Source: Paraburkholderia acidisoli
GTDB lineage: Bacteria > Pseudomonadota > Gammaproteobacteria > Burkholderiales > Burkholderiaceae
Assembly: GCF_009789675.1 (NCBI RefSeq)
Contig: NZ_CP046913.1
Location: 868,001-932,000 of the forward strand
Reading direction: 5' to 3'
DNA: 64,000 nt
Part shown: positions 1 through 64,000 of the stretch, in pieces
Layout: every line of letters starts with the position of its first letter
Position numbering within the stretch: the first letter of the stretch is position 1
Program-made: the position numbers and the translations under genes
Notes under the pieces: generated by a model
Seen by the model: only the letters and a program-made list of their open reading frames with translations
Database searches by the model: none
Told to the model about the DNA's origin: nothing

Positions 1-552
1 GGCGGCGGCGGCTTTGGCGCGCACGGCCACCGCGACATGGAAATCGTCACCTACGTGCTCGCGGGCGGCCTCGCGCACCGCGACAGCATGGGCAACGGCT
101 CGACCATCCGTCCTGGCGACGTGCAGCGCATGAGCGCCGGCACGGGCGTGATGCACAGCGAATTCAACGCCTCGAAGGAAGAGGAGGCGCATTTGCTGCA
201 GATCTGGCTGCTGCCGCGCGCGCGGGGCGGGGCGCCCGGCTACGAGGAAAAGCGTTTCGCCGATGCCGACAAGCGCGGGCAATTGCGCCTGATCGCCTCG
301 CCGGACGGCCGCGACGGCGCGGTGACGGTGCAGTCCGACGCCTCGATCTACGCGGCGCTCCTCGACGGCGAGGAACGCGTGGATTACGCCGTGCCGCCGG
401 GCCGCCGCGTGTATCTGCACGTGGCGCGCGGCGCGCTGGAGATGAACGGCCAGCGCCTCGAAGCCGGCGACGCCGCGATGCTCGAAGCCGAGCCGGCCGT
501 GACGCTCGCGCACGGCGCGGCCGCAGAGGTGCTGCTGTTCGATCTCGCCTGA
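1..552 (+). CDS. Pirin family protein (5' end outside window)
   Basis: The reading frame is open from base 1, so the N-terminus lies upstream and about 184 residues are visible. The first residues contain G-F-G-A-H-G-H, and later comes G-V-M-H-S-E. Together these give the His-x-His plus His-x-Glu metal ligands of the pirin double-stranded beta-helix. The C-terminal half is a second, metal-free cupin-like domain, as in YhhW-type pirins, some of which act as quercetin 2,3-dioxygenases. The protein is presumably a cytoplasmic iron-binding bicupin. The substrate cannot be told from sequence. A strong terminator follows about 70 bases after the stop. The family call is firm; the enzymatic role is open. 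Confidence 0.88.
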   Translation, partial: GGGGFGAHGHRDMEIVTYVLAGGLAHRDSMGNGSTIRPGDVQRMSAGTGVMHSEFNASKEEEAHLLQIWLLPRARGGAPGYEEKRFADADKRGQLRLIASPDGRDGAVTVQSDASIYAALLDGEERVDYAVPPGRRVYLHVARGALEMNGQRLEAGDAAMLEAEPAVTLAHGAAAEVLLFDLA

Positions 553-620
553 GCACGGTCCGCCGCTCGCCGCCCGCCGCTCGCCCGCGTAGCGGCCAGG
601 CGGCAAGCGGTAAACGACGA

Positions 621-655
621 AAACGCCGCGGAGCCTGACGCTCCGCGGCGTTTTT
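621..655. terminator. Bidirectional intrinsic terminator
   Basis: A perfect 10-bp G/C-rich stem (624-633 with 641-650) has a 7-base loop. It is preceded by an A run and followed by five T residues. It lies between the convergent pirin and Spy-like genes and can serve both. Confidence 0.9.
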
Positions 656-738
656 CGCCAGGATCGGCCTCCAGGAGGCCGGATCGGCGCGATTTTGCTG
701 CCTGGACTACGTGACAGCGGCGACTGCCATTACCGCGA

Positions 739-1314
739 TTACTGCGCGGCCGGTGCCGAAGCGGCGCCCGGCTTGGCGCCCTTGCGGTGCTGTTCCCAGC
801 GCTGACGCATCTTCTCGTGACGCTGTTCCATCTTCGCGAAATGCTCCTTGAGCGCCGTGCTGACGGTCGTCTTCTGCTGGTCGTTCAGGCCGTTGTAGAA
901 GTCGAGCCATGCCTGCTCGGTCTGCTCGCGCAGCTGGTGATTCTGCTGCTCGGCTTGCTCGCGCGCCGCGTGCATCGCGTTCAGGTCGAGAATCGGCTGG
1001 TTCTTCATTGCGTCGAACTGCTGCTTCATCTGCTCGTGGCTCTTGTGCATGGCTTCGCCGTTCTGCTTCATCGTGTCGAGCGCGGCTTGCCACTGCTTTT
1101 CCTGCGCGGCGTTCAGGTTCAGCTTGTCGTGCAGCTTTTTGGCGCCGAACATGAAGCCCGGGCCGCCGGGACCGCCGTGGGGGCCGCCGTGCATCATGCC
1201 CGGGCCGCCCGGGGGCGGCGGGGGCATTTGCGCGTCGGCGGTGGTGGCGACGCCCACGGTGAGGGCGAGCGAGGCCGCTGCAATGGCGAGAAGGCGCGAA
1301 GTCGTCTTGTACAT
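739..1314 (-). CDS. Spy/CpxP-like periplasmic LTXXQ-motif protein
   Basis: The 191-residue protein has a Sec signal peptide (about residues 1-28, ending A-D-A) and then a Pro/Gly/His/Met-rich segment that might bind metal. The rest is a long helical region carrying two LTXXQ-like motifs (L-N-A-A-Q and L-N-D-Q-Q). This is the layout of Spy and CpxP, periplasmic ATP-independent chaperones and envelope-stress modulators. It is transcribed divergently from an OmpR/EnvZ-type two-component pair, the same arrangement as cpxP beside cpxRA. It may therefore be a target or feedback partner of that pair. That is inferred from synteny and from repeats in the shared promoter region. Confidence 0.85.
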   Translation of the reverse strand: MYKTTSRLLAIAAASLALTVGVATTADAQMPPPPPGGPGMMHGGPHGGPGGPGFMFGAKKLHDKLNLNAAQEKQWQAALDTMKQNGEAMHKSHEQMKQQFDAMKNQPILDLNAMHAAREQAEQQNHQLREQTEQAWLDFYNGLNDQQKTTVSTALKEHFAKMEQRHEKMRQRWEQHRKGAKPGAASAPAAQ

Positions 1315-1443
1315 GGTGATGCTCCTGACAAATCCATGAGGGTTTTATCCGGTCTGTCGCGGTGCTGTGTAAGGGTTGCCGCAACCGGTGTCCCTAGCGT
1401 ATCGAGCGCCCGGCGGCCTCGTGTTACGCGGGCTCGCCGTGTC

Positions 1444-1458
1444 ATTACGCGACATTAC
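1444..1458 (-). promoter_or_regulatory. Candidate regulator site: GTAAT-N5-GTAAT
   Basis: On the minus strand two GTAAT pentamers are separated by five bases (10-bp pitch), facing the Spy-like gene. Tandem direct repeats one helical turn apart are how OmpR-subfamily regulators bind, and the layout equals the CpxR box (GTAAA-N5-GTAAA). A third related hexamer, TTACGC on the plus strand, lies at 1424-1429. Binding by the adjacent response regulator is inferred. Confidence 0.5.
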
Positions 1459-1472
1459 GCACGCCTTTCGCA

Positions 1473-1487
1473 GTAACACCTCGTAAC
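1473..1487 (+). promoter_or_regulatory. Candidate regulator site: GTAAC-N5-GTAAC
   Basis: This is a plus-strand direct repeat with the same 10-bp pitch, 56 bases before the response-regulator start. It mirrors the minus-strand pair at 1444-1458. It suggests autoregulation of the two-component operon together with control of the divergent gene. Confidence 0.5.
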
Positions 1488-1542
1488 CCTGGACGCGGCG
1501 CTGTAAGCAAACGGCTAGCTCGCGCGCGTTACACTGCGTCCC

Positions 1543-2274
1543 ATGGCTACTCAAATTCTGGTCGTCGACGACGACCTCGAACTACGCGACCTTCTGCGCG
1601 ACTATCTGGCGCGCCAAGGTATGGAAGTGTCGGTGCTGCACGACGCGGGCTCGCTGGAACGGCGGCTCGAGCGCGAGCGCCCCGACCTGATCGTGCTCGA
1701 CCTGATGATGCCGGGCGTCGACGGCCTCACCGCGCTGCGCAAGCTGCGCGCGTCGGGCGACGACATCCCCGTGATCATGCTGACGGCGCGCGCCGACGAC
1801 GTCGACCGCATCGTCGGCCTCGAACTGGGCGCCGACGACTACCTCGGCAAGCCGTTCAACCCGCGCGAGCTGCTGGCGCGCGTGCAGGCGGTGCTGCGCC
1901 GCCGCCGCACGCTGCCTTCGGCGGCCGCGCCCGAGCAGCGCGAACCGTATTCGTTCGGCCGCTTCACGCTCGACTTCCAGTCGCGCACGCTCCAGCAGGA
2001 AGGCAAGCCCATCATGCTGTCGGGCAGCGAATTCGCGCTCCTGAAGATTTTCGTCAATCACCCCATGCGCACGCTCACGCGCGAGCGGCTGCTCGAACTG
2101 CTGCACGGTCCCGAGTACGACGGCACCGACCGCGGTATCGACGTGCAGGTGTGGCGTCTGCGGCGCATTCTCGAATCCGACCCGTCCACGCCGCGTTTCA
2201 TCCAGACCGTGCGCGGGCGCGGCTATGTCTTCGTGCCCGACGGCGAGCAGGGCAACCATGCGCCGGCCGGTTGA
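1543..2274 (+). CDS. OmpR-family response regulator
   Basis: The 243-residue protein has an N-terminal receiver domain with acidic pocket D10/D11, phosphoacceptor D53, T81 and K103. A C-terminal winged-helix domain follows (about 135-235). The stretch around K-P-F-N-P-R-E-L-L-A-R and the end Y-V-F-V-P-D-G closely resemble E. coli OmpR. The gene overlaps the downstream kinase start by 17 bases, so the two form an operon and are probably translationally coupled. It most likely controls the divergent Spy-like gene and itself. Whether the system answers osmolarity, metal or envelope damage is not visible. Confidence 0.93.
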   Translation: MATQILVVDDDLELRDLLRDYLARQGMEVSVLHDAGSLERRLERERPDLIVLDLMMPGVDGLTALRKLRASGDDIPVIMLTARADDVDRIVGLELGADDYLGKPFNPRELLARVQAVLRRRRTLPSAAAPEQREPYSFGRFTLDFQSRTLQQEGKPIMLSGSEFALLKIFVNHPMRTLTRERLLELLHGPEYDGTDRGIDVQVWRLRRILESDPSTPRFIQTVRGRGYVFVPDGEQGNHAPAG

Positions 2275-3604
2275 TTCGCTGTTCGGGCGGCTGGCGCTGC
2301 TCTTTATCGGCGTTCTGCTGATCTCGCATGTCGCCTGGTTCTCGCTGATCCGGCTCGAACACAACCAGATGCAAACGCGCTACGCGGTCGAGGAAGCCGT
2401 CTTCCTCGTCGACGCCGTGCGTCAGCACATCCAGCGCGAGCCCGACCAGCCGCTGCCCTCGCGCGTGCAACTGGTCGATCCGGCGAACGGCGAGGTGCCG
2501 GTCATGCCGGCCAGGCTGCCCGAACCGCTCGTGCGCTTCATCGAAGACGTGCGCGACCGCATGCCGCCCGGCGCCGACGTGCGCATCGGGCCGCCGGGCC
2601 GTCCGCCCACGCTCTGGGTGCGCGGTCCGCAGGACGCGCGCTGGATCGTCGTGCCGGTGCAGCCGCTGCGTCCCATGCGTCCGCTCGACCGTCTGATCCC
2701 GTGGTTCGTCATCATTTTCTCGGCGGCGCTGATCGCGGCGCTGGTGGCCGCGTGGATGCTGCAACAGCCGCTGCGCCTGCTGGCTCAGGCCGTGGGCCGC
2801 TTCGGCCGCGGCCAGCCGGTGCCGCCGGTGCCCGAGCGCGGGCCGCGCGAGCTGCGCCAGCTCACGCGCGGCTTCAACACCATGGTCACGGAAGTCGAGC
2901 GCACGGAAAAAGACCGCGCGGTCATGCTGGCGGGCGTCGCGCACGATCTCAAAACGCCGCTCGCGCGCCTGCGCCTGCGCGCCGAAATGATGGACGAAGC
3001 GCGCATGCGTGACGGCGTGGTGCGCGACGTCGAGTCGATGGCGCATATCGTCGATCAATTCCTCGTGTTCGCGCACGACGGCGCCGACGGCAGCGAACCG
3101 GTCGACGTCGACGAGCAATGCGCGCGCATCGCACGCAACTATCGGGCGAATCTGGCCACCATGGGCGCCGAGGCCATGGCGATCGAAACCCAGCTGCACG
3201 CGGGCCCGGACTTTCGCTTGCCGGCGGCCACGCTCGAACGCCTCGTGTCGAATCTGCTCGACAACGCCCACGCGTACGGCGCGCCGCCCGTGGTGATCGA
3301 AACCTCGCGGGGCGCGCAGGGCTTCGTGCTCACGGTGCGCGACCACGGCACGGGCATCTCCGACCAGGATCTGGTGCAGGCGAGCCGGCCGTTCGTGCGG
3401 CTCGATCCGGCGCGCGGCGGCAACGGTCATAGCGGGCTCGGGCTCGCCATCGTCGAGCGGCTCGTGCGGCGCGCGGGCGGCGAACTCAAGATCGGCAACG
3501 GCGCGAGCGGCGGTCTGGCCGTGCAGATGACGTTCGCGTTCGACGTGGTCGCGCGCAATATCTCCGAGGCCGCCCAGGTCTGGCAGGCCGCGGGCGCGCA
3601 CTAA
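2258..3604 (+). CDS. EnvZ-like sensor histidine kinase
   Basis: The 448-residue inner-membrane kinase has a TM helix at about 10-30, a proline-rich periplasmic domain of about 115 residues, and a second TM at about 148-168. A HAMP linker follows, then the DHp helix with H229 in A-G-V-A-H-D-L-K-T-P, and an HATPase_c domain with N-L-L-D-N, D-H-G-T-G and G-L-G-L-A boxes. The H-box is very close to EnvZ. The ATG at 2258 is chosen because an upstream in-frame start would lie deep in the regulator gene and lacks conserved sequence. The kinase would phosphorylate the regulator encoded just upstream. The signal is unknown. Confidence 0.92.
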   Translation: MRRPVDSLFGRLALLFIGVLLISHVAWFSLIRLEHNQMQTRYAVEEAVFLVDAVRQHIQREPDQPLPSRVQLVDPANGEVPVMPARLPEPLVRFIEDVRDRMPPGADVRIGPPGRPPTLWVRGPQDARWIVVPVQPLRPMRPLDRLIPWFVIIFSAALIAALVAAWMLQQPLRLLAQAVGRFGRGQPVPPVPERGPRELRQLTRGFNTMVTEVERTEKDRAVMLAGVAHDLKTPLARLRLRAEMMDEARMRDGVVRDVESMAHIVDQFLVFAHDGADGSEPVDVDEQCARIARNYRANLATMGAEAMAIETQLHAGPDFRLPAATLERLVSNLLDNAHAYGAPPVVIETSRGAQGFVLTVRDHGTGISDQDLVQASRPFVRLDPARGGNGHSGLGLAIVERLVRRAGGELKIGNGASGGLAVQMTFAFDVVARNISEAAQVWQAAGAH

Positions 3605-3702
3605 CCCGGCGGCGAGTTGCACATCCCGCGGCGAGAAGCAGAATAAAAGTGGGATGGAGGCGGGAGAGGTGGACCGGCGCTCCCGCCGGAGTTGGCACAC
3701 AC

Positions 3703-3725
3703 GGCGCCGCAGTCGCGGCGCCTTT
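3703..3725 (+). terminator. Hairpin after the two-component operon
   Basis: An 8-bp perfect stem (3703-3710 with 3715-3722) has a 4-base loop and is followed by only three T residues. It is plausible but weak as an intrinsic terminator. Confidence 0.45.
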
Positions 3726-3828
3726 CAAGCTAAACCGGAGGCTGAATCCGGTGCCAACGTCTTGGGCTGGCGATGATCGACGCCCGGCTCGAACACCGTC
3801 ACGCCGATAACACTCGCGTCGATCAGCC

Positions 3829-4095
3829 TTACGCCGAGAACAGCGTGTCGAGCGCGCCGGCCGCTTCGTTGTCGACCGTGTTGTAGGTCACGCTGTCGGC
3901 TTCGAAGATGTAGTGCGTCGTGTACTTGCCGAGGCGGGCAAGAATCTCTTCCTGAATCAACTCGGGCGCGGCCTCGAGCTTCAGGTACCACGCGGTCGAT
4001 GACAGGCGCGTCTGGAACGCACCGTATTCGACCATCAGCTGGTCGAACGCGAGCGCATCCTGATCGCGGCAGACAATGACCAGATTTCCCTTCAT
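3829..4095 (-). CDS. Small uncharacterised protein, 88 aa
   Basis: The start is set by a clear GGAGG ribosome binding site 4-8 bases before ATG 4095. The protein begins M-K-G-N-L-V-I-V-C-R-D, followed by a helix, a strand around S-T-A-W-Y-L-K-L, another helix and a strand. This beta-alpha-beta-like order resembles small ferredoxin-fold proteins such as the Cas2/SinR-like group, but that is a weak structural impression rather than a recognised match. There is no signal peptide or membrane segment. It stands alone between the two-component operon and the diguanylate cyclase gene. The function is unknown. Confidence 0.75.
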   Translation of the reverse strand: MKGNLVIVCRDQDALAFDQLMVEYGAFQTRLSSTAWYLKLEAAPELIQEEILARLGKYTTHYIFEADSVTYNTVDNEAAGALDTLFSA

Positions 4096-4304
4096 GCATG
4101 CCTCCAGATATGAGCGGTACACCGATATGGCGCGGTTTGGTTCATGTGCGCCGCATCGCGCGGCGCACACCGTCTGCCCCATGATACCGCGCCCGGCCCG
4201 ATCCCCCGCGCCAAGGCTGACACATCGAAGGGCCACAACGAGACTTGCCGCACAGAACGGGCGGAGAGGAACGACCGCGTATCCGCCGTTTTCGGGCCCG
4301 GCGT

Positions 4305-5984
4305 TCACCACGTGGGCGCGGCGGCGCGCGGCGGCACGGCGCCCTCGGCCGTCATCGCCTCGCTGCGGTCGCGGCCGCCCGCCTTGGCCATGTAGAGCGC
4401 GAGATCGGCGCGGCTCATGAGGCGTTCGGGTTGATCGTTTTCGGCGGCCAGTTCGGTAATGCCGATGCTCACGCTCAGCGCCGCGTCGGCGGGCAGGTCC
4501 GCGCAGGCGCGCCGCGCCACCTGCTCGCGCAGGCGGTCGATCACGGCGTGGCCCGTGGCGAGCGCGGTGCCGGGCAGCAGAATGCCGAACTCCTCGCCGC
4601 CCAGGCGGCCCACGGCGTCGTCGGCGCGCAGTTCGGCGCGGCAGGTTTCCACGAAATGCTGAAGCGCGCGGTCGCCGGCCGGATGCCCGAAGCGGTCGTT
4701 GATCTGCTTGAAGTAATCGAGATCGGCGATAGCCATGCACAGCGGCTGGTGCGCCGCATAGGCCGTGTCGATCTCGCGGCGCAGCAGGTCGAGAAAGTAA
4801 CGCCGCGAAAGGGCGCCCGTGAGCGCGTCGTGGCGCGCCTCGGCGGCGAGTAGCGCGTTCGCGGCCTGCAACTGTTCGGCGAGGTCGCGGCTCGCGCGGT
4901 GCAGGCGCTTCTCGCGAACCCACGACACCGAAACCACGGCGGCCAGCGCCGCGATGCCTTCGAGCGTCAGAAAAATCAGCAACTGGTCGCGCCGATGATT
5001 CGCCAGCAGTTCGGGCCACGCGTTGAGCGGATCGACGAGATGCGCGGATAGCCCGGAATTGAGGCCGCCGCGCTCCTCGTACAGGGCGGGCCCCTGTTGT
5101 CCCGGCAGATCGACCATGCGCGCGGCTTCGGCGGCGGGCATCCAGGGCGCGTCGCTGGTCGCGGACCGCGCCGCCGAACGCAGCGACAATTCCGAGAAGC
5201 GCTCGCGCAGGTAGGTGTTCACGCGATCCACCGCGTTCATTTCGGCGACGTGCGAGCCGGGCAGCGCGAGCCCTTCGAGCGCGCTGTCGTGGGCCATGAT
5301 GACCACGCCGTTGTTGTCGGCGACGAAGGTGCCCGGATGCGCGACCCAGTGGCGCAGCCGCGCGATGCCGACCTTGGCCACCACGGCGCCGACCAGCAGG
5401 CCGTTGTCGTAGGCGGGCGCGGCCACGAAGATGCCGGGCTCCCCGCTCGCGGTACCGACGCCGTAGTTTTCGGAGAAGGCGCCGAGCAGCGTGTCGTTCA
5501 GATAGGCGCGCGGGCGCATGTCGATGCCCACGTAGGAGATTTTTTCGAGCGCGTTGCTCGAGGCGATGCAGATGCCGTTCGCGTTGACGAGCCAGATGGC
5601 GTCGAGGCCCGAGAAGCCCTGGGCGTCGTGCAGGAAACGGTTGACCGCGGCCAGATCGGGCACGGCCTGCAACGCATTGCGTCGCGCCAGTTCCGTGACG
5701 CCGTGCGACGCGGCATAATCGCCGGCCTCGGTGAGGGCCTGTTGCACGACGCGGGTTTCGGCCATCGTTGCGGGAATGGCGCGCGACATGGCCAGATCGC
5801 TCGCGATCACCTCGGCCATGTTGTCGACGACCGAGCGCGTGATCTGCCGCTGCGCGCCGAGCGCGGCGTTCAGTTCCTGGCGCACCTGGCGGTCGGCGAT
5901 CCAGCCTGCCGCCATCCAGCAGACGAGCGTGACCACCACGACCCCGATGGGTCCGGCTGCCTGACGCAAGAGTCTCCTGTTCAT
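4305..5984 (-). CDS. Membrane diguanylate cyclase with periplasmic sensor
   Basis: The 559-residue protein has TM1 at about residues 10-30, a large periplasmic double-Cache-like sensor region (about 35-310), TM2 at about 325-345, a short coiled coil and a GGDEF domain. The active site G-G-E-E-F is intact at 462-466. An RxxD inhibitory c-di-GMP site (R-A-D-D, 453-456) sits exactly five residues before it, so feedback inhibition is likely. It makes c-di-GMP from GTP in response to an extracytoplasmic ligand not identifiable here. The start at 5984 is preferred because AGAAGG precedes it; a longer frame opens at 6041. Confidence 0.9.
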   Translation of the reverse strand: MNRRLLRQAAGPIGVVVVTLVCWMAAGWIADRQVRQELNAALGAQRQITRSVVDNMAEVIASDLAMSRAIPATMAETRVVQQALTEAGDYAASHGVTELARRNALQAVPDLAAVNRFLHDAQGFSGLDAIWLVNANGICIASSNALEKISYVGIDMRPRAYLNDTLLGAFSENYGVGTASGEPGIFVAAPAYDNGLLVGAVVAKVGIARLRHWVAHPGTFVADNNGVVIMAHDSALEGLALPGSHVAEMNAVDRVNTYLRERFSELSLRSAARSATSDAPWMPAAEAARMVDLPGQQGPALYEERGGLNSGLSAHLVDPLNAWPELLANHRRDQLLIFLTLEGIAALAAVVSVSWVREKRLHRASRDLAEQLQAANALLAAEARHDALTGALSRRYFLDLLRREIDTAYAAHQPLCMAIADLDYFKQINDRFGHPAGDRALQHFVETCRAELRADDAVGRLGGEEFGILLPGTALATGHAVIDRLREQVARRACADLPADAALSVSIGITELAAENDQPERLMSRADLALYMAKAGGRDRSEAMTAEGAVPPRAAAPTW

Positions 5985-6764
5985 CGGCCTTCTGAGTCGA
6001 GAGTGGGCGTTGGGGATGCGCAACGCACGCGCAACGGGCACGCTTCGCCAGCGAATCGCGAAGCCGTGCGCCAGGTAAGGCGCGTGACGATTTTACCCCC
6101 CGAAACGCGCCGGCGATCCTGGCGTTACTGCGGGCGCGCGCCGCGTGGCAAGGCGAAGCGGCGCGCCGCAGGTGCGGCAGGGGAGCGGGTCTGCAAGCGC
6201 TGTGCCGTTTTTACGGGGCCAGGCGGGTTTCGACGGCGTGACACAGTGGGTGTTATAGGCGCGCGCTTAGCTTGGGAATTGTGGCGCGCGCGCGACGCTC
6301 GATGCTGTGATTGGCGGCGGCGTTCGCGCTGGCTTCATCAAGTTGTCACCGATGCGTCACCACGATGACGTGCGCGCGTCCGGTGCAGGCGGTCGTTCGC
6401 GTATGGACGCGCGCTGGCGAGAAAGCCGCCGACAAGCCGTCTCGAAGGCGTCCGAAAGCGGCTAGAAAGCCCGTGTGGCGGGGTTTTCACGGTTTTGCGC
6501 AAGACGGCGCCAGGCGCCCGGCGCGTGGTTGTATCTGTCACGAAGGTTGTAGTAGTGTCGTGCCGTTTTCTTCCAGGGCAATTCTTTCAGGCAAGCCTGC
6601 GGGAGCGGCGGTGGCGTGCGAGCGCCGCTGTCGTGTCATCAACGCCAACGAATTTTCTGTCCATGCGTCTTGCCTTCTCCGCTCCGTGTTTCGCGAGCTT
6701 CGCGGCCTTCGTGCCTCCCGCGCCCCGGCGCTGCAGTGCAGGTTCCCGTGCGGAGCGCGTCTAA
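5985..6764. other. Long intergenic region between divergent genes
   Basis: These 780 bases separate the diguanylate cyclase start from the ABC permease start. No convincing gene is seen: the open frames lack ribosome binding sites and have the composition of random GC-rich frames. A 33-codon frame (ATG 6663, stop 6762-6764) abuts the permease ATG but has no ribosome binding site. The region must hold promoters for both genes. No riboswitch family could be recognised by eye. Confidence 0.6.
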
Positions 6765-8513
6765 ATGGACTTCGGCTTCAACCTGAATCGCACGGCCAAC
6801 GTTTCGGCGTGGCGCGTGCTGCCCAATCGCTGGGACTTCGTCGCGTTTCCGCTCATCATCTGCCTGATCGCGATGGCGGCGGTGGGCTTTCACGAGACGA
6901 TGGCGCCCATCGCCGTGCTCAAGGCGCAGCCAATCTCGCTCGATCCCGCGCATCTGCCCGAATACGCGATGCGCACCACGCTGCGCATGCTCGCGGCCAT
7001 GGTCGCGTCGCTCGTGTTCACGCTCGTCTACGGCACGCTCGCCGCGAAGAGCCGCCGCGCGGCCGTGGTGCTCGTACCGATTCTCGACATCCTGCAGTCG
7101 GTGCCGGTGCTCGGCTACATCTCGTTCACGGTCACGTTCTTCCTCGCGCTGTTCCCGTCGCGCGTGCTGGGCGCCGAGTTGGCCGCGATCTTCGCGATCT
7201 TCACGAGCCAGGCGTGGAACATGACGTTCAGCTTTTACCAGTCGCTGCGCACGGTGCCGCGCGATCTGGACGAAGTCTCGCGCGGTTTCCACCTCACGGG
7301 CTGGCAGCGTTTCTGGAAGCTCGAAGTGCCGTTCTCGATGCCGGGCCTCATCTGGAACATGATGATGTCGATGTCGGGCGGCTGGTTCTTCGTGGTGGCT
7401 TCGGAAGCCATCACCGTGGGTAACAACACGATCACGCTGCCGGGTATCGGCGCGTACCTGGCGCAGGCCATTGCCGAAAAGAACCTGCACGCGATCGGCT
7501 GGGTGATTCTGGCCATGGTCGTGGTGATCCTGGCGTACGACCAGTTTCTGTTCCGCCCGCTCGTGGCGTGGGCCGACAAGTTCCGCATGGAGAACACGAG
7601 TTCCGGCGACGCGCCCGAGTCCTGGCTGCTCGATCTCGTGCGCCGCACGCACCTGATCCACCAGCTGCTCGTGCCGATGGGCTGGTTCATCGCCACGGCC
7701 GCGCGCCTGCCGCTGCGCGTGCGACTGCCGAAATCGCTGCCCGTGGTGACCGCCGCGAGCAAACGCTCGCGTCTGGGCGACATCGTCTGGGCCGCCTGCG
7801 TGATCGCGCTCACGCTGTTCGTGCTCTGGCGCGTCGTGAGTTTCGTGCGCACGGGCGTGACGCTCGACGAAGTGGGCCACGTGCTCGTGCTCGGCCTCAT
7901 CACGCTGCTGCGCGTGGTGGTGTTGATCGCCATCGCCTCGGTGATCTGGGTGCCGCTCGGCGTCTTGATCGGCCTGCGCCCCGCGCTCGCCGAGAAGATC
8001 CAGCCGCTCGCGCAGTTTCTCGCGGCGTTCCCGGCCAACCTGCTGTTTCCCGTGTTCGTGATCGTGATCGTGCGCTTCGGCCTCAATCCCGACATCTGGC
8101 TGTCACCGCTGATCGTGCTCGGGACGCAGTGGTATATCCTGTTCAACGTGATCGCCGGGGCGAGCGCCTATCCGAACGACTACCGCGAGGCGGCGAAGAA
8201 CTTCCGCATTCGCGGCTGGCAATGGTGGCGTCAGGCCATGCTGCCCGGCATCTTCCCGTACTACGTGACGGGGGCGATCACGGCTTCGGGCGGCGCCTGG
8301 AACGCGAGCATCGTCGCCGAATTCGTGCAGTGGGGCGACACCAGGGTGGTCGCGCACGGGCTCGGCGCGTATATCGCGCAGATGACCGCCGCCGGCGACT
8401 ATCCGAAGATCATTCTCGGCATCGCCGTGATGTCGCTGTTCGTCACGCTGTTCAACCGCCTGCTGTGGCGTCCGCTCTACACGTACGCCGAGTCGCGTCT
8501 GCGGCTCGACTGA
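6765..8513 (+). CDS. NitT/TauT-type ABC transporter, fused double permease
   Basis: The 582-residue inner-membrane protein is built of two tandem binding-protein-dependent permease domains. Each has a cytoplasmic EAA-type loop (one around S-R-G-F-H-L-T-G-W-Q-R-F-W, one around A-A-K-N-F-R-I-R-G-W-Q-W-W), with about 12 TM helices in all. Such fused permeases belong to the nitrate/sulfonate/taurine-type group. The ATPase gene follows 27 bases downstream, but no periplasmic binding protein is encoded nearby, so the substrate cannot be inferred. GGAG lies 9 bases before the ATG. The upstream leader is unusually long. Confidence 0.85.
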   Translation: MDFGFNLNRTANVSAWRVLPNRWDFVAFPLIICLIAMAAVGFHETMAPIAVLKAQPISLDPAHLPEYAMRTTLRMLAAMVASLVFTLVYGTLAAKSRRAAVVLVPILDILQSVPVLGYISFTVTFFLALFPSRVLGAELAAIFAIFTSQAWNMTFSFYQSLRTVPRDLDEVSRGFHLTGWQRFWKLEVPFSMPGLIWNMMMSMSGGWFFVVASEAITVGNNTITLPGIGAYLAQAIAEKNLHAIGWVILAMVVVILAYDQFLFRPLVAWADKFRMENTSSGDAPESWLLDLVRRTHLIHQLLVPMGWFIATAARLPLRVRLPKSLPVVTAASKRSRLGDIVWAACVIALTLFVLWRVVSFVRTGVTLDEVGHVLVLGLITLLRVVVLIAIASVIWVPLGVLIGLRPALAEKIQPLAQFLAAFPANLLFPVFVIVIVRFGLNPDIWLSPLIVLGTQWYILFNVIAGASAYPNDYREAAKNFRIRGWQWWRQAMLPGIFPYYVTGAITASGGAWNASIVAEFVQWGDTRVVAHGLGAYIAQMTAAGDYPKIILGIAVMSLFVTLFNRLLWRPLYTYAESRLRLD

Positions 8514-8540
8514 TGAAACCGAAGGATCGAAGGTAACGCG

Positions 8541-9890
8541 ATGCAAAACCCCAAGACGCTGACCGCGGCGCACGGCGACGTGCAAACGGCTCCGAACCCG
8601 CCGCGCCTCGGCGACGAAATCCTGAACGTGAAGGACGTGTGCCGCGGCTTCAACAAGTCGCAGGGCGAGCTGCTGGTGCTCGACGACGCCAACCTCCAGC
8701 TGCGCGAAGGCGAGATCGTCGGGCTGCTCGGCCGCTCGGGCTCGGGCAAGTCCACGTTGCTGCGCATCATCGCCGGGCTGATTTCGCCTACATCGGGCGA
8801 CGTCACCTGGCGCGGCAAGCCGCTCGACGGGCCGGCCGAAGGCGTGGCGATGGTGTTCCAGACCTTCGCGCTGTTCCCGTGGCTCACGGTGCTGCAAAAC
8901 GTGGAGGCGGGGCTCGAGGCGCAAGGCGTGGCGGCGCGCGAGCGCCGCGAGCGCGCGCTGGCGGCCATCGACCTGATCGGTCTGGACGGCTTCGAAAACG
9001 CCTACCCGCGCGAGCTCTCCGGCGGCATGCGCCAGCGCGTGGGCTTCGCGCGCGCGCTGGTGGTCGACCCGATGCTGATGCTGATGGACGAACCGTTTTC
9101 GGCGCTCGACGTGCTGACCGCCGAAACGCTGCGTACCGACCTGCTCGATCTGTGGACGCAAGGCCGTCTGCCGATCAAGTCGGTGTTGATCGTCACGCAC
9201 AACATCGAGGAAGCCGTGTTCATGTGCGACCGCATTCTCGTGCTGTCGTCGAACCCGGGCCGCGTCGTGGCCGAGATCAAGGTGCCGTTCAAGCATCCGC
9301 GTAACCGTTTGGACACGGCGTTCCGCAAGCTCGTGGACGACATCTACGCGAAGATGACCGCGCGTCAGACGGGCGAGTCGACCAAGAAGGGTCTCGAACT
9401 CGGCAGCTGGCTGCCGCGCGTCTCGACCAACCTGATGGCGGGTCTGATCGAAACGCTGGCCGCCGCGCCGTACCACGGCCGCGCCGACATGCCGGAAATC
9501 GCGCGCTCGCTGCATCTGGAAGTGGACGAACTGTTCCCGATCGCCGAAGTGCTGCAGAACCTCGGTTTCGCCGACGTGCGCGAGGGCGACGTGCTGCTCA
9601 CGCCGCCCGCGCGCGTGTTCGCGGAGTTCGGCACGCAGGAGCGCAAGATGATGTTCGCGGAACATCTGCTGCGCCACGTGCCGCTCGCCGCGCGGATCAA
9701 GAAGGTGCTCAACGAGCGGCCGGGGCATCGCGCGCCGCGCGTGCGCTTCGAGCAGGAACTCGAAGACTTCCTCTCCGACGGCGCCGCGGAAGAAACGCTC
9801 GACACGGTGATCGACTGGGGCCGCTACGGCGAGATCTTCTCGTACAACGACCAGTCGGAAATCTTCAGTCTCGAAGACGTGGAAAGCTGA
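8541..9890 (+). CDS. ABC transporter ATP-binding protein with AAA-associated C-terminal domain
   Basis: The 449-residue protein has an ATPase domain at about residues 25-275 with Walker A G-R-S-G-S-G-K-S-T, signature L-S-G-G-M-R-Q-R, Walker B M-L-M-L-M-D-E-P and the switch histidine in V-T-H-N. It is followed by about 150 residues of the AAA-associated C-terminal type found in a subset of NitT/TauT-like ATPases. That domain probably regulates transport. It powers the double permease encoded directly upstream, and the two genes form an operon closed by a terminator at 9932-9957. The substrate is unknown. Confidence 0.88.
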   Translation: MQNPKTLTAAHGDVQTAPNPPRLGDEILNVKDVCRGFNKSQGELLVLDDANLQLREGEIVGLLGRSGSGKSTLLRIIAGLISPTSGDVTWRGKPLDGPAEGVAMVFQTFALFPWLTVLQNVEAGLEAQGVAARERRERALAAIDLIGLDGFENAYPRELSGGMRQRVGFARALVVDPMLMLMDEPFSALDVLTAETLRTDLLDLWTQGRLPIKSVLIVTHNIEEAVFMCDRILVLSSNPGRVVAEIKVPFKHPRNRLDTAFRKLVDDIYAKMTARQTGESTKKGLELGSWLPRVSTNLMAGLIETLAAAPYHGRADMPEIARSLHLEVDELFPIAEVLQNLGFADVREGDVLLTPPARVFAEFGTQERKMMFAEHLLRHVPLAARIKKVLNERPGHRAPRVRFEQELEDFLSDGAAEETLDTVIDWGRYGEIFSYNDQSEIFSLEDVES

Positions 9891-9931
9891 TCGCGCGTTG
9901 TTTTATCGGCGTTATCGTCAGTGCCAAAGAA

Positions 9932-9957
9932 AACGGTCGCCGCGGCGACCGTTTTTC
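9932..9957 (+). terminator. Intrinsic terminator after ABC operon
   Basis: A perfect stem (9932-9941 with 9944-9953) is followed by a T run. It also lies just before the convergent lipoprotein operon end and may work in both directions. Confidence 0.88.
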
Positions 9958-9976
9958 ATATCGGCAAAAGCTACGC

Positions 9977-10534
9977 TTATTGCAGCGTGCCCCAGCGCTC
10001 CACGGCGGGTTCGGCCGTCGCCCATTTCCAGCCCGACTGATCCTGGCACGTGCTCGCCGAGAACCATTGCGAGGGCGAGTCGGGCTTGTCGCCATCCTGC
10101 ACCGAGAACACGAACTCCTTGCACAGCGCGAGCGCCGACGAGAACGCGCGCGTCACACGCACCTCGCCATGGCCGTTCTCGACCGGCAGCGTGTGCTTGA
10201 TGCGCCACGAGTCGGTGCCGCCCACGGGCAGGCGTCCGGCCGTTTCGGCGATCAATTCCTGCTGGTCGGCGTGCATGCTCTTCATGAAGCGAGCGACGGC
10301 TTCGTCGGTGGCGGCCTGCACGGCGATGCCCACGCCGATCCCCACGGCGGGATTGGCCGTGGCGATGCCGGTCGCGGCGGCGGCAGCCGCGCCGCTGGCC
10401 GCGCCGATCGACGAGCAGCCGCTGGTCGCGAACGCGACGCCCGCGCACAGCGCGGCGAGCGCGAGCAGCGTGGGCGCGCGCGAACGCGGCCCGCGCGCGC
10501 GCGGCTCCTGCGGTTCAACCGTGGCGGTGCTCAT
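9977..10534 (-). CDS. Putative lipoprotein, paralogue of upstream neighbour
   Basis: The 185-residue protein has an N-terminal basic stretch, a hydrophobic segment and a lipobox-like T-S-G-C (about 36-39). A Gly/Ala-rich region and a C-terminal domain with W-K-W-A-T-A-E-P-A and R-W-G-T-L-Q follow. The ATG at 10534 overlaps the upstream stop as ATGA, so translation is probably coupled. The neighbouring gene encodes a protein with the same layout and ending, so the pair arose by tandem duplication. No known family was recognised. It is presumably anchored in the envelope; the role is unknown. Confidence 0.82.
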   Translation of the reverse strand: MSTATVEPQEPRARGPRSRAPTLLALAALCAGVAFATSGCSSIGAASGAAAAAATGIATANPAVGIGVGIAVQAATDEAVARFMKSMHADQQELIAETAGRLPVGGTDSWRIKHTLPVENGHGEVRVTRAFSSALALCKEFVFSVQDGDKPDSPSQWFSASTCQDQSGWKWATAEPAVERWGTLQ

Positions 10535-11166
10535 TGCAGGGCGCCCCAGCGCGCGGTGGCGGGTTCGGCCGACGCCCACTTCCACGTTTCGCCGTCGCGG
10601 CACACCGAAGCCACGTAGAACGCGCTCGACGCCGCCTTGTCCTTGGTCGCGTCGTGATCGACGGAGAACACGATTTCCTTGCAGTCGAGCGCGCCCGTGC
10701 TGATCGCGCGGCTCACGGTCACGCGGCCATGCTCGTCGTCCTCGATCTTGAACGAATGCGTGATCGACCACGGCGCGACGGCGCCCACGTCCAGCGGACC
10801 GGCCACTTTGGCGATGCTGTCCTGCGTGTTGGTGTGCACGACGCGCTCGGAGTACTGCACGCCCGCCTTGGCAGCGGCCACGGCGCCGAGGCCGATGCCG
10901 GTGGCGACGGCGGCGTTGCTCGTTACTTTCGAGGCGATGGCGGCACCGCCGATACCGGCCGCCGTTTGCGCGCCTTCGGAGTAGAGCGAGCTACAGGCGG
11001 AACACGCGAGGCTCGCGGCCGCCGCGAGCAGCGTGAGCGACAGCGTGCGTCGTCGGCGCGGTGCTGCGGACGGTTGGGGTGCGGAGAGGGACGGCGTGGC
11101 GATCGTTGCGGCGATCCCGCGCGCCGGCGAAGGCGCACCGGGCGCCCGGGCACTTCGTTCTTGCAT
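10531..11166 (-). CDS. Putative lipoprotein, first of tandem pair
   Basis: The 211-residue protein has a long Ser/Pro/Ala-rich N-terminus (about 40 residues), then R-R-R-R, a hydrophobic segment and a cysteine pair (A-C-S-A-C) that could be a lipobox. The mature part has a Gly/Ala-rich stretch and ends W-K-W-A-S-A-E-P-A with R-W-G-A-L-Q, nearly the same as the downstream gene. The cysteine in L-D-C-K-E-I-V-F is matched in the paralogue by L-C-K-E-F-V-F. The long pre-signal N-terminus is unusual, and an internal start cannot be excluded. The function is unknown. Confidence 0.8.
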   Translation of the reverse strand: MQERSARAPGAPSPARGIAATIATPSLSAPQPSAAPRRRRTLSLTLLAAAASLACSACSSLYSEGAQTAAGIGGAAIASKVTSNAAVATGIGLGAVAAAKAGVQYSERVVHTNTQDSIAKVAGPLDVGAVAPWSITHSFKIEDDEHGRVTVSRAISTGALDCKEIVFSVDHDATKDKAASSAFYVASVCRDGETWKWASAEPATARWGALQ

Positions 11167-11322
11167 GATGGTTTCCTGCTGCTGATGCTGCCGCCAATTC
11201 CTGCCGGTTGCGCGCGTTTGGCCGCGTTAGACGGACGTTCAAAGCGCGATGGCCGCGCTCACGTGCTGCGGATTGTGCAGCATGCGATTGTTAACGTGCA
11301 GAGGAGAAGTGCAAGAAATTGC

Positions 11323-11370
11323 AAAAGCGCGTGCGCCGCTCAGGGTTATCTGATTGGCGCACGCGCTTTT
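11323..11370. terminator. Strong hairpin, likely terminator of sigma-54 activator gene
   Basis: A perfect 15-bp stem (11323-11337 with 11356-11370) has an 18-base loop and A/T ends, giving a T run on either strand. It lies 57 bases past the stop of the minus-strand activator gene. A second hairpin is formed around 11384-11412. Confidence 0.8.
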
Positions 11371-11426
11371 CACGCGCGGCGCGGTGCATAAAGGCTTACG
11401 CCGCACCGCGCGACGTCAGGCGACTG

Positions 11427-12692
11427 TCAGGATTCGTCGGGCGTGTCGATGTCGCCGGCGAGGTCCGCACCGGCGTCGCCGAGATCGCCGCTGATTTCGC
11501 CACCTTCGCCGTCGTCGGCGCCGTAGCTGCCGAGCCGGTTATAAAGCGTCTTGAGGCTCACGCCGAGCGTGCGCGCGGCGAGCCGTTTGTCGCCGCCGCA
11601 GTACTTGAGCGTGCCGAGGATGATCTGCTTTTGCGCGTCGGCGAGCGGCGTGCCGATCCAGACGCTCATCGCGTCGCCCTGCGTAACGGGCTTCTTCACC
11701 TTCGGCACGAGCTGCGGATGCGCGATCTCGACCTGCTTCTCCGCGAGGATGAACGCGCGGTACACGGCGTTCTTCAGCTCGCGCACGTTGCCGGGCCACG
11801 ACCAGTTGCGCACGGTTTCGAGCGCGCGCTTGCTGAAGACCTTTTGCGTGCGTTCCTGCGCGTTCAGCTCGTTGAGGAAGTGCTGGGCGAGCATTTCGCG
11901 GTCGCGCTCGCGCTCGCGCAACGGCGGCGCGCGCAGCGGAAACACGGCGAGGCGATACATCAGGTCTTCGCGCAGTGCGTTGTCCTTCACGGCCGTGACG
12001 GGATCGCGATTGGTCGCGGCGATGATGCGCACGTCGCCCTGGATCGCCTGATTGCCGCCCACGGGAAAGTATTCGCCGGTCTCGAGCGCGCGCAGCAGTT
12101 TCACCTGATGCAGCAGCGACATTTCGGTGATTTCGTCGAGAAACAGCGTGCCGCCGCGGGCGTGCTCGAAGTGGCCGTCGCGCGCCTGCACGGCGCCTGT
12201 GAAGCTGCCTTTCTCGTGGCCGAAGAGTTCGGCTTCGATCAGCTCGTCGGGGATCGCGCCGCAGTTCACGGCGACGAACGGCCCGTCGCGGCGCTCGCTG
12301 TGCGCGTGGATGGTGCGGGCGATCAGTTCCTTGCCCGTACCGGATTCGCCGACGATGAGCGCAGTGGCCTCGGTCACGGACACGCGTTCGATCTGCGCAT
12401 ACAAGTCCTGCATGACCACCGACGAACCGTACAGCAAACCGTACGACTCCAGACCGGCGACGCGCACGTCGGCGGGCGGTTTGCCGGCGTTGCCGGATTT
12501 TTTGTTGGCGGCGGGCGAGCCCGGCTCGATTGACGCCATAAGGATTTCGTCCTGCAAAGGTAGTGCGGGCGTGGGGCGCTGCGCGCGGGCGCGCGGCGAC
12601 GGCGAAACGGCCCGGCGATCCGAAGGCTGGCCGTCCAGGACTGGCGCGGACGGTGCCGCGCCGACGGCCGCGAGGTTTTCATCTCGTAACAT
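11427..12692 (-). CDS. Sigma-54 activator lacking a receiver domain
   Basis: The 421-residue protein has a low-complexity N-terminus (about 1-80) with no receiver domain. A full AAA+ domain follows with Walker A G-E-S-G-T-G-K-E (115-122), the sigma-54-contacting G-S-F-T-G-A loop (162-167), and Walker B in T-L-F-L-D-E-I. The protein ends in a Fis-type helix-turn-helix. It can therefore open sigma-54 promoter complexes without phosphorylation control of its own. Such single-chain activators (PspF type) are regulated by partner proteins. The ATG at 12539, preceded by AGGA, is an alternative start that removes the low-complexity region. A second activator gene lies 1 kb away. Confidence 0.9.
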   Translation of the reverse strand: MLRDENLAAVGAAPSAPVLDGQPSDRRAVSPSPRARAQRPTPALPLQDEILMASIEPGSPAANKKSGNAGKPPADVRVAGLESYGLLYGSSVVMQDLYAQIERVSVTEATALIVGESGTGKELIARTIHAHSERRDGPFVAVNCGAIPDELIEAELFGHEKGSFTGAVQARDGHFEHARGGTLFLDEITEMSLLHQVKLLRALETGEYFPVGGNQAIQGDVRIIAATNRDPVTAVKDNALREDLMYRLAVFPLRAPPLRERERDREMLAQHFLNELNAQERTQKVFSKRALETVRNWSWPGNVRELKNAVYRAFILAEKQVEIAHPQLVPKVKKPVTQGDAMSVWIGTPLADAQKQIILGTLKYCGGDKRLAARTLGVSLKTLYNRLGSYGADDGEGGEISGDLGDAGADLAGDIDTPDES

Positions 12693-13026
12693 TTAACCAC
12701 TCTCGCGCATAGGTGAGCAATGGACCCGGGCGGAACGCGCGCGGAAGTTACGCGGCGGCGCGGCATGCGGGGTCAGGTTTCGCGCGCCACGCGGGGGGAA
12801 ATTCTCAGCGCGCACAACGCCTTACCCCTGTATTGCCGCTGCGTCGCGCTGCGAGCCCGAGTCGTCTTCGCTGGCAGTGCAGCAATTTACGGACCCTGGC
12901 ACGCCACGTGCTCCGGAACTCCGACCGGCGCGCGCCGTCACCTTATCAGGGCGGCGCCGCGACGAGGCCTCGTGCGACGCCGTTCGCGTGTTCCCTGTTC
13001 ACGAGGCGCATCTGGGAGAGAACGAC
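12693..13026. other. Intergenic region between divergent genes
   Basis: These 334 bases lie between the sigma-54 activator and a small membrane-protein gene. No credible gene is seen. It holds one strong sigma-54 promoter match (12897-12912) on the plus strand. Confidence 0.6.
12897..12912 (+). promoter_or_regulatory. Candidate sigma-54 promoter (-24/-12)
   Basis: The sequence TGGCACG-CCAC-GTGCT matches the consensus TGGCACG-N4-TTGCW at all but one specified position. The GG and GC dinucleotides have the correct spacing. It points at the small gene at 13027 and lies beside a sigma-54 activator gene. Confidence 0.6.
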
Positions 13027-13323
13027 ATGGCGAAGAACAGCAGCTTGCTAGGAACGTTGTTGAGAATGAGCTTGATCGGCGCGGCCGGCATGCTCGCGTG
13101 GCGTGTGGCGCAGCGCAATCGCATGGGGCAACCCGTGCATCGCGAACTGAGCCGCTGGGAAGGCGAGGGTGGTTCGCTCGTCGAGACCGCCGAAAGCGCG
13201 GCGGCGCGTAGCCGCGACAGCGGCGCCACGAGACGCGGCAATAGCAATGGCAGCGGCGGTGGCATGAACGGCGCGTCGTCGAATGGCGCGGCGGGTTCGC
13301 CGTGGCCGTTTCCGCATAGCTGA
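13027..13323 (+). CDS. Small membrane-anchored protein of unknown function
   Basis: The 98-residue protein starts M-A-K-N-S-S and has one hydrophobic segment (about 8-24, L-L-R-M-S-L-I-G-A-A-G-M-L-A-W). A polar tail follows, rich in Ser, Gly, Asn and Arg, which looks disordered. GGGAGAG precedes the ATG at good distance, so the start is well supported. It lies alone between the two divergent sigma-54 activator genes, behind a sigma-54 promoter match, and is followed by a long hairpin. No family is recognised. It may be a target of one of the activators. Confidence 0.75.
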   Translation: MAKNSSLLGTLLRMSLIGAAGMLAWRVAQRNRMGQPVHRELSRWEGEGGSLVETAESAAARSRDSGATRRGNSNGSGGGMNGASSNGAAGSPWPFPHS

Positions 13324-13681
13324 CCGGCCGGAACCCGCGGTCAGGCAGCACCCGATGAGCGGGCACGCTTCGCGAGAGGCGTGCCCGCTCATCTCGAATA
13401 AGTCTATAATAGTCATATTCACAACAATCGACGTTAGGGCTGCGCGCAGCTGGCGGTATTGTTGCGTTCATCTAGCAAAATCGCGCTTAACCGCGTGCAT
13501 CACGCATGAAAGCGGCCGCCACTCGGGAAGTTCGGTGGCGCGCACCCGACCGTTTCGTACTCCATTGCAGCGCAACTCCTGCGCCGCGACTTTCGCGGTG
13601 CCGGGCGAACCTGTCCGGCGCCGTCGCGAAGGCGCGGCGTGCTTGCGTTGCGGTCATTACCCTCAAGGCTGACGAGACGCG
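13324..13681. other. Intergenic region with hairpin and TATAAT element
   Basis: Of these 358 bases, the first part holds the hairpin at 13354-13393. A perfect TATAAT at 13405-13410 could be a -10 element for the downstream regulator, but no good -35 was found at the right distance. The remainder shows nothing recognisable. Confidence 0.5.
13354..13393. terminator. Perfect 15-bp hairpin
   Basis: Stem 13354-13368 pairs exactly with 13379-13393 around a 10-base loop. No T run follows, so it may be a rho-independent-like stop of low strength, an RNA-stabilising structure or a protein site. Confidence 0.5.
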
Positions 13682-15070
13682 ATGCCACATGTATTGATTG
13701 TCGATGACGACGCAGAGACCCGCGAGGCGCTCGCAGCCGTGGTGGGCGAAGACGGGCTCACCACTGCGCAGGCGGGCGATCTGCGCGAAGCGCGCATCCA
13801 GCTGATCCGGCAAATGCCGGACGTGGTCTTCACCGACCTGAAACTGCCCGACGGCAGCGGCACCGATCTGTTCGAAGATCTCGATCCGCGCTCGGGCGTG
13901 GAACTCGTGGTCATCACGGGACACGCGACGGTGGAAACGGCCGTCGACGCGCTCAAGTCGGGGGCGATCGACTACCTCGTCAAGCCGATCAACCTGCAGC
14001 GCGTGAAGTCGATTCTCAATCGCCTGCCGCGCGCGGGCGACCTCAAGGCCGAAATCGGCACGCTGCGCGGCGAACTGCGCCGCATGGGCCGCTTCGGTCT
14101 CATGCTCGGCAACTCGCCGGCCATGCAGGAGGTGTACGACCAGATCAGCCGCGTGGCGCCCACGCCCGCCTCGGTCATGCTGGTCGGCGAATCGGGCACC
14201 GGCAAGGAAGTGGCCGCGCAGACCATTCACCAGCTGAGCCTGCGTCGCAAGCACGAATTCCTCGCGGTCAACTGCGGTGCGATCTCGCCGAACCTGATCG
14301 AATCGGAAATGTTCGGCCACGAGCGCGGCTCGTTCACGGGCGCCGATCGTCAGCACAAGGGCTATTTCGAGCGCGCGAACGGCGGCACGCTGTTCCTCGA
14401 CGAAATCACCGAAATGCCGATCGAGCTGCAGGTCAAGCTGCTGCGCGTGCTCGAAACCGGCATGTTCATGCGCGTGGGCACGACGAAGGAATTCGAAACC
14501 GACGTGCGTCTGATCGCGGCGACCAACCGCGACCCGGAACAGGCCGTGGCCGAAGGCAAGCTGCGTCTGGACCTGTATCACCGCCTGAACGTGTTCCCGA
14601 TCAACCTGCCGCCGCTGCGCGAGCGCGGCAAGGACGTCGAACTGCTCGCGCAGGCATTCCTCGAAGAGCTGAACGAGCGCCACGGCACGAAGAAGCAGTT
14701 CCCGAACGCCGTGCGCGAGATGCTGGCGGCGTATCCGTGGCCGGGCAACGTGCGCGAGCTGAAGAACTATGTGCAGCGCGCGCACATCATGTCGGGCAAC
14801 GACGGCGATATGACGGCGGCGGTGCCGTTGCAGATTTCGCTCTCGAAGCCGCAGGCGGGCACGGCGGTGACGATTCCGTTCGGCACCTCGCTCGCCGACG
14901 CGGATCGCCAGCTGATTCTCGCGACGCTGGAACAATGCGGCGGCGTGAAGACGCGCGCGGCGGAAATCCTCGGCATCAGCCTGAAGACGCTCTATAACCG
15001 TCTCGTCGAGTACGGCAACGAGAGCGGCGGCAAGGGCGACGCGCCCGCGCGCGCCGCCAGCGGCGCCTGA
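13682..15070 (+). CDS. NtrC-family sigma-54 response regulator
   Basis: The 462-residue protein has a receiver domain (D52 phosphoacceptor, T79, K101) and an AAA+ domain with Walker A G-E-S-G-T-G-K-E (169-176) and G-S-F-T-G-A (216-221). A C-terminal Fis-like helix-turn-helix ends L-K-T-L-Y-N-R-L, the same as in the neighbouring receiver-less activator. It activates sigma-54 RNA polymerase when phosphorylated. No histidine kinase gene is adjacent, so it is an orphan regulator here. Two further sigma-54 promoter matches lie downstream, before a small gene and before otsA. Confidence 0.93.
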   Translation: MPHVLIVDDDAETREALAAVVGEDGLTTAQAGDLREARIQLIRQMPDVVFTDLKLPDGSGTDLFEDLDPRSGVELVVITGHATVETAVDALKSGAIDYLVKPINLQRVKSILNRLPRAGDLKAEIGTLRGELRRMGRFGLMLGNSPAMQEVYDQISRVAPTPASVMLVGESGTGKEVAAQTIHQLSLRRKHEFLAVNCGAISPNLIESEMFGHERGSFTGADRQHKGYFERANGGTLFLDEITEMPIELQVKLLRVLETGMFMRVGTTKEFETDVRLIAATNRDPEQAVAEGKLRLDLYHRLNVFPINLPPLRERGKDVELLAQAFLEELNERHGTKKQFPNAVREMLAAYPWPGNVRELKNYVQRAHIMSGNDGDMTAAVPLQISLSKPQAGTAVTIPFGTSLADADRQLILATLEQCGGVKTRAAEILGISLKTLYNRLVEYGNESGGKGDAPARAASGA

Positions 15071-15130
15071 TGTAACCCGGTAGTCAATCGTGCGCCCGCG
15101 CCATGCGGGCGCGCGCGCCGGCCGCGCAGA

Positions 15131-15146
15131 CGGTACGGCGCTTGCG
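15131..15146 (+). promoter_or_regulatory. Candidate sigma-54 promoter (-24/-12)
   Basis: The sequence CGGTACG-GCGC-TTGCG has the invariant GG and GC at correct spacing, with mismatches to consensus at three less conserved positions. It lies 46 bases before the start codon at 15193. Confidence 0.45.
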
Positions 15147-15192
15147 TTCGATGTTTCGCATCCACCCAGGCCTCACCAGGAAGGAGCGAATC

Positions 15193-15531
15193 ATGACAAG
15201 CCGCAAAATCACCGATCCCTCCCGCACGCAATCCGTTGCCGAGCCTTGGCTCGCGCACACGCCGCAACCCGACGTTCCCCCCGATCAACCCACGCAGCCC
15301 GACGTGCCGCCGGTTGGCGACCCGCCGCCGCAACCCGGCGAAGTGCCGCGTTCGGTGAAGTCGCGCCGCGCCGTCGCGCTGTCTGCGCACACGGCGCCGC
15401 GCAGGCGAGCGCCGAAGCCGGCAACGCCGCGCTCACGCGCTGGGCGCGCTGGATCAGCTGGACGATCGGCACGCGCACTTTGGCGGGCGCGGGCGGTGGC
15501 GTTGGCCGACGCTGACGCGCGCGATGCATGA
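15193..15531 (+). CDS. Small proline-rich protein, possible frameshift
   Basis: The start is set by AAGGAG at 15181-15186. The first about 60 residues are Pro/Asp/Gln-rich with a repeated P-D-V-P-P, and codon third positions are G/C-rich as in neighbouring genes. Beyond about base 15390 this frame turns Arg/Ala-rich and loses G/C third-position bias. The frame beginning with GCC at 15411 keeps the bias and encodes A-L-T-R-W-A-R-W-I-S-W-T-I-G. The gene may thus carry a frameshift, or a sequencing error, near 15357-15411, with the original product ending near 15515. The function is unknown. Confidence 0.55.
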   Translation: MTSRKITDPSRTQSVAEPWLAHTPQPDVPPDQPTQPDVPPVGDPPPQPGEVPRSVKSRRAVALSAHTAPRRRAPKPATPRSRAGRAGSAGRSARALWRARAVALADADARDA

Positions 15532-15648
15532 GTTATGTATGAGTTACAAAATGCGTCGCCATATTTACCGGCAAAACGGCGGCGCACCCCCTAGACTGAC
15601 TAAAAGAATCGCCACCTCGCGTGGCCGCCTTCCGCTGGAGGCATCGAC

Positions 15649-15981
15649 ATGAGACACCCTGCCTTGCGCCGTTCCGCCCGCTACTCGGGCAAGCGCGGTC
15701 CGCGCGATTCGAGCGCCAATCCCAACGCCAATTCGAGCGCGCCGCTGCCGCCCGATCCGCAAGGTCATGCCGAGTCCGCCGGGGCGGCTTTTCAGAACGG
15801 CGGAGCAGGAGCGGTCACGGGCGACGCACGCGGCGAACCGACGTCTTCGGCCTCGGCCGACCCCGCCGCGCAAAATCGCCCGGCGCCCGGCGTGCCGCCC
15901 GATGGCGAGCACAACCAGGGTGGCGCGCGTGCCGAAGGCATCGACTATCAGCGTGATCTGGGGTCGGAACAGGACGCCTGA
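15649..15981 (+). CDS. Small hydrophilic disordered protein
   Basis: The 110-residue protein begins with a short basic stretch (R-H-P-A-L-R-R-S-A-R) and continues Asn/Ser/Gly/Pro/Ala-rich without hydrophobic segments, ending acidic. Third-position G/C bias and a GGAGG ribosome binding site support translation. Upstream, an 11-bp direct repeat (ATGAGTTA-containing units at 15528-15538 and 15539-15549) may be a regulator site. No family is recognised. Composition resembles stress-linked hydrophilic proteins, but this is only an impression. Confidence 0.7.
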   Translation: MRHPALRRSARYSGKRGPRDSSANPNANSSAPLPPDPQGHAESAGAAFQNGGAGAVTGDARGEPTSSASADPAAQNRPAPGVPPDGEHNQGGARAEGIDYQRDLGSEQDA

Positions 15982-16198
15982 TTGTTGCGTTGCGGCATGC
16001 CGGACTTGCGACCAGTTTCGTCGACGATTTCCGCGGTGCGTCATATGCCGATTTCGGCGCTGAAATCGCGCGGCGAATGCGGACCGGGAAGCGCCTCGAA
16101 AAGGATCAAAAAGCTTTTCCGCACAGCGCGGCCGTGAGCGCAAATTTCGCTCGCGCCACCCGTTTGCGGAAAATGTTTTTGCTTTGGCCCCGGTTTAC

Positions 16199-16214
16199 CG
16201 GCACGGGTCTTGCA
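16199..16214 (+). promoter_or_regulatory. Candidate sigma-54 promoter of otsA
   Basis: The sequence CGGCACG-GGTC-TTGCA matches the sigma-54 consensus at every position but the first, with exact -24/-12 spacing. It lies 55 bases before the otsA start and its aggaggt ribosome binding site. Confidence 0.65.
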
Positions 16215-16268
16215 TGCATGTTTTCATGCATCGTCATCGGACCCACCGAAACAGGAGGTATAGCCGCA

Positions 16269-17756
16269 ATGGGCAGACTGATCGTGGTATCGAATCGCGT
16301 AGCGCCGACGCAGGAAGGCCGTCCCGCAGCCGGGGGCCTCGCAGTCGGCGTGCTGGACGCGCTCAAGGAAACAGGCGGTGTGTGGTTCGGCTGGAGCGGC
16401 GAAACCGTCGCGGAACCGGCCGAAGCGGTCATCGAGCAACAGGGCAGCGTCACTTACGCGACCGTCGGTCTGACCAAGCGTGACTATGACCAGTACTACA
16501 AGGGCTTCTCGAACACGACGCTCTGGCCGACGTTCCACTACCGGAACGATCTCGCGCGCTACGAGCGTCAGGAGTACGGCGGTTATCTGCGGGTGAACGT
16601 GACGCTCGCGCGCCAGCTTCAGCCGTTGATCGAGCCCGACGACATCATCTGGATTCACGACTATCACCTGATTCCGTTCGCGCGCTGCCTGCGCGACCTC
16701 GGCGTGAAGAATCCCATCGGCTTCTTCCTGCACATTCCGTTGCCCGTGCCGGAAGTCATGCGCTCGATTCCGCCGCACGAAGAGCTGATGAAGTTCCTGT
16801 GCCATTACGACGTGGTGGGCTTCCAGACCGACGCCGACCGCCAGGCGTTCCTCGACTACATCGAGCGCGGCGGCCACGGCCAGTCGAGCGAGGACGGCAT
16901 GGTCCACGCGTGGGATCGCTTCCTCAAGGTGGGCGCGTATCCGATCGGCATCTATCCGGACGCGATCGCGAAATCGGCGTCGCAGTTCACGGACCGCAAG
17001 CCCGTGCGCAGCCTGCGCGACGCCATGCGCGGCCGCAAGCTCATCATGAGCGTCGATCGTCTCGATTACTCGAAGGGTCTCGCCGAGCGCTTCCAGGCGT
17101 TCGAGCGGCTGCTGCAAAACGGCCCGGGCTGGCACGGCCGCGTCTCGCTGCTGCAGATCGCGCCGCCGACGCGCTCCGACGTGCAGACCTATCAGACGAT
17201 TCGCCGCAATCTCGAAGGCGAGGCGGGCCGCATCAACGGTCGATTCGCGCAACTCGACTGGACGCCTATTCAGTATCTCAACCGCAAATACGAGCGCAAT
17301 CTGCTGATGGCGTTGTTCCGTCAGGCGCAGGTGGGCTATGTCGCGCCGTTGCGCGACGGCATGAACCTCGTGGCCAAGGAATACGTGGCGTCGCAGAACC
17401 CCGAGGATCCGGGCGTGCTGGTGCTGTCGCAGTTCGCGGGCGCGGCGGAGCAGTTGCCGGGCGCGCTGGTCGTGAATCCGTACGACCTGAACCAGACGGC
17501 CGAAGCGCTCGAACGTGCGCTCTCGATGCCGCACGCCGAGCGGGTCTCGCGCTACAACGACATGATGGCGCAGTTGCGCGAGAACAATCTTTCGGTGTGG
17601 CGCGATACGTTCCTCGCCGATCTGCGCAGCGTGGCCACCGCGGCTTCGGTCACGGCGAAGGCGCGCAGCACGCCGGCAACGGTGGCATCGGCGAAACCTG
17701 CCGCGCCGGCCCAGTCTGCACCGGCGCCGAAGCGCGAGGCGCGCGGCACACTGTAA
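16269..17756 (+). CDS. otsA: Alpha,alpha-trehalose-6-phosphate synthase
   Basis: The 495-residue GT20 glycosyltransferase transfers glucose from UDP-glucose to glucose-6-phosphate to make trehalose-6-phosphate. The N-terminal V-V-S-N-R and G-G-L loop, W-I-H-D-Y-H-L, S-V-D-R-L-D-Y-S-K-G and D-G-M-N-L-V-A-K-E-Y motifs of the family are all present. A tail of about 40 residues rich in Ala/Pro/Thr follows the catalytic part. The ATG at 16269 has a strong AGGAGGT ribosome binding site. No trehalose-6-phosphate phosphatase (otsB) is encoded nearby. A near-perfect sigma-54 promoter lies upstream, an unusual control for this osmoprotectant enzyme. Confidence 0.95.
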   Translation: MGRLIVVSNRVAPTQEGRPAAGGLAVGVLDALKETGGVWFGWSGETVAEPAEAVIEQQGSVTYATVGLTKRDYDQYYKGFSNTTLWPTFHYRNDLARYERQEYGGYLRVNVTLARQLQPLIEPDDIIWIHDYHLIPFARCLRDLGVKNPIGFFLHIPLPVPEVMRSIPPHEELMKFLCHYDVVGFQTDADRQAFLDYIERGGHGQSSEDGMVHAWDRFLKVGAYPIGIYPDAIAKSASQFTDRKPVRSLRDAMRGRKLIMSVDRLDYSKGLAERFQAFERLLQNGPGWHGRVSLLQIAPPTRSDVQTYQTIRRNLEGEAGRINGRFAQLDWTPIQYLNRKYERNLLMALFRQAQVGYVAPLRDGMNLVAKEYVASQNPEDPGVLVLSQFAGAAEQLPGALVVNPYDLNQTAEALERALSMPHAERVSRYNDMMAQLRENNLSVWRDTFLADLRSVATAASVTAKARSTPATVASAKPAAPAQSAPAPKREARGTL

Positions 17757-17786
17757 CGCCCGCGCGAGTCAGCCATGGCGTGACAG

Positions 17787-17819
17787 AACGCGGCGGCCTT
17801 CGGGTCGCCGCGTTTTTTT
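17787..17819 (+). terminator. Intrinsic terminator after otsA
   Basis: A 12-bp stem with one G-T pair is closed by a TTCG tetraloop, and a run of seven T follows. Confidence 0.93.
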
Positions 17820-17902
17820 ATGCATGCGCCACGCGATCGCGATGAGGCTGGCGGCGAGGCAACACGTCGATGTTTATGTCGATGCCGATGTCGACGATCA
17901 CC

Positions 17903-19333
17903 TCACGCCGATGAGCGGGGCGAAGCGGTACGCGGCACGAGGCGCATCAGGCTGACCACGGAGGCGGCGGCCGCGAAGCCCGTGGCGACGAGCAGCGCGA
18001 CCGACGGCCCATGCCGTGGCGCGACGCTGAAGATCAGCGCGACCAGCGCCGCGCCGAGCGTTTGCCCCGTGAGGCGCGCGGTGCCGAGCATGCCGCTCGC
18101 GCCGCCGCTGCGCTCGCGCGGCGCCGAAGACAGAATCTGGCGATTGTTGGGCGACTGGAAAATGCCGAAGCCCGCGCCGCACAACGCCATGCGCCAGCAA
18201 ATGTCGACGATGGACGGATGCGCGCCGAGCGTGGCGAGCGCGAGCAGGCCGAGCGCGAACAGCGCGAGCCCGATGCCGCCGAGGATGCCGGCCGGATAGC
18301 GGTCGGAGAGCGCACCCGCGAGCGGCGCCGCGCCGACGATGACGAGCGGCCAGGGCGTCATCAGAAAACCGGTGGCGACCTGCGAGAAGCCGAGCGTGTC
18401 CTGCAGCAGGAACGGCAGCGCGACGAACGCGAGCATCTGCGCGGTGAACGAGCAGACCGAGGTGCTGATCGAGAGCGCGAACACGGGATTGGCCAGCAGG
18501 TCGACGGGCAAGAGCGGCGCGGGCTGCGTGAGCTGACGTCGCACGAAATACCAGCCAACCCCGACCGCGAGCACGAGTTCGCCCGCCACCCACGGCGTGT
18601 TCTCGCCGTGGCCCATGCCATCGACGGCAAAAATCAGCAGGCCGAACACGACCGCGTTGAGCAGCGCGCTCAGGTAATCGTAGGGCGCGGGATGCCGCTC
18701 GTTCATGGGCAGCGCGCGCAGGCCGAGCGCGACCGCCGCAATGCCGATCGGCACGTTGATCGCGAACAGCCACGGCCACGCGGCAATGGCGAGCACGCCC
18801 GAGGCGAGCGTGGGGCCGACCACCGAGGCGACCGCGACCACCATCGCGTTGATGGCGACGCCGCGGCCGAGCCGCGAGCGCGGATAGATCAAACGCACGA
18901 GCGCCGTGTTCACGCACATGATGCCCGCGCCGCCGAACCCCTGTACCACGCGCGCGATGGCGAGTTCGGGCAGTGTGGTCGCGAGCGCGCAGAACAGCGA
19001 GGCGACCGTGAACAGCGCGAGGCCGCCCAGATACACGCGCCGGTAGCCGATGCGGTCGCCGAGCGAGGAAAGCGGCAGCAGGGAGATCGTGACGGAGAGC
19101 TGGTAGGCGTTGACGATCCAGATCGAGCTGGCCGCGCTTGCGTGCAGATGCCGGGCGATGGTCGGCAGCGCGACATTGGCGATCGAGCCGTCGAGCACGG
19201 CGAGCGTGATGCCGAGCGCGAGCACGGCGACCGCGTAATAACGCTGCGGAAACGGCAGGCCGGTTTCGATGTCGTCCGCTTCGTTGGCAGGGGCGGACGG
19301 CGCGGGAGCGGCGGAGTGCGTGGAGGTGGACAT
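17903..19333 (-). CDS. DHA2-type MFS drug exporter
   Basis: This is an inner-membrane transporter of 476 residues with about 14 predicted TM helices. It carries the DHA2-type antiporter motif (L-D-G-S-I-A-N-V-A-L-P-T-I) in TM1 and the loop 2-3 motif G-D-R-I-G-Y-R-R. Members export toxic compounds by proton antiport. The ATG at 19333 is used; no good ribosome binding site precedes it, and a TTG at 19357 in the same frame is an alternative. It is not obviously in an operon. The substrate is unknown. Confidence 0.88.
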   Translation of the reverse strand: MSTSTHSAAPAPSAPANEADDIETGLPFPQRYYAVAVLALGITLAVLDGSIANVALPTIARHLHASAASSIWIVNAYQLSVTISLLPLSSLGDRIGYRRVYLGGLALFTVASLFCALATTLPELAIARVVQGFGGAGIMCVNTALVRLIYPRSRLGRGVAINAMVVAVASVVGPTLASGVLAIAAWPWLFAINVPIGIAAVALGLRALPMNERHPAPYDYLSALLNAVVFGLLIFAVDGMGHGENTPWVAGELVLAVGVGWYFVRRQLTQPAPLLPVDLLANPVFALSISTSVCSFTAQMLAFVALPFLLQDTLGFSQVATGFLMTPWPLVIVGAAPLAGALSDRYPAGILGGIGLALFALGLLALATLGAHPSIVDICWRMALCGAGFGIFQSPNNRQILSSAPRERSGGASGMLGTARLTGQTLGAALVALIFSVAPRHGPSVALLVATGFAAAASVVSLMRLVPRTASPRSSA

Positions 19334-19484
19334 CGACGAAAACGCCGCGCGTTGCAAAGCCGGCGCGGCGGTCCATGGTGGCGGTTGAGGTGGGGTGATG
19401 GCGACGCGGCGCCGTGCGCGCGCCGCGAGGTTCGGTTTATCACTGCGTGGCTACGGGGCGCGGGCGGGCACCGCGCGACTCCCA

Positions 19485-19988
19485 CTACTTCAACTCGTAC
19501 AGGCCCACGTAAGTCGTCGAGTCCATTTCGTTCAGATGCGTCATGAAGCGCGCCACCGCGTTGGTCGTGTCGGGCGTGACCGGCAATTGCGCGGCTTTCA
19601 GCGCATGCACGCGGAAGATGTAGCGATGCGGCCGGTCGCCGCGCGGAGGCGCCGCGCCGCCGAAACCGACCGTGCCGTAGTCGTTGCGTAACTGAATGGC
19701 GCCTTGCGGCAGCAGGCTGCCGTCGGGCTTGCCGGCGTTGCGCGCGAGCGAGCGCACGTCGGCGGGAATGTTGACGACGACCCAGTGCCAGAAGCCGCTG
19801 CCCGTGGGCGCGTCGGGGTCGTAGACCGTGAGCGCGAAGCTTTGCGTGTCGGCGGGCGGGTCGTCCCACTGGAGCGCGGGCGAAAGATTGTCGCCGTCCA
19901 CGCCGAAGGCGCGGTCGTCGAACTCCTGCGCCTTCGGCATGAAACCGTTGCTGGGAAAATCATCGGACCAGAGTCGGAAATCAGCCAT
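19485..19988 (-). CDS. YbhB/YbcL-type PEBP family protein
   Basis: The 167-residue protein contains the phosphatidylethanolamine-binding protein signatures D-P-D-A-P, H-W-V-V-V-N-I and the G-x-x-P-P-R-G-D-R-P-H-R-Y segment. Bacterial members are small soluble ligand-binding proteins without an assigned reaction. GGAGG lies well placed before the ATG. No signal peptide is visible, so it is cytoplasmic. It stands alone. Confidence 0.93.
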   Translation of the reverse strand: MADFRLWSDDFPSNGFMPKAQEFDDRAFGVDGDNLSPALQWDDPPADTQSFALTVYDPDAPTGSGFWHWVVVNIPADVRSLARNAGKPDGSLLPQGAIQLRNDYGTVGFGGAAPPRGDRPHRYIFRVHALKAAQLPVTPDTTNAVARFMTHLNEMDSTTYVGLYELK

Positions 19989-20168
19989 CGGATGCCTCCT
20001 TCACGGGGAATTTTTGCGCGCGAGAGGTTGCTGGAATCGCCTGCGAGTACGCGCGGATAAGCCGATCGAGTGTATCACCGGGCGCGTGGGCGTCAGCGCG
20101 CGCGGCCGCGCCGTGGCAAAGCGGCCTGGCACAGGCGTTCCACTCAACCCGGCTTAACCCGGCGCGCG

Positions 20169-20618
20169 TCACGCGCGCGCCTCGAACCACGCCGAGTTTG
20201 CGTCGTCGAGCCACGCCGCGAGCCGCTCGACCACGGCGTTCGGATCCTGCTGCGCGCCGCGCAACGCGCATTCCCAGATCACGGCCACGCGCCAGCCCTG
20301 CGCCGCGAGCGCGGCGAGCGCTCTGGCGTCGTTCAGGCGGTTGCGCGCGATCTTCTCGCGCCAGAACTCGGGGCGGGTTTGCGGCCATTTGAACAATGCG
20401 CACGAGTGGCCGTGCCAGAAGCAGCCGTGCACGAAAATCACCGCGCGGCGGCCGGGCAGGACGATGTCGGGGCGGCCCGGCAGCTCGCGCACGTCGATGC
20501 GAAACCGGAAGCCGCGCCGGTGCAGCAGGCTGCGGATCAGGATCTCGGGTTTCGTGTTGCGCCCGCGTATGCCGGACATCATCCGGCTACGCGTCGCGCT
20601 GTCGACGACGTCGACCAT
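20169..20618 (-). CDS. vsr: Very short patch repair endonuclease
   Basis: The 149-residue protein is typical of Vsr. It has the start V-D-S-A-T-R-S-R-M-M-S-G-I, the P-D-I-V-L-P aspartate and F-V-H-G-C-F-W-H-G-H with the catalytic histidines. It nicks 5' of T in T:G mismatches created by deamination of 5-methylcytosine at the site of the adjacent methyltransferase. It follows that gene on the same strand, as vsr follows dcm in E. coli. The same frame is open upstream to 20780 through the 12-bp repeats, which would add an (A-E-T-G) repeat N-terminus. The start at 20618 is preferred because family similarity begins there. Confidence 0.93.
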   Translation of the reverse strand: MVDVVDSATRSRMMSGIRGRNTKPEILIRSLLHRRGFRFRIDVRELPGRPDIVLPGRRAVIFVHGCFWHGHSCALFKWPQTRPEFWREKIARNRLNDARALAALAAQGWRVAVIWECALRGAQQDPNAVVERLAAWLDDANSAWFEARA

Positions 20619-20666
20619 CGTCAGGCAACTCCCGGTGGGGTGGCGGGTCTTCGCTGCGGGCTTTTC

Positions 20667-20726
20667 GCCAGTTTCAGCGCCAGTTTCAGCGCCGGTTTCA
20701 GCGCCGGTTTCAGCGCCGGTTTCAGC
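20667..20726. repeat. Five tandem 12-bp repeats between dcm and vsr
   Basis: Five exact-length units occur: two of GCCAGTTTCAGC and three of GCCGGTTTCAGC. The dcm stop codon lies within the first unit met by dcm. As 12 is a multiple of three, unit number can vary without frameshift. Confidence 0.95.
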
Positions 20727-22023
20727 GCAAGGCAACGCCCACCGTCGCGCAAACGGCGTGCTCGGCGGCGGCTTGCGCAACGAGCGCCGCGGGCGCGATC
20801 TGCGCGGCGAGCAGCGCGTCGAGATGCGGCATCATCGTGCGCGCCACTTCGCGCATCACCGGCATGACCACGCTGTTGCCGAACTGGCGGTACGCCTGCG
20901 TGTCGCTCACGGGAATGCGGAACGTGTCGGGAAAGCCCATCAGGCGCGCGCACTCGCGCGGCGTGAGGCGGCGCGGGCGCACGCCTTCGCCCTGATGCAC
21001 GAGGATCTCGCTGCCGTCCTTGTGATACCGCGCCGAGAGCGTGCGCGTGACGCTGCCCGGAAACGCCATGCCGAAGCCGAAACCGTTGCCGGCCGCGCGA
21101 TGTTTTTCGGCGTATTGCTGCAAGTAAGCCCAGAGTCCCGGCGTGAGCGTGTACTTCGGCTGCACCTGGCGCGCGCCGTGGTCGAAAAAGCGCTCGCCGT
21201 CCCAGGGCAGCAGCGGTTCGCTGCCGTCGGTGCGATGCAGGATGGAGGCGAGCCGCGGGCCGTCCTCGGGCAGCGCGAGCGCGTCCCACGAAAACGCGCT
21301 CGGCTCGCGGAACCCGACGATGATGATGCGTTCGCGATGCTGCGGCGTGAAATGACGGCCGTCGATCACGCGGTAATGGACGTCGTAGCCGAGTTCGTCG
21401 CGCAGCACATGCAGGATCACGTCGAAGGTGCGGCCGCGGTCGTGCGAGAGCAGGTTCTTGACGTTTTCGAGCAGGAAGGCGGCAGGGCGTTTTTCGGCGA
21501 TGATGCGCGCGACGTCGAAGAACAGCGTGCCTTGCGTCGTGCATTCGAAACCGTGCGGACGGCCGAGCGCATTCTTCTTGGACACGCCCGCGATCGAGAA
21601 CGGCTGGCACGGAAAGCCCGCGAGCAGCACGTCGTGATCGGGCACGTCGGCGGCGTCGACGGCCGTGATGTCGCCGTCGAACGGATGATCTTCGCCGTAG
21701 TTCTCGAGATAGGTCTTGCGCGAGAACGGGTTCCACTCGCTCGTGAACACGCACTCGCCGCCGTGCGCCTCGAAGCCCTTGCGAATGCCGCCAATGCCCG
21801 CGAACAGGTCGATGAAGCGGAATCGCGCCGGCGTGCCGGCCGTGCGCGCGCCGCCGTGCAGCAACTCGCGCAGCGCGGCTTCGAGCATCGCGGGGCAGGG
21901 CGTTTCGCCTTTTTCCCAGCGCCGCACCGTCTTGACGTCCTTGCCGACATGCGCGGCGATCTGCTGCTGCGTGAAACGCTTGCGTGCCTGCTGGAGCAGG
22001 TCTCGCGGATGGGCCGTGAGCAC
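20722..22023 (-). CDS. dcm: Dcm-type DNA (cytosine-5)-methyltransferase
   Basis: The 433-residue protein has an N-terminal Xre-like helix-turn-helix (about 16-38, [10 protein letters not shown]) followed by the methyltransferase core. SAM-binding D-L-F-A-G-I-G-G, the catalytic P-C-Q loop with C139, the E-N-V motif, Q-H-R-E-R and the C-terminal Q-F-G-N-S-V are in canonical order. Pairing with vsr resembles E. coli dcm-vsr. No restriction endonuclease gene is adjacent, so it is probably an orphan methylase. Translation starts at GTG 22023, preceded by GAGGA. The recognition sequence cannot be read from the protein. Confidence 0.93.
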
Positions 22024-22243
22024 GGAGTCCTCGTTAGGGTATTTTTGCGGACATTATGACCGATGGTCGACCCGCGGCACCAGGAATTCCCGATCGACGG
22101 CTGGGCTTTTGACCTACCCGAGGGTATCTGGCGAGGCTCGAGACGTGTTTTCGCCGCGATGCGCACTGGCATCGACATGTTCAGACGTGGGGAAGCCGCG
22201 CCGGTGTCGTTGGCCTCGGCGCGGAACAGGGCGTGACGCGGGG

Positions 22244-22555
22244 TCAGGCGTGTCTCGAGCGCCTCATGGCGGCCTTTTTGCTCCCGGCCGCGGCGGCCGA
22301 AGCGATGTTTAGCTCGTGCAGGTCGATGATCAACAGCAAGCTGTCGATCTCGCACAACTGGCCTTTGTTGATGAGGCCGGTATCGAGCAAACGGTGGAGA
22401 CGCTGACGCCAGTAGCTCGGCGGCAGGATGGGGCCGCCGAGGTCACCCGATAACGACAGCGGCATCACGCGACGAATGTGCGTGATGTCCTGGTCGATCA
22501 GGTTCGACATCAGGTAGCCAGCGGGGAGGGGACGCGGGGTGTCCATAAAACCCAT
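22244..22555 (-). CDS. Uncharacterised protein, about 103 aa
   Basis: The start at 22555 follows AAAAAGG at suitable distance, although ATG codons 9 bases and about 45 bases further in are possible. The central part (S-N-L-I-D-Q-D-I-T-H-I-R-R-V through I-D-L-H-E-L) looks like a compact helical protein, followed by an Ala/Lys/Arg-rich tail. No signal peptide or membrane helix is seen. Composition and codon use agree with the neighbours. It lies upstream of dcm on the same strand, but 220 bases away. No family is recognised. Confidence 0.6.
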   Translation of the reverse strand: MGFMDTPRPLPAGYLMSNLIDQDITHIRRVMPLSLSGDLGGPILPPSYWRQRLHRLLDTGLINKGQLCEIDSLLLIIDLHELNIASAAAAGSKKAAMRRSRHA

Positions 22556-22674
22556 TACGGCACCTTTTTCCCAACCTTTAAAACTTTTTAGTAGGTGCTT
22601 ACCCTAATTTTTCGAAAACATTGCCAACTGCCGCAGAGCCTTGTGTCGAAAGGCTTCGCGGGTTGGCCCCGTTT

Positions 22675-22950
22675 TTATTCCTGCTCGCCGCGCGGCGCGT
22701 TGCCCGGCGCCTGGGCGGCGGTCTCCAGGAAGCGGCGGGTGGCTTCGAACGCTTGCAGCATCTGCTCGGGCCAGGGCGTTTGCAGCATGACGGCCTGGTG
22801 GTTCTCGAATGCGCCGCTCAACTGGCGCGCGAGTTCCGGCGAATTCAGATGACGCAGCAGCACGCTCACGGCGATTGCGGTGGCCTGGCTCGCGCCGGCC
22901 GTCTGGAGTTCGGATGCGGTGAGGGCGGCGACTTGCTTGTTGATGTCCAT
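22675..22950 (-). CDS. Uncharacterised helical protein, 91 aa
   Basis: The sequence starts M-D-I-N-K-Q-V-A-A-L-T and appears mostly alpha-helical, without membrane segment or signal peptide, with a Pro/Gly-rich tail. CAGG precedes the ATG. Third-position G/C bias supports a real gene. It stands alone upstream of tRNA-Arg on the same strand side. No function can be assigned. Confidence 0.6.
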   Translation of the reverse strand: MDINKQVAALTASELQTAGASQATAIAVSVLLRHLNSPELARQLSGAFENHQAVMLQTPWPEQMLQAFEATRRFLETAAQAPGNAPRGEQE

Positions 22951-23083
22951 GGGAAACCTGGGTCGGAAGGTAAGGCGGTGCGCACGAGCGCGAGCGGGGC
23001 GCGCAGGGCGATGGAGAACGGCGTGGGATGGCGATGGGTGAAGCGCAAGGCCCGCGCCGCATGAGTCGCATGTATCGCGCGGC

Positions 23084-23158
23084 TGGTCCCCCTGGCAGGA
23101 ATCGAACCTGCATCTAGCGCTTAGGAGGCACTTGTTCTATCCATTGAACTACAGGGAG
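23084..23158 (-). tRNA. tRNA-Arg (anticodon CCU)
   Basis: A full cloverleaf can be folded: a 7-bp acceptor stem with one G-U pair, a D arm, an anticodon stem AGTGC/GCGCT with loop CTCCTAA (anticodon CCT), and a T arm GCAGG-TTCGATT-CCTGC. The 3' CCA is encoded at 23084-23086. It reads AGG codons. This gene is a common integration site in proteobacteria, but no integrase is near it here. Confidence 0.96.
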
Positions 23159-23419
23159 CACGAAGCGAAAAGGCGGGCGCTCGCTCCGCAGGCTCGCCAT
23201 GTTCCCAAGTGACCCGTCATGGCGCGGAGCTGTCGTGAGGCTCGCCCGAGGGCGATTCGCGACTAAGGGCCAAGAGTATAGCAAAGGCGTCCGGGCGCGA
23301 TAATGACGCTTCGGCGTGATGCCCCCGCGTCTTCAGCGTGGCGCTCCCGTGCACGGCGAGCGAGCGCGGCGCCCCGAATCGGCCGATCCATGACGCCGTT
23401 TGCGGCGCGAATCCGCGCC

Positions 23420-23602
23420 TTAAAACTCGACCACGGCGAATTCGGCCTTGCCCACGTCGCACAGCGGGCAGCGCCAGTCTTCCGGGATGTCGGCGAAGCG
23501 CGTGCCGGCGGCGATGCCTTCGTCGGGCAAACCTTCTTCCTCGTTGTAGATCCAGCCGCAGATCAGGCAGACCCAGCTTTTGTACTCGATTACTTCGCTC
23601 AC
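23420..23602 (-). CDS. Rubredoxin
   Basis: The 60-residue one-iron electron carrier has the two knuckles C-L-I-C-G and C-P-L-C-D binding Fe(Cys)4, with the aromatic core W-C/Y/W typical of the fold. The start is GTG at 23602, preceded by AAGGA. Rubredoxins pass electrons from reductases to oxygenases such as alkane hydroxylase or to peroxide-detoxifying enzymes. The partner is not encoded nearby. The gene is monocistronic. Confidence 0.96.
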   Translation of the reverse strand: MSEVIEYKSWVCLICGWIYNEEEGLPDEGIAAGTRFADIPEDWRCPLCDVGKAEFAVVEF

Positions 23603-23895
23603 AGCGTGTCCTTCGTTGGTGCTTCGGTTGATGCTCGATCCGGTGCCGGTTCGATGTTGATTCGGCGTTGATTCCGCGTGGATTCGTCGATTCGATGCCG
23701 GTTTCGCCGTTATCTGGCCCTTTTCAAGCGCTTTTTATGCGTTTCGAGGTCACGGCGAACGAGCCGCGATGTTACCGGAAAACGGCACGAATGCCGCCGC
23801 ACTTGAGGGTGAATGCAGGGTTGCGCGCCGGTTCCGGCGGGCGCGCCCGGCTACAATGTGCGATTCAGATCCACCGCACGCATCGTCTTCCACTC

Positions 23896-25824
23896 ATGTC
23901 GCTTTACACCATCACCGGGGCGCAACTCGCGTTCGGCCACGTCGCGTTGCTCGATCACGCCGATTTTTCGCTCGAAGCCGGCGAGCGCGTCGGGCTGATC
24001 GGCCGCAACGGCGCGGGCAAGTCGTCGCTGCTCACGATCGTCGCCGACCTCGCGAAGCCCGACGACGGCCTCGTCACGCGCCAGCAGCATCTTTCGACCG
24101 TCTACGTGCCGCAGGAGCCCGAGTTCGACGCGAACGCCACGGTGTTCGACGCGGTCGCCTCGGGTCTCGCGCAGGTGCGCGCGCTGCTCGACGAATACGA
24201 CACGGTCGCGCACCGGCTGGCGGACACGCCCGAAGGCGCGGAGCACGACGCGTTGCTCGCGCGCATGAACGTGCTGCAGTCGTCGCTCGATATGGCGGAT
24301 GGCTGGAACTGGCGCACGCGGGTGGCCACGACGCTCGCGCAGATCGGCCTCGAAGGCGACGCGCGCGTGGACGCGCTCTCGGGCGGCATGCAAAAGCGCG
24401 TCGCGCTGGCGCGCGCCCTCGTGCTGCAACCCGACGTGCTGCTGCTCGACGAACCGACCAACCACCTCGACTTCGACGGCATCCGCTGGCTCGAGGAACT
24501 GCTGGTCGCCCAGCGTTCGAGCCTGCTCTTCATCACCCACGACCGCGCGTTCCTCGACCGCGTGGCCACGCGCATTGTCGAACTCGATCGCGGCAAGTTG
24601 CTGTCGTATCCGGGCAACTTCTCGCAGTATCAGGAGCGCAAGGCGCAGCAGCTCGAAGTGGAGCGCGTCGAGAACGAGAAGTTCGACAAGCTGCTCGCGC
24701 AGGAAGAAGTGTGGATCCGCAAGGGCGTGGAAGCGCGCCGCACGCGCAGTGTCGGCCGTATCGCGCGGCTCGTGCAGATGCGCAACGACCGCGCCGAGCG
24801 CCGTAACGTGCAGGGCAACGTGAAGCTCGACGTGGCGCAGGGCGAGAAGTCCGGCAAGATCGTCGCGGAACTCACCGACGTCGTGAAGCGCTACGCGGGC
24901 CGCACGATCGTCGATCGCTTCTCGGGCACGGTCATGCGCGGCGACAAGATCGGTTTCGTCGGCCCGAACGGCGCGGGCAAGACCACGCTGCTCAAGCTGA
25001 TTCTCGGCGAACTGAAGCCCGACGAAGGCACGGTGCGCGTCGGCACGAATCTGCAGGTCGCGTATTTCGACCAGATGCGCGCGCAGCTCGACCTCGAAAA
25101 GAGTCTCGCCGATACGATCAGCCCCGGCAGCGACTGGGTCGAGATCAACGGCGCGAAGAAGCACGTGATGAGTTATCTCGGCGACTTCCTGTTCGCGCCG
25201 GAACGCGCGCGTTCGCCGGTGAAGTCGCTCTCGGGCGGCGAGCGCAACCGTCTGCTGCTCGCGCGCCTGTTCGCGCGTCCCGCGAACGTGCTGGTGCTCG
25301 ACGAACCGACCAACGACCTCGACATTCCCACGCTCGAACTACTCGAAGAACTGCTCGCCGACTACGACGGCACCGTGCTGCTCGTGTCGCACGATCGCGC
25401 GTTCCTCGACAACGTGGTCACCTCGGTGATCGCGTCGGAAGGCGAGGGCAAGTGGCGCGAATACGTGGGCGGCTTCACCGACTGGCAGACGCAGAGCGCG
25501 CGTTCGCAGGAGATCGCCGAGTCGCGCGCGCCGAAGGAAACCGCGAGCCCGAGCGCCGCGCCGAAGGACAGCGCCGCGGGCCGCAACGCGCAGCGCAGCG
25601 TGAAGCTGTCGTTCAAGGAGCAGCGCGAGCTGGAGGAATTGCCCAAGCGGATCGAGTCGCTGGAAGCCGAGCAGAAGACCATCGGCGCGCAGCTCGAAGA
25701 CGGCTCGATTTTCGCGAAGGACGCGCAGGAAGGCACGCGGCTCACGGCGCGCTATGCGGAAATCGACGAGGCGTTGATGGCCGCGCTGGAGCGCTGGGAG
25801 GAGTTGGAGGCGAAGCGGAAGTAG
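23896..25824 (+). CDS. uup: ABC-F ATPase, Uup-like
   Basis: The 642-residue soluble protein has two ABC ATPase domains (Walker A G-R-N-G-A-G-K-S-S and G-P-N-G-A-G-K-T-T; signatures L-S-G-G-M and L-S-G-G-E). An interdomain linker and a C-terminal coiled coil (about 580-640, E-L-E-E-L-P-K-R-I) follow. That tail is typical of Uup, which binds branched DNA and ribosomes and limits precise transposon excision. The first ATG of conserved sequence is at 23896; in-frame sequence upstream is not conserved-looking. It is followed directly by a terminator. Confidence 0.9.
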   Translation: MSLYTITGAQLAFGHVALLDHADFSLEAGERVGLIGRNGAGKSSLLTIVADLAKPDDGLVTRQQHLSTVYVPQEPEFDANATVFDAVASGLAQVRALLDEYDTVAHRLADTPEGAEHDALLARMNVLQSSLDMADGWNWRTRVATTLAQIGLEGDARVDALSGGMQKRVALARALVLQPDVLLLDEPTNHLDFDGIRWLEELLVAQRSSLLFITHDRAFLDRVATRIVELDRGKLLSYPGNFSQYQERKAQQLEVERVENEKFDKLLAQEEVWIRKGVEARRTRSVGRIARLVQMRNDRAERRNVQGNVKLDVAQGEKSGKIVAELTDVVKRYAGRTIVDRFSGTVMRGDKIGFVGPNGAGKTTLLKLILGELKPDEGTVRVGTNLQVAYFDQMRAQLDLEKSLADTISPGSDWVEINGAKKHVMSYLGDFLFAPERARSPVKSLSGGERNRLLLARLFARPANVLVLDEPTNDLDIPTLELLEELLADYDGTVLLVSHDRAFLDNVVTSVIASEGEGKWREYVGGFTDWQTQSARSQEIAESRAPKETASPSAAPKDSAAGRNAQRSVKLSFKEQRELEELPKRIESLEAEQKTIGAQLEDGSIFAKDAQEGTRLTARYAEIDEALMAALERWEELEAKRK

Positions 25825-25839
25825 GGATGCTGCGATGAG

Positions 25840-25870
25840 AAGCGGCCACAAGGCACAAGGCCGCTTTTTT
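25840..25870 (+). terminator. Intrinsic terminator after uup-like gene
   Basis: An 8-bp stem (25840-25847 with 25859-25866) is followed by T residues. Its end touches the stop of the convergent hepT gene. Confidence 0.88.
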
Positions 25871-26219
25871 ATGGCTTCAGTTGCAGGAGCGCGCTTTGAA
25901 GCTCGTGCAGGTCATGCTGGATCGTTTGCCAGATCACCTCCGTGTTGATGGCATAGTAGCCATGCGAGATCCGGTTGCGCGTGCCGTATACGGTTTGCCA
26001 TGGAATCTCGGGGTGGGCTGCAACGAATTCGGGATCCTCTAGCATCACATTTCGTGCTGCTTCGCCGATGACTTCGAAATTGCGGACGACGGCGTCGATC
26101 ACAATCGATGTTGCTTCGAACTGCGCCCAGGAAAGCGTAGCCGTGTATTCAAAGATTCGCCGGATCGCTTCGAGCATATGCTCGACGTAGTCGACGGTAC
26201 GCAGGTCTTTTTTCCTCAT
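25869..26219 (-). CDS. hepT: HepT-type HEPN ribonuclease toxin
   Basis: The 116-residue all-helical HEPN (DUF86) protein has the Rx4HxY active-site motif at R81-H86-Y88 (R-N-R-I-S-H-G-Y). It acts as an RNase toxin. In the studied MntA-HepT pairs the cognate nucleotidyltransferase adds AMP to the tyrosine of this motif and silences it. Its start overlaps the antitoxin stop as ATGA, the usual tight coupling with antitoxin first. The motif is intact, so the toxin is presumably functional. Confidence 0.92.
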   Translation of the reverse strand: MRKKDLRTVDYVEHMLEAIRRIFEYTATLSWAQFEATSIVIDAVVRNFEVIGEAARNVMLEDPEFVAAHPEIPWQTVYGTRNRISHGYYAINTEVIWQTIQHDLHELQSALLQLKP

Positions 26220-26506
26220 ACCGGGACCGCTTCGCTCACGACCGTTCCACGGAAGCGAGGGGGCAGGTCTCCGGGCGTGCGCACATCCACGCGCACACCC
26301 AGCAAAGCTTCCAGGCGCAACTGGATTCGCGCGAGATCGAACAGTGTGGTTTCCGGCGTGGGATCGACCAGCAAATCCAGGTCGCTATCCTCGTCGTCTT
26401 CGCCGCGCGCCGACGACCCGAACACGCGCGCATTCTGCGCACGGTGGCTTGCGACGATGTCCCTGATTTCCGCGCGATGGGCGCGCAACGCTTCGGATGG
26501 TCTCAT
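26216..26506 (-). CDS. mntA: MntA-type nucleotidyltransferase antitoxin
   Basis: The 96-residue minimal nucleotidyltransferase has the G-S-x10-D-x-D catalytic motif (G30, S31, D42, D44). It inactivates HepT by transferring AMP to its active-site tyrosine. The ATG at 26506 is preferred; an in-frame ATG at 26557 would add 17 residues not typical of the family. The pair is inserted between the uup-like gene and parE, transcribed opposite to both. Confidence 0.9.
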   Translation of the reverse strand: MRPSEALRAHRAEIRDIVASHRAQNARVFGSSARGEDDEDSDLDLLVDPTPETTLFDLARIQLRLEALLGVRVDVRTPGDLPPRFRGTVVSEAVPV

Positions 26507-26628
26507 GACGGTTTTACGCTCCGGAACGGGGCAAAAGCGTTTCGAAAATTCAATCACGTCTGGCGCTTCATTCTACGCGACGCGCGCCTTCCGCAACCCC
26601 TCATCCGAACGGCCAACCCCCGTCCAAA

Positions 26629-26656
26629 TTGCCCCGCGAGCCCAAATCAGTACAAT
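26629..26656 (+). promoter_or_regulatory. Candidate sigma-70 promoter of parE
   Basis: TTGCCC at 26629-26634 and TACAAT at 26651-26656 are separated by 16 bases. They lie upstream of the DnaA-box cluster and parE. Confidence 0.45.
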
Positions 26657-26763
26657 ACCTCGCGAATCCGACGGACTGCACGCGCGCGGCACTGTCTGCC
26701 AGCGCGTCGCGCAGCCCGTTCACCTCGTTGTTTCGTTTCGTTTTTTTTGAACACTCAACGCGT

Positions 26764-26797
26764 TGTCCACGCAGATGTCCACACAAGCTGTGGATAA
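26764..26797. promoter_or_regulatory. Cluster of DnaA-box-like sequences before parE
   Basis: The sequence TGTGGATAA at 26789-26797 is a perfect DnaA box (TTATCCACA) on the minus strand. Two near matches on the plus strand, TTGTCCACG and ATGTCCACA, lie within the preceding 26 bases. The cluster ends 25 bases before the parE ATG. Confidence 0.5.
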
Positions 26798-26822
26798 GCG
26801 CGGACGACCCTTGCGGACCACC

Positions 26823-28814
<1,992 letters not shown>

Positions 28815-28863
28815 CGCGCACGTTTCCTACGCACGCCTCACACGAATACGGACCGATTGAAAC

Positions 28864-31179
28864 ATGGACGATCTTTTTGCTGATGTGACTGGCGCCCCCG
28901 CTGGCGACACGCTCACGCTCGGCCACTACGCGGAACGCGCGTATCTCGACTACGCCGTGAGCGTGGTCAAGAGCCGCGCGCTGCCCGATGTCTGCGACGG
29001 CCAGAAGCCGGTGCAGCGCCGCATTCTCTACGCGATGAACGAAATGGGACTCGGCGACAACGCCAAGCCCGTGAAGTCGGCGCGCGTGGTCGGCGACGTG
29101 CTCGGCAAGTACCACCCGCACGGCGACCAGTCGGCGTACGACGCGCTCGTGCGTCTCGCGCAGGACTTCTCGATGCGCTATCCGCTCATCGACGGTCAGG
29201 GCAATTTCGGCTCGCGCGACGGCGACGGCGCGGCGGCCATGCGCTACACCGAAGCGCGCCTCACGCCGCTCGCCAAGCTCCTGCTCGACGAAATCGACAT
29301 GGGCACCGTCGACTTCATGCCGAACTACGACGGCGCGTTCCAGGAGCCGAAGCAGTTGCCCGCGCGCCTGCCCATGCTGCTGCTCAACGGCGCTTCGGGT
29401 ATCGCGGTCGGCATGGCGACGGAAATTCCCTCGCACAACCTGCGCGAAGTCGCGAGCGCGGCCGTGGCGCTCATCCGCAATCCCAAGCTCTCGCACGCCG
29501 AGATCATGGAGAAGGTGCCCGGCCCCGACTTTCCCGGCGGCGGCCAGATCATTTCGAGCGAAGCCGAAATCGCGGCGGCCTATGAAACGGGCCGCGGCAG
29601 TCTCAAGGTGCGCGCGCGCTGGAAGATCGAGGAACTCGCGCGCGGCCAGTGGCAACTCGTGGTCACCGAACTGCCGCCCAATACCTCGGGCCAGAAGGTG
29701 CTCGAAGAGATCGAGGAGCTGACCAATCCCAAGCTCAAGCTCGGCAAGAAAACGCTCACGCCCGAGCAGTTGCAGAGCAAGCAGACCATGCTCGGCCTGC
29801 TCGACGCGGTGCGCGACGAGTCGGGCAAGGACGCGCCCGTGCGCCTCGTGTTCGAGCCGAAGACGAGCAAGATCGATCAGGGCGAGTTCGTCAACGTGCT
29901 GCTCGCCAACACGAGCCTGGAATCGAACGCGTCGCTGAATCTGGTGATGATCGGCGCCGACGGCCGGCCGCGCCAGAAGGGCATCAGCGAGATTCTGGGC
30001 GAGTGGATCGGTTTCCGCTTCGCCACGGTCACGCGCCGCACGCAGCATCGCCTGACCAAGGTCGACGACCGCATCCACATCCTCGAAGGGCGGATGATCG
30101 TCTTCCTCAATATCGACGAAGTCATCCGCATCATCCGCGAGTCGGACGAGCCGAAGGCCGCGCTGATGAGCGCGTTCGGGCTTTCCGAGCGCCAGGCCGA
30201 GGACATCCTCGAAATTCGTCTGCGTCAATTGGCGCGGCTCGAAAAGATCAAGATCGAGAAGGAACTCGCGGAACTGCGCGAGGAAAAGGCGAAGCTCGAA
30301 GAACTGCTCGCGAACGAGTCGTCGATGAAGCGGCTCATCGTCAAGGAAATCGAAGCCGACGCGAAGCAGTACGGCGACGACCGCCGCACGCTCATCCAGC
30401 AGGAAAAGCGCGCAACGTTCGAAGCGCGCGTGGTGGACGAGCCGGTCACGGTGGTCGTCTCGCAGAAGGGCTGGGTGCGCGCGCTCAAGGGCCACGGCCT
30501 CGACAGCCAAAGCTTCACGTTCAAGGCCGGCGACGGTCTCTACGCGGCGTTCCAGTGCCGCACGCCCGACACGCTCATCGCGTGGGGCAGCAAGGGCCGC
30601 GTGTATTCGGTCGCGGTCGCGCAGTTGCCCGGCGGGCGCGGCGACGGCGTGCCGGTCACTTCGCTGATCGAACTCGAGGCGGGCACGCATCTCCTGCACT
30701 ACTACGCGGCGAGCGCGGACCAGCCGCTCCTGCTCGCGTCGAGCAACGGCTTCGGCTTCATTGCGAAGATCGGCGACATGGTGAGCCGCGTGAAGGCGGG
30801 CAAGTCGTTCATGACGATCGACGAAGGCTGCGCGCCGCTCGCGCCCATGCCGATGCTGCCCAACGCGCTGCAGGTGGCGTGTCTGTCGTCGGGCGGGCGT
30901 CTGCTCGTGTTCGGTCTCGACGAGATGAAGACCTTGTCCGGCGGCGGCCGCGGCGTCACGCTGATGCAGCTCGAAGAGAAGGAAACGCTGGTGCAGGCGC
31001 TCGCGATCAACGCGGCGGGCGTGGTGCTCGAGGGCACGGGACGCGGCGGCAAGCCGGGCGAGGACAAGATGTCCGGGCCGGTGCTCGCGCCGCAGATCGG
31101 CAAGCGGGCGCGCAAGGGCCGCGCGCCGGACTCGAAGCTCAAGGTGATCACGGGCATGCGTCCGGTGCTGCCGGAATGA
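28864..31179 (+). CDS. parC: DNA topoisomerase IV subunit A
   Basis: The 771-residue cleavage subunit has the winged-helix active site with catalytic tyrosine Y128 in A-A-M-R-Y-T-E. A long coiled-coil arm and a degenerate C-terminal beta-propeller follow. Together with ParE it decatenates daughter chromosomes. In the quinolone-interaction region the sequence is [10 protein letters not shown], so Gln stands where E. coli ParC has Ser80 and Asp where it has Glu84. This may be the natural state in the lineage. The gene is in an operon with parE. Confidence 0.95.
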
Positions 31180-31345
31180 GCGGGGCGCGCCCCGCGCGCT
31201 AGCGGCGAAAAAACCACGAAAAGCCGCCGCGCACGCATCTTGCGCTAAAAAAGGCGCAACTCCGGCGCGAACGGTTGCACGGCATGAAATAATGCCGCGC
31301 AATCCGGTTCGCGCCGAACCGCTTCATCGACAAGGACATTCCAGC

Positions 31346-31804
31346 ATGGGTCACGCGATCGAAATCGCGCTTTTTCTGCATTTGCTCGCCGTTGCCGTGT
31401 GGGTGGGCGGCATGGTGTTCGCGCACTTCTGCCTGCGCCCGGCGCTCGAAGATCTCTCGCCGCAACTGCGTCTGCCGCTGATCGAGTCGGTGTTCAGCCG
31501 CTTCTTCAACTGGGTGGGCGCCTCGATCATCGTGATCCTGCTCACGGGCGGGTTCCTGCTGATGCAGTTCGGCGGCGGTCACGCCACGTGGCAACTGCAC
31601 GCCATGGCGGGGCTCGGCGTGATCATGATGCTGATCTTCGGCCACATCCGCTTTGCCGTGTTCGCACGCATTCGCCGCGCGGTGCAGGCGCAAAAGTGGC
31701 CCGACGGCGCGCGCGCCGTGGGCACGATGCGCCGTCTCGTCGTCATCAATCTGGTGCTCGGCATCGTGACGATCGGCGTCGCGGCGCTGGCGCGCGGGTT
31801 TTGA
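31346..31804 (+). CDS. CopD-like four-helix membrane protein
   Basis: The 152-residue protein has four hydrophobic helices (about 5-25, 52-72, 80-100, 128-150). The conserved-looking histidines H4, H13 and H27 lie in and after the first helix. This agrees with the CopD-type integral membrane domain, linked to copper uptake or heme-type electron transfer in some members. AAGGA lies before the ATG. It lies 166 bases after parC and is probably transcribed alone. The exact role is unknown. Confidence 0.75.
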   Translation: MGHAIEIALFLHLLAVAVWVGGMVFAHFCLRPALEDLSPQLRLPLIESVFSRFFNWVGASIIVILLTGGFLLMQFGGGHATWQLHAMAGLGVIMMLIFGHIRFAVFARIRRAVQAQKWPDGARAVGTMRRLVVINLVLGIVTIGVAALARGF

Positions 31805-31840
31805 GCGTCGATATTTCGCGTATTGCGTCGTTCGCGCGTC

Positions 31841-31884
31841 GTTGACGTCATAGTTGACGTCATCGTTGACGCGTAATTGACGCC
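31841..31884. repeat. 12-bp tandem repeats with TGACGTCA core
   Basis: Two near-exact units GTTGACGTCATA/C, a third diverged unit GTTGACGCGTAA and a partial fourth (TTGACGCC) lie head to tail. They are located between the convergent CopD-like and LysR genes. The first two units contain the palindrome TGACGTCA. Confidence 0.9.
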
Positions 31885-31992
31885 TGGTTCGCGCGCCGGG
31901 TTCGTTGCAGCCGCAACGTTCGGCGCGCGTTGTTTTATCGGCGCTTCCGAGTCGCTTCATCGGCGCTGAAGCCGCCGCGCTGAATCTGCGCG

Positions 31993-32943
31993 TCATAGCC
32001 GCTCCGCGAGCGCGTGGCGCTGCATGCAACGCTCCATCGCGTCGAAGAACGCCTCTTCGGCCGCGTTGCGTTTTCTCTCCCGATGCCAGAGCAAGTGGAT
32101 GTCCACGTCCACGAGCCCTTCCTCCGGCGGCAACTGCCACAGGCGTTGCCGCGCCAGATCGTCCCGAACCGTGTGCTCGGGCAGGCAGCCGATGCCGTAG
32201 CCCGCGTAAATCAACCGCCGCACTTCGTCGAGACTCGGCGACGACGCCACGATCCTGCCCGTAAAGCCGCGCTGATCGCGAAACACCGTGAGCGGCGAAA
32301 GGCTGTCGCCGATCTGGTCGCTCGTGAACGACACGAAGTTCTCGGCGAGCAGATCGTCCATCGTCAGTTGCGACAACCCGAACAGCCGGTGGTGACGGCC
32401 GCAGTAGATCGCGTAGCGCTGGCGCAAAAAGCAGCGCATCTCCAGTTTGTCGACGGGCGTGCGGCACAGGCTCAGCCCCGCCGTGGCCGTTTTCTGCTGG
32501 AGCGACGAGATGATGTCCGAGGAGCGCATCACCTCGATCTGCAGGTCGATGCGCGGATACGCGGCATGAAACTCCGCGAGGAATTCGTCGTACACGCGCG
32601 ACTCGATACGGCTTACCGTGAGCAGCCGGATCGACCCGGTGATGTCGGCGGTGCGCTCGTCGAGGCCCGTTTCCAGTTGCGAAATCGTCCCGTAGATGTC
32701 GCGCGCGATGCGATACACCTCCTCGCCCGCCTGGGTGGGGACGAACAGCGCGCCGCGCCGTTCGATGAGCTTGCGGCCCAGCGATTCCTCGAGCCGCCTG
32801 AGCGCCTGGCTCACGGCCGGTTGCGTGACGAAGAGGCGAGCGGCGGCGCGGCTCAGGCTGCGCTCCTGCATGATCGCGAGGTAGGTGCGCAGCAGGTTCC
32901 AGTCGAGTCGGTCGTTGAGAAAGCGGGTGGTATCGGCGCGCAT
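31993..32943 (-). CDS. LysR-family regulator
   Basis: The 316-residue regulator has an N-terminal helix-turn-helix (about 14-72, with S-L-S-R-A-A-A-R-L-F-V-T-Q-P-A-V-S-Q) and a C-terminal periplasmic-binding-protein-like effector domain. It is transcribed divergently from the MHS transporter, amidohydrolase and deacetylase operon, which is the usual arrangement for a LysR activator and its target. An ATAA-N7-TTAT element lies in the shared promoter region. The effector is probably the imported compound or a breakdown product. No good ribosome binding site is visible at the chosen start. Confidence 0.9.
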   Translation of the reverse strand: MRADTTRFLNDRLDWNLLRTYLAIMQERSLSRAAARLFVTQPAVSQALRRLEESLGRKLIERRGALFVPTQAGEEVYRIARDIYGTISQLETGLDERTADITGSIRLLTVSRIESRVYDEFLAEFHAAYPRIDLQIEVMRSSDIISSLQQKTATAGLSLCRTPVDKLEMRCFLRQRYAIYCGRHHRLFGLSQLTMDDLLAENFVSFTSDQIGDSLSPLTVFRDQRGFTGRIVASSPSLDEVRRLIYAGYGIGCLPEHTVRDDLARQRLWQLPPEEGLVDVDIHLLWHRERKRNAAEEAFFDAMERCMQRHALAERL

Positions 32944-32977
32944 GACGAGTGACCCGGCGCGGCATTCCGGCCAAGGT

Positions 32978-32992
32978 ATAAGTTGAATTTAT
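32978..32992. promoter_or_regulatory. Candidate LysR box (ATAA-N7-TTAT)
   Basis: This is a 15-bp interrupted palindrome of the T-N11-A class between the LysR gene and its divergent operon. It is A/T-rich against a GC-rich background. Confidence 0.5.
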
Positions 32993-33122
32993 GCGCTGAA
33001 TAATAACGCGAAATTTGACTAATGTTTTCTGGCTGGCGATAAAGCTTGCAAGCAGATTGCGCAATCCGGCGCATATCGCCACGGCCGGTGCACCAGCGAC
33101 CGCGCCCGAAGGAGACCGACAC

Positions 33123-34448
33123 ATGACCCCCAATCGAACCGCGCCCGCGAGCGCGCGGCAGCCGGTACGCGCCGCCGCCGCGGCGTTTATCGGCACCATG
33201 ATCGAGTGGTACGACTTCTATATCTACGCCACGGCCGCCGCGCTCGTGTTCGGCGAGTTGTACTTTCCGTCCGAGGACCGTTTCGTCAGCACGATGGCCT
33301 CGTTCGCGACCTTCGCGGTGGGGTTCTTCGCGCGTCCGCTGGGCGGCCTGATCTTCGGCCATCTCGGCGACCGCATCGGCCGCAAGAAAGCGCTCATGAC
33401 CACGCTGATGATGATGGGCGTGGCCACCGTTTGCGTTGGCTTGCTGCCGTCGTACGCGAGCGTGGGCATGCTCGCGCCGGTGCTGCTCGTGCTGCTGCGC
33501 GTGGTGCAGGGCATCGCCGTGGGCGGCGAGTGGGGCGGTGCCGTGCTGATGGCGGGCGAACACGCGCCCGAAGGCCGCCGCACGTTCTTCGCCTCGTTCG
33601 CGCAGCTCGGCTCGCCCGCGGGCCTGATCCTCTCGCTGATCGCGTTCCGCTCCGTCACCTCGCTCGACAAAGCCGACTTTCTCGCGTGGGGCTGGCGCCT
33701 GCCGTTCCTCGTTTCGGCGCTGCTGCTCGTGGTGGGCATCCTGATCCGGCTGGGCGTGAACGAGTCGCCCGAATTCGAGCGCCTCAAGGATCAGCGCCGC
33801 ACGGCCAAGCTGCCGATCGCCGAAGTGTTCAGCTCGGCGTGGGGTCTCGTGCTGCTGTGTATCGGCGCGAACACCATCGGCATCGCGGGCGTGTACTTCA
33901 CCAACACCTTCATGATCGCGTACACGACGCAGTACGTCGGCATCACGCGCTCGCTGATTCTCGACTGCCTGTTTGCCGTCGCCATCATCCAGTTCCTCGC
34001 GCAGCCGCTCGCGGCATGGCTCGCCGAACGCATGGGCGGCGCGCGCTTCCTCAAGTGCGCCGCGGTGGCCGCGATGCTCTCGCCGTATCCCATGTTCGTG
34101 CTCGTGCAAAGCGGCAAGGTCGTGCCGATGGTGATCGGCATCGCCATCGCCGTGGTCTGCATGGCGAGCTTCTATTCGGTGATCGCGGGCTTCGTGTCGG
34201 GCGTGTTCCCCACGCGCGTGCGTTATTCGGCGATCTCGCTCGCGTACCAGGTGTGCGGCGCGATCGCGGGCGGCCTGACGCCGCTCGTCGGCACGTGGCT
34301 CGCGCATCGCTACGCGGGGCAGTGGTGGCCGCTCGCGGTGTTCTACACGTGTCTCGCGGGCGTCTCGCTCGTGTGCATCGTCGCGCTCGATGCGCGCCGC
34401 CATCTGCATGCCCGCGACGAAGCCGCCGCCGACGTGGTTCGCACCTGA
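33123..34448 (+). CDS. MHS-family MFS metabolite:H+ symporter
   Basis: The 441-residue transporter has about 12 TM helices. It shows the metabolite-H+ symporter features F-I-G-T-M-I-E-W-Y-D-F in TM1, R-P-L-G-G-L-I-F-G-H-L-G-D-R-I-G-R-K-K in the first loop, and R-V-V-Q-G-I-A-V-G-G-E-W-G-G. Members import organic acids and related small molecules (KgtP, ShiA, ProP group). AAGGAG lies before the ATG. It is the first gene of a three-gene operon with two amide-cleaving hydrolases, and so probably imports their substrate. Confidence 0.92.
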   Translation: MTPNRTAPASARQPVRAAAAAFIGTMIEWYDFYIYATAAALVFGELYFPSEDRFVSTMASFATFAVGFFARPLGGLIFGHLGDRIGRKKALMTTLMMMGVATVCVGLLPSYASVGMLAPVLLVLLRVVQGIAVGGEWGGAVLMAGEHAPEGRRTFFASFAQLGSPAGLILSLIAFRSVTSLDKADFLAWGWRLPFLVSALLLVVGILIRLGVNESPEFERLKDQRRTAKLPIAEVFSSAWGLVLLCIGANTIGIAGVYFTNTFMIAYTTQYVGITRSLILDCLFAVAIIQFLAQPLAAWLAERMGGARFLKCAAVAAMLSPYPMFVLVQSGKVVPMVIGIAIAVVCMASFYSVIAGFVSGVFPTRVRYSAISLAYQVCGAIAGGLTPLVGTWLAHRYAGQWWPLAVFYTCLAGVSLVCIVALDARRHLHARDEAAADVVRT

Positions 34449-34468
34449 CCTTGGAAATGGAATCGACG

Positions 34469-35737
34469 ATGAAAGACCTGTTGCAGATCGACGGCCCGCG
34501 CCTGTGGGCGAGCCTCATGGAAATGGCGCGCATTGGCGCGACGGCGGGCGGCGGCGTGCGCCGCCTCGCGCTCACCGAGGAAGACCGGCGCGGCCGCGAA
34601 CTGTTCGCGCGCTGGTGCCACGAAGCGGGCATGACGACGTGGACCGACGAAGTGGGCAATCTGTTCGCGCGCCGCGAAGGCGACGACGCGCACGCCGCGC
34701 CCGTGATGATGGGCAGCCATCTCGACACACAGCCCGAAGGCGGCCGCTTCGACGGCGTGTACGGCGTGCTCGCCGCGCTCGAAGTCGTGCGCGCGCTGAA
34801 CGACGCCAACGCGCGCACGGCGAAGCCGATCGAAATCTGTTCGTGGACCAACGAAGAGGGCGCGCGCTTCACGCCCGCGATGCTCGGCTCGGCGGTGTTC
34901 GCGGGCGCGATGACGCTCGACGACGCGCTCGCGCGCACCGACGCCGACGGCGTGACGCTGGCGCAAGCGCTCGACACGAGCGGCGCGAACGCCATGACCG
35001 GCACGCGCGCCGTGCAAGGCGTGCAGGTGGATGCGTACTTCGAGGCGCACATCGAGCAAGGCCCCATTCTGGAGGCGAACCGGAACACCATCGGCGTGGT
35101 CACGGGCGGCCAGGCGATCCGCTGGTTCGACGTCAACGTGACGGGCGTGGCCGCGCACGCGGGCACGACGCCCATGCGTTATCGCAAGGACGCGTGGTTC
35201 GGCGCGGCGCAGATGTCGCTCGATCTCGAACGCGCGATGGCGCGCTACGCGCCGCTCGGCCTCGTGACGATCGGCCAGGCGCAGATCGCCAATTCGTCGC
35301 GCAACACGATCGCCGCGAACCTCACGTTCACCGTCGACTTGCGTCATCCCGACGACGCGCAACTCGACGCGATGGAGCAAGATTTGCGCGCCGTGTGCGC
35401 GGCCGCGGCCGCATCGCGCGAACTGAACGCGACGGTCACGCAGGTCTGGAGCAGCCCGGCCACGCCGTTCGATACGCAGTGCGTCGCGCTCGTCGAACAG
35501 GCCACGCAGCGCTTTGGCTACCCGCACGAACGCATCGTGAGCGGCGCGGGCCACGACGCCATCCATCTCGCGCGTTATTGCCCCACGGCGATGGTGTTCA
35601 TCCCTTGCGTGGACGGGCTCTCGCACAACGAAGCCGAGGACGCCTTGCCCGCCGACGTCACCGCGGGCGCGAACGTGCTGCTCAACGCCGTCGCGGCGCG
35701 CGCGGGCGCGTACGTCGCGGCGCCCGCGCACGCGTAA
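34469..35737 (+). CDS. AllC/HyuC-type M20 amidohydrolase
   Basis: The 422-residue metallohydrolase belongs to the allantoate amidohydrolase / N-carbamoyl-L-amino-acid hydrolase group. Metal ligands appear in G-S-H-L-D-T-Q-P, G-R-F-D-G, N-E-E-G-A-R-F, H-I-E-Q-G-P and G-A-G-H-D-A. The arginine of the dimerisation-domain side (R-N-T-I) is also seen. It hydrolyses a ureido or carbamoyl group to release ammonia or carbamate. The ATG at 34469 is preceded by GGAA; ATG 34457 adds four residues. It lies 20 bases after the transporter gene and 25 bases before the deacetylase gene. No other purine-degradation gene is near, so allantoate is not an obvious substrate. Confidence 0.9.
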   Translation: MKDLLQIDGPRLWASLMEMARIGATAGGGVRRLALTEEDRRGRELFARWCHEAGMTTWTDEVGNLFARREGDDAHAAPVMMGSHLDTQPEGGRFDGVYGVLAALEVVRALNDANARTAKPIEICSWTNEEGARFTPAMLGSAVFAGAMTLDDALARTDADGVTLAQALDTSGANAMTGTRAVQGVQVDAYFEAHIEQGPILEANRNTIGVVTGGQAIRWFDVNVTGVAAHAGTTPMRYRKDAWFGAAQMSLDLERAMARYAPLGLVTIGQAQIANSSRNTIAANLTFTVDLRHPDDAQLDAMEQDLRAVCAAAAASRELNATVTQVWSSPATPFDTQCVALVEQATQRFGYPHERIVSGAGHDAIHLARYCPTAMVFIPCVDGLSHNEAEDALPADVTAGANVLLNAVAARAGAYVAAPAHA

Positions 35738-35762
35738 CCCCGCATTCGAAGGAGAACGAAAC

Positions 35763-36797
35763 ATGAAGACGTGGTTCCATCCCGAGCAATTGCTGCATCA
35801 CCCGCGCAGCTATCTGTCGCGCGGCCAGATGCGCGAACCGCAGGAGGTGCCCGAGCGCGCCGCGCGCCTCGTCAAGGCCGCGCAGTCGCTCGGTTTCGCC
35901 GTGAACGCGCCCGCCGACTTCGGCACCGCGCCGCTCGCCGCCGTGCACGACATGAACTATCTGCGCTTTCTCGAGGAGGCGCACGCGCAGTGGAAGCGCA
36001 TGCCCGACGACTGGGGCGACGAAGTGATGTCGAACGTGTTCGTGCGCGAGCCGAATCCGCTGCGCGGCGTGCTCGCGCAGGCGGCGCGCTATCTCGCGGA
36101 CGGCAGCTGCCCGGTGGGCGCGAACACGTGGCGCGCGGCCTACTGGTCGGCGCAAAGCGCGCTCGCGGCGGCGGCGTGCGTGAACGCGGGCGAGCGCGAA
36201 TCGTATGCGCTGAGCCGGCCGCCCGGCCATCACGCGCGGCGCGACGCGGCAGGCGGGTTCTGCTATCTGAACAACGCGGCCATCGCAGCGCAGTCGCTGC
36301 GCAGCCGTTTCCCGCGTGTGGCGATTCTCGACACCGACATGCATCACGGCCAGGGCGTGCAGGAAATTTTCTACGGCCGCGACGACGTGCTCTATGTCTC
36401 GATCCACGGCGACCCGACCAACTTCTATCCCGTGGTGGCGGGCTACGAGGAAGAGCGCGGCGCGGGCGAGGGCGAAGGCTACAACGTCAACTTGCCGATG
36501 CCGCACGGTTCGAGCGAGGCGGTGTTCTTCGACAACGTGGACGCGGCGCTGCGCGTGCTCAGGCGCTTCCAGCCCGACGCGCTCGTGCTCGCGCTCGGCT
36601 TCGACATCTACAAGGACGATCCGCAGTCGAAGGTGGCCGTGAGCACCGAAGGCTTCGGGCGGCTGGGCGAAAAGATCGGCGCGCTCGATCTGCCTTCGGT
36701 GATCGTGCAGGAAGGCGGTTACCACCTGGACAGTCTCGAAGCGAACGCGCGCGCGTTCTTCAGTGGTTTTGCACGCCCTCGCTCGCAGGCGCGCTGA
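35763..36797 (+). CDS. Acetylpolyamine amidohydrolase-like deacetylase
   Basis: The 344-residue zinc enzyme is of the histone-deacetylase/acetylpolyamine amidohydrolase fold. G-H-H at 155-157 and zinc ligands D192 and H194 (D-T-D-M-H-H-G) and D282 (G-F-D) are present. The active-site tyrosine lies in E-G-G-Y-H. A long early insert around residues 80-100 resembles bacterial polyamine deacetylases, which restrict access to slim substrates. GAAGGAGA precedes the ATG. As last gene of the operon it probably removes an acyl group from an imported acylated amine. Confidence 0.9.
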   Translation: MKTWFHPEQLLHHPRSYLSRGQMREPQEVPERAARLVKAAQSLGFAVNAPADFGTAPLAAVHDMNYLRFLEEAHAQWKRMPDDWGDEVMSNVFVREPNPLRGVLAQAARYLADGSCPVGANTWRAAYWSAQSALAAAACVNAGERESYALSRPPGHHARRDAAGGFCYLNNAAIAAQSLRSRFPRVAILDTDMHHGQGVQEIFYGRDDVLYVSIHGDPTNFYPVVAGYEEERGAGEGEGYNVNLPMPHGSSEAVFFDNVDAALRVLRRFQPDALVLALGFDIYKDDPQSKVAVSTEGFGRLGEKIGALDLPSVIVQEGGYHLDSLEANARAFFSGFARPRSQAR

Positions 36798-36811
36798 CGT
36801 TTGACGCCGAT

Positions 36812-36845
36812 GCCGGGAGCCGCGGTTCGAACCGTCGCTCCCGGC
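36812..36845. terminator. Nested hairpin between convergent genes
   Basis: A 9-bp stem (36812-36820 with 36837-36845) encloses the palindrome CGGTTCGAACCG. No T run is present. It is likely a transcription stop shared by the deacetylase operon and the opposing GGDEF-EAL gene. Confidence 0.5.
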
Positions 36846-36860
36846 GTTGCGCGCGCAGGT

Positions 36861-39230
36861 TCAGCGCGAATGCGGCGCGTCGCTCAGGCGTTCGTTGCGG
36901 TCGTTGAGCGTGCTGGTGGGGGCGGCGGGCGCGCCGCTGCATACGCCGAAGCGCTCGATCAGCGCGGCCACGCCTTCCACGGGCACGGGGCGCGAGAACA
37001 GGAAGCCCTGCGCCTCGATCGGCCCGAGTGCGGAAAGCCACGCGATCTGCTCCTCGGTTTCCGTGCCTTCCACGACCACCGTGAGCCCGAGCGAGCGCGC
37101 GAGATTGACGATGGCCGAGACCATCACGCAGACACTGCGGTCGGCGGGAATGGCCTGCACGAACGAGCGGTCGACCTTGAGCGTATCCACGGCGAAGCGG
37201 TTCAGATATGAAAGCGAAGAATAGCCGGTGCCAAAGTCGTCGAGCGCGACGCGCACGCCCAGCCGCTTCAACGCGAAGATCTTCTCGGACACGAGTTCCG
37301 GGTACTCCATCATCGCCGTTTCGGTGATCTCCAGTTCGAGCCGGTGCGCGGCAATGCCGGTTTCCTCGATCGCGAGCGCGATGGTTTCGTAGAGGTCGCC
37401 GCGCCAGAACTGCACCGCTGAAATATTGATCGCGAGCGTGAGGGTTTCGTAGCCTTGTTGCTGCCACTGCGCGAGTTGCGCGCACGCCGTGCGGATCACG
37501 AAGTCGCCCACGGGCACGATCAGGCCGGTGGATTCGGCCACGGGAATGAACTCGCCCGCGGGAATCAGACCGTATTGCGGATGATTCCAGCGCACCAGCG
37601 CCTCGAAGCCCGTGATGCAGCGGCGGCGCAAATCGATCTTCGGCTGATAGGCGAGAAAGAGCTGGTTCTCGGCCAGCGCCACGCGGAGCTGCTGCTCCCA
37701 TTTCATCAAATGGTCGGCGCGATGCGCGAGTTGCGGCGAGTAGAAGCGGAAGCAGTTGCGGCCCGCTTCCTTCGCGGCGTACATCGCGAGGTCGGCCTTC
37801 TTGAGCAGGTCGATTTCGCTTTCGTGCGCCACGGCGAACAGCGCGATGCCGGTGCTCGCGTGCAGCACGAACGCGCTGCCGCGCACGTCGAACGGATGCG
37901 TGAAGGCGGCGTTGGTGGCCTCGGCCAGCGCGATGGCGCGCTTCTCGATGTCGTCGCCTTTCACGATCACCACGAACTCGTCGCCGCCGATGCGCGCGAG
38001 CGTGCCCGCGCCGCCCACGGCGTCGGCGAGCCGCGCGGCGCTCATTTGCAGCACGATGTCGCCGGCGTTGTGGCCGAGCGTGTCGTTGACGGTCTTGAAG
38101 TTGTCGAGGTCGATGAAGAGAATCGCGAGGCGCCCGAGATTGCCGGGCTGCGAGACTTCGTGGCGCAGCCTTTGCAGCGTGGCGTAACGATTGGGCAGCC
38201 CCGTGAGCAGGTCGTACTGCACGAGTTGCGACATCTCGCGCTCGCGCCCGAGCAGCTTGCCGATCAAGCCCGTGGCCACGGCGAAGAACGACAGCATGGC
38301 GAGCGAGATGAACGTCGCCATCATCAGGTAGACGTCGCGCGTGTGGTTGTAGTCGGCGAATTCTTCGGCCTGCGAAAGACCGACCAGCACCGCGAGCGGA
38401 TAGCCGTCGATATGCCGGTACGACACGATGCGCGTGACGTGATCGATCGGGTCGGCGTAGGTGCCCGAAACGTGCTCCGAGATCGGATAGGTGCCGCTCG
38501 CCGAGAACGCGCCGTCCACGTGGTCGGCGCTGCCGGTGCGGCGCGCGAGCACGGCGCCCGTGTCCGAGATCACGGCGATCACGCCGTCACGGCCGATGGC
38601 CGCGTTGTTGTAGAAGTCGCTCGTGAAATAACTCGGGTCTTCGGAGACCACCACGACGCCCGCGAACGAGCCGTCCGCGTGATTGAGGCGGCGCGTCATC
38701 TGCAAGGTCCAGTGACCCGAGACCCGCCCGAGCACCGGCTTGCTGATGTAGAGCTGGTCGTCGTTCTCGTGCTCGTGAACCTTGAAGTGCTCGCGATCCG
38801 ACAGATCGATGGGCTTCGGTTTCGGGTCGGCGGTATTGGCGATGAGCTTGCCGTGCTCGTCGATCAGCGAGACCTGCACGAGCGAATCGCTCTGTACCAC
38901 GCCTTTCTCGACCGTGCTCGACAGATTGAAGTTTTCCGGCGACTTTTCGAATTCGTATTTCACGAAGCGCGTGATCTGGTCGACCTGATGGATCGCCTTC
39001 ACCGTGTGCTGTTCGAGCGCCGCCGAAAGAATGGCCGCCGACGCCGATGCCTCGCGCATGGTCGCTTCTTTCTCGACGGAAAGACGCGTGAAGATCACCG
39101 CCCACAACAGGATGAGCACGAGCACGCCGAGCAGGGGGATGGCGAGCAGCGCGCGCGGGCGCGTGTAGGCCGGACCGGTCGTGCCGCGCAGCGCGGTTTC
39201 GCGCGAGAAGGGGCCGCGTGGCGGGTTCAT
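36861..39230 (-). CDS. Membrane GGDEF-EAL protein with Cache-type sensor
   Basis: The 789-residue protein has TM1 at about 28-48, a periplasmic double-Cache-like sensor (about 50-295), TM2 at about 302-326, then GGDEF (415-419) and EAL (E-A-L-V-R-W, 543-548) domains. G-G-D-E-F is intact, but no RxxD inhibitory site precedes it. The EAL domain keeps N-I-S, E-I-T-E and D-D-F-G-T-G-Y-S-S, so both c-di-GMP synthesis and breakdown are possible. The start at 39230 (AGGG upstream) directly precedes the first TM; in-frame starts at 39305 or further add Arg/Ala-rich sequence. Confidence 0.9.
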   Translation of the reverse strand: MNPPRGPFSRETALRGTTGPAYTRPRALLAIPLLGVLVLILLWAVIFTRLSVEKEATMREASASAAILSAALEQHTVKAIHQVDQITRFVKYEFEKSPENFNLSSTVEKGVVQSDSLVQVSLIDEHGKLIANTADPKPKPIDLSDREHFKVHEHENDDQLYISKPVLGRVSGHWTLQMTRRLNHADGSFAGVVVVSEDPSYFTSDFYNNAAIGRDGVIAVISDTGAVLARRTGSADHVDGAFSASGTYPISEHVSGTYADPIDHVTRIVSYRHIDGYPLAVLVGLSQAEEFADYNHTRDVYLMMATFISLAMLSFFAVATGLIGKLLGREREMSQLVQYDLLTGLPNRYATLQRLRHEVSQPGNLGRLAILFIDLDNFKTVNDTLGHNAGDIVLQMSAARLADAVGGAGTLARIGGDEFVVIVKGDDIEKRAIALAEATNAAFTHPFDVRGSAFVLHASTGIALFAVAHESEIDLLKKADLAMYAAKEAGRNCFRFYSPQLAHRADHLMKWEQQLRVALAENQLFLAYQPKIDLRRRCITGFEALVRWNHPQYGLIPAGEFIPVAESTGLIVPVGDFVIRTACAQLAQWQQQGYETLTLAINISAVQFWRGDLYETIALAIEETGIAAHRLELEITETAMMEYPELVSEKIFALKRLGVRVALDDFGTGYSSLSYLNRFAVDTLKVDRSFVQAIPADRSVCVMVSAIVNLARSLGLTVVVEGTETEEQIAWLSALGPIEAQGFLFSRPVPVEGVAALIERFGVCSGAPAAPTSTLNDRNERLSDAPHSR

Positions 39231-39732
39231 CGCGGCAGCCCTGGCGGTGCGGTGACGCGCGATGCGGCCAGCGGCGCGCCGTGCCGCGGTTGCGGCAGCC
39301 GGCATGGCAACGGAGCGCTCGGAGGGATCGGCGGCATCGAGTACGGGACGGCTGAGGAAGAGGCGCAACGCGGCGCGGACGAATGACAATCGGGCGCACC
39401 CCGCGCCCAATGTTTCGATATTACTGGTTGGGGCATGATTAAGGAAGCAATGCCCTCTCGGGTATACGCGAGCGCGTTCCTCGCAGCCCTTCTGCGACGC
39501 CTTTTGCGGGCCGCTGCCCATCTACGGTGCATAGACGCGCGATCTCGCATCGCGCTGATTTGGCGCTCGTGGGCGAACGAGCGTGACATGACTCGCCGCT
39601 GTCATGTGCCGCGCACTCCGCACACTTCGGGCACGCGATAAACCGATTCGATGCGTCGGCGTGTCGTCGTGTCGGCAGGTCGATGCCGCGTGCATGCGGC
39701 ATCGCTATGGGTGACGCGTTACGCGTCGTGCA
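39231..39732. other. Intergenic region, no gene recognised
   Basis: These 502 bases lie upstream of the GGDEF-EAL gene and downstream of the PhzF-like gene. Short frames here lack ribosome binding sites and G/C third-position bias. The region presumably contains the GGDEF-EAL promoter; no clear element was identified. Confidence 0.5.
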
Positions 39733-40620
39733 TTAGGCGAGCCGGCAGGTTCCGTCGACGATCGTCACCGCCTCGCCGCCGATCCAGATCTTGCCCGCCG
39801 CGTCGTCGTAGGCAACGTGCACGCGGCCGTCGCGGCCGAGCGCGGTGCCCTGGCGCACCGTGTAGCCGGTGCCCGGACGCGCATTCTGCTGCGCGAGCAG
39901 CATGGCGATGGCCGCGTTCGCGCTGCCCGTCACCGGGTCCTCGCCTTTGCCGAGGCCTGTCATCAGGCACCGCACCTCGAAGGTCGCGGGGCCGTTCGCG
40001 TCGTGCGGCGCATAGGCCGCGAGCCCGTGCGCGCCCACCGTTTCGGCGATCGTCGCGAGCGCGTCGTAGTCGACGTCGAGCGCGAGCACCGCGTGCGCCG
40101 AGTCGAGCCGCACGACGAGCCACGGCGCACCGTTGTCGACGCCCGTGGGCGTGGCCGTGAAGTCGATGGCGTCCGAGCGCAGCGCCGCGCGCAACGCGTC
40201 GTGGTGCGCGGTGGCGAGGGGCGTCATGCGCGCGGGCGGCGCGGCGAACGACCAGGCGCCCTGGTGCGCCGGCTCGCTCTGCGCGAGTTCGACGAGACCC
40301 GCGCCGCATTCCTGCACGAGCCGGCCGGGTGTGCGCGGCGCGCGGCCGCTTTCGAGAAAGGCGTGCGCCGTGCCGAGTGTCGGATGGCCCGCGAACGGCA
40401 ACTCGCCTTTGGTGGTGAAGATGCGCACGCGATAGTCGGCGCTCGGGTTCGTGGGCGCGAGCAGGAACGCGGTTTCGGAGAGATTGGTCCAGCGCGCGAT
40501 GGCCTGCATCGCGTCGCCGCTCAAGGCGTCGGCGTCGAACACCACGGCGAGCGGATTGCCCTTGAAGGGCACGGACGTGAATACGTCGACCTGCTTGAAA
40601 CGGACGCTGGACTGGGTCAT
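39733..40620 (-). CDS. PhzF-family isomerase/epimerase-like protein
   Basis: The 295-residue protein has the two-lobed diaminopimelate epimerase-like fold of the PhzF family. The start V-D-V-F-T-S-V-P-F-K-G-N-P-L-A-V-V, the catalytic glutamate in N-L-S-E-T-A-F, P-F-A-G-H-P-T-L-G and the C-terminal G-S-A-N-A-A are all present. No phenazine pathway is nearby, so it is one of the many PhzF paralogues of unknown substrate (YddE type). It lies upstream of the GGDEF-EAL gene on the same strand but 500 bases away. Confidence 0.92.
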   Translation of the reverse strand: MTQSSVRFKQVDVFTSVPFKGNPLAVVFDADALSGDAMQAIARWTNLSETAFLLAPTNPSADYRVRIFTTKGELPFAGHPTLGTAHAFLESGRAPRTPGRLVQECGAGLVELAQSEPAHQGAWSFAAPPARMTPLATAHHDALRAALRSDAIDFTATPTGVDNGAPWLVVRLDSAHAVLALDVDYDALATIAETVGAHGLAAYAPHDANGPATFEVRCLMTGLGKGEDPVTGSANAAIAMLLAQQNARPGTGYTVRQGTALGRDGRVHVAYDDAAGKIWIGGEAVTIVDGTCRLA

Positions 40621-40788
40621 GGCGGATCGAAGGAAGGGGGCGCGAAGCGCGGGAGAATGCGCGGGACCGCGCGAATGCGCAATCGAAGGTCGCGCGGACT
40701 TTGACGAAATCGACAAGAGCCCGCGCTGTCGTGACCGACTATGAGCGCCGCCGCGCCGCGATGCGCGGCGGTGAAGCGCCAGACAACG

Positions 40789-41253
40789 TTATTCGACTTC
40801 GGCGATCAACTCGATCTCGACGCACGCGCCGAGCGGAATCTGCGCGACGCCGAACGCCGAGCGCGCATGCTTGCCCTTCTCGCCGAACACATCGGCGATC
40901 AGTTCCGACGCGCCGTTCGTCACCACGTGCTGTTCCGTGAACGTGAGCGTCGAGTTCACGAGGCTCATGAGTTTGACGATGCGCTTGACCTTGTTGAGGT
41001 CGCCCACGTGCGCGTGCAGCGTGGCGAGCAGGTCGATCGCGACGCCGCGCGCCGCGGCCTTGCCGTCTTCGGTCGTGAGCGACTCGCCGAGCTTGCCGGC
41101 CCAGACCTTGCCGTCCTTCTTCGCGATGTGGCCCGAGAGGTACACCGTGTTGCCGCTTTGCGCGCTCATCACGTAGGCGGCAGCGGGCGCGCCGGCTTGC
41201 GGCAGCTCGATGCCGAGCGCCTTGAGACGGTCGTAGACGTTCGTGTCAGCCAT
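40789..41253 (-). CDS. Rid (YjgF/UK114) family protein lacking the catalytic arginine
   Basis: The 154-residue protein of chorismate-mutase-like trimeric fold has N-T-V-Y-L-S-G-H-I near the start and A-R-S-A-F-G-V-A-Q-I-P at the end. In E. coli RidA, Arg105 in V-A-R-L-P hydrolyses enamines/imines left by PLP enzymes; here the aligned residue is Gln. It therefore belongs to a Rid subgroup that probably lacks that deaminase activity. GAGGA lies before the ATG. It follows an aminotransferase gene on the same strand, which suggests a functional link. Confidence 0.9.
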   Translation of the reverse strand: MADTNVYDRLKALGIELPQAGAPAAAYVMSAQSGNTVYLSGHIAKKDGKVWAGKLGESLTTEDGKAAARGVAIDLLATLHAHVGDLNKVKRIVKLMSLVNSTLTFTEQHVVTNGASELIADVFGEKGKHARSAFGVAQIPLGACVEIELIAEVE

Positions 41254-41321
41254 GTCAGTTTTCCTCGTGCGGATGATGGATCAATCGACGAAAGCCGGAT
41301 CGACCGGCTTCCTGAAGCAAC

Positions 41322-41350
41322 GCGGCGTCACGCGGGTATCGTGACGCCGC
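41322..41350 (-). terminator. Hairpin after the aminotransferase gene
   Basis: A perfect 11-bp stem (41322-41332 with 41340-41350) has a 7-base loop. Only a weak T-rich stretch follows on the minus strand. It would separate the aminotransferase from the Rid gene or attenuate between them. Confidence 0.55.
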
Positions 41351-41359
41351 CAGCGCGTC

Positions 41360-42559
41360 TCAGAGGCGCGCGCGAATCAGCGCGGCCAGCTTCGAGACGC
41401 CTTCCTCGATCTTCGCGGGCGGCACCGTCACGAACGAGAGGCGCAGCTTGTTGTGCTGCGGCTCTTCCGCGAAGAACGGCGCGCCGGGCACGAAGGCCAC
41501 GTTCTGCGCAACGGCTTCTTCGAGCAGCTTCATGCTGTCGACGTTCGCGGGCAGCGTCACCCACACGAACATGCCGCCTTCGGGGCGATTCCAGCTCACG
41601 CCTTCGGGCATGTTGCGCTTGAGCGAGTCGAGCATCGCGTCGCACTGGTCGCGATAGAGCGCGCGCACCTTCGGGATATGCGTGTCGAGGAAGCCGTTCT
41701 TGACGACCTCGTAGACGATGCGCTGCGTGAAGCTCGGCGTGTGCAGGTCGGTGGCCTGCTTGGCCTGCACGAGCTTGAAGTGCAGATCTTCGGGGGCGAT
41801 GATGTAGCCCACGCGCAGACCCGGCGCCAGCACCTTCGAGAACGAGCCGAGATGCACGATGTGCTCGGGCGCCATGGAGAGCAGCGTGGGCAGCGGCTGG
41901 CCCGCGTAGTCGAGCGCGCCGTAGGGATCGTCTTCGATCACCGGGAACGGTGCGCTCTGCGCGAACGCGGCGAGCGCCTTGCGGCGTTCGAGCGGCAGGC
42001 GGCGGCCCGTGGGATTCTGGAAGTTCGGGATCGCGTAAAGCAGACGCGCGCCGGCCGTGAGTTCGGGCGTGAGCGCTTCGGGGATCAGGCCGGATTCATC
42101 CGTGGGCACTTGCACGTAGCTCGGCTCATAGAGCGAGAACGACTGCAGCGCGCCCAGATAGGTGGGCGTTTCCACGAGAATGGGCTTGCCCGGCGAGACC
42201 AGCACCTTGCCGATCAGGTCGAGCGCCTGCTGCGAGCCCGTGGTGATGAGCACCTGCGAGGGGCGGATGGTCACGCCGTTGCCCGAGTGGCGCGCGGCGA
42301 TCCATTCGCGCAGCGGCATATAGCCTTCCGTCGCGCTGTACTGAAGTGCGCCGATGGCCTCGTCGCGCAGGATGCGGTCGGCGGCGGCGCGCATTTCCTC
42401 GACGGGAAAGCTCGCCGGCGCGGGCAGGCCGCCCGCGAACGAAATGACTTCCGGGCGTTCGGTGACCTTCAGGATCTCGCGAATCGCCGAGCTGGTCAGC
42501 TTGATGGCGCGCTCGGACAGTTGCCACGCGGGCGCGGCCTTGATATCGCTCTGGTCCAT
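41360..42559 (-). CDS. Class I/II PLP aminotransferase (2-aminoadipate/LysN type)
   Basis: The 399-residue fold-type I enzyme has the PLP lysine K242 in G-S-F-S-K-V-L-A-P-G-L-R-V-G-Y and the cofactor aspartate/tyrosine in D-D-P-Y. The substrate-carboxylate arginine is near the end in L-R-L-S-F. It lacks the N-terminal helix-turn-helix of MocR proteins, and resembles the LysN / 2-aminoadipate transaminase group of broad specificity. AAGGAGA precedes the ATG. The Rid-family gene lies 106 bases downstream, separated by a hairpin. Confidence 0.9.
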   Translation of the reverse strand: MDQSDIKAAPAWQLSERAIKLTSSAIREILKVTERPEVISFAGGLPAPASFPVEEMRAAADRILRDEAIGALQYSATEGYMPLREWIAARHSGNGVTIRPSQVLITTGSQQALDLIGKVLVSPGKPILVETPTYLGALQSFSLYEPSYVQVPTDESGLIPEALTPELTAGARLLYAIPNFQNPTGRRLPLERRKALAAFAQSAPFPVIEDDPYGALDYAGQPLPTLLSMAPEHIVHLGSFSKVLAPGLRVGYIIAPEDLHFKLVQAKQATDLHTPSFTQRIVYEVVKNGFLDTHIPKVRALYRDQCDAMLDSLKRNMPEGVSWNRPEGGMFVWVTLPANVDSMKLLEEAVAQNVAFVPGAPFFAEEPQHNKLRLSFVTVPPAKIEEGVSKLAALIRARL

Positions 42560-42738
42560 GGGGTCTCCTTGTAGGGTCGGGCGAGTGAATCGAATGCGGG
42601 GCGGCGGAGGGTTCGCGCCGACGCGGCCCGCTATAACGGGGCGCGATCGGGGTTGGGCGAAACACGAAAGGGGAATCGAGAAACGCGAAGCGCGTTACGC
42701 CTGCCGCCGAAAACCGTCAATTATGACGTGAAACCGTG

Positions 42739-43644
42739 TCAAGCGCGCACCGGCACGGGCGCCGTGCGGATCGCGGCGCGCCGGCCGATCATCACCGTGG
42801 CGATCACGGCGGCCGCGTAGAGCCATGCCGAGGGGGCGACCGCTTCGCCGAAGCAGAGCGCCGAGAACGCCATCGTGAAGAAAATCTGCAGCAGTTGCAC
42901 CTGGCCAACGCGCGCCGTGCCGCCCATGGCGAGCCCCGCGTACCACGCGAAGAAGCCGAGGAACTGCGAGAACAGCGTGACGTAGCCGAACGCGAGCCAG
43001 GTCTTGAGCGCGACCGGGCCTGGATGCGCCACGTGATGCGCCCACGCGAGCCAGCCCACCGGCAGCGCGAGGAACGGCGCCGAGAGCACGAGCGCCCAGC
43101 AGATCACCTGCCAGCCGCCCAGTTCGCGGGCGACGCGCGCGCCTTCTGCGTAACCGAGCGCGCCGATGCCGACCGCCACGAGCATCCAGCCGTCGCCCGC
43201 GTGCAGGGCGCCGCCGCCGGCGTGCAGCGCGAACGCCACGACCAGCGCGCTGCCAATCAGCGCGCTCGCCCAGAACGCCTTCGACGGCCGCTCGTGCGAG
43301 AGCCACGCCGCGTAGATCGCCACGGCGAGCGGCTGCAACCCGTTGACGATGGCGCCATGCGAGGCGGGCACGCTCTTCATCGCCCAGGCGGAAAACACCG
43401 GATACGCGACGATCACGCCCAGCGACACCACGGCGAGGCTCTTCACCTGGCGCCACGTGGGGCGCTTTTCACGACGGATCGCGAGCAGCAGCGCGGCCGG
43501 CACGGCGGCGGCGAGCGCGCGCCCGAGGCCGTTCAGGAGCGGATTGAATTCGGCGACGACGATGCGCGTCATCGGCAGCGTGAGACTGAAGATCATCACG
43601 CCGACGAGACCGAGCAGCATGCCCTGGGTTTCGCGTGCTTTCAT
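42739..43644 (-). CDS. EamA/DMT-family transporter
   Basis: The 301-residue inner-membrane protein has ten hydrophobic helices in two EamA repeats, typical of amino-acid or metabolite exporters such as RhtA/YdcZ relatives. It is divergent from a MocR-type regulator, with a perfect inverted repeat between the two, so it is the most likely target of that regulator. The substrate may be an amino acid, amine or vitamin B6-linked metabolite. An in-frame extension upstream to 43731 is rejected because it is Pro/Arg-rich and lacks a ribosome binding site. Confidence 0.88.
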   Translation of the reverse strand: MKARETQGMLLGLVGVMIFSLTLPMTRIVVAEFNPLLNGLGRALAAAVPAALLLAIRREKRPTWRQVKSLAVVSLGVIVAYPVFSAWAMKSVPASHGAIVNGLQPLAVAIYAAWLSHERPSKAFWASALIGSALVVAFALHAGGGALHAGDGWMLVAVGIGALGYAEGARVARELGGWQVICWALVLSAPFLALPVGWLAWAHHVAHPGPVALKTWLAFGYVTLFSQFLGFFAWYAGLAMGGTARVGQVQLLQIFFTMAFSALCFGEAVAPSAWLYAAAVIATVMIGRRAAIRTAPVPVRA

Positions 43645-43756
43645 GGCGGGAACGGGAAAACGGTGACGGTGAAGTACCGGCGCCGCGCGGCAACGGGGCC
43701 GCGGGCGGGGCGGGAATTCGGGCAGGAACACCGCGCAAAAGCGCGCATGACCGAAT

Positions 43757-43794
43757 CCATACCGGTACGCATGCGATCAAATGTACCGGTATGG
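43757..43794. promoter_or_regulatory. Candidate MocR operator: 12-bp perfect inverted repeat
   Basis: CCATACCGGTAC (43757-43768) and GTACCGGTATGG (43783-43794) are exact reverse complements 14 bases apart. Each half carries the palindrome TACCGGTA. A third partial copy, ACGGTACA, follows at about 43807-43814. It lies between the divergent DMT transporter and MocR-type genes. Confidence 0.7.
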
Positions 43795-43881
43795 TCGCTG
43801 ACAGTAACGGTACAATCGGGCCGATAGTGCTCGGTACAGTTTTTTGCTGCGACCGGTGCCCGTTCAGGACCAGGAGAAGTC

Positions 43882-45354
43882 ATGTCGTCCGTTCCGCTCG
43901 ACCAGATTCCCGCGCCGCACGACGCGGCCACGCTCACGCTCGTCGATCAGCTCGTGCAGTGGGGCCGCCGCCGGATCGAGGAACGCGTGTTCCGGCCCGG
44001 CATGCGCATGCCGTCCATCCGCAAGCTCGCGCTCGACAAAGGCGTGTCGCGCTTCACCGTGGTCGAGGCGTATGAACGGCTGGTCGCGCAGGGCTATCTG
44101 GATTCGCGGCGCGGTTCGGGGTTCTACGTGCGCGAACGGCTCGCGATCGTGCCGAGCGGCGAGCGGCCGCTGAACGCGGGCGCGCAGGCCAATGCCGGCA
44201 CGCCCGCGCCGACCACCATCGACGTGGTCTGGCTGCTGCGCAACATGCTGCACACCTCCACGCGCCCGGAAAAAGGGCCGGGCCTCGGCTATCTGCCGCC
44301 GCGCTGGCTCGACGGCGAACTGCTGACGGGCGCGATGCGCTCGCTCGGCCGCCAGAGCGGCACGCAGTGGCTCGGCTTCGGCTCGCCGCAGGGCTTTCTG
44401 CCGCTGCGCCAGCAACTGCAAACGCGGCTCGCGGAACTCGAGATCGGCGCGACGCCCGAGCAGATCGTGCTCGTCTCCGGCATCACGCAGGCCATCGACC
44501 TGCTCGCGCGGCTTTACGTGCAGCCCGGCGACACGGTGATCGTCGGCGACCCGGCGTGGTTCCAGATGTTCGGGCGCTTCGCCTCGCAGGGCGCGCGGCT
44601 CGTGGGCATGCCGTACACGCCCGACGGCCCGGACCTCGACGCGCTCGAGGCGCTGGTCGAGACCTGGCGGCCGAAGATGCTCGTCATCAACTCGGTGCTG
44701 CAAAACCCCACCGGCACCTCGCTCACGGCCGCGCAGGCGTTTCGCATCCTGCGGCTCGCCGAGCAATACGATTTCATCGTCGTCGAGGACGACATCTACG
44801 GCGACCTGTGCCCGACCGGTTATCCGGCCACGCGCCTCGCGAGCCTCGACCAGCTGCGCCGCGTGATCTATCTGGGCAGCTTTTCGAAGACGCTCGCGCC
44901 GAACCTGCGCGTGGGCTATATCGCGTGCGCGGCCGATGTGGCGCAGGCCGTGGCCGACCAGAAGATGCTGGTCGGCATGACGAGTCCCGAGCTGAACGAG
45001 CGCGTGCTGTACCGCGTGCTCACGGAAGGGCACTACCGGCGTCACGTGGAGCGGCTGCGCGCGCGGCTCGACACGGTGCGCGACAAGGCCGCGCGCATGC
45101 TGGAGCGGGCGGGCTGCCGGCTCTTTCTGGCGCAGGGCGCGGGCATGTTCCTGTGGGTCGACACGGGCGTGGACGCCGACGCGCTCACGGCCGCCGGCCA
45201 CGAGGCGGGCTTTTTGCTCGCTCCCGGCAGCCTGTTCTCTCCGCACCAGTCGCCGACCACGTGGATGCGCTTCAATATCGCCAATTGCGGCGATCCGGCC
45301 TTGCCCGCGCTGCTCGGCGATTATCTGGAGCGCGTCGCGCGCGCGCCGAAATGA
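43882..45354 (+). CDS. MocR-type GntR/aminotransferase-like regulator
   Basis: The 490-residue protein has an N-terminal GntR winged helix (about 18-90; P-S-I-R-K-L-A-L-D-K-G-V-S-R-F-T-V). It is fused to a fold-type I aminotransferase-like domain with PLP lysine K336 in G-S-F-S-K-T-L-A-P. MocR regulators bind PLP and often an amino acid or amine, and control nearby transport or PLP-related genes. The ATG follows AGGAGAAGTC. The inverted repeat upstream is its likely operator, serving itself and the divergent DMT transporter. Confidence 0.93.
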   Translation: MSSVPLDQIPAPHDAATLTLVDQLVQWGRRRIEERVFRPGMRMPSIRKLALDKGVSRFTVVEAYERLVAQGYLDSRRGSGFYVRERLAIVPSGERPLNAGAQANAGTPAPTTIDVVWLLRNMLHTSTRPEKGPGLGYLPPRWLDGELLTGAMRSLGRQSGTQWLGFGSPQGFLPLRQQLQTRLAELEIGATPEQIVLVSGITQAIDLLARLYVQPGDTVIVGDPAWFQMFGRFASQGARLVGMPYTPDGPDLDALEALVETWRPKMLVINSVLQNPTGTSLTAAQAFRILRLAEQYDFIVVEDDIYGDLCPTGYPATRLASLDQLRRVIYLGSFSKTLAPNLRVGYIACAADVAQAVADQKMLVGMTSPELNERVLYRVLTEGHYRRHVERLRARLDTVRDKAARMLERAGCRLFLAQGAGMFLWVDTGVDADALTAAGHEAGFLLAPGSLFSPHQSPTTWMRFNIANCGDPALPALLGDYLERVARAPK

Positions 45355-45564
45355 AGCGAAACCGGCGAGCCGGCCCTTGAAAAACCGCGGCCCGCTCCCA
45401 TATGGGCGGGCAATGCGCCGCGAAACCGGTAAAACGGGCAAGACGGCCGATATGTCGATATGCCGGTGCGCGGAAGTCTCCGCGCCTGGCGGCGGGACAT
45501 CGGCCAACCCGCGCGGCCGCGCAATCAGACTCACCCGCATTGCAACGAAAGAGGACTCCCGAGC

Positions 45565-47475
45565 ATGGCACAAGAAACCATGAGCTTCCAGGCGGAAGTG
45601 AAACAGCTTCTGCACCTGATGATCCATTCGCTGTACAGCAACAAGGAAATTTTCCTGCGCGAACTCATCTCGAACGCATCGGACGCGGCCGACAAGCTGC
45701 GCTTCGAGGCGATCGAGAACAGCACGCTGTATGAAAACGATCCCAACCTGCGCATTCGCGTGGGTTACGACAAGGCCGCCCGCACGATCACGATCGAGGA
45801 CAACGGTATTGGCATGAGCCACGACGAAGCCGTGCAGAACCTCGGCACGATCGCGCGCTCGGGCACGAAGGAATTCTTCGGCAAGCTCTCGGGCGACCAG
45901 AAGAAGGACGCCGCGCTGATCGGCCAGTTCGGCGTGGGCTTCTACTCGGGCTTCATCGTCGCGGACAAGATCACGGTCGAAAGCCGCCGCGCCGGTCTGC
46001 CGGCTGCCGAAGGCGTGCGCTGGGAAAGCGCGGGCGAGGGCGAATTCTCGGTCGACAAGATCGAGCGCGCGCAGCGCGGCACCACGATCACGCTGCACCT
46101 GCGCGAAGGCGAAGAGGAACTGCTCTCGTCGTACAAGCTCAAGTCGATCATCCAGAAGTATTCGGATCACGTTGGCCTGCCCATCGAAATGAAGCAGGAA
46201 GAATGGGACGCCGAAAAGAGCGAGATGGTGACGAAGGACGACTTCGAGACCATCAACCAGGCGAGCGCGCTGTGGACGCGTTCGAAGAGCGAGATCAGCG
46301 ACGAGCAGTATCAGCAGTTCTATCAGCACCTCGCGCACGATCACGAGAATCCGCTCGCGTGGACGCATAACCGCGTGGAAGGCCGCAGCGAATACACGCA
46401 GCTGCTGTACGTGCCCGCGCATGCGCCGTTCGACATGTGGAACCGCGACCACAAGAGCGGCCTCAAGCTCTACGTGAAGCGCGTGTTCATCATGGACGAC
46501 GCCGAGCAACTGCTGCCGAACTATTTGCGCTTCGTGAAGGGCGTGGTCGATTCGGCGGATCTGCCGCTCAATGTCTCGCGCGAAATCCTGCAGGAAAGCC
46601 GCGACGTGAAGGCGATTCGCGACGGCGTGACCAAGCGCGTGCTCTCGATGCTCGAAGAGCTGGCCGCGGCGCAAACCGACGCCGAGGCGAAGGAAGAGGA
46701 CAAGGCGAAGTACGCGACATTCTGGACCGAGTTCGGCCAGGTGCTGAAGGAAGGCATCGGCGAAGATCACGCGAACCGCGAACGCGTGGCCAGGCTCGCG
46801 CGGTTTGCGTCGACGCACCACGACGCGAACGAGCAGAGCGTGTCGCTCGCCGACTACGTGGCGCGCATGAAGCCCGAACAGTCGAAGATCTACTACGTCA
46901 CCGCCGACACGTGGCAGGCCGCGACCCACAGCCCGCATCTCGAAGTGTTCCGCAAGAAGGGCGTGGAAGTGCTGCTGCTCACGGACCGCGTGGACGAATG
47001 GATGCTGTCGTTCCTCAACGAGTTCGACGGCAAGCCGCTCGCGAGCGTGGCGCGCGGCGACCTCGACCTGGGCGCGCTCAACGACGAGGAAAAGCAGCAG
47101 CAGGAGAAGGTGAGCGAAGCACTCAAGCCGCTCGTGGAGAAGATGAAGGACGCGCTCAAGGGCAAGGCCAAGGACGTGCGCCTCACGTTCCGCCTGACCG
47201 ACTCGCCCTCGTGCCTCGTGGCCGACGAAGGCGACATGAGCGGTTACCTCCAGCGCATGCTGAAGGCCGCGGGCCAGCAGGCGCCGGACATGCAGCCGAT
47301 CCTCGAAGTGAACCCGGAGCATCCGCTCGTCAAGGCACTGCAAACCGACGGCGCGAACTTCGACGACTGGAGCCATCTGCTGTTCGATCAGGCGCTGCTC
47401 GCGGAAGGCGGCACCCTGGAAGATCCGGCGAGCTTCGTGAAGCGCACGAACGCGCTGTTGCTGGCGCGCTCGTAA
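45565..47475 (+). CDS. htpG: Chaperone protein HtpG (Hsp90)
   Basis: The 636-residue protein is of standard Hsp90 length. An N-terminal GHKL ATPase ([24 protein letters not shown]), a middle client domain with the catalytic R of S-R-E-I-L-Q, and a C-terminal dimerisation domain are present. It is a cytosolic ATP-driven chaperone working with DnaK. GAGGA lies before the ATG; a longer in-frame start upstream lacks support. A strong bidirectional terminator ends it. No heat-shock operator was identified. Confidence 0.97.
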
Positions 47476-47495
47476 GCGTTGTTGACGCCGCCATG

Positions 47496-47530
47496 AAAAC
47501 GCGCCGCCGGGCAACCGGCGGCGCGTTTTA
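47496..47530. terminator. Bidirectional terminator after htpG
   Basis: A perfect 15-bp stem (47496-47510 with 47515-47529, GCAA loop) is flanked by AAAA and TTTT. It serves htpG and the convergent small gene, whose stop lies in it. Confidence 0.92.
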
Positions 47531-47785
47531 TTTGGCTTTGCGCTCCTTGTTGGATTGCGCGAGCACCGAGGCGGCGAGCGTTTTGGTCTCCGCCGAATAC
47601 TTGGTGCTGTGCAGGACTTCGCTCGCCTTGTGTTCCATGGCAGCGCCGGTTTGTTTAGTCGTGTGCGCTTGCGCGAGCGCGGAAGCGGCGAGGCTCTTCT
47701 TGATGGCCGATGCCTTGGGGTCATGCAAGGTTTCCGCCGCGAGGTGCGCCACCCGTTTCGAAGTCTGCTTTTTGTTTTCCGACAT
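47528..47785 (-). CDS. Small protein with internal two-fold repeat
   Basis: The 85-residue soluble helical protein has two similar halves: one around A-A-E-T-L-H-D-P-K-A-S-A-I-K-K-S-L-A-A-S-A-L-A-Q and one around A-S-E-V-L-H-S-T-K-Y-S-A-E-T-K-T-L-A-A-S-V-L-A-Q. The start at 47785 is supported by GGAGA. It is lysine- and alanine-rich with no signal peptide. Short proteins of this type occur in other bacteria, but no function is known to me. An upstream start at 47842 is unlikely. Confidence 0.78.
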   Translation of the reverse strand: MSENKKQTSKRVAHLAAETLHDPKASAIKKSLAASALAQAHTTKQTGAAMEHKASEVLHSTKYSAETKTLAASVLAQSNKERKAK

Positions 47786-47883
47786 GGAAGTCTCCGTGTG
47801 CAAGGAACGGATAGTGTTTCCCGGGAGACGGGGACTTGCCATCGGAGATGTCCGAAGTGCGCGCTCCTTTTATAATTCGCGCC

Positions 47884-48534
47884 ATGTCCCAAACATTCGA
47901 TGCCGCCGACGCGCACTGGCGCGTCACGCCGTTACCCGTTTGCAGCGCCGACCAGAAAGACTGGCTCACGCGCGGCGGTTCGCTCACGGCGCATTTGCGC
48001 GCGCTCGGGCGCGTGGAGGTGCGCGTCACGCGCGAAGCCGTCGATGTGCCGTGGCCCGACGAGGGCGTGGCGCTCGGTCTGGCGCCGCGCGAGCGCGCAT
48101 GGGTGCGCGAGATCGTGCTGGCCGTGGACGGTGTGCCGTTCGTGGCCGCCCATAGCGCTACGCCGCTTGTCGCGAGCCGCGGCGTCTGGCAGGCCATGCG
48201 CCGGTTGCGCACGCGGCCGCTCGCGGAACTGCTCTATAGCGACAGCGGCGTGGCGCGTTCGGCGCTCGTGAGCCGGCGCGTGAGCGCGCGGCACCCGCTG
48301 TTTGCGCTGGCCGCGCGCGAAGTGGACGGCCATGCGCCGCATGCGTTCGTCGCGCGCCGCTCGGTGTTCGTGCGCGGCGGCGCGCCCTTGCTCGTGACCG
48401 AATGCATGTTGCCCGCGTTGTGGGCGCATCTCGAGCGCGTTGCCGGGCACGCCCGCGATCCGCACGCGCACACGAAGCGCGAGCGCGGCCCGCTCGATCA
48501 CACGGCATCGCGCGCGCATCGCGCCATGCCCTGA
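47884..48534 (+). CDS. ubiC: Chorismate lyase (chorismate--pyruvate lyase)
   Basis: The 216-residue cytosolic enzyme removes pyruvate from chorismate to give 4-hydroxybenzoate, the first step of ubiquinone ring synthesis. [15 protein letters not shown] and the glutamate in V-T-E-C-M-L-P fit the UbiC family. A C-terminal extension of about 30 basic residues exceeds the usual length. ubiA is not adjacent. A (CTGAC)4 repeat covers the stop codon and the following bases. Confidence 0.9.
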
Positions 48535-48550
48535 CCTGACCTGACCTGAC
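48531..48550. repeat. Pentanucleotide repeat (CTGAC)4
   Basis: Four exact copies overlap the ubiC stop and lie 19 bases before the next start codon. Copy-number change would alter the ubiC C-terminus or the spacing to the glycosylase gene. Confidence 0.9.
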
Positions 48551-48568
48551 CTCGACGCCGATATCGAC

Positions 48569-49180
48569 ATGACGATCAAACGCTGCTTCGATCCCGTGGT
48601 CGACGCGCACACGCGCGTGCTCGTGCTCGGCAGTTTGCCGGGCGAGGCGTCGCTCGCGCATCAGCAGTATTACGCGCACAAGCAGAACAAGTTCTGGCAT
48701 CTCGTGGGCGACGTGATCGGCGTGGATCTGGTCGCGATGGATTACGAGGCGCGCCTGCAATCACTGCGCGCGCATCGCGTCGGCTTGTGGGACGTGGTGG
48801 CGCAGGCGCGGCGCGAAGGCAGCCTCGACGGCAATATTCGCGATCATGCGGGCAACGACCTCGTTGCGCTGGTCGAAAGTTTGCCGGCGCTCGAGGCCAT
48901 CGCGTTCAACGGCGGCACGGCCGCGCGCCTGGGCGCGCGCATTCTCGGCGTGCACGCGAGGCGCTTCACCATGCTGGCGCTGCCGTCCACGAGTCCCGCC
49001 TATGCGTCCATGTCATACGCGGCGAAGCGGCTCGCGTGGCACGCGCTGGCACCGTTTGTGGGCGAGGGCGCTTGCGCCGGCGATGCGCATGATCGCGGCG
49101 AATCCGCCGAGTCCGCCGATTCCGTTGACGTGAACGACGCCGCGCGCCCGCGCAAACGCCCATCGAGCGCGCGCCATTAG
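48569..49180 (+). CDS. Family 6 uracil/hypoxanthine-DNA glycosylase
   Basis: The 203-residue protein has the L-G-S-L-P-G-E-A-S-L motif, Q-Q-Y-Y-A-H-x-x-N-x-F-W and the C-terminal L-P-S-T-S-P-A. These mark the UDG superfamily group acting on deoxyinosine in DNA (family 6), related to Mug. It excises hypoxanthine from deaminated adenine in base-excision repair. The last about 40 residues are acidic then basic and look disordered. Spacing to ubiC is 34 bases, so co-transcription is possible. The ribosome binding site is weak. Confidence 0.88.
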   Translation: MTIKRCFDPVVDAHTRVLVLGSLPGEASLAHQQYYAHKQNKFWHLVGDVIGVDLVAMDYEARLQSLRAHRVGLWDVVAQARREGSLDGNIRDHAGNDLVALVESLPALEAIAFNGGTAARLGARILGVHARRFTMLALPSTSPAYASMSYAAKRLAWHALAPFVGEGACAGDAHDRGESAESADSVDVNDAARPRKRPSSARH

Positions 49181-49353
49181 CGCAGCGAGCCGGGTCAGGC
49201 GCCGCCAGGCAAACGCGGCCGCGCCACGCGCCAATGCTATGCTCTCGGTCGCCCGAGCGGACTCGAGCCGGACGAACGTCCGATCACGCTCGACCCGAGC
49301 CGATTTCAAGCAGCGGCCTCTCGCCGCCGCACCCCACAGCAAGCGAATTTCCC

Positions 49354-50250
49354 ATGACGACTCTGATCAAACGCGCCTCGGCTGAAGCGCGCGCTTTCAA
49401 CAAGACCAAGGCCGCGCCGAAAGCGGCATCGCGCCGTTCCGCCGCCGCCGCGGACGATCTCGACCACGCGCCCGTGATCGAGTCGCCGCGCAAGCCGCGT
49501 TTCGCGCCGGTCACGTTCTCGGAAGAGAGCGGCGTGCGCTACCTGCATTTCGGCACCGAATGGGTGCAAGGTGCGATGCGTCTGTCGAAGCCCAATCACA
49601 TCGAACTCGAATACGCGCAGCAGATGATGGCCTGGCTGCTGTTCCTCGCCACGCCCGCGCGCATCGTGCAACTCGGTCTGGGCGCGGCGGCGCTCACCAA
49701 GTTCGCGCATCGCTTCCTGCGTCCCGCGAAGGTCGAGGCGATCGAGCTGAACCCGGCCGTGGTGGTCGCCGCGCGCACGATGTTCGACCTGCCGTACGAC
49801 GACGCGCGTCTCACCGTGCGCGAACTCGACGCGTGGGATTTCGTGCAGGACCGCGCCAACCACGGCACGATCGGCGCGTTGCAGATCGATGTCTACGACG
49901 CCACCGCGCGCGGCCCCGTGCTCGACAGCGTGGCGTTCTATCGCGCCGTGCGCGCGTGTCTCGCCGAGGCGGGCGTCGCCACCATCAACCTGTTCGGCGA
50001 TCACCCGAGCTTCGTGCGCAACATGAAGCGCCTGAACGAAGCCTTCGACGGCCGCGTGATCGCGCTGCCCGAAGTTCACGAAGGCAACCGCGTGGCGCTG
50101 GCGTTCTCGGGCCCGGCGCTCGACGTGACGTACGCGGCGCTGGAAAAGCGCGCGCGCGTGCTCGAAGCCAAGCTCGGCCTGCCCGCGTCGCAGTGGGTCA
50201 AGGCGCTGCGCGCGTCGAGCGGCCAGGACGGCGAGACCTTCACGATCTGA
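49354..50250 (+). CDS. Spermidine synthase-like methyltransferase-fold protein
   Basis: The 298-residue protein has a basic, Ala-rich N-terminus (about 1-45) and a Rossmann-like SpeE-type core (L-G-L-G-A-A-A-L-T, I-E-L-N-P, Q-I-D-V-Y-D). The full catalytic set of true aminopropyltransferases is not evident (no G-G-G-D-G loop). It is therefore better described as a spermidine-synthase-like protein, of which many bacteria carry copies with unknown substrate. No speD is near. A terminator follows. Confidence 0.8.
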   Translation: MTTLIKRASAEARAFNKTKAAPKAASRRSAAAADDLDHAPVIESPRKPRFAPVTFSEESGVRYLHFGTEWVQGAMRLSKPNHIELEYAQQMMAWLLFLATPARIVQLGLGAAALTKFAHRFLRPAKVEAIELNPAVVVAARTMFDLPYDDARLTVRELDAWDFVQDRANHGTIGALQIDVYDATARGPVLDSVAFYRAVRACLAEAGVATINLFGDHPSFVRNMKRLNEAFDGRVIALPEVHEGNRVALAFSGPALDVTYAALEKRARVLEAKLGLPASQWVKALRASSGQDGETFTI

Positions 50251-50654
50251 TCGGACGCTGCACGGCTGCGGCGACGGCGATTTCGCCGCGACCGCAACGT
50301 CAGCCTGACGAGCCGGCCCGCGAGGCCGGCTTTTTTACGCCCGTTTTTTGCGTCGGCATCGATGTCGATGCAACGGGAATACGTCGCGAATCGCGTGGCG
50401 CAATGCGCGCGGCGCGCCGCCATCGCGGCTCCTCGCCAGACGATTTTTGCGGCGGCGCACCGGCCGTTGGCCCTTGACAACGCCGCGCAACTTGGGGTCC
50501 GCCCTGCTTGACCGTGCCGCGCCGCGTCGATACTCTTTTCAGCGCTTTCGGGGACCTTGCGGGCTATCCGTTTCGCGAGGCCATCGGCCGCATCAAGCGG
50601 CGCCCCGCACACAGAGCAAAGCCGCATAACTACACAAGTAAACGAGGAGACGTC
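50251..50654. other. Intergenic region before symporter operon
   Basis: These 404 bases contain the terminator at 50312-50337 and, presumably, the promoter of the DUF3311/symporter pair. A TTGACA at 50474-50479 has no -10 at suitable distance. A frame starting at 50508 in this region is rejected as coding. Confidence 0.5.
50312..50337 (+). terminator. Intrinsic terminator
   Basis: An 8-bp stem (50312-50319 with 50325-50332), a 5-base loop and a six-T run follow the spermidine synthase-like gene. Confidence 0.92.
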
Positions 50655-50891
50655 ATGGCTCACGACGCCGACGCCGGAAAATCGAGCAAGCATTGGCTGT
50701 GGCTTTTGCTGCTGCCCTGGATCGCCATGATCTGGGTGCCGTCCTACAACAAAGTCGAGCCCACACTGTGGGACTTTCCGTTTTTCTACTGGTATCAGCT
50801 GCTTTGGGTGTTGATCAGCGCCGTGATCACCGCGCTCGTCTATCACAAGACGAAGAGCCGTAACAAGGCCAGCGCAGGAGGCGCACGATGA
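50655..50891 (+). CDS. DUF3311 small membrane protein, symporter partner
   Basis: The 78-residue protein has two hydrophobic helices (about 13-30 and 45-62, with W-L-W-L-L-L-L-P-W-I). GAGGAGA precedes the ATG. It overlaps the symporter start as ATGA. Such two-helix proteins are regularly encoded just before MctP-like sodium:solute symporters and are thought to be accessory subunits. Function beyond that is unknown. Confidence 0.88.
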   Translation: MAHDADAGKSSKHWLWLLLLPWIAMIWVPSYNKVEPTLWDFPFFYWYQLLWVLISAVITALVYHKTKSRNKASAGGAR

Positions 50892-52438
50892 ACATCACCG
50901 CAACTTTCGTTTTCGTGCTGTTCTTCATCGGCGTCACGATCATCGGCTTTCTGGCCGCGCACTGGCGCAAGGGCGATCTCGCGCATCTCGACGAGTGGGG
51001 CCTGGGCGGCCGCCGCTTCGGCACGATCGTCACGTGGTTTCTGCTCGGCGGCGACCTCTATACGGCCTATACGTTCGTGGCCGTGCCGGCGCTGGTGTTC
51101 GGTGCGGGCGCAACGGGTTTCTTCGCGCTGCCGTACACGATCCTGATCTATCCGTTCGCGTTCGTGGTGTTCCCGAAGCTCTGGGCCATCGCCAAGCGCC
51201 ATCACTACGTGACGTCCGCCGACTTCGTGAGCGCGCGCTACGGCAGCCGCATGCTGGCGCTCGCCATCGCGGTGACGGGCATCGTCGCGACCATGCCCTA
51301 TATCGCGCTGCAGCTGGTGGGTATCGAAGTGGTGATCGGCGCGCTCGGCTTCGACACCACGGGCTTTGTCGGCGACTTGCCGCTCATCATCGCGTTCGCG
51401 ATTCTGGCGGCGTACACGTACACCTCGGGCCTGCGCGCGCCGGCCATGATCGCCGTGGTCAAGGACCTGCTGATCTACATCACCATCGCCGTGGCGATCA
51501 TCGTGATCCCCGCGCAGATGGGCGGTTTCGGCCACATCTTCGCCTCGGTGCCGCCGGCCAAGCTGCTGCTCAAGGCGCCGGACGCCTCGAGCCTGAACGG
51601 CTATAGCGCGTACGCGACGCTCGCGGTGGGTTCGGCGCTCGCGCTGTTCCTGTATCCGCATTCGATCACGGCGGTGCTGTCGTCGTCGTCGGGCAACACC
51701 ATCCGCCGCAACATGGCGATGCTGCCCGCGTACTCGCTCGTGCTCGGCCTGCTCGCGCTGCTCGGTTTCATGGCGCTCGCTTCGGGCGTGAAGGACATGC
51801 CGCAATACGCGCCGTACTTCAAGGCCTTCGGCCCGAACTTCGCGGTCCCGGCGCTGTTCCTGCACTTCTTCCCGTCGTGGTTCGTGGGCGTGGCATTCGC
51901 GGCCATCGGCATCGGCGCGCTGGTGCCGGCGGCGATCATGTCGATCGCGGCCGCCAACCTGTACACGCGCAACATCCACAAGGAGTTCATCAATCGCGGC
52001 ATGAATCACGAGCAGGAAACCAATATCGCCAAGCTGGTTTCGCTGATCGTGAAAGTGGGAGCGGTGGCGTTCATCCTGGGCTTGCCGCTCACGTACGCGA
52101 TCCAGCTGCAATTGCTCGGCGGCATCTGGATCATCCAGACGCTGCCCGCGATCGTGCTCGGTCTCTACACGCGCATGCTCGACTATCGCGGCCTGTTGAT
52201 CGGCTGGGCCGCCGGTATCGGCGTGGGCACGTGGATGGCGATCTCGCTGAAGCTCAAGGGCTCGATTTTCGTGCTGCATCTGTTCGGTACCGACGTGCCG
52301 GGCTACGCCGCCGTATGGGCGCTGGTCGTGAACCTCGTGGTGTCGGTGGTGGTCTCGGCGCTCGTGCACATGTTCGGCATGCAAAAGCCGGAAGACCGCA
52401 CGCGTCCCGAAGATTATCTGGACGTGGTCGAAGGCTGA
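50888..52438 (+). CDS. Sodium:solute symporter, MctP-like
   Basis: The 516-residue SSS-family transporter has about 13 TM helices. It starts with a helix followed by E-W-G-L-G-G-R-R-F-G, and has the sodium-site region around A-L-V-P-A-A-I-M-S-I-A-A-A-N-L-Y-T-R-N. The group includes monocarboxylate permease MctP (lactate, pyruvate, alanine). The pairing with a DUF3311 subunit supports this placement. The substrate is inferred only from family. A very strong terminator follows. Confidence 0.9.
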   Translation: MNITATFVFVLFFIGVTIIGFLAAHWRKGDLAHLDEWGLGGRRFGTIVTWFLLGGDLYTAYTFVAVPALVFGAGATGFFALPYTILIYPFAFVVFPKLWAIAKRHHYVTSADFVSARYGSRMLALAIAVTGIVATMPYIALQLVGIEVVIGALGFDTTGFVGDLPLIIAFAILAAYTYTSGLRAPAMIAVVKDLLIYITIAVAIIVIPAQMGGFGHIFASVPPAKLLLKAPDASSLNGYSAYATLAVGSALALFLYPHSITAVLSSSSGNTIRRNMAMLPAYSLVLGLLALLGFMALASGVKDMPQYAPYFKAFGPNFAVPALFLHFFPSWFVGVAFAAIGIGALVPAAIMSIAAANLYTRNIHKEFINRGMNHEQETNIAKLVSLIVKVGAVAFILGLPLTYAIQLQLLGGIWIIQTLPAIVLGLYTRMLDYRGLLIGWAAGIGVGTWMAISLKLKGSIFVLHLFGTDVPGYAAVWALVVNLVVSVVVSALVHMFGMQKPEDRTRPEDYLDVVEG

Positions 52439-52470
52439 TCCTTCGCCCGTCCTCCGTCTGACGCGATGAC

Positions 52471-52506
52471 GATGCCCGCAACGAAACGTTGCGGGCATCG
52501 CTTTTT
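52471..52506 (+). terminator. Strong intrinsic terminator
   Basis: A perfect 13-bp stem (52471-52483 with 52487-52499), a 3-base loop and TTTTT follow the symporter gene. Confidence 0.93.
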
Positions 52507-52548
52507 GTGGTGCACGATGTTGCGCAGAACCTCCGTTCCGCTCGTGCC

Positions 52549-53724
52549 ATGACCGCTCCCGACTCCGCTCCCGCCACGTCATCCGAACGTCCCAACGGGC
52601 CGCCGCGCCGTCGCTCGCGGCTCGCGCGCATCTGGCGCGCGCTCGCTTCGCCGTATTACCGCTATCGCAACGCGAAGCTCATTCACAGCGTGCGCGTGGG
52701 GCTCGCCATGCTCGCGTCGATACTCGCGACCACCGGCATCGACATTCCGCACGGGATCTGGTCCTCGGTGACCTTGCTCGTGGTGATCGGCGGCTTGCAG
52801 CATCACGGCAACATCCGCAAGAAGGCCGCGGAGCGCGCGCTCGGCACGCTGCTCGGCGCGGTGATCGGGCTCGTGCTGATCGTCGTGCAGGCGGTCACGG
52901 ACTCGGCGCCGCTCACTTACGTGCTGATGTCGCTGGTGGCGGCCGTGTGCGGTTACTACGCGATCGGCAAGCCGGGCTACGTGGCGCTGCTCACGGCCAT
53001 CACGATGTGCATCGTCGCGGGCCACGGCGACAATCTCATCGACACGGGCTTGTGGCGCACGCTCAACGTGATGGTGGGGATCGTGATCGCGCTGGCGTTC
53101 TCGTTCGCGTTGCCGCTGCACGCGACTTACTCGTGGCGCTACCGTCTCGCCGACAATCTGCGCGACTGTGCGCGGGTCTACGCGCAGATCGCGAGCGGCG
53201 TGCACGTCGAGCCCGAGGCGCAGGTGCAGGCCTTCATGCGGCTCAATACGCGGCTCGTGCAGTTACGCGCGCTGATGCCTTCGGTGGCGAAGGAGATCGA
53301 CGTACCGCAGGCGCGCCTCGAACAGGTGCAGCGGCTGCATCGTTCAATTCTGAGCGCGCTCGAAATGCTTTCGACGGGAACGGGCAGCTACGAGGAAGCG
53401 CTGGTGCGCGTGGCGTTCGCGCAGCGCGCCGAGACCGTGCGGCGCGCGTTGCTGGCCACGGCGCGGGCGCTGCGCTTTGGCGGCGCCCGCCATCCCGACG
53501 CGGCGGCGAGTGCGCTGCGCCCGGACGCGTGTGCCAACGAAGAGACTGGCGCGGCAGACCATGCGGAAGACCATGCGGAAAAGCGCGCGCTCGCGCCGCA
53601 GATGCAGGGGCCGGTCTGGCTGAGCCTGCGGGTGGAGGAGCAGGTCGAGCAACTGCGCGCGCTGCTGCTCGACATCGAACCGCGCTGGAACATCGAACGC
53701 GCGGGTTGGCACCGCATGGTGTGA
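52549..53724 (+). CDS. FUSC-family membrane protein
   Basis: The 391-residue protein has a basic N-terminus, about six TM helices (55-200) and a cytoplasmic helical domain, as in the fusaric-acid-resistance/AaeB-like family. Members are linked to efflux of aromatic acids. It lacks the second membrane half of full-length AaeB, so it is a short form. An internal polar segment around A-D-H-A-E-D-H-A-E contains a short repeat. The ATG at 52549 is used because the longer frame begins in the terminator hairpin. Confidence 0.88.
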   Translation: MTAPDSAPATSSERPNGPPRRRSRLARIWRALASPYYRYRNAKLIHSVRVGLAMLASILATTGIDIPHGIWSSVTLLVVIGGLQHHGNIRKKAAERALGTLLGAVIGLVLIVVQAVTDSAPLTYVLMSLVAAVCGYYAIGKPGYVALLTAITMCIVAGHGDNLIDTGLWRTLNVMVGIVIALAFSFALPLHATYSWRYRLADNLRDCARVYAQIASGVHVEPEAQVQAFMRLNTRLVQLRALMPSVAKEIDVPQARLEQVQRLHRSILSALEMLSTGTGSYEEALVRVAFAQRAETVRRALLATARALRFGGARHPDAAASALRPDACANEETGAADHAEDHAEKRALAPQMQGPVWLSLRVEEQVEQLRALLLDIEPRWNIERAGWHRMV

Positions 53725-53740
53725 CTCGTGGCGTGGCGAT

Positions 53741-54172
53741 TCAGCCCGCCGGTTGCTCCAGCGGCGGCGCCGAGACCATCCACGGCACGCCGAACTTGTC
53801 GGTCAGCATGCCGAAGCCCGGCGACCAGAACGTTTTCTGGAACGGCATGGTGACCTGCGCGCCTTGCGAGAGCGCCTGAAAGTAGCGCTCGGCCGTGGCC
53901 TGATCGGGCGCCGTGAGCGAGACGCCGAAGCCTTCGAACTTCTTGTTCGGGCTCATGCAGCCGCCGTCCGACACCATGAATTGCGCGTCGCCGACCTGGA
54001 TCGTCGCGTGCATGATCTTCTCGGCGAGTTCGGGCGCGAGCGGGCGCTGCGGGTCGGGCGGCGCTTCCTTGAAGCGCATCTTGAAGAGCGCCGTCGCGCC
54101 GATCGCTTCGCCGTAGAAGGCGATCGCCTCTTCGCAGTCGCCGTCGTAGAACAGATAGGGCTGAATGAGCAT
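53741..54172 (-). CDS. PhnB-like VOC-family protein
   Basis: The 143-residue protein has the glyoxalase/VOC fold of the PhnB (3-demethylubiquinone methyltransferase-like) group. It begins with Y-L-F-Y-D-G-D-C-E-E-A-I-A-F-Y and has S-D-G-G and G-V-P-W-M-V near the end. The metal histidine common in VOC enzymes appears only in H-A-T-I-Q-V. The reaction is unknown. AAGGAA precedes the ATG. Confidence 0.9.
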   Translation of the reverse strand: MLIQPYLFYDGDCEEAIAFYGEAIGATALFKMRFKEAPPDPQRPLAPELAEKIMHATIQVGDAQFMVSDGGCMSPNKKFEGFGVSLTAPDQATAERYFQALSQGAQVTMPFQKTFWSPGFGMLTDKFGVPWMVSAPPLEQPAG

Positions 54173-54537
54173 GGTGGTTCCTTGCGGACTGAACGCGGCC
54201 CGGTGCGCGAGGCGGCCGGGGCCTGAAAGCGCGGCCGGGGACAGGACGAACGGCCGCTGCCCTGATTCTAGGCGTGCGCGCGCGCACCACCGAGCCGTAC
54301 GTGGCCAGGGTTTGCGAGAGCGCAGATGGGAACGGACGTTGCAGAGGCGCGGCGGGGCGAATCGAGGGGGAAATCCCGCGCGCTCGCCAGGCGCAAAGCG
54401 CGCATTTCGTCGATAAAGCGCGCGAGAGGAGCGTGCCCAAATAACAACGCGCTCGCCACCGCTGAGGGTGGGCGAGCGCGTGATCGGGAGGCGCCGGGTA
54501 TGGCGCAGGCCGGGCGCAGGCCGGGCGCGGGCTGCGC
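54173..54537. other. Intergenic region with talB terminator
   Basis: These 365 bases lie between the PhnB-like start and the talB stop. No gene is recognised. It holds the talB terminator hairpin and must contain the PhnB-like promoter. Confidence 0.55.
54447..54481 (-). terminator. talB terminator
   Basis: An 11-bp perfect stem (54447-54457 with 54471-54481) is extended by ACC/GGT pairing. A T-rich stretch follows on the minus strand. Confidence 0.85.
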
Positions 54538-55497
54538 TTACTTCGCGCGCAGTTCCTCGATCATCTTTTCGAGCTTGATCGCGTCGGCGGCAAACGCGCG
54601 GATGCCTTCCGCGAGCTTTTCGGTCGCCATGGCGTCGTCGTTGAGCTGGAAGCGGAAGCTCGACTCGTCGACGCTCACGCGTTCGATCGACTCGTTCTTG
54701 AACGCTTCCGGCGAGAGCTTGCGCTCGACCTTCTCGCTGCTGTCGTGGAGCTTTTGCAGCAGGTCGGGGCTGATCGTCAGCAGGTCGCAGCCGGCCAGTT
54801 CGACGATCTGGCTCGTGTTGCGGAAGCTCGCGCCCATCACCTCGGTCTTGTAGCCGAACTTCTTGTAGTACGCGTAGATCTTGCGCACCGACTGCACGCC
54901 CGGATCGTTGGCGCCGCCGTCCTTCGCGTCGTCCCAGTCGGCGCCCTTGGCCTTCTTGTACCAGTCGTAGATGCGGCCGACGAACGGCGAGATCAGCTGC
55001 GCGCCCGCTTCGGCGCACGCGGCGGCCTGGGCGAGCGAGAACAGCAGCGTCATGTTGCAGTGGATGCCTTCCTTTTGCAGCGATTCCGCCGCGCGGATGC
55101 CCTCCCACGTGGACGCGAGCTTGATGAGCACGCGCTCGCGGCCGATGCCGGCCTGCTTGTAAAGGTCGATGATGTGATGCGCTTTTTCGATCGAACGCTT
55201 CGTGTCGAACGAGAGGCGCGCGTCGACTTCGGTCGAGACGCGGCCCGGAATGATCTTGAGGATTTCGGTGCCGAACGCGATCAGCAGGTGGTCGATGATC
55301 GACTCGAGCGACTCGCTCTTGTGATCGCGCACGGTTTTTTCGAGCAGCGGGCGGTATTCGGCCTTTTGCACGGCCTTCAGGATCAGCGACGGGTTGGTCG
55401 TGGCGTCCTGCGGCTTGTACTGCACGAATTGCTGGAAGTCGCCCGTGTCGGCGACGACGGTGGTGTACTGCTTGAGCTGGTCGAGTGCGGTAGTCAT
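54538..55497 (-). CDS. talB: Transaldolase
   Basis: The 319-residue TIM-barrel enzyme of the non-oxidative pentose phosphate pathway has Schiff-base lysine K126 in V-L-I-K-L-A-S-T-W and aspartate D17. It exchanges dihydroxyacetone units between sedoheptulose-7-phosphate and glyceraldehyde-3-phosphate. The length matches the TalB class. AAGG precedes the ATG. It is monocistronic. Confidence 0.96.
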
Positions 55498-55869
55498 GTC
55501 AGGCCTTGTGGGCGCGTGCGCGCCGGTGTCGGTGAGTGTGGAACGGCCGTCGCGCTCAAATCACCGTCCGCCGGGATCTCCCGGAGCGGAGCAGCATGGG
55601 TGCGACGGGCGAAACGAAACGCGCGCTGCGAGACCGCCGCGGGCCGGAACGCGCGCTGGGCGGCCGGCCAGGCGGCGCCGCGCGGCTCAATGTGGCGGGC
55701 GACGCGCGGCTCACTTCGTCATTTTATGGCGGATCGCCCCGGCTTGCGACGACGCGGGCACGAAGCTCGCAGACGGCTTACGGCGGGCTTGGCGCGCGGC
55801 CTTGTTGCAGTGCCGCAGGCCGCGTGCCACGTGCACTGCGCTCGCCGCTCGCCGCGCGGGAACGGAGCC
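55498..55869. other. Intergenic region, no gene recognised
   Basis: These 372 bases lie between the talB start and the benE stop. Frames crossing it look random and lack ribosome binding sites. It contains the talB promoter, not identified by eye. Confidence 0.5.
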
Positions 55870-57111
55870 TCAGTCGCGCCGCGCGTTCAGCACGATCTGC
55901 GTGATGACGCCCGCAACCAGCCCCCAGAACGCCGCGCCGATCGACAGCAGCGTGAGACCCGAGGCCGTGACCATGAAGGTCACGAGCGCCGCTTCGCGCT
56001 CCTTCGGGTTTTGCATCGCGTTGGTGAGGCCGCTCATGATCGAGCCGAACAGCGCGAGCGCCGCGATCGACACGACCAGCGCCTTCGGAAACGCCGCGAA
56101 CAGCGCCGCGATCGTCGCGCCGAAGGTGCCCGCGATCAGATAGAACACGCCGCACCAGACCGCCGCCATATAGCGCTTCGTGCGGTCTTCGTGCGCGTGC
56201 GGGCCCGTGCAGATGGCCGCCGTGATCGCCGCGAGGTTCACGCCGTGCGAGCCGAACGGCGCGAGCACGAGCGAGGCGAGGCCGGTGGTGGCGATCAGCG
56301 GCGAGGAGGGCGCGATGGTGTGGTCGTAGCCGTCGGCGCGCAGCACCGCAATGCCGGGCACGTTCTGCGAGGCCATCGCCACGACGAACAGCGGAATGCC
56401 GATGCTGACCACGGCCGTGAGCGAGAACGCCGGCATCGTGAACACCGGTTTCGCAACGGCCACGTGGAACTGGCTGAAGTCGAGCAGGCCGAGCGCGGCG
56501 GCCGCCGCGATGCCGATGGCGAGCGTCGCCACGATCGCATAGCGCGGCACGAAGCGCTTCACGATCAGATAGCCGAAGAACATGGTGAGCACGAGCGGCG
56601 TTTGCACCTGCGCCGCGTGAAAAATCTCGATGCCGATCTCGAACAGGATGCCCGCGAGCAGCGCCGCGGCGATGCCGGCGGGAATGCGCTTCATCAGCGT
56701 GTCGAACCAGCCCGTGAGGCCCACGGCCGTGAGCAGCACCGCGCAGACGACATACGCGCCGATCGCCTCCGCATACGGCACGTGCGGCAGCGAGGCGATC
56801 AGCAGCGCCGCGCCCGGCGTGGACCACGCCACCACGATGGGCGCGCGGAACCACATCGAGAGGCCGATGGTGGTCACCGCCATGCCGATAGAGAGCGACC
56901 AGATCCACGAGGAGATTTGCGCGTCGGTGAGATGCGCGGCCTGGCCTGCCTGGAACATCAGCACGAGCGAGCTGGTGTAGCCGGTCATCATCGCGACGAA
57001 ACCGGCCACGATGGTGGCGACCGAGGTGTCGGCGAAGGGCCGCAGCGGTTTCCGTCTGAGGCGCGCGGGCGCCGGGCTCGCGGGCAGGTCGGGGGCGGAA
57101 GGCGCGGTCAT
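55870..57111 (-). CDS. benE: BenE-family benzoate/H+ symporter
   Basis: The 413-residue inner-membrane protein has about 12 TM helices of the BenE family (P-G-A-A-L-L, M-A-S-Q-N-V-P-G and F-G-S-H-G-V-N-L-A-A-I-T-A-A-I-C-T-G). The family imports benzoate with protons. No ben or cat catabolic genes are beside it, so the substrate could differ. The ATG at 57111 follows AGGAG. The family assignment is firm. Confidence 0.9.
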   Translation of the reverse strand: MTAPSAPDLPASPAPARLRRKPLRPFADTSVATIVAGFVAMMTGYTSSLVLMFQAGQAAHLTDAQISSWIWSLSIGMAVTTIGLSMWFRAPIVVAWSTPGAALLIASLPHVPYAEAIGAYVVCAVLLTAVGLTGWFDTLMKRIPAGIAAALLAGILFEIGIEIFHAAQVQTPLVLTMFFGYLIVKRFVPRYAIVATLAIGIAAAAALGLLDFSQFHVAVAKPVFTMPAFSLTAVVSIGIPLFVVAMASQNVPGIAVLRADGYDHTIAPSSPLIATTGLASLVLAPFGSHGVNLAAITAAICTGPHAHEDRTKRYMAAVWCGVFYLIAGTFGATIAALFAAFPKALVVSIAALALFGSIMSGLTNAMQNPKEREAALVTFMVTASGLTLLSIGAAFWGLVAGVITQIVLNARRD

Positions 57112-57259
57112 GCGGGGAATCTCCTGGAGCGGGCTGACAAGGCAAAAGCGCAAAGCGCGCAAAAAACAGCGGTGCAACGATACAACGACTCGGCGCCACG
57201 ACAAAAAGGCGGCGCGTGTTCTACGCGCCGCCGCAAGAAAACGGAACGGGCGCGGGCGG

Positions 57260-58432
57260 CTATTTGCTTAGCGTGCGCATCGCCGTTTCGAGCCCGGCGA
57301 CGGTGAGCGGATACATGCGGTGGCCGAGTATCTCGCGAATGATCGACACCGACTGGCGATACTCCCACAGCCGCTCGGGCTCGGGATTGAGCCACGCGAA
57401 ATGCGGGAACTGGTCGGCGAGGCGCCGCAGCCAGACCGCGCCCGGTTCGGCATTGTTGTACTCGACCGAACCGCCCGCCTGCAAGACTTCGTAGGGACTC
57501 ATGGTCGCGTCGCCGACGAAGATGAGCTTGTAGTCGGGCGTGAACTTGTGCAGCAGGTCCCACGTGGGCGTGCGTTCGGCGTGGCGGCGGCGATTGTTCT
57601 TCCACAGGTAGTCGTACACGCAGTTGTGGAAGTAGTAGAACTCCAGATGCTTGAACTCGGCCTTGGCCGCCGAGAACAGTTCTTCGGTGCGCTTGATGTG
57701 ATCGTCCATCGAGCCGCCCACGTCGAGCAGCATCAGCACTTTCACGTTGTTGTGGCGCTCCGGCACCATCTTGAGATCGAGCCAGCCCGCGTTGGCGGCC
57801 GTGCTGCGGATCGTGTCGTTGAGATCGAGTTCTTCGGCCGCGCCCTCGCGCGCGAAGCGGCGCAAACGGCGCAGCGCGACCTTGATGTTGCGCGTGCCGA
57901 TTTCCACCTGATCGTCGTAGTCGCGGTAGGCGCGCGCGTCCCACACCTTCACGGCGCTGCGTTCGCCGCCTTCGCCGCCGATACGGATGCCTTCCGGGTT
58001 GTAGCCGCCATGCCCGAACGGCGAAGTGCCGCCCGTGCCGATCCACTTGTTGCCGCCTTCGTGGCGCTCCTTTTGCTCGTCGAAGAGTTCCTTCAAGCGA
58101 TCGATGAGCTTGTCGAGGCCGCCCATCGCTTCGATCTGCGCGCGTTGCTCGGGCGTGAAGTCGCGCTCGAGCCGCTTCTTGAGCCAGTCTTCGGGAATCT
58201 CGAACGCAAGCTCCGACTTCTTTTCGATGCCGCGAAAGTACGCGCCGAACGCCTGATCGAAACGATCGAAGTATTGCTCGTCCTTCACGAGCGTCATGCG
58301 CGAGAGCCAGTAGAAGTCGTCGAGCGACGGCGCGATCACGCGCGCCTTGAGCGCCTCGACGAGCGTGAGGTACTCCTTCACCGAAACCGGCAGCTTCGCG
58401 TCGCGCAGCGTGTAGAAGAAGTCGATCAGCAT
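57260..58432 (-). CDS. CoxE-like VWA-domain protein
   Basis: The 390-residue protein has a helical N-terminal half (about 1-215, including a Gly/Glu-rich linker G-H-G-G-Y-N-P-E-G) and a C-terminal von Willebrand A domain. Its MIDAS reads D-V-G-G-S-M, with Gly where Ser is usual in D-x-S-x-S. CoxE proteins pair with MoxR AAA ATPases to activate or load cofactors into target proteins. Here the ATPase gene lies just 28 bases upstream on the same strand. The client protein is not evident. Confidence 0.9.
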   Translation of the reverse strand: MLIDFFYTLRDAKLPVSVKEYLTLVEALKARVIAPSLDDFYWLSRMTLVKDEQYFDRFDQAFGAYFRGIEKKSELAFEIPEDWLKKRLERDFTPEQRAQIEAMGGLDKLIDRLKELFDEQKERHEGGNKWIGTGGTSPFGHGGYNPEGIRIGGEGGERSAVKVWDARAYRDYDDQVEIGTRNIKVALRRLRRFAREGAAEELDLNDTIRSTAANAGWLDLKMVPERHNNVKVLMLLDVGGSMDDHIKRTEELFSAAKAEFKHLEFYYFHNCVYDYLWKNNRRRHAERTPTWDLLHKFTPDYKLIFVGDATMSPYEVLQAGGSVEYNNAEPGAVWLRRLADQFPHFAWLNPEPERLWEYRQSVSIIREILGHRMYPLTVAGLETAMRTLSK

Positions 58433-58460
58433 GCGGAAGTCTCCGTCGGGCGTGCCGCGT

Positions 58461-59312
58461 TCAGCGGTTGTGACGGTTCATGTAGATGAGCCGCTCGAAC
58501 AGCGTCATGTCCTGCTCGTTCTTGAGCAGCGCACCCGCGAGCGGCGGCACGGTCTTCGAGCCGTCGGCGGCGCGCAACGCTTCCGGCGGAATGTCTTCGG
58601 CGAGCAGCAGCTTGAGCCAGTCGAGCAGTTCGGACGTCGAAGGTTTTTTCTTCAGGCCCGCCACGTTGCGCAACTCGAAGAAGCTTTCGAGCGCGGCGCT
58701 GAGCAGTTGCTTGCGGATGCCCGGGTAGTGAACCTCGACAATACGCTGCATCGTGGCCGGGTCGGGGAAGCTGATGTAGTGAAAGAAGCAGCGGCGCAGG
58801 AAGGCGTCGGGCAGTTCCTTCTCGTTGTTCGACGTGATGATGACGAGCGGCCGCTGCTTCGCCTTGACGAGCTGGCGCGTCTCGTACACGTAGAACTCCA
58901 TGCGGTCGAGTTCGCGCAGCAGGTCGTTCGGGAATTCGATGTCGGCCTTGTCGATTTCGTCGATCAGCAGCACGCTCTGCTGCTCCGACTCGAACGCCTG
59001 CCACAGCACGCCCTTGACGATGTAATTGCCGATGTCCTTCACGCGTTCGTCGCCGAGCTGCGAGTCGCGCAGGCGCGAAACCGCGTCGTATTCGTAGAGA
59101 CCTTGCTGCGCTTTCGTGGTGGACTTGATGTGCCACTGCATGAGCGGCATGCCGAGCGCGGCCGCGACTTCCTCGGCGAGCATGGTCTTGCCCGTGCCGG
59201 GCTCGCCCTTGATGAGCAGGGGGCGCTGGAGGGTGACGGCGGCGTTGACCGCGAGCTTGAGGTCGTCGGTGGCGACGTACTGCGAAGAACCTTCGAAACG
59301 CGTGGACGGCAT
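58461..59312 (-). CDS. MoxR-family AAA+ ATPase
   Basis: The 283-residue ATPase has Walker A G-E-P-G-T-G-K-T, Walker B L-L-I-D-E-I-D-K, sensor 1 I-I-T-S-N-N and the arginine finger region L-R-R-C-F-F-H-Y. MoxR ATPases work as chaperones with VWA partners, here the CoxE-like protein encoded next. Frame continuation upstream to 60419 is rejected, as the conserved start is M-P-S-T-R-F and the rest overlaps the cytochrome genes. No CO-dehydrogenase or methanol-dehydrogenase genes are nearby. Confidence 0.92.
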   Translation of the reverse strand: MPSTRFEGSSQYVATDDLKLAVNAAVTLQRPLLIKGEPGTGKTMLAEEVAAALGMPLMQWHIKSTTKAQQGLYEYDAVSRLRDSQLGDERVKDIGNYIVKGVLWQAFESEQQSVLLIDEIDKADIEFPNDLLRELDRMEFYVYETRQLVKAKQRPLVIITSNNEKELPDAFLRRCFFHYISFPDPATMQRIVEVHYPGIRKQLLSAALESFFELRNVAGLKKKPSTSELLDWLKLLLAEDIPPEALRAADGSKTVPPLAGALLKNEQDMTLFERLIYMNRHNR

Positions 59313-59741
59313 GGTGAATCCGCTCGCTTGGAAAAAATCCCAGTATAAGTCAGATGCGGTGGTGCGTCGGGAGGGGCTCGCGTATCGTGACTGCGCGCTG
59401 GAAGGCGGCCGTGCGATCGAGTTGAGGTGAGCTTTTTGCGACCTGCGCGCGCACGTTGTGGGCTCGCCAGGGATGACCCTCATGCGCGCGCCGCGAGTTG
59501 CCGCGAGTGCCCGCCACGCGGGACGAAGCGCGCGCGGCGCGGGTCGCCGGCCCCCCCGAAAACCCCGCCAAAGCCCGCCAGGCGTGGCGCGGCCAATGGA
59601 CGGCCGGCGCGGCGTCGCGGTATACTCGGACCGATTTTTTTCGGCCTGCACGGCGACCCAAAAGTAAAACAGCAGTAATGCGGCGCAGGCCGTGGCCTGC
59701 GGTTTCGGGCGTTCGAATCCCCTCAAGCCAGGTTGGATGCT
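59313..59741. other. Intergenic region before cytochrome genes
   Basis: These 429 bases between divergent operons show no gene. TATACT at about 59621-59626 may be a -10 element for the cytochrome operon. A 7-bp hairpin (59685-59691 with 59694-59700) lies in its leader. Confidence 0.5.
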
Positions 59742-60107
59742 ATGAAAAAAATTGTCGGCAGGCGCGTCGTCATCGGAGCGGTTTCGGTGCTGGCGGGCTT
59801 CGCAGTCTCGGCTCACGCGGACGTCGTGGGCAATGCGAAAGCGGGTCAGGGCAAAGTGGCGATGTGTATCGGCTGTCATGGTATTCCCGACTACCGCACC
59901 GCCTATCCCGAGGTCTATCACGTGCCCATCCTGGGCGGCCAGAACGCCCAGTACATCTCGAACGCGCTGCACGGCTACAAGAAGGGCGACCGCCACTTCG
60001 AGACCATGCACGCCATCGCGACCTCGCTTTCCGACCAGGACATCGCCGACATCGCGGCCTATTACTCGTCGCAAACGGCCGAGTCGAAGAACAATCCCGA
60101 GAAGTAA
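59742..60107 (+). CDS. Small c-type cytochrome
   Basis: The 121-residue periplasmic protein has a signal peptide (about 1-27, ending A-H-A) and one heme-binding C-I-G-C-H. The distal methionine may lie in E-T-M-H. It is class I-like, similar to the small cytochromes passing electrons to terminal oxidases. A TTG at 59733 is in frame but the ATG is preferred. The second cytochrome gene follows after 15 bases. Confidence 0.92.
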   Translation: MKKIVGRRVVIGAVSVLAGFAVSAHADVVGNAKAGQGKVAMCIGCHGIPDYRTAYPEVYHVPILGGQNAQYISNALHGYKKGDRHFETMHAIATSLSDQDIADIAAYYSSQTAESKNNPEK

Positions 60108-60122
60108 CCGGCAGGAGACCTT

Positions 60123-60536
60123 ATGAACAAGCCCCATACGGCTGTGCCTTCGCTTGCCGGTCAATTCTCGCGCGGCAACCTGAAAGTTGCGGGCGCAACC
60201 CTTGCGCTGGCGCTCGCCGCCGCGCTGGCGCCCGCGCGCGCTGAGGCCGCCGACGCCGCGCACGGCAAGGCACTCGCCGACAGCCACAATTGCGCGGCCT
60301 GCCACGGCGCGAATCTCAACAAGCCCGTGAGCCCCGAATATCCGAAGCTCGCGGGCCAGCACTCCGATTACATCTACTGGGCGTTGCGCCAGTACCAGAT
60401 GGGCAACGGCAATCCGCATCTCGGCCGCAACAATCCGATCATGCAGGCGCAGGTGCAGAGCCTGTCGCAGAGCGACATGAAGGACATTGCCGCCTACATC
60501 GAATCGCTCAAGGGCGATCTGATCGACAAGAAATAA
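60123..60536 (+). CDS. Small c-type cytochrome, second of pair
   Basis: The 137-residue periplasmic cytochrome has an extended N-terminus before a hydrophobic signal segment (about 20-40), then C-A-A-C-H and Y-x-x-L-A-G-Q-H. A distal Met may be M-Q-A-Q or Y-Q-M-G. GGAG lies before the ATG. With the first gene it forms a two-gene operon ended by a strong terminator, suggesting a paired electron shuttle. Confidence 0.92.
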   Translation: MNKPHTAVPSLAGQFSRGNLKVAGATLALALAAALAPARAEAADAAHGKALADSHNCAACHGANLNKPVSPEYPKLAGQHSDYIYWALRQYQMGNGNPHLGRNNPIMQAQVQSLSQSDMKDIAAYIESLKGDLIDKK

Positions 60537-60578
60537 AGGCGCGTGCGGCGCGCGTCATGCATGCCGCATCGATACGAC

Positions 60579-60626
60579 AACACCCCGCGCGGGCCGCATG
60601 ACGGCGAGCTGGCGCGGGGTGTTTTT
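60579..60626 (+). terminator. Intrinsic terminator after cytochrome operon
   Basis: Stem 60579-60590 pairs with 60612-60623, followed by TTTTTT. Confidence 0.88.
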
Positions 60627-60651
60627 TCGTCGACGGAAAAACGGCGTAGAT

Positions 60652-61092
60652 TCAGCCGCGATCGCGCGTGGCGCGGCGCTCGATGCGCGCGAGATAGGCG
60701 TCGGTGTCGGGCGGCGTGTTGGTGCGCTGCGCTTCCCAGATGGTTTCGCCGAGGCATTCCATGATCGCGTGCTGCGCGTCGTGCGTCGAACCCATGCGCG
60801 CGGCGAGGCGGTCGTGCGCCGCGCGTATGCCGGGCGGCTGGTCGATCGACAACTGTTCGCTGATCGCGAGATGCATCGACAGATGCAGGAACGGATTGCT
60901 CTGGCCGCGCTCGGGCGAGTAATCCTGCGCGGCGGCGGCCTCGGCGTCGGTCAGCTCCGCGTGATATTCCGGATGCTCGACGATCCAGTCGGCGGCCATG
61001 GCCTCGAGCGGGGTGAGGATTTCGCCCGCGCGCTGCTTGCGCCAGGTCTCGGTGAAAAAGCGACGGACTTCGTCGCGGCTCGGATTGAACAT
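60652..61092 (-). CDS. DUF1841 family protein
   Basis: The 146-residue soluble protein begins M-F-N-P-S-R-D-E-V-R-R-F-F and contains H-P-E-Y-H and N-P-F-L-H-L-S-M-H-L-A-I-x-E-Q, the core of DUF1841. The histidine/glutamate pattern suggests a possible metal site. It is common in beta- and gamma-proteobacteria beside nth, as here. The function is unknown. Confidence 0.9.
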   Translation of the reverse strand: MFNPSRDEVRRFFTETWRKQRAGEILTPLEAMAADWIVEHPEYHAELTDAEAAAAQDYSPERGQSNPFLHLSMHLAISEQLSIDQPPGIRAAHDRLAARMGSTHDAQHAIMECLGETIWEAQRTNTPPDTDAYLARIERRATRDRG

Positions 61093-61243
61093 CGTGATTC
61101 GTATGCCGTTGATGCGCGTGAATCGCGTTCAGGTTTGGGCCTGCGTCGCGATGGAAACCACGCGCGGGAATGCGGGGAGATATCGATTCTACGCCGGGCG
61201 CCGCGCACGCGTTTCAGCGTCCGGCGATCCGGCGGCCCGGCGC

Positions 61244-61888
61244 TCAAAGTTCCGGCGGCGGGGTTTTCGGGCGGAACTCGCACAGCGGCTCGATCACGCA
61301 GTGCCAGCACTCGGGCCGGCGCGCCTTGCACACGTAGCGGCCGTGCAGGATCAGCCAATGGTGCGCGTCCTGCAGGAATGCCTTCGGCGTGAATTTTTCG
61401 AGCGCGATTTCCACCGCGCGCACGTCCTTGCCGGGCGCGAGCCCCGTGCGGTTCGCCACGCGAAAGATATGCGTATCCACGGCGATGGTCGGATGCCCGA
61501 ACGCCGTGTTGAGCACCACGTTCGCCGTTTTGCGCCCCACGCCGGGCAGCGCTTCGAGCGCCTCGCGCGTTTGCGGCACCTCGCCACCGTGCTCGTCGAT
61601 GAGAATGCGGCACGTGGCGATCACGTTCTTCGCCTTCGTGCGGTACAGGCCGATCGTCTTGATGTAATCGGCCACGCCTTCCTCGCCGAGCGCGAGCACC
61701 GTCTGCGGCGTGTTCGCCACGGGAAACATCCGGCGCATGGCCTTGTTCACCGAAACGTCGGTGGCCTGCGCGGAGAGCATCACGGCGATCAGGAGTTCGA
61801 ACGGCGTGCTGAACTCCAGCTCCGTCGTGGGATGCGGATTGATGCTTTGCAGCGTTTCGTAGATGGCGTGGCGCTTGGTGGCGTTCAT
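61244..61888 (-). CDS. nth: Endonuclease III
   Basis: The 214-residue base-excision repair glycosylase/AP lyase removes oxidised pyrimidines. The helix-hairpin-helix L-P-G-V-G-R-K-T-A with catalytic K120, D138 in V-D-T-H and the C-terminal 4Fe-4S ligands (C-x6-C-x2-C-x5-C) all match E. coli Nth, including numbering. Sequence similarity begins at M-N-A-T-K-R, so the longer frame upstream is rejected. Confidence 0.96.
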   Translation of the reverse strand: MNATKRHAIYETLQSINPHPTTELEFSTPFELLIAVMLSAQATDVSVNKAMRRMFPVANTPQTVLALGEEGVADYIKTIGLYRTKAKNVIATCRILIDEHGGEVPQTREALEALPGVGRKTANVVLNTAFGHPTIAVDTHIFRVANRTGLAPGKDVRAVEIALEKFTPKAFLQDAHHWLILHGRYVCKARRPECWHCVIEPLCEFRPKTPPPEL

Positions 61889-61932
61889 GCTCGGTGCGGG
61901 CGGTTTATGTATCGATGGCGTATCGGCAGGCT

Positions 61933-62871
61933 TTACGATGCGTCGTCGCCGGGCGTCTTCGGGGCGGCGTTTGCGTCTGACGAATCCGTCGCCGCGGTCG
62001 GCGTGACCTCCGCGCCCAGACCGAGACGCTTGCGGCGCGCTTCGGCCGCGTCGATCTGCGCCTGCACGTCGGCGCTCACGTTCTGCGTGTTGCGCGGGCC
62101 GGCGCCCTGTTCGGCGAGTTCGGCTTTCTTGCGCCGCGCGCGTTCGAGCGCGGCCTGGATGATCGCTTTCTTCTTCGCTTCGGCGTCGTCGGCGGCGTTC
62201 GCGGGGGGCGCGGCGTTCGCGTTTTGCGAGGCGGCGTCGCGCGCAGGTGCGTCGCCGGCCGAAGCCGGTGCCGAGGGCGCCGCGGCAGTCGACGCAGAAT
62301 CGGCCGCGGCCGGCGCGCTCGTCGCGGCGCGGCGCGCGGCCGCGCGCGCTTCCGCCGCGTGCCGCTCGGCGGCCTGACGCGCGAGTCGGCGGTCGTGGCG
62401 CACGCGCGCCTCGTCGGCCTGCTGTTGGGTCCAGGCGTCCCAGCCGGTGGCGTCGCCCGTCACCGGAATCATCGCGATGCAGTCGACCGGGCAGGGCGCG
62501 ACGCACAGGTCGCAACCCGTGCACTGGTCCGCGACGATCGTGTGCATCTGCTTGGGCGCGCCCACGATCGCATCCACGGGACACGCCTGCATGCACAGCG
62601 TGCAGCCGATGCACGCCTGTTCGTCGATGAACGCGACCGGGCGCGGCCGCTCGACGCCGTTGTCGGGATTGATCGGAATGACGGGCTTGCCGAGCAGATG
62701 CGCGAGGCGCGCAACGCCCTCGGCGCCGCCCGGCGGGCACTGGTTGTAGTTCGCGGTGCCGTTCGCGACCGCTTCGGCGTAGGGCCGGCAGCCGTCATAA
62801 CCGCACTTCGTGCATTGCGTCTGGGGAAGCAGATCTTCGACGCGATCTGCGAGGGTTTTCGGATCGTTCAC
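61933..62871 (-). CDS. rsxB: RsxB/RnfB-like ferredoxin subunit without membrane anchor
   Basis: The 312-residue protein begins at GTG 62871 (AGAAG upstream). It has an RnfB-type cluster site (C20-x2-C23-x4-C28 and C45; C-G-Y-x-G-C-x-P-Y-A-E-A), then two 4Fe-4S ferredoxin motifs (C-I-G-C-T-L-C and C-T-G-C-D-L-C). An Ala-rich, highly charged tail of about 130 residues follows. It lacks the N-terminal membrane helix of full RnfB, and no other rnf/rsx genes are adjacent. It may be a soluble electron donor. nth follows 44 bases downstream, as in E. coli where nth follows the rsx operon. Confidence 0.9.
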
Positions 62872-63491
62872 TGTGGCGACTTCTGGGGCGGGCCGCGCGG
62901 CCTCGACATGACCGGCGCGCGACCTCGATATACGCTGCGAGATGGACGCGGCCCGCGCGTGACCGGCTCGCGGCCCGCATGCAAACATCCGGTGATGAAC
63001 GGGTCGCGCGGCCCTGCCGTGCGGCGATGCAAAACCGGCGTTGCGCGGACGCTGCGCGGGCAATGCGCCGGCGATCGACGTGCCGTAGCGGGGCGATGGG
63101 CCGGTCGCGCGAAAGCGGCGCCAAAGCGTGCATTATCGCCGATTTCCCGCATTGCCATCGGCAGGCCATGTGCCATAATCAAAGCGCTTAATGCGGAGCC
63201 GAAGAACTCGCCGAGCCGCATCGGGCAAAGTCGCAGGCGCCTCGAGACCTCAGGCAGGTAGTACCGCGAGGCGCAGCAGAGCCACAGAGGGCGAATACGT
63301 CGCGGGCATAGACCGGCGACGCACAAGAACGAACGCAAGACCGTAGGTCGGAGGGTGTCTGTCCATTAACCTGGCGCGCCCCGTAGATCGTTGCTGCTTT
63401 CGCGGGCTAGGAGAGGCCCGTTAAAGGCTCGGCCAGATGGATGGCCCGGCAGCGTGAACCGGACAACGCGGCTTACCGAGATCCTGCCACC
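62872..63491. other. Intergenic region with long TetR leader
   Basis: These 620 bases lie between divergent rsxB and tetR genes. A good sigma-70 promoter match lies at 63152-63179 facing the TetR gene and implies a leader of about 300 bases. No known RNA family was recognised in it. Confidence 0.6.
63152..63179 (+). promoter_or_regulatory. Candidate sigma-70 promoter
   Basis: TTGCCA (63152-63157) and CATAAT (63174-63179) are spaced by 16 bases, upstream of the TetR gene by about 310 bases. Confidence 0.5.
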
Positions 63492-64000
63492 ATGAATCAG
63501 CCAAAAATCAAAAGAGATCCTGAAGGCACCCGCCGCCGCATTCTGCTCGCGGCAGCCGAGGAGTTCGCCAATGGCGGCCTGTTTGGCGCCCGCGTCGACC
63601 AGATCGCGCGTCGGGCGGAAACCAACGAGCGCATGCTTTATTACTACTTCGGCAGCAAGGAGCAACTGTTCACCGCCGTGCTCGAACATGCGTTCGGCGC
63701 GCTCAACGAAGCCGAACGCGCCATCGATCTGGCCGGACTCGCGCCCGTGGAAGCCATCACGCGGCTCGCGCATTTCGTTTGGGACTACTACCGCGATCAC
63801 CCGGAATTGCTGCGTCTCGTGAACAACGAGAATCTGCATGAAGCGCGCTATATGCAGAAGTCCTCACGAATCCGCGAAATGATTTCGCCGATCGTGACCA
63901 CGCTCGGCACGATTCTCACGCGCGGCGAGTCGGCGGGGTTGTTTCGGGCCGGCATCGACCCGTTGCGGCTGTACGTGACGCTCTCGGGCATGGGCTATTA
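63492..64000 (+). CDS. TetR-family regulator (3' end outside window)
   Basis: The frame is open to the window end, giving 169 residues. The N-terminal helix-turn-helix (about 12-60) reads T-R-R-R-I-L-L-A-A-A-E-E-F-A-N-G-G and N-E-R-M-L-Y-Y-Y-F-G-S-K-E-Q-L-F, the classic TetR pattern. The C-terminal ligand-binding domain follows. The regulated gene is probably outside the window. Codon use matches the neighbours. Confidence 0.93.
   Translation, partial: MNQPKIKRDPEGTRRRILLAAAEEFANGGLFGARVDQIARRAETNERMLYYYFGSKEQLFTAVLEHAFGALNEAERAIDLAGLAPVEAITRLAHFVWDYYRDHPELLRLVNNENLHEARYMQKSSRIREMISPIVTTLGTILTRGESAGLFRAGIDPLRLYVTLSGMGY

Follow-up and report, generated by a model that had tools for sequence, protein, structure and literature searches.

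Can sigma-54, a factor mostly associated with nitrogen, flagella and certain catabolic or envelope functions, also control a stress regulon that includes trehalose synthesis? The question is raised by a block of genes in Paraburkholderia acidisoli in which otsA lies close to two genes for sigma-54 activators and several short open reading frames. We analyzed this block within a 64-kb stretch of DNA (here called the window), across the rest of the genome and in related genomes, and the pattern of sites and genes suggests that a sigma-54-dependent stress regulon quite likely has its core here.

The two activator genes, EBP1 (positions 11427 to 12539, reverse strand) and EBP2 (13682 to 15070, forward strand), are divergent and are placed among three predicted −24/−12 sites. 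The first-pass annotation had described one activator with a receiver and one without, and the Pfam assignments agree. EBP2 is a response regulator of the NtrC kind, with Response_reg, Sigma54_activat, AAA lid and HTH_8 domains in the same order as in NtrC, whereas EBP1 has the last three domains, lacks a receiver and, like PspF, has no sensor domain. The motifs at the two C termini had been called identical; this is true of SLKTLYNRL, but the flanks are only near-identical (LGV versus LGI). For EBP1, the codon score and the short N termini of the orthologs make a start at 12539 likelier than the one originally proposed at 12692, which would add 51 unconserved residues.

Both proteins have the sequence features of a bacterial enhancer-binding protein, namely, an AAA+ domain, Walker A and B motifs, a GxFTGA loop (GSFTGA in both) and a Fis-type helix-turn-helix (HTH). 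A motif scan of 60 same-genus loci found Walker A in 60/60 orthologs of each protein and Walker B in 60/60 EBP2 and 59/60 EBP1 orthologs. The loop reads GSFTGA in 52 and GAFTGA in 8 of the 60 EBP2 orthologs and GSFTGA in 58 of the 60 EBP1 orthologs, with no match in the other two. By sequence, the nearest chain of solved structure belongs to an NtrC-family regulator (4l4u), and among the 25 best models for each protein, no NCBIfam equivalog for PspF or a named NtrC-kind regulator reached its cutoff. An EBP2 ortholog is present in 116 of 117 same-genus genomes, EBP1 is divergent from EBP2 in 60/60 same-genus loci and the divergent pair is retained in 20/20 loci from ten other genera. As to whether the 61% pair of Burkholderia-like genomes is orthologous, it clusters with the g11 copies and not with the group of the window, in a tree that carries a long-branch warning.

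Three intergenic sequences had been singled out for having GG and GC at exact sigma-54 spacing, each upstream of a gene on the correct strand. All three held up when scored against the sigma-54 consensus TGGCACGNNNNTTGCW, and each lies between genes on the forward strand. Predicted promoter 1 (12897 to 12912, TGGCACGCCACGTGCT, 1 mismatch of 12) is ~114 bases before smallTM, promoter 2 (15131 to 15146, CGGTACGGCGCTTGCG, 3 mismatches of 12) is ~46 bases before proX and promoter 3 (16199 to 16214, CGGCACGGGTCTTGCA, 1 mismatch of 12) is ~54 bases before otsA. Matches of this kind might be expected by chance in a GC-rich genome, and a scan of both strands of the 64 kb for GG-N10-GC, with T preceding GC and ≤3 mismatches, did yield 24 places, with site 2 by itself only that good. 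Sites 1 and 3 were the only ones with ≤1 mismatch and so stand out unaided, whereas site 2 does not. Site 2 is rescued by its conservation, since it recurs in 52/60 same-genus loci against a control of 3.6%. For site 1, the gap before smallTM holds a site with ≤3 mismatches in 47/60 same-genus loci; here the control, at 16%, is the weakest of the set and leaves chance the most room.

The conservation of the otsA site also speaks against a chance origin. The product of otsA (16269 to 17756, forward strand) is a trehalose-6-phosphate synthase (Pfam GT20) that scores 599 bits against TIGR02400 (trehalose_OtsA), over the cutoff of 564.85. Of the 60 loci fetched, 58 had otsA in reach (L132 and L150 had no otsA in the stretch), and a site with ≤4 mismatches was found 60 to 90 bases before otsA in all 58, with ≤2 mismatches in 44. 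Resampled sequences gave such a site at a rate of 3.3% per sequence, and four other offsets gave 1, 1, 2 and 0 of 58. At 71 other otsA loci, there was no site at 3 mismatches (0/71) and only four at 4 mismatches (4/71). Eight named orthologs all had the site at ≤4 mismatches, six of them at ≤2. In ten other genera, 12 loci had otsA in the stretch, and a site with ≤2 mismatches lay shortly upstream in 9 of these and was absent at 2 mismatches from the other 3. Conservation in relatives had been set beforehand as a test, and the otsA, proX and smallTM-gap sites all passed it. On the resampled controls, the offset controls and the 71 other otsA loci, we reject chance matches, an explanation that is in effect refuted for sites 2 and 3 and retains a negligible probability. 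Judged by their sequence and its conservation, the three sites are very probably real sigma-54 promoters.

A genuine sigma-54 site might nevertheless play a minor or even repressive part if otsA were expressed mainly from another promoter, of the housekeeping, RpoS or ECF type. An AT-rich block, GTCACATTTGCATACATTTTTATT, lies upstream of the otsA site, is conserved in many same-genus loci and could belong to such a promoter or to another regulator. However, it is the −24/−12 elements that all 58 loci retain, even where the AT-rich block is missing, and we consider the main use of another promoter improbable. Together, the conserved promoters and the conserved activator pair support the proposal of a sigma-54 regulon that would include otsA.

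The small genes of the block were predicted correctly in kind, as a small membrane protein and a proline-rich protein, but not in number, as two small open reading frames, proX and proY, lie between EBP2 and otsA. The smallTM product (13027 to 13323, forward strand) has one membrane stretch predicted by eye and no Pfam family; in several relatives, the promoter at this position precedes an ElaB/DUF883-like gene. We rejected the idea that the P. acidisoli genome has the ElaB/DUF883 gene at another place, as it yielded only relatives of 31% and 35%. For the proline-rich proX (15193 to 15531, forward strand), a P-x-GDPP motif was present in the open reading frame after the proX site in 8/8 loci read. 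The small hydrophilic proY (15649 to 15981, forward strand) has a conserved C terminus and no Pfam family, and no separate −24/−12 site precedes it at 3 mismatches. A perfect 8-base inverted repeat, seen by eye after EBP2 (15092 to 15112, forward strand), is a possible terminator.

If the promoters are real, are they driven by the activators beside them? Another activator might drive them, with EBP1 and EBP2 being neighbors that act elsewhere. In keeping with this, a search of 20 promoters from the P. acidisoli genome for a common upstream activator site, as dyads or 6- to 8-mers, found none clearly above shuffled sequences: the best dyad, GCGC-N7-GCGC, occurred in 7/20 promoters (shuffle maximum, 6) and the best 6-mer in 16/20 (shuffle maximum, 15), both GC-rich. 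Moreover, in 5 of 31 Burkholderia-like otsA loci the site is retained although the activators are not adjacent, implying that the site is not strictly tied to the local pair. Set against this is the fact that the pair adjoins such promoters in 60/60 same-genus loci and in the 20/20 loci of ten other genera, even where the stretch has no otsA and the pair is followed by other genes. One genome, G080, at first gave no EBP2 match and seemed to offer a test of co-loss, but its contig stops within EBP2 (95% over residues 273 to 457) and the proX and otsA sites are both present, so the test is void. We infer that EBP1 and EBP2 drive the window promoters somewhat more probably than not, and regard control by another activator of this genome as unlikely.

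A scan of the P. acidisoli genome gave 52 matches to NGGCAYRNNNNTTGCW against 22 to the reversed pattern. Sites outside the block precede OsmY-like, glycine-zipper, PRC-barrel, Ysc84, DUF1328, DUF3096, KatE-type and rpoN2 genes. Counted by the mismatch rule alone, the BON site was firm only in the window's clade (7/7; 11/22 of the other loci at 3 mismatches) and 5 of 23 PRC-barrel loci had no site. Among six catalase-like genes, only one, of KatE size, has such a site, which lies 56 bases before the likely start of the gene. The genome has two rpoN genes, and the rpoN2 site was found in 27/27 loci. Upstream of the rpoN2 promoter there is a repeated TTGTAAAAA element, of which no copy was seen by eye before the window promoters. 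The RpoS stress regulon of Escherichia coli contains otsA, osmY, osmB, elaB and katE, and these further sites suggest a wider regulon that would overlap it in content. Gene content is similar, but the P. acidisoli genes have sigma-54 promoters, which need an ATP-using activator.

In Burkholderia pseudomallei, katE is RpoN2 dependent and has an RpoN box upstream (PMC4745423), and that system shares with ours a second RpoN copy, a stress-type target and a site before a gene of KatE size. In the available text of that paper, however, the activator is unnamed and trehalose and osmotic stress have 0 occurrences, and an earlier report cited there ties KatE activity to RpoS, a point in favor of the alternative in which another promoter predominates. 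Caballeronia insecticola has three otsA paralogs, of which one is raised 12-fold in symbiotic cells; the trehalose genes rise under osmotic stress and the mutant is osmosensitive (PMC10100943). The available text does not describe the otsA promoter (0 occurrences of "promoter"), whereas the Caballeronia orthologs in our set (L036 and L037) bear the sigma-54 site. BRPE64_ACDS08420 of C. insecticola is presumably the ortholog of the window otsA. In a nodule study of rpoN in Paraburkholderia phymatum, otsA and trehalose are absent from the main text (PMC5979394), which counts against the proposed regulon. The stress role first suggested for the module is supported by gene content at the block and elsewhere in the genome and by the osmotic induction of otsA published for Caballeronia.

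In the model that we favor, sigma-54 RNA polymerase, perhaps with RpoN2, would wait at the smallTM, proX-proY and otsA promoters. EBP2 would be phosphorylated by an unlinked kinase and, with sensorless EBP1, would hydrolyze ATP to open the promoters when the cell meets osmotic, stationary-phase or envelope stress. Trehalose synthesis would then be fed by OtsA, and the products of the small genes would work at the envelope. The signal is probably osmotic or stationary-phase stress. That RpoN2 is the main sigma factor at these promoters is a tentative suggestion. More speculative still is the idea that Paraburkholderia and its relatives have a sigma-54 general stress response, in which RpoN2, whose own promoter has a sigma-54 site, and a dedicated divergent pair control trehalose, envelope and stationary-phase genes that are of the RpoS type in E. 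coli, with entry into stress defense gated by ATP-driven activators. If the model is correct, control of trehalose and osmotic-type genes by a conserved sigma-54 circuit would be a concrete job for the second RpoN copy and would account for which otsA paralog answers osmotic stress. A stress regulon would then be carried by a different type of promoter, a reading that gives direct predictions for plant- and insect-associated laboratory strains.

The window (C1:868001-932000, from a 7.9-Mb genome in five contigs) carries a gene block that the first-pass annotation had read as a possible sigma-54 regulon. A pair of related lipoprotein-like genes (9977-10534 and 10531-11166), neither with a firm Pfam assignment, and EBP1 (11427-12539) lie on the minus strand. 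They are followed on the plus strand by smallTM (13027-13323), EBP2 (13682-15070), proX (15193-15531), proY (15649-15981) and the trehalose-6-phosphate synthase gene otsA (16269-17756), and then by a minus-strand transporter-like gene. By Pfam, EBP1 is a sigma-54 activator without a sensor domain and EBP2 has receiver, AAA+ and HTH domains; none of the best 25 NCBIfam models listed for either reached its cut-off. At E 0.1, no Pfam family matched smallTM, proX or proY. OtsA scored above the TIGR02400 cut-off (NCBIfam), and otsA is 94% identical to its counterparts in Paraburkholderia nodosa and P. tagetis, on which basis we describe the genome as Paraburkholderia-like. The Pfam scan found no histidine kinase among the scanned proteins adjoining EBP2, and the kinase at 2258-3604 comes after its own response regulator (1543-2274). 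This plus-strand pair (1543-3604), which we take to be perhaps a CpxRA-like envelope system, adjoins a Metal_resist/LTXXQ-domain gene (739-1314, minus).

Both activators and the putative -24/-12 promoters at 12897-12912 (smallTM), 15131-15146 (proX) and 16199-16214 (otsA) were confirmed, the latter as sequences lying at the stated positions. Against the sigma-54 consensus TGGCACGNNNNTTGCW, scored over 12 positions, the three sites have one, three and one mismatches, respectively, and the first and third are the only places in the 64 kb with at most one, among 24 with at most three. An additional sigma-54-like site, CGGCACAGCGCTTGCA (two mismatches; 6192-6207, minus), lies upstream of a GGDEF-domain gene with a weak dCache match (4305-5939, minus).

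The anatomy of the block and its conservation in relatives are established by sequence. In 117 same-genus genomes, including the window's own, the EBP2 search matched 116. We rejected the sole match in genome G070 (84% complete, 610 contigs) as an ortholog, it being 50% identical, and found that in G080, the genome without a match, a contig end cuts EBP2 (95% identity over residues 273-457), so that an EBP2 ortholog was seen in 116 of the 117. Further EBP2 copies with 77 to 91% identity occur in four genomes (G095, G107, G001 and G012), either on the same contig or elsewhere in the assembly. We fetched the region from genomes G001 to G060 (60 loci, L115-L174); a divergent EBP1 adjoins EBP2 in all 60, and the receiver aspartate stretch of EBP2 is likewise kept in all. 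The sigma-54 contact loop, usually GAFTGA, reads GSFTGA in 52/60 EBP2 and 58/60 EBP1 sequences.

otsA lies within the stretch in 58 of these loci (not L132 or L150), and we found GG-N10-GC 60 to 90 bases upstream of it in 58/58 at four mismatches, 52 at three, 44 at two and 25 at one, the rates in resampled sequences being 3.3, 1.1, 0.2 and 0.04%. Four other offsets gave 1, 1, 2 and 0 of 58 at four mismatches. Named Paraburkholderia and Caballeronia orthologs had the site in 8/8 cases at four mismatches and 6/8 at two (L033 and L039 only at four), and among 71 other otsA loci (≤66% identity) none had it at three mismatches and four had it at four. The proX site was present at three mismatches in 52/60 loci, no more than 400 bases from the EBP2 stop codon (control, 3.6%). 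In the EBP1-EBP2 gap a site recurred in 47/60, against a control of 16% for a gap of ~1.2 kb. This conservation before otsA and proX supports the promoter part of the regulon reading. A block near GTCACATTTGCATACATTTTTATT, 20 to 60 bases before the otsA -24 element, is conserved in many same-genus loci (L115, L117-L122 and others) and absent from the window's own clade.

Eight loci were read in detail before smallTM. The site lies directly upstream of smallTM in the window, L159, L116 and L147. An ElaB/DUF883-like gene (passing Pfam DUF883; NCBIfam ElaB E 1.2e-10, below cut-off) lies upstream of smallTM in L151, L120, L155 and L137; the site precedes this gene in the first three, and L137 has none at three mismatches.

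In ten other genera, the divergent EBP1/EBP2 pair was found in 20/20 loci. Seven of these genera (g10, g25, g14, g16, g17, g8 and g7) had otsA within the stretch in 12/14 loci, 9 of the 12 with a site of at most two mismatches shortly upstream (not L178, L183 or L188). The stretch lacks otsA in all six loci of g24, g18 and g3; it continues with other small genes, by eye DUF1328-, DUF883-, BON- and PRC-barrel-like, and each of the six has a site somewhere downstream of EBP2.

We took genus g12 to be Burkholderia proper, since L038 (B. pseudomultivorans) shows the same pattern, and examined the best 30 loci of the search plus L038 (n = 31). There, proY-otsA still adjoins the lipoprotein-like pair, the activators are not present, and the otsA site at two or fewer mismatches is missing from 26/31 loci, four of which have a three-mismatch place at -47 to -50. 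Five loci (L195, L196, L198, L199 and L222) have the site at -75 to -79. Absence of the activator pair thus mostly accompanies absence of the site, with five exceptions. Three g12 genomes searched carry an EBP2 copy elsewhere (60 to 62% identity); in L258 and L260 an EBP1-like gene lies divergently next to it. In a tree flagged for long branches, this EBP2 copy clusters with copies from g11.

Genome-wide, NGGCAYRNNNNTTGCW had 52 matches versus 22 for the reversed pattern; 45 were intergenic by a crude codon-based gene model, and 11 lay ~39 to 56 bases upstream of a called start codon. By eye, PII-protein, urease-subunit and nitrite-reductase-like genes, as expected for sigma-54, lie near matches, and a glutamine synthetase gene is among looser ones. 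Matches also precede BON-domain (OsmY-like), glycine-zipper, PRC-barrel, DUF3096, DUF1328, Ysc84-domain and glgC-like genes and a proX-like proline-rich ORF. A further match reads into the second of the genome's two rpoN genes, rpoN2, which diverges from the BON gene. The rpoN2 site recurs at two or fewer mismatches in 27/27 loci where rpoN2 was found (29 fetched). Repeated TTGTAAAAA-like elements lie upstream of it in many of loci L281-L306 and are possibly activator sites. The BON site is at -52 to -60 in 7/7 loci of the window's clade; among the other 22, a 200-base stretch holds a site at three mismatches in 11 and none in the remaining 11. For PRC-barrel, 18/23 loci have a three-mismatch site within 330 bases, a count without a resampled control. 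Of six catalase-like genes, one (L338, KatE by size) has CGGCACAACGTTTGCG (three mismatches) 56 bases upstream of its likely start.

Burkholderia pseudomallei katE has an upstream RpoN box and is not expressed in an rpoN2 mutant (PMC4745423). Of the three otsA paralogs in Caballeronia insecticola, one shows a 12-fold increase in symbiotic cells; osmotic stress induces trehalose genes, and the mutant is osmosensitive (PMC10100943). The terms "trehalose," "otsA" and "osmotic" are absent from the main text of a P. phymatum rpoN nodule study (PMC5979394), as are "Burkholderi," "trehalose" and "otsA" from a 2025 sigma-54 regulon survey (PMC12316311). Among the matches listed in the openly licensed literature, no title or abstract opening was recognized as describing regulation of otsA by sigma-54 in this family.

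A search across 20 promoters of the window's genome turned up no shared activator site. Sigma-54 RNA polymerase would wait at the promoters, an unlinked kinase would phosphorylate EBP2, and EBP2 together with sensorless EBP1 would open them under stress; EBP1 might be active whenever present or might form mixed rings with EBP2. Reading the block as a sigma-54 regulon with RpoS-like content is supported as far as the promoters go, and is plausible as regards EBP1 and EBP2 being the activators and stress being the signal.
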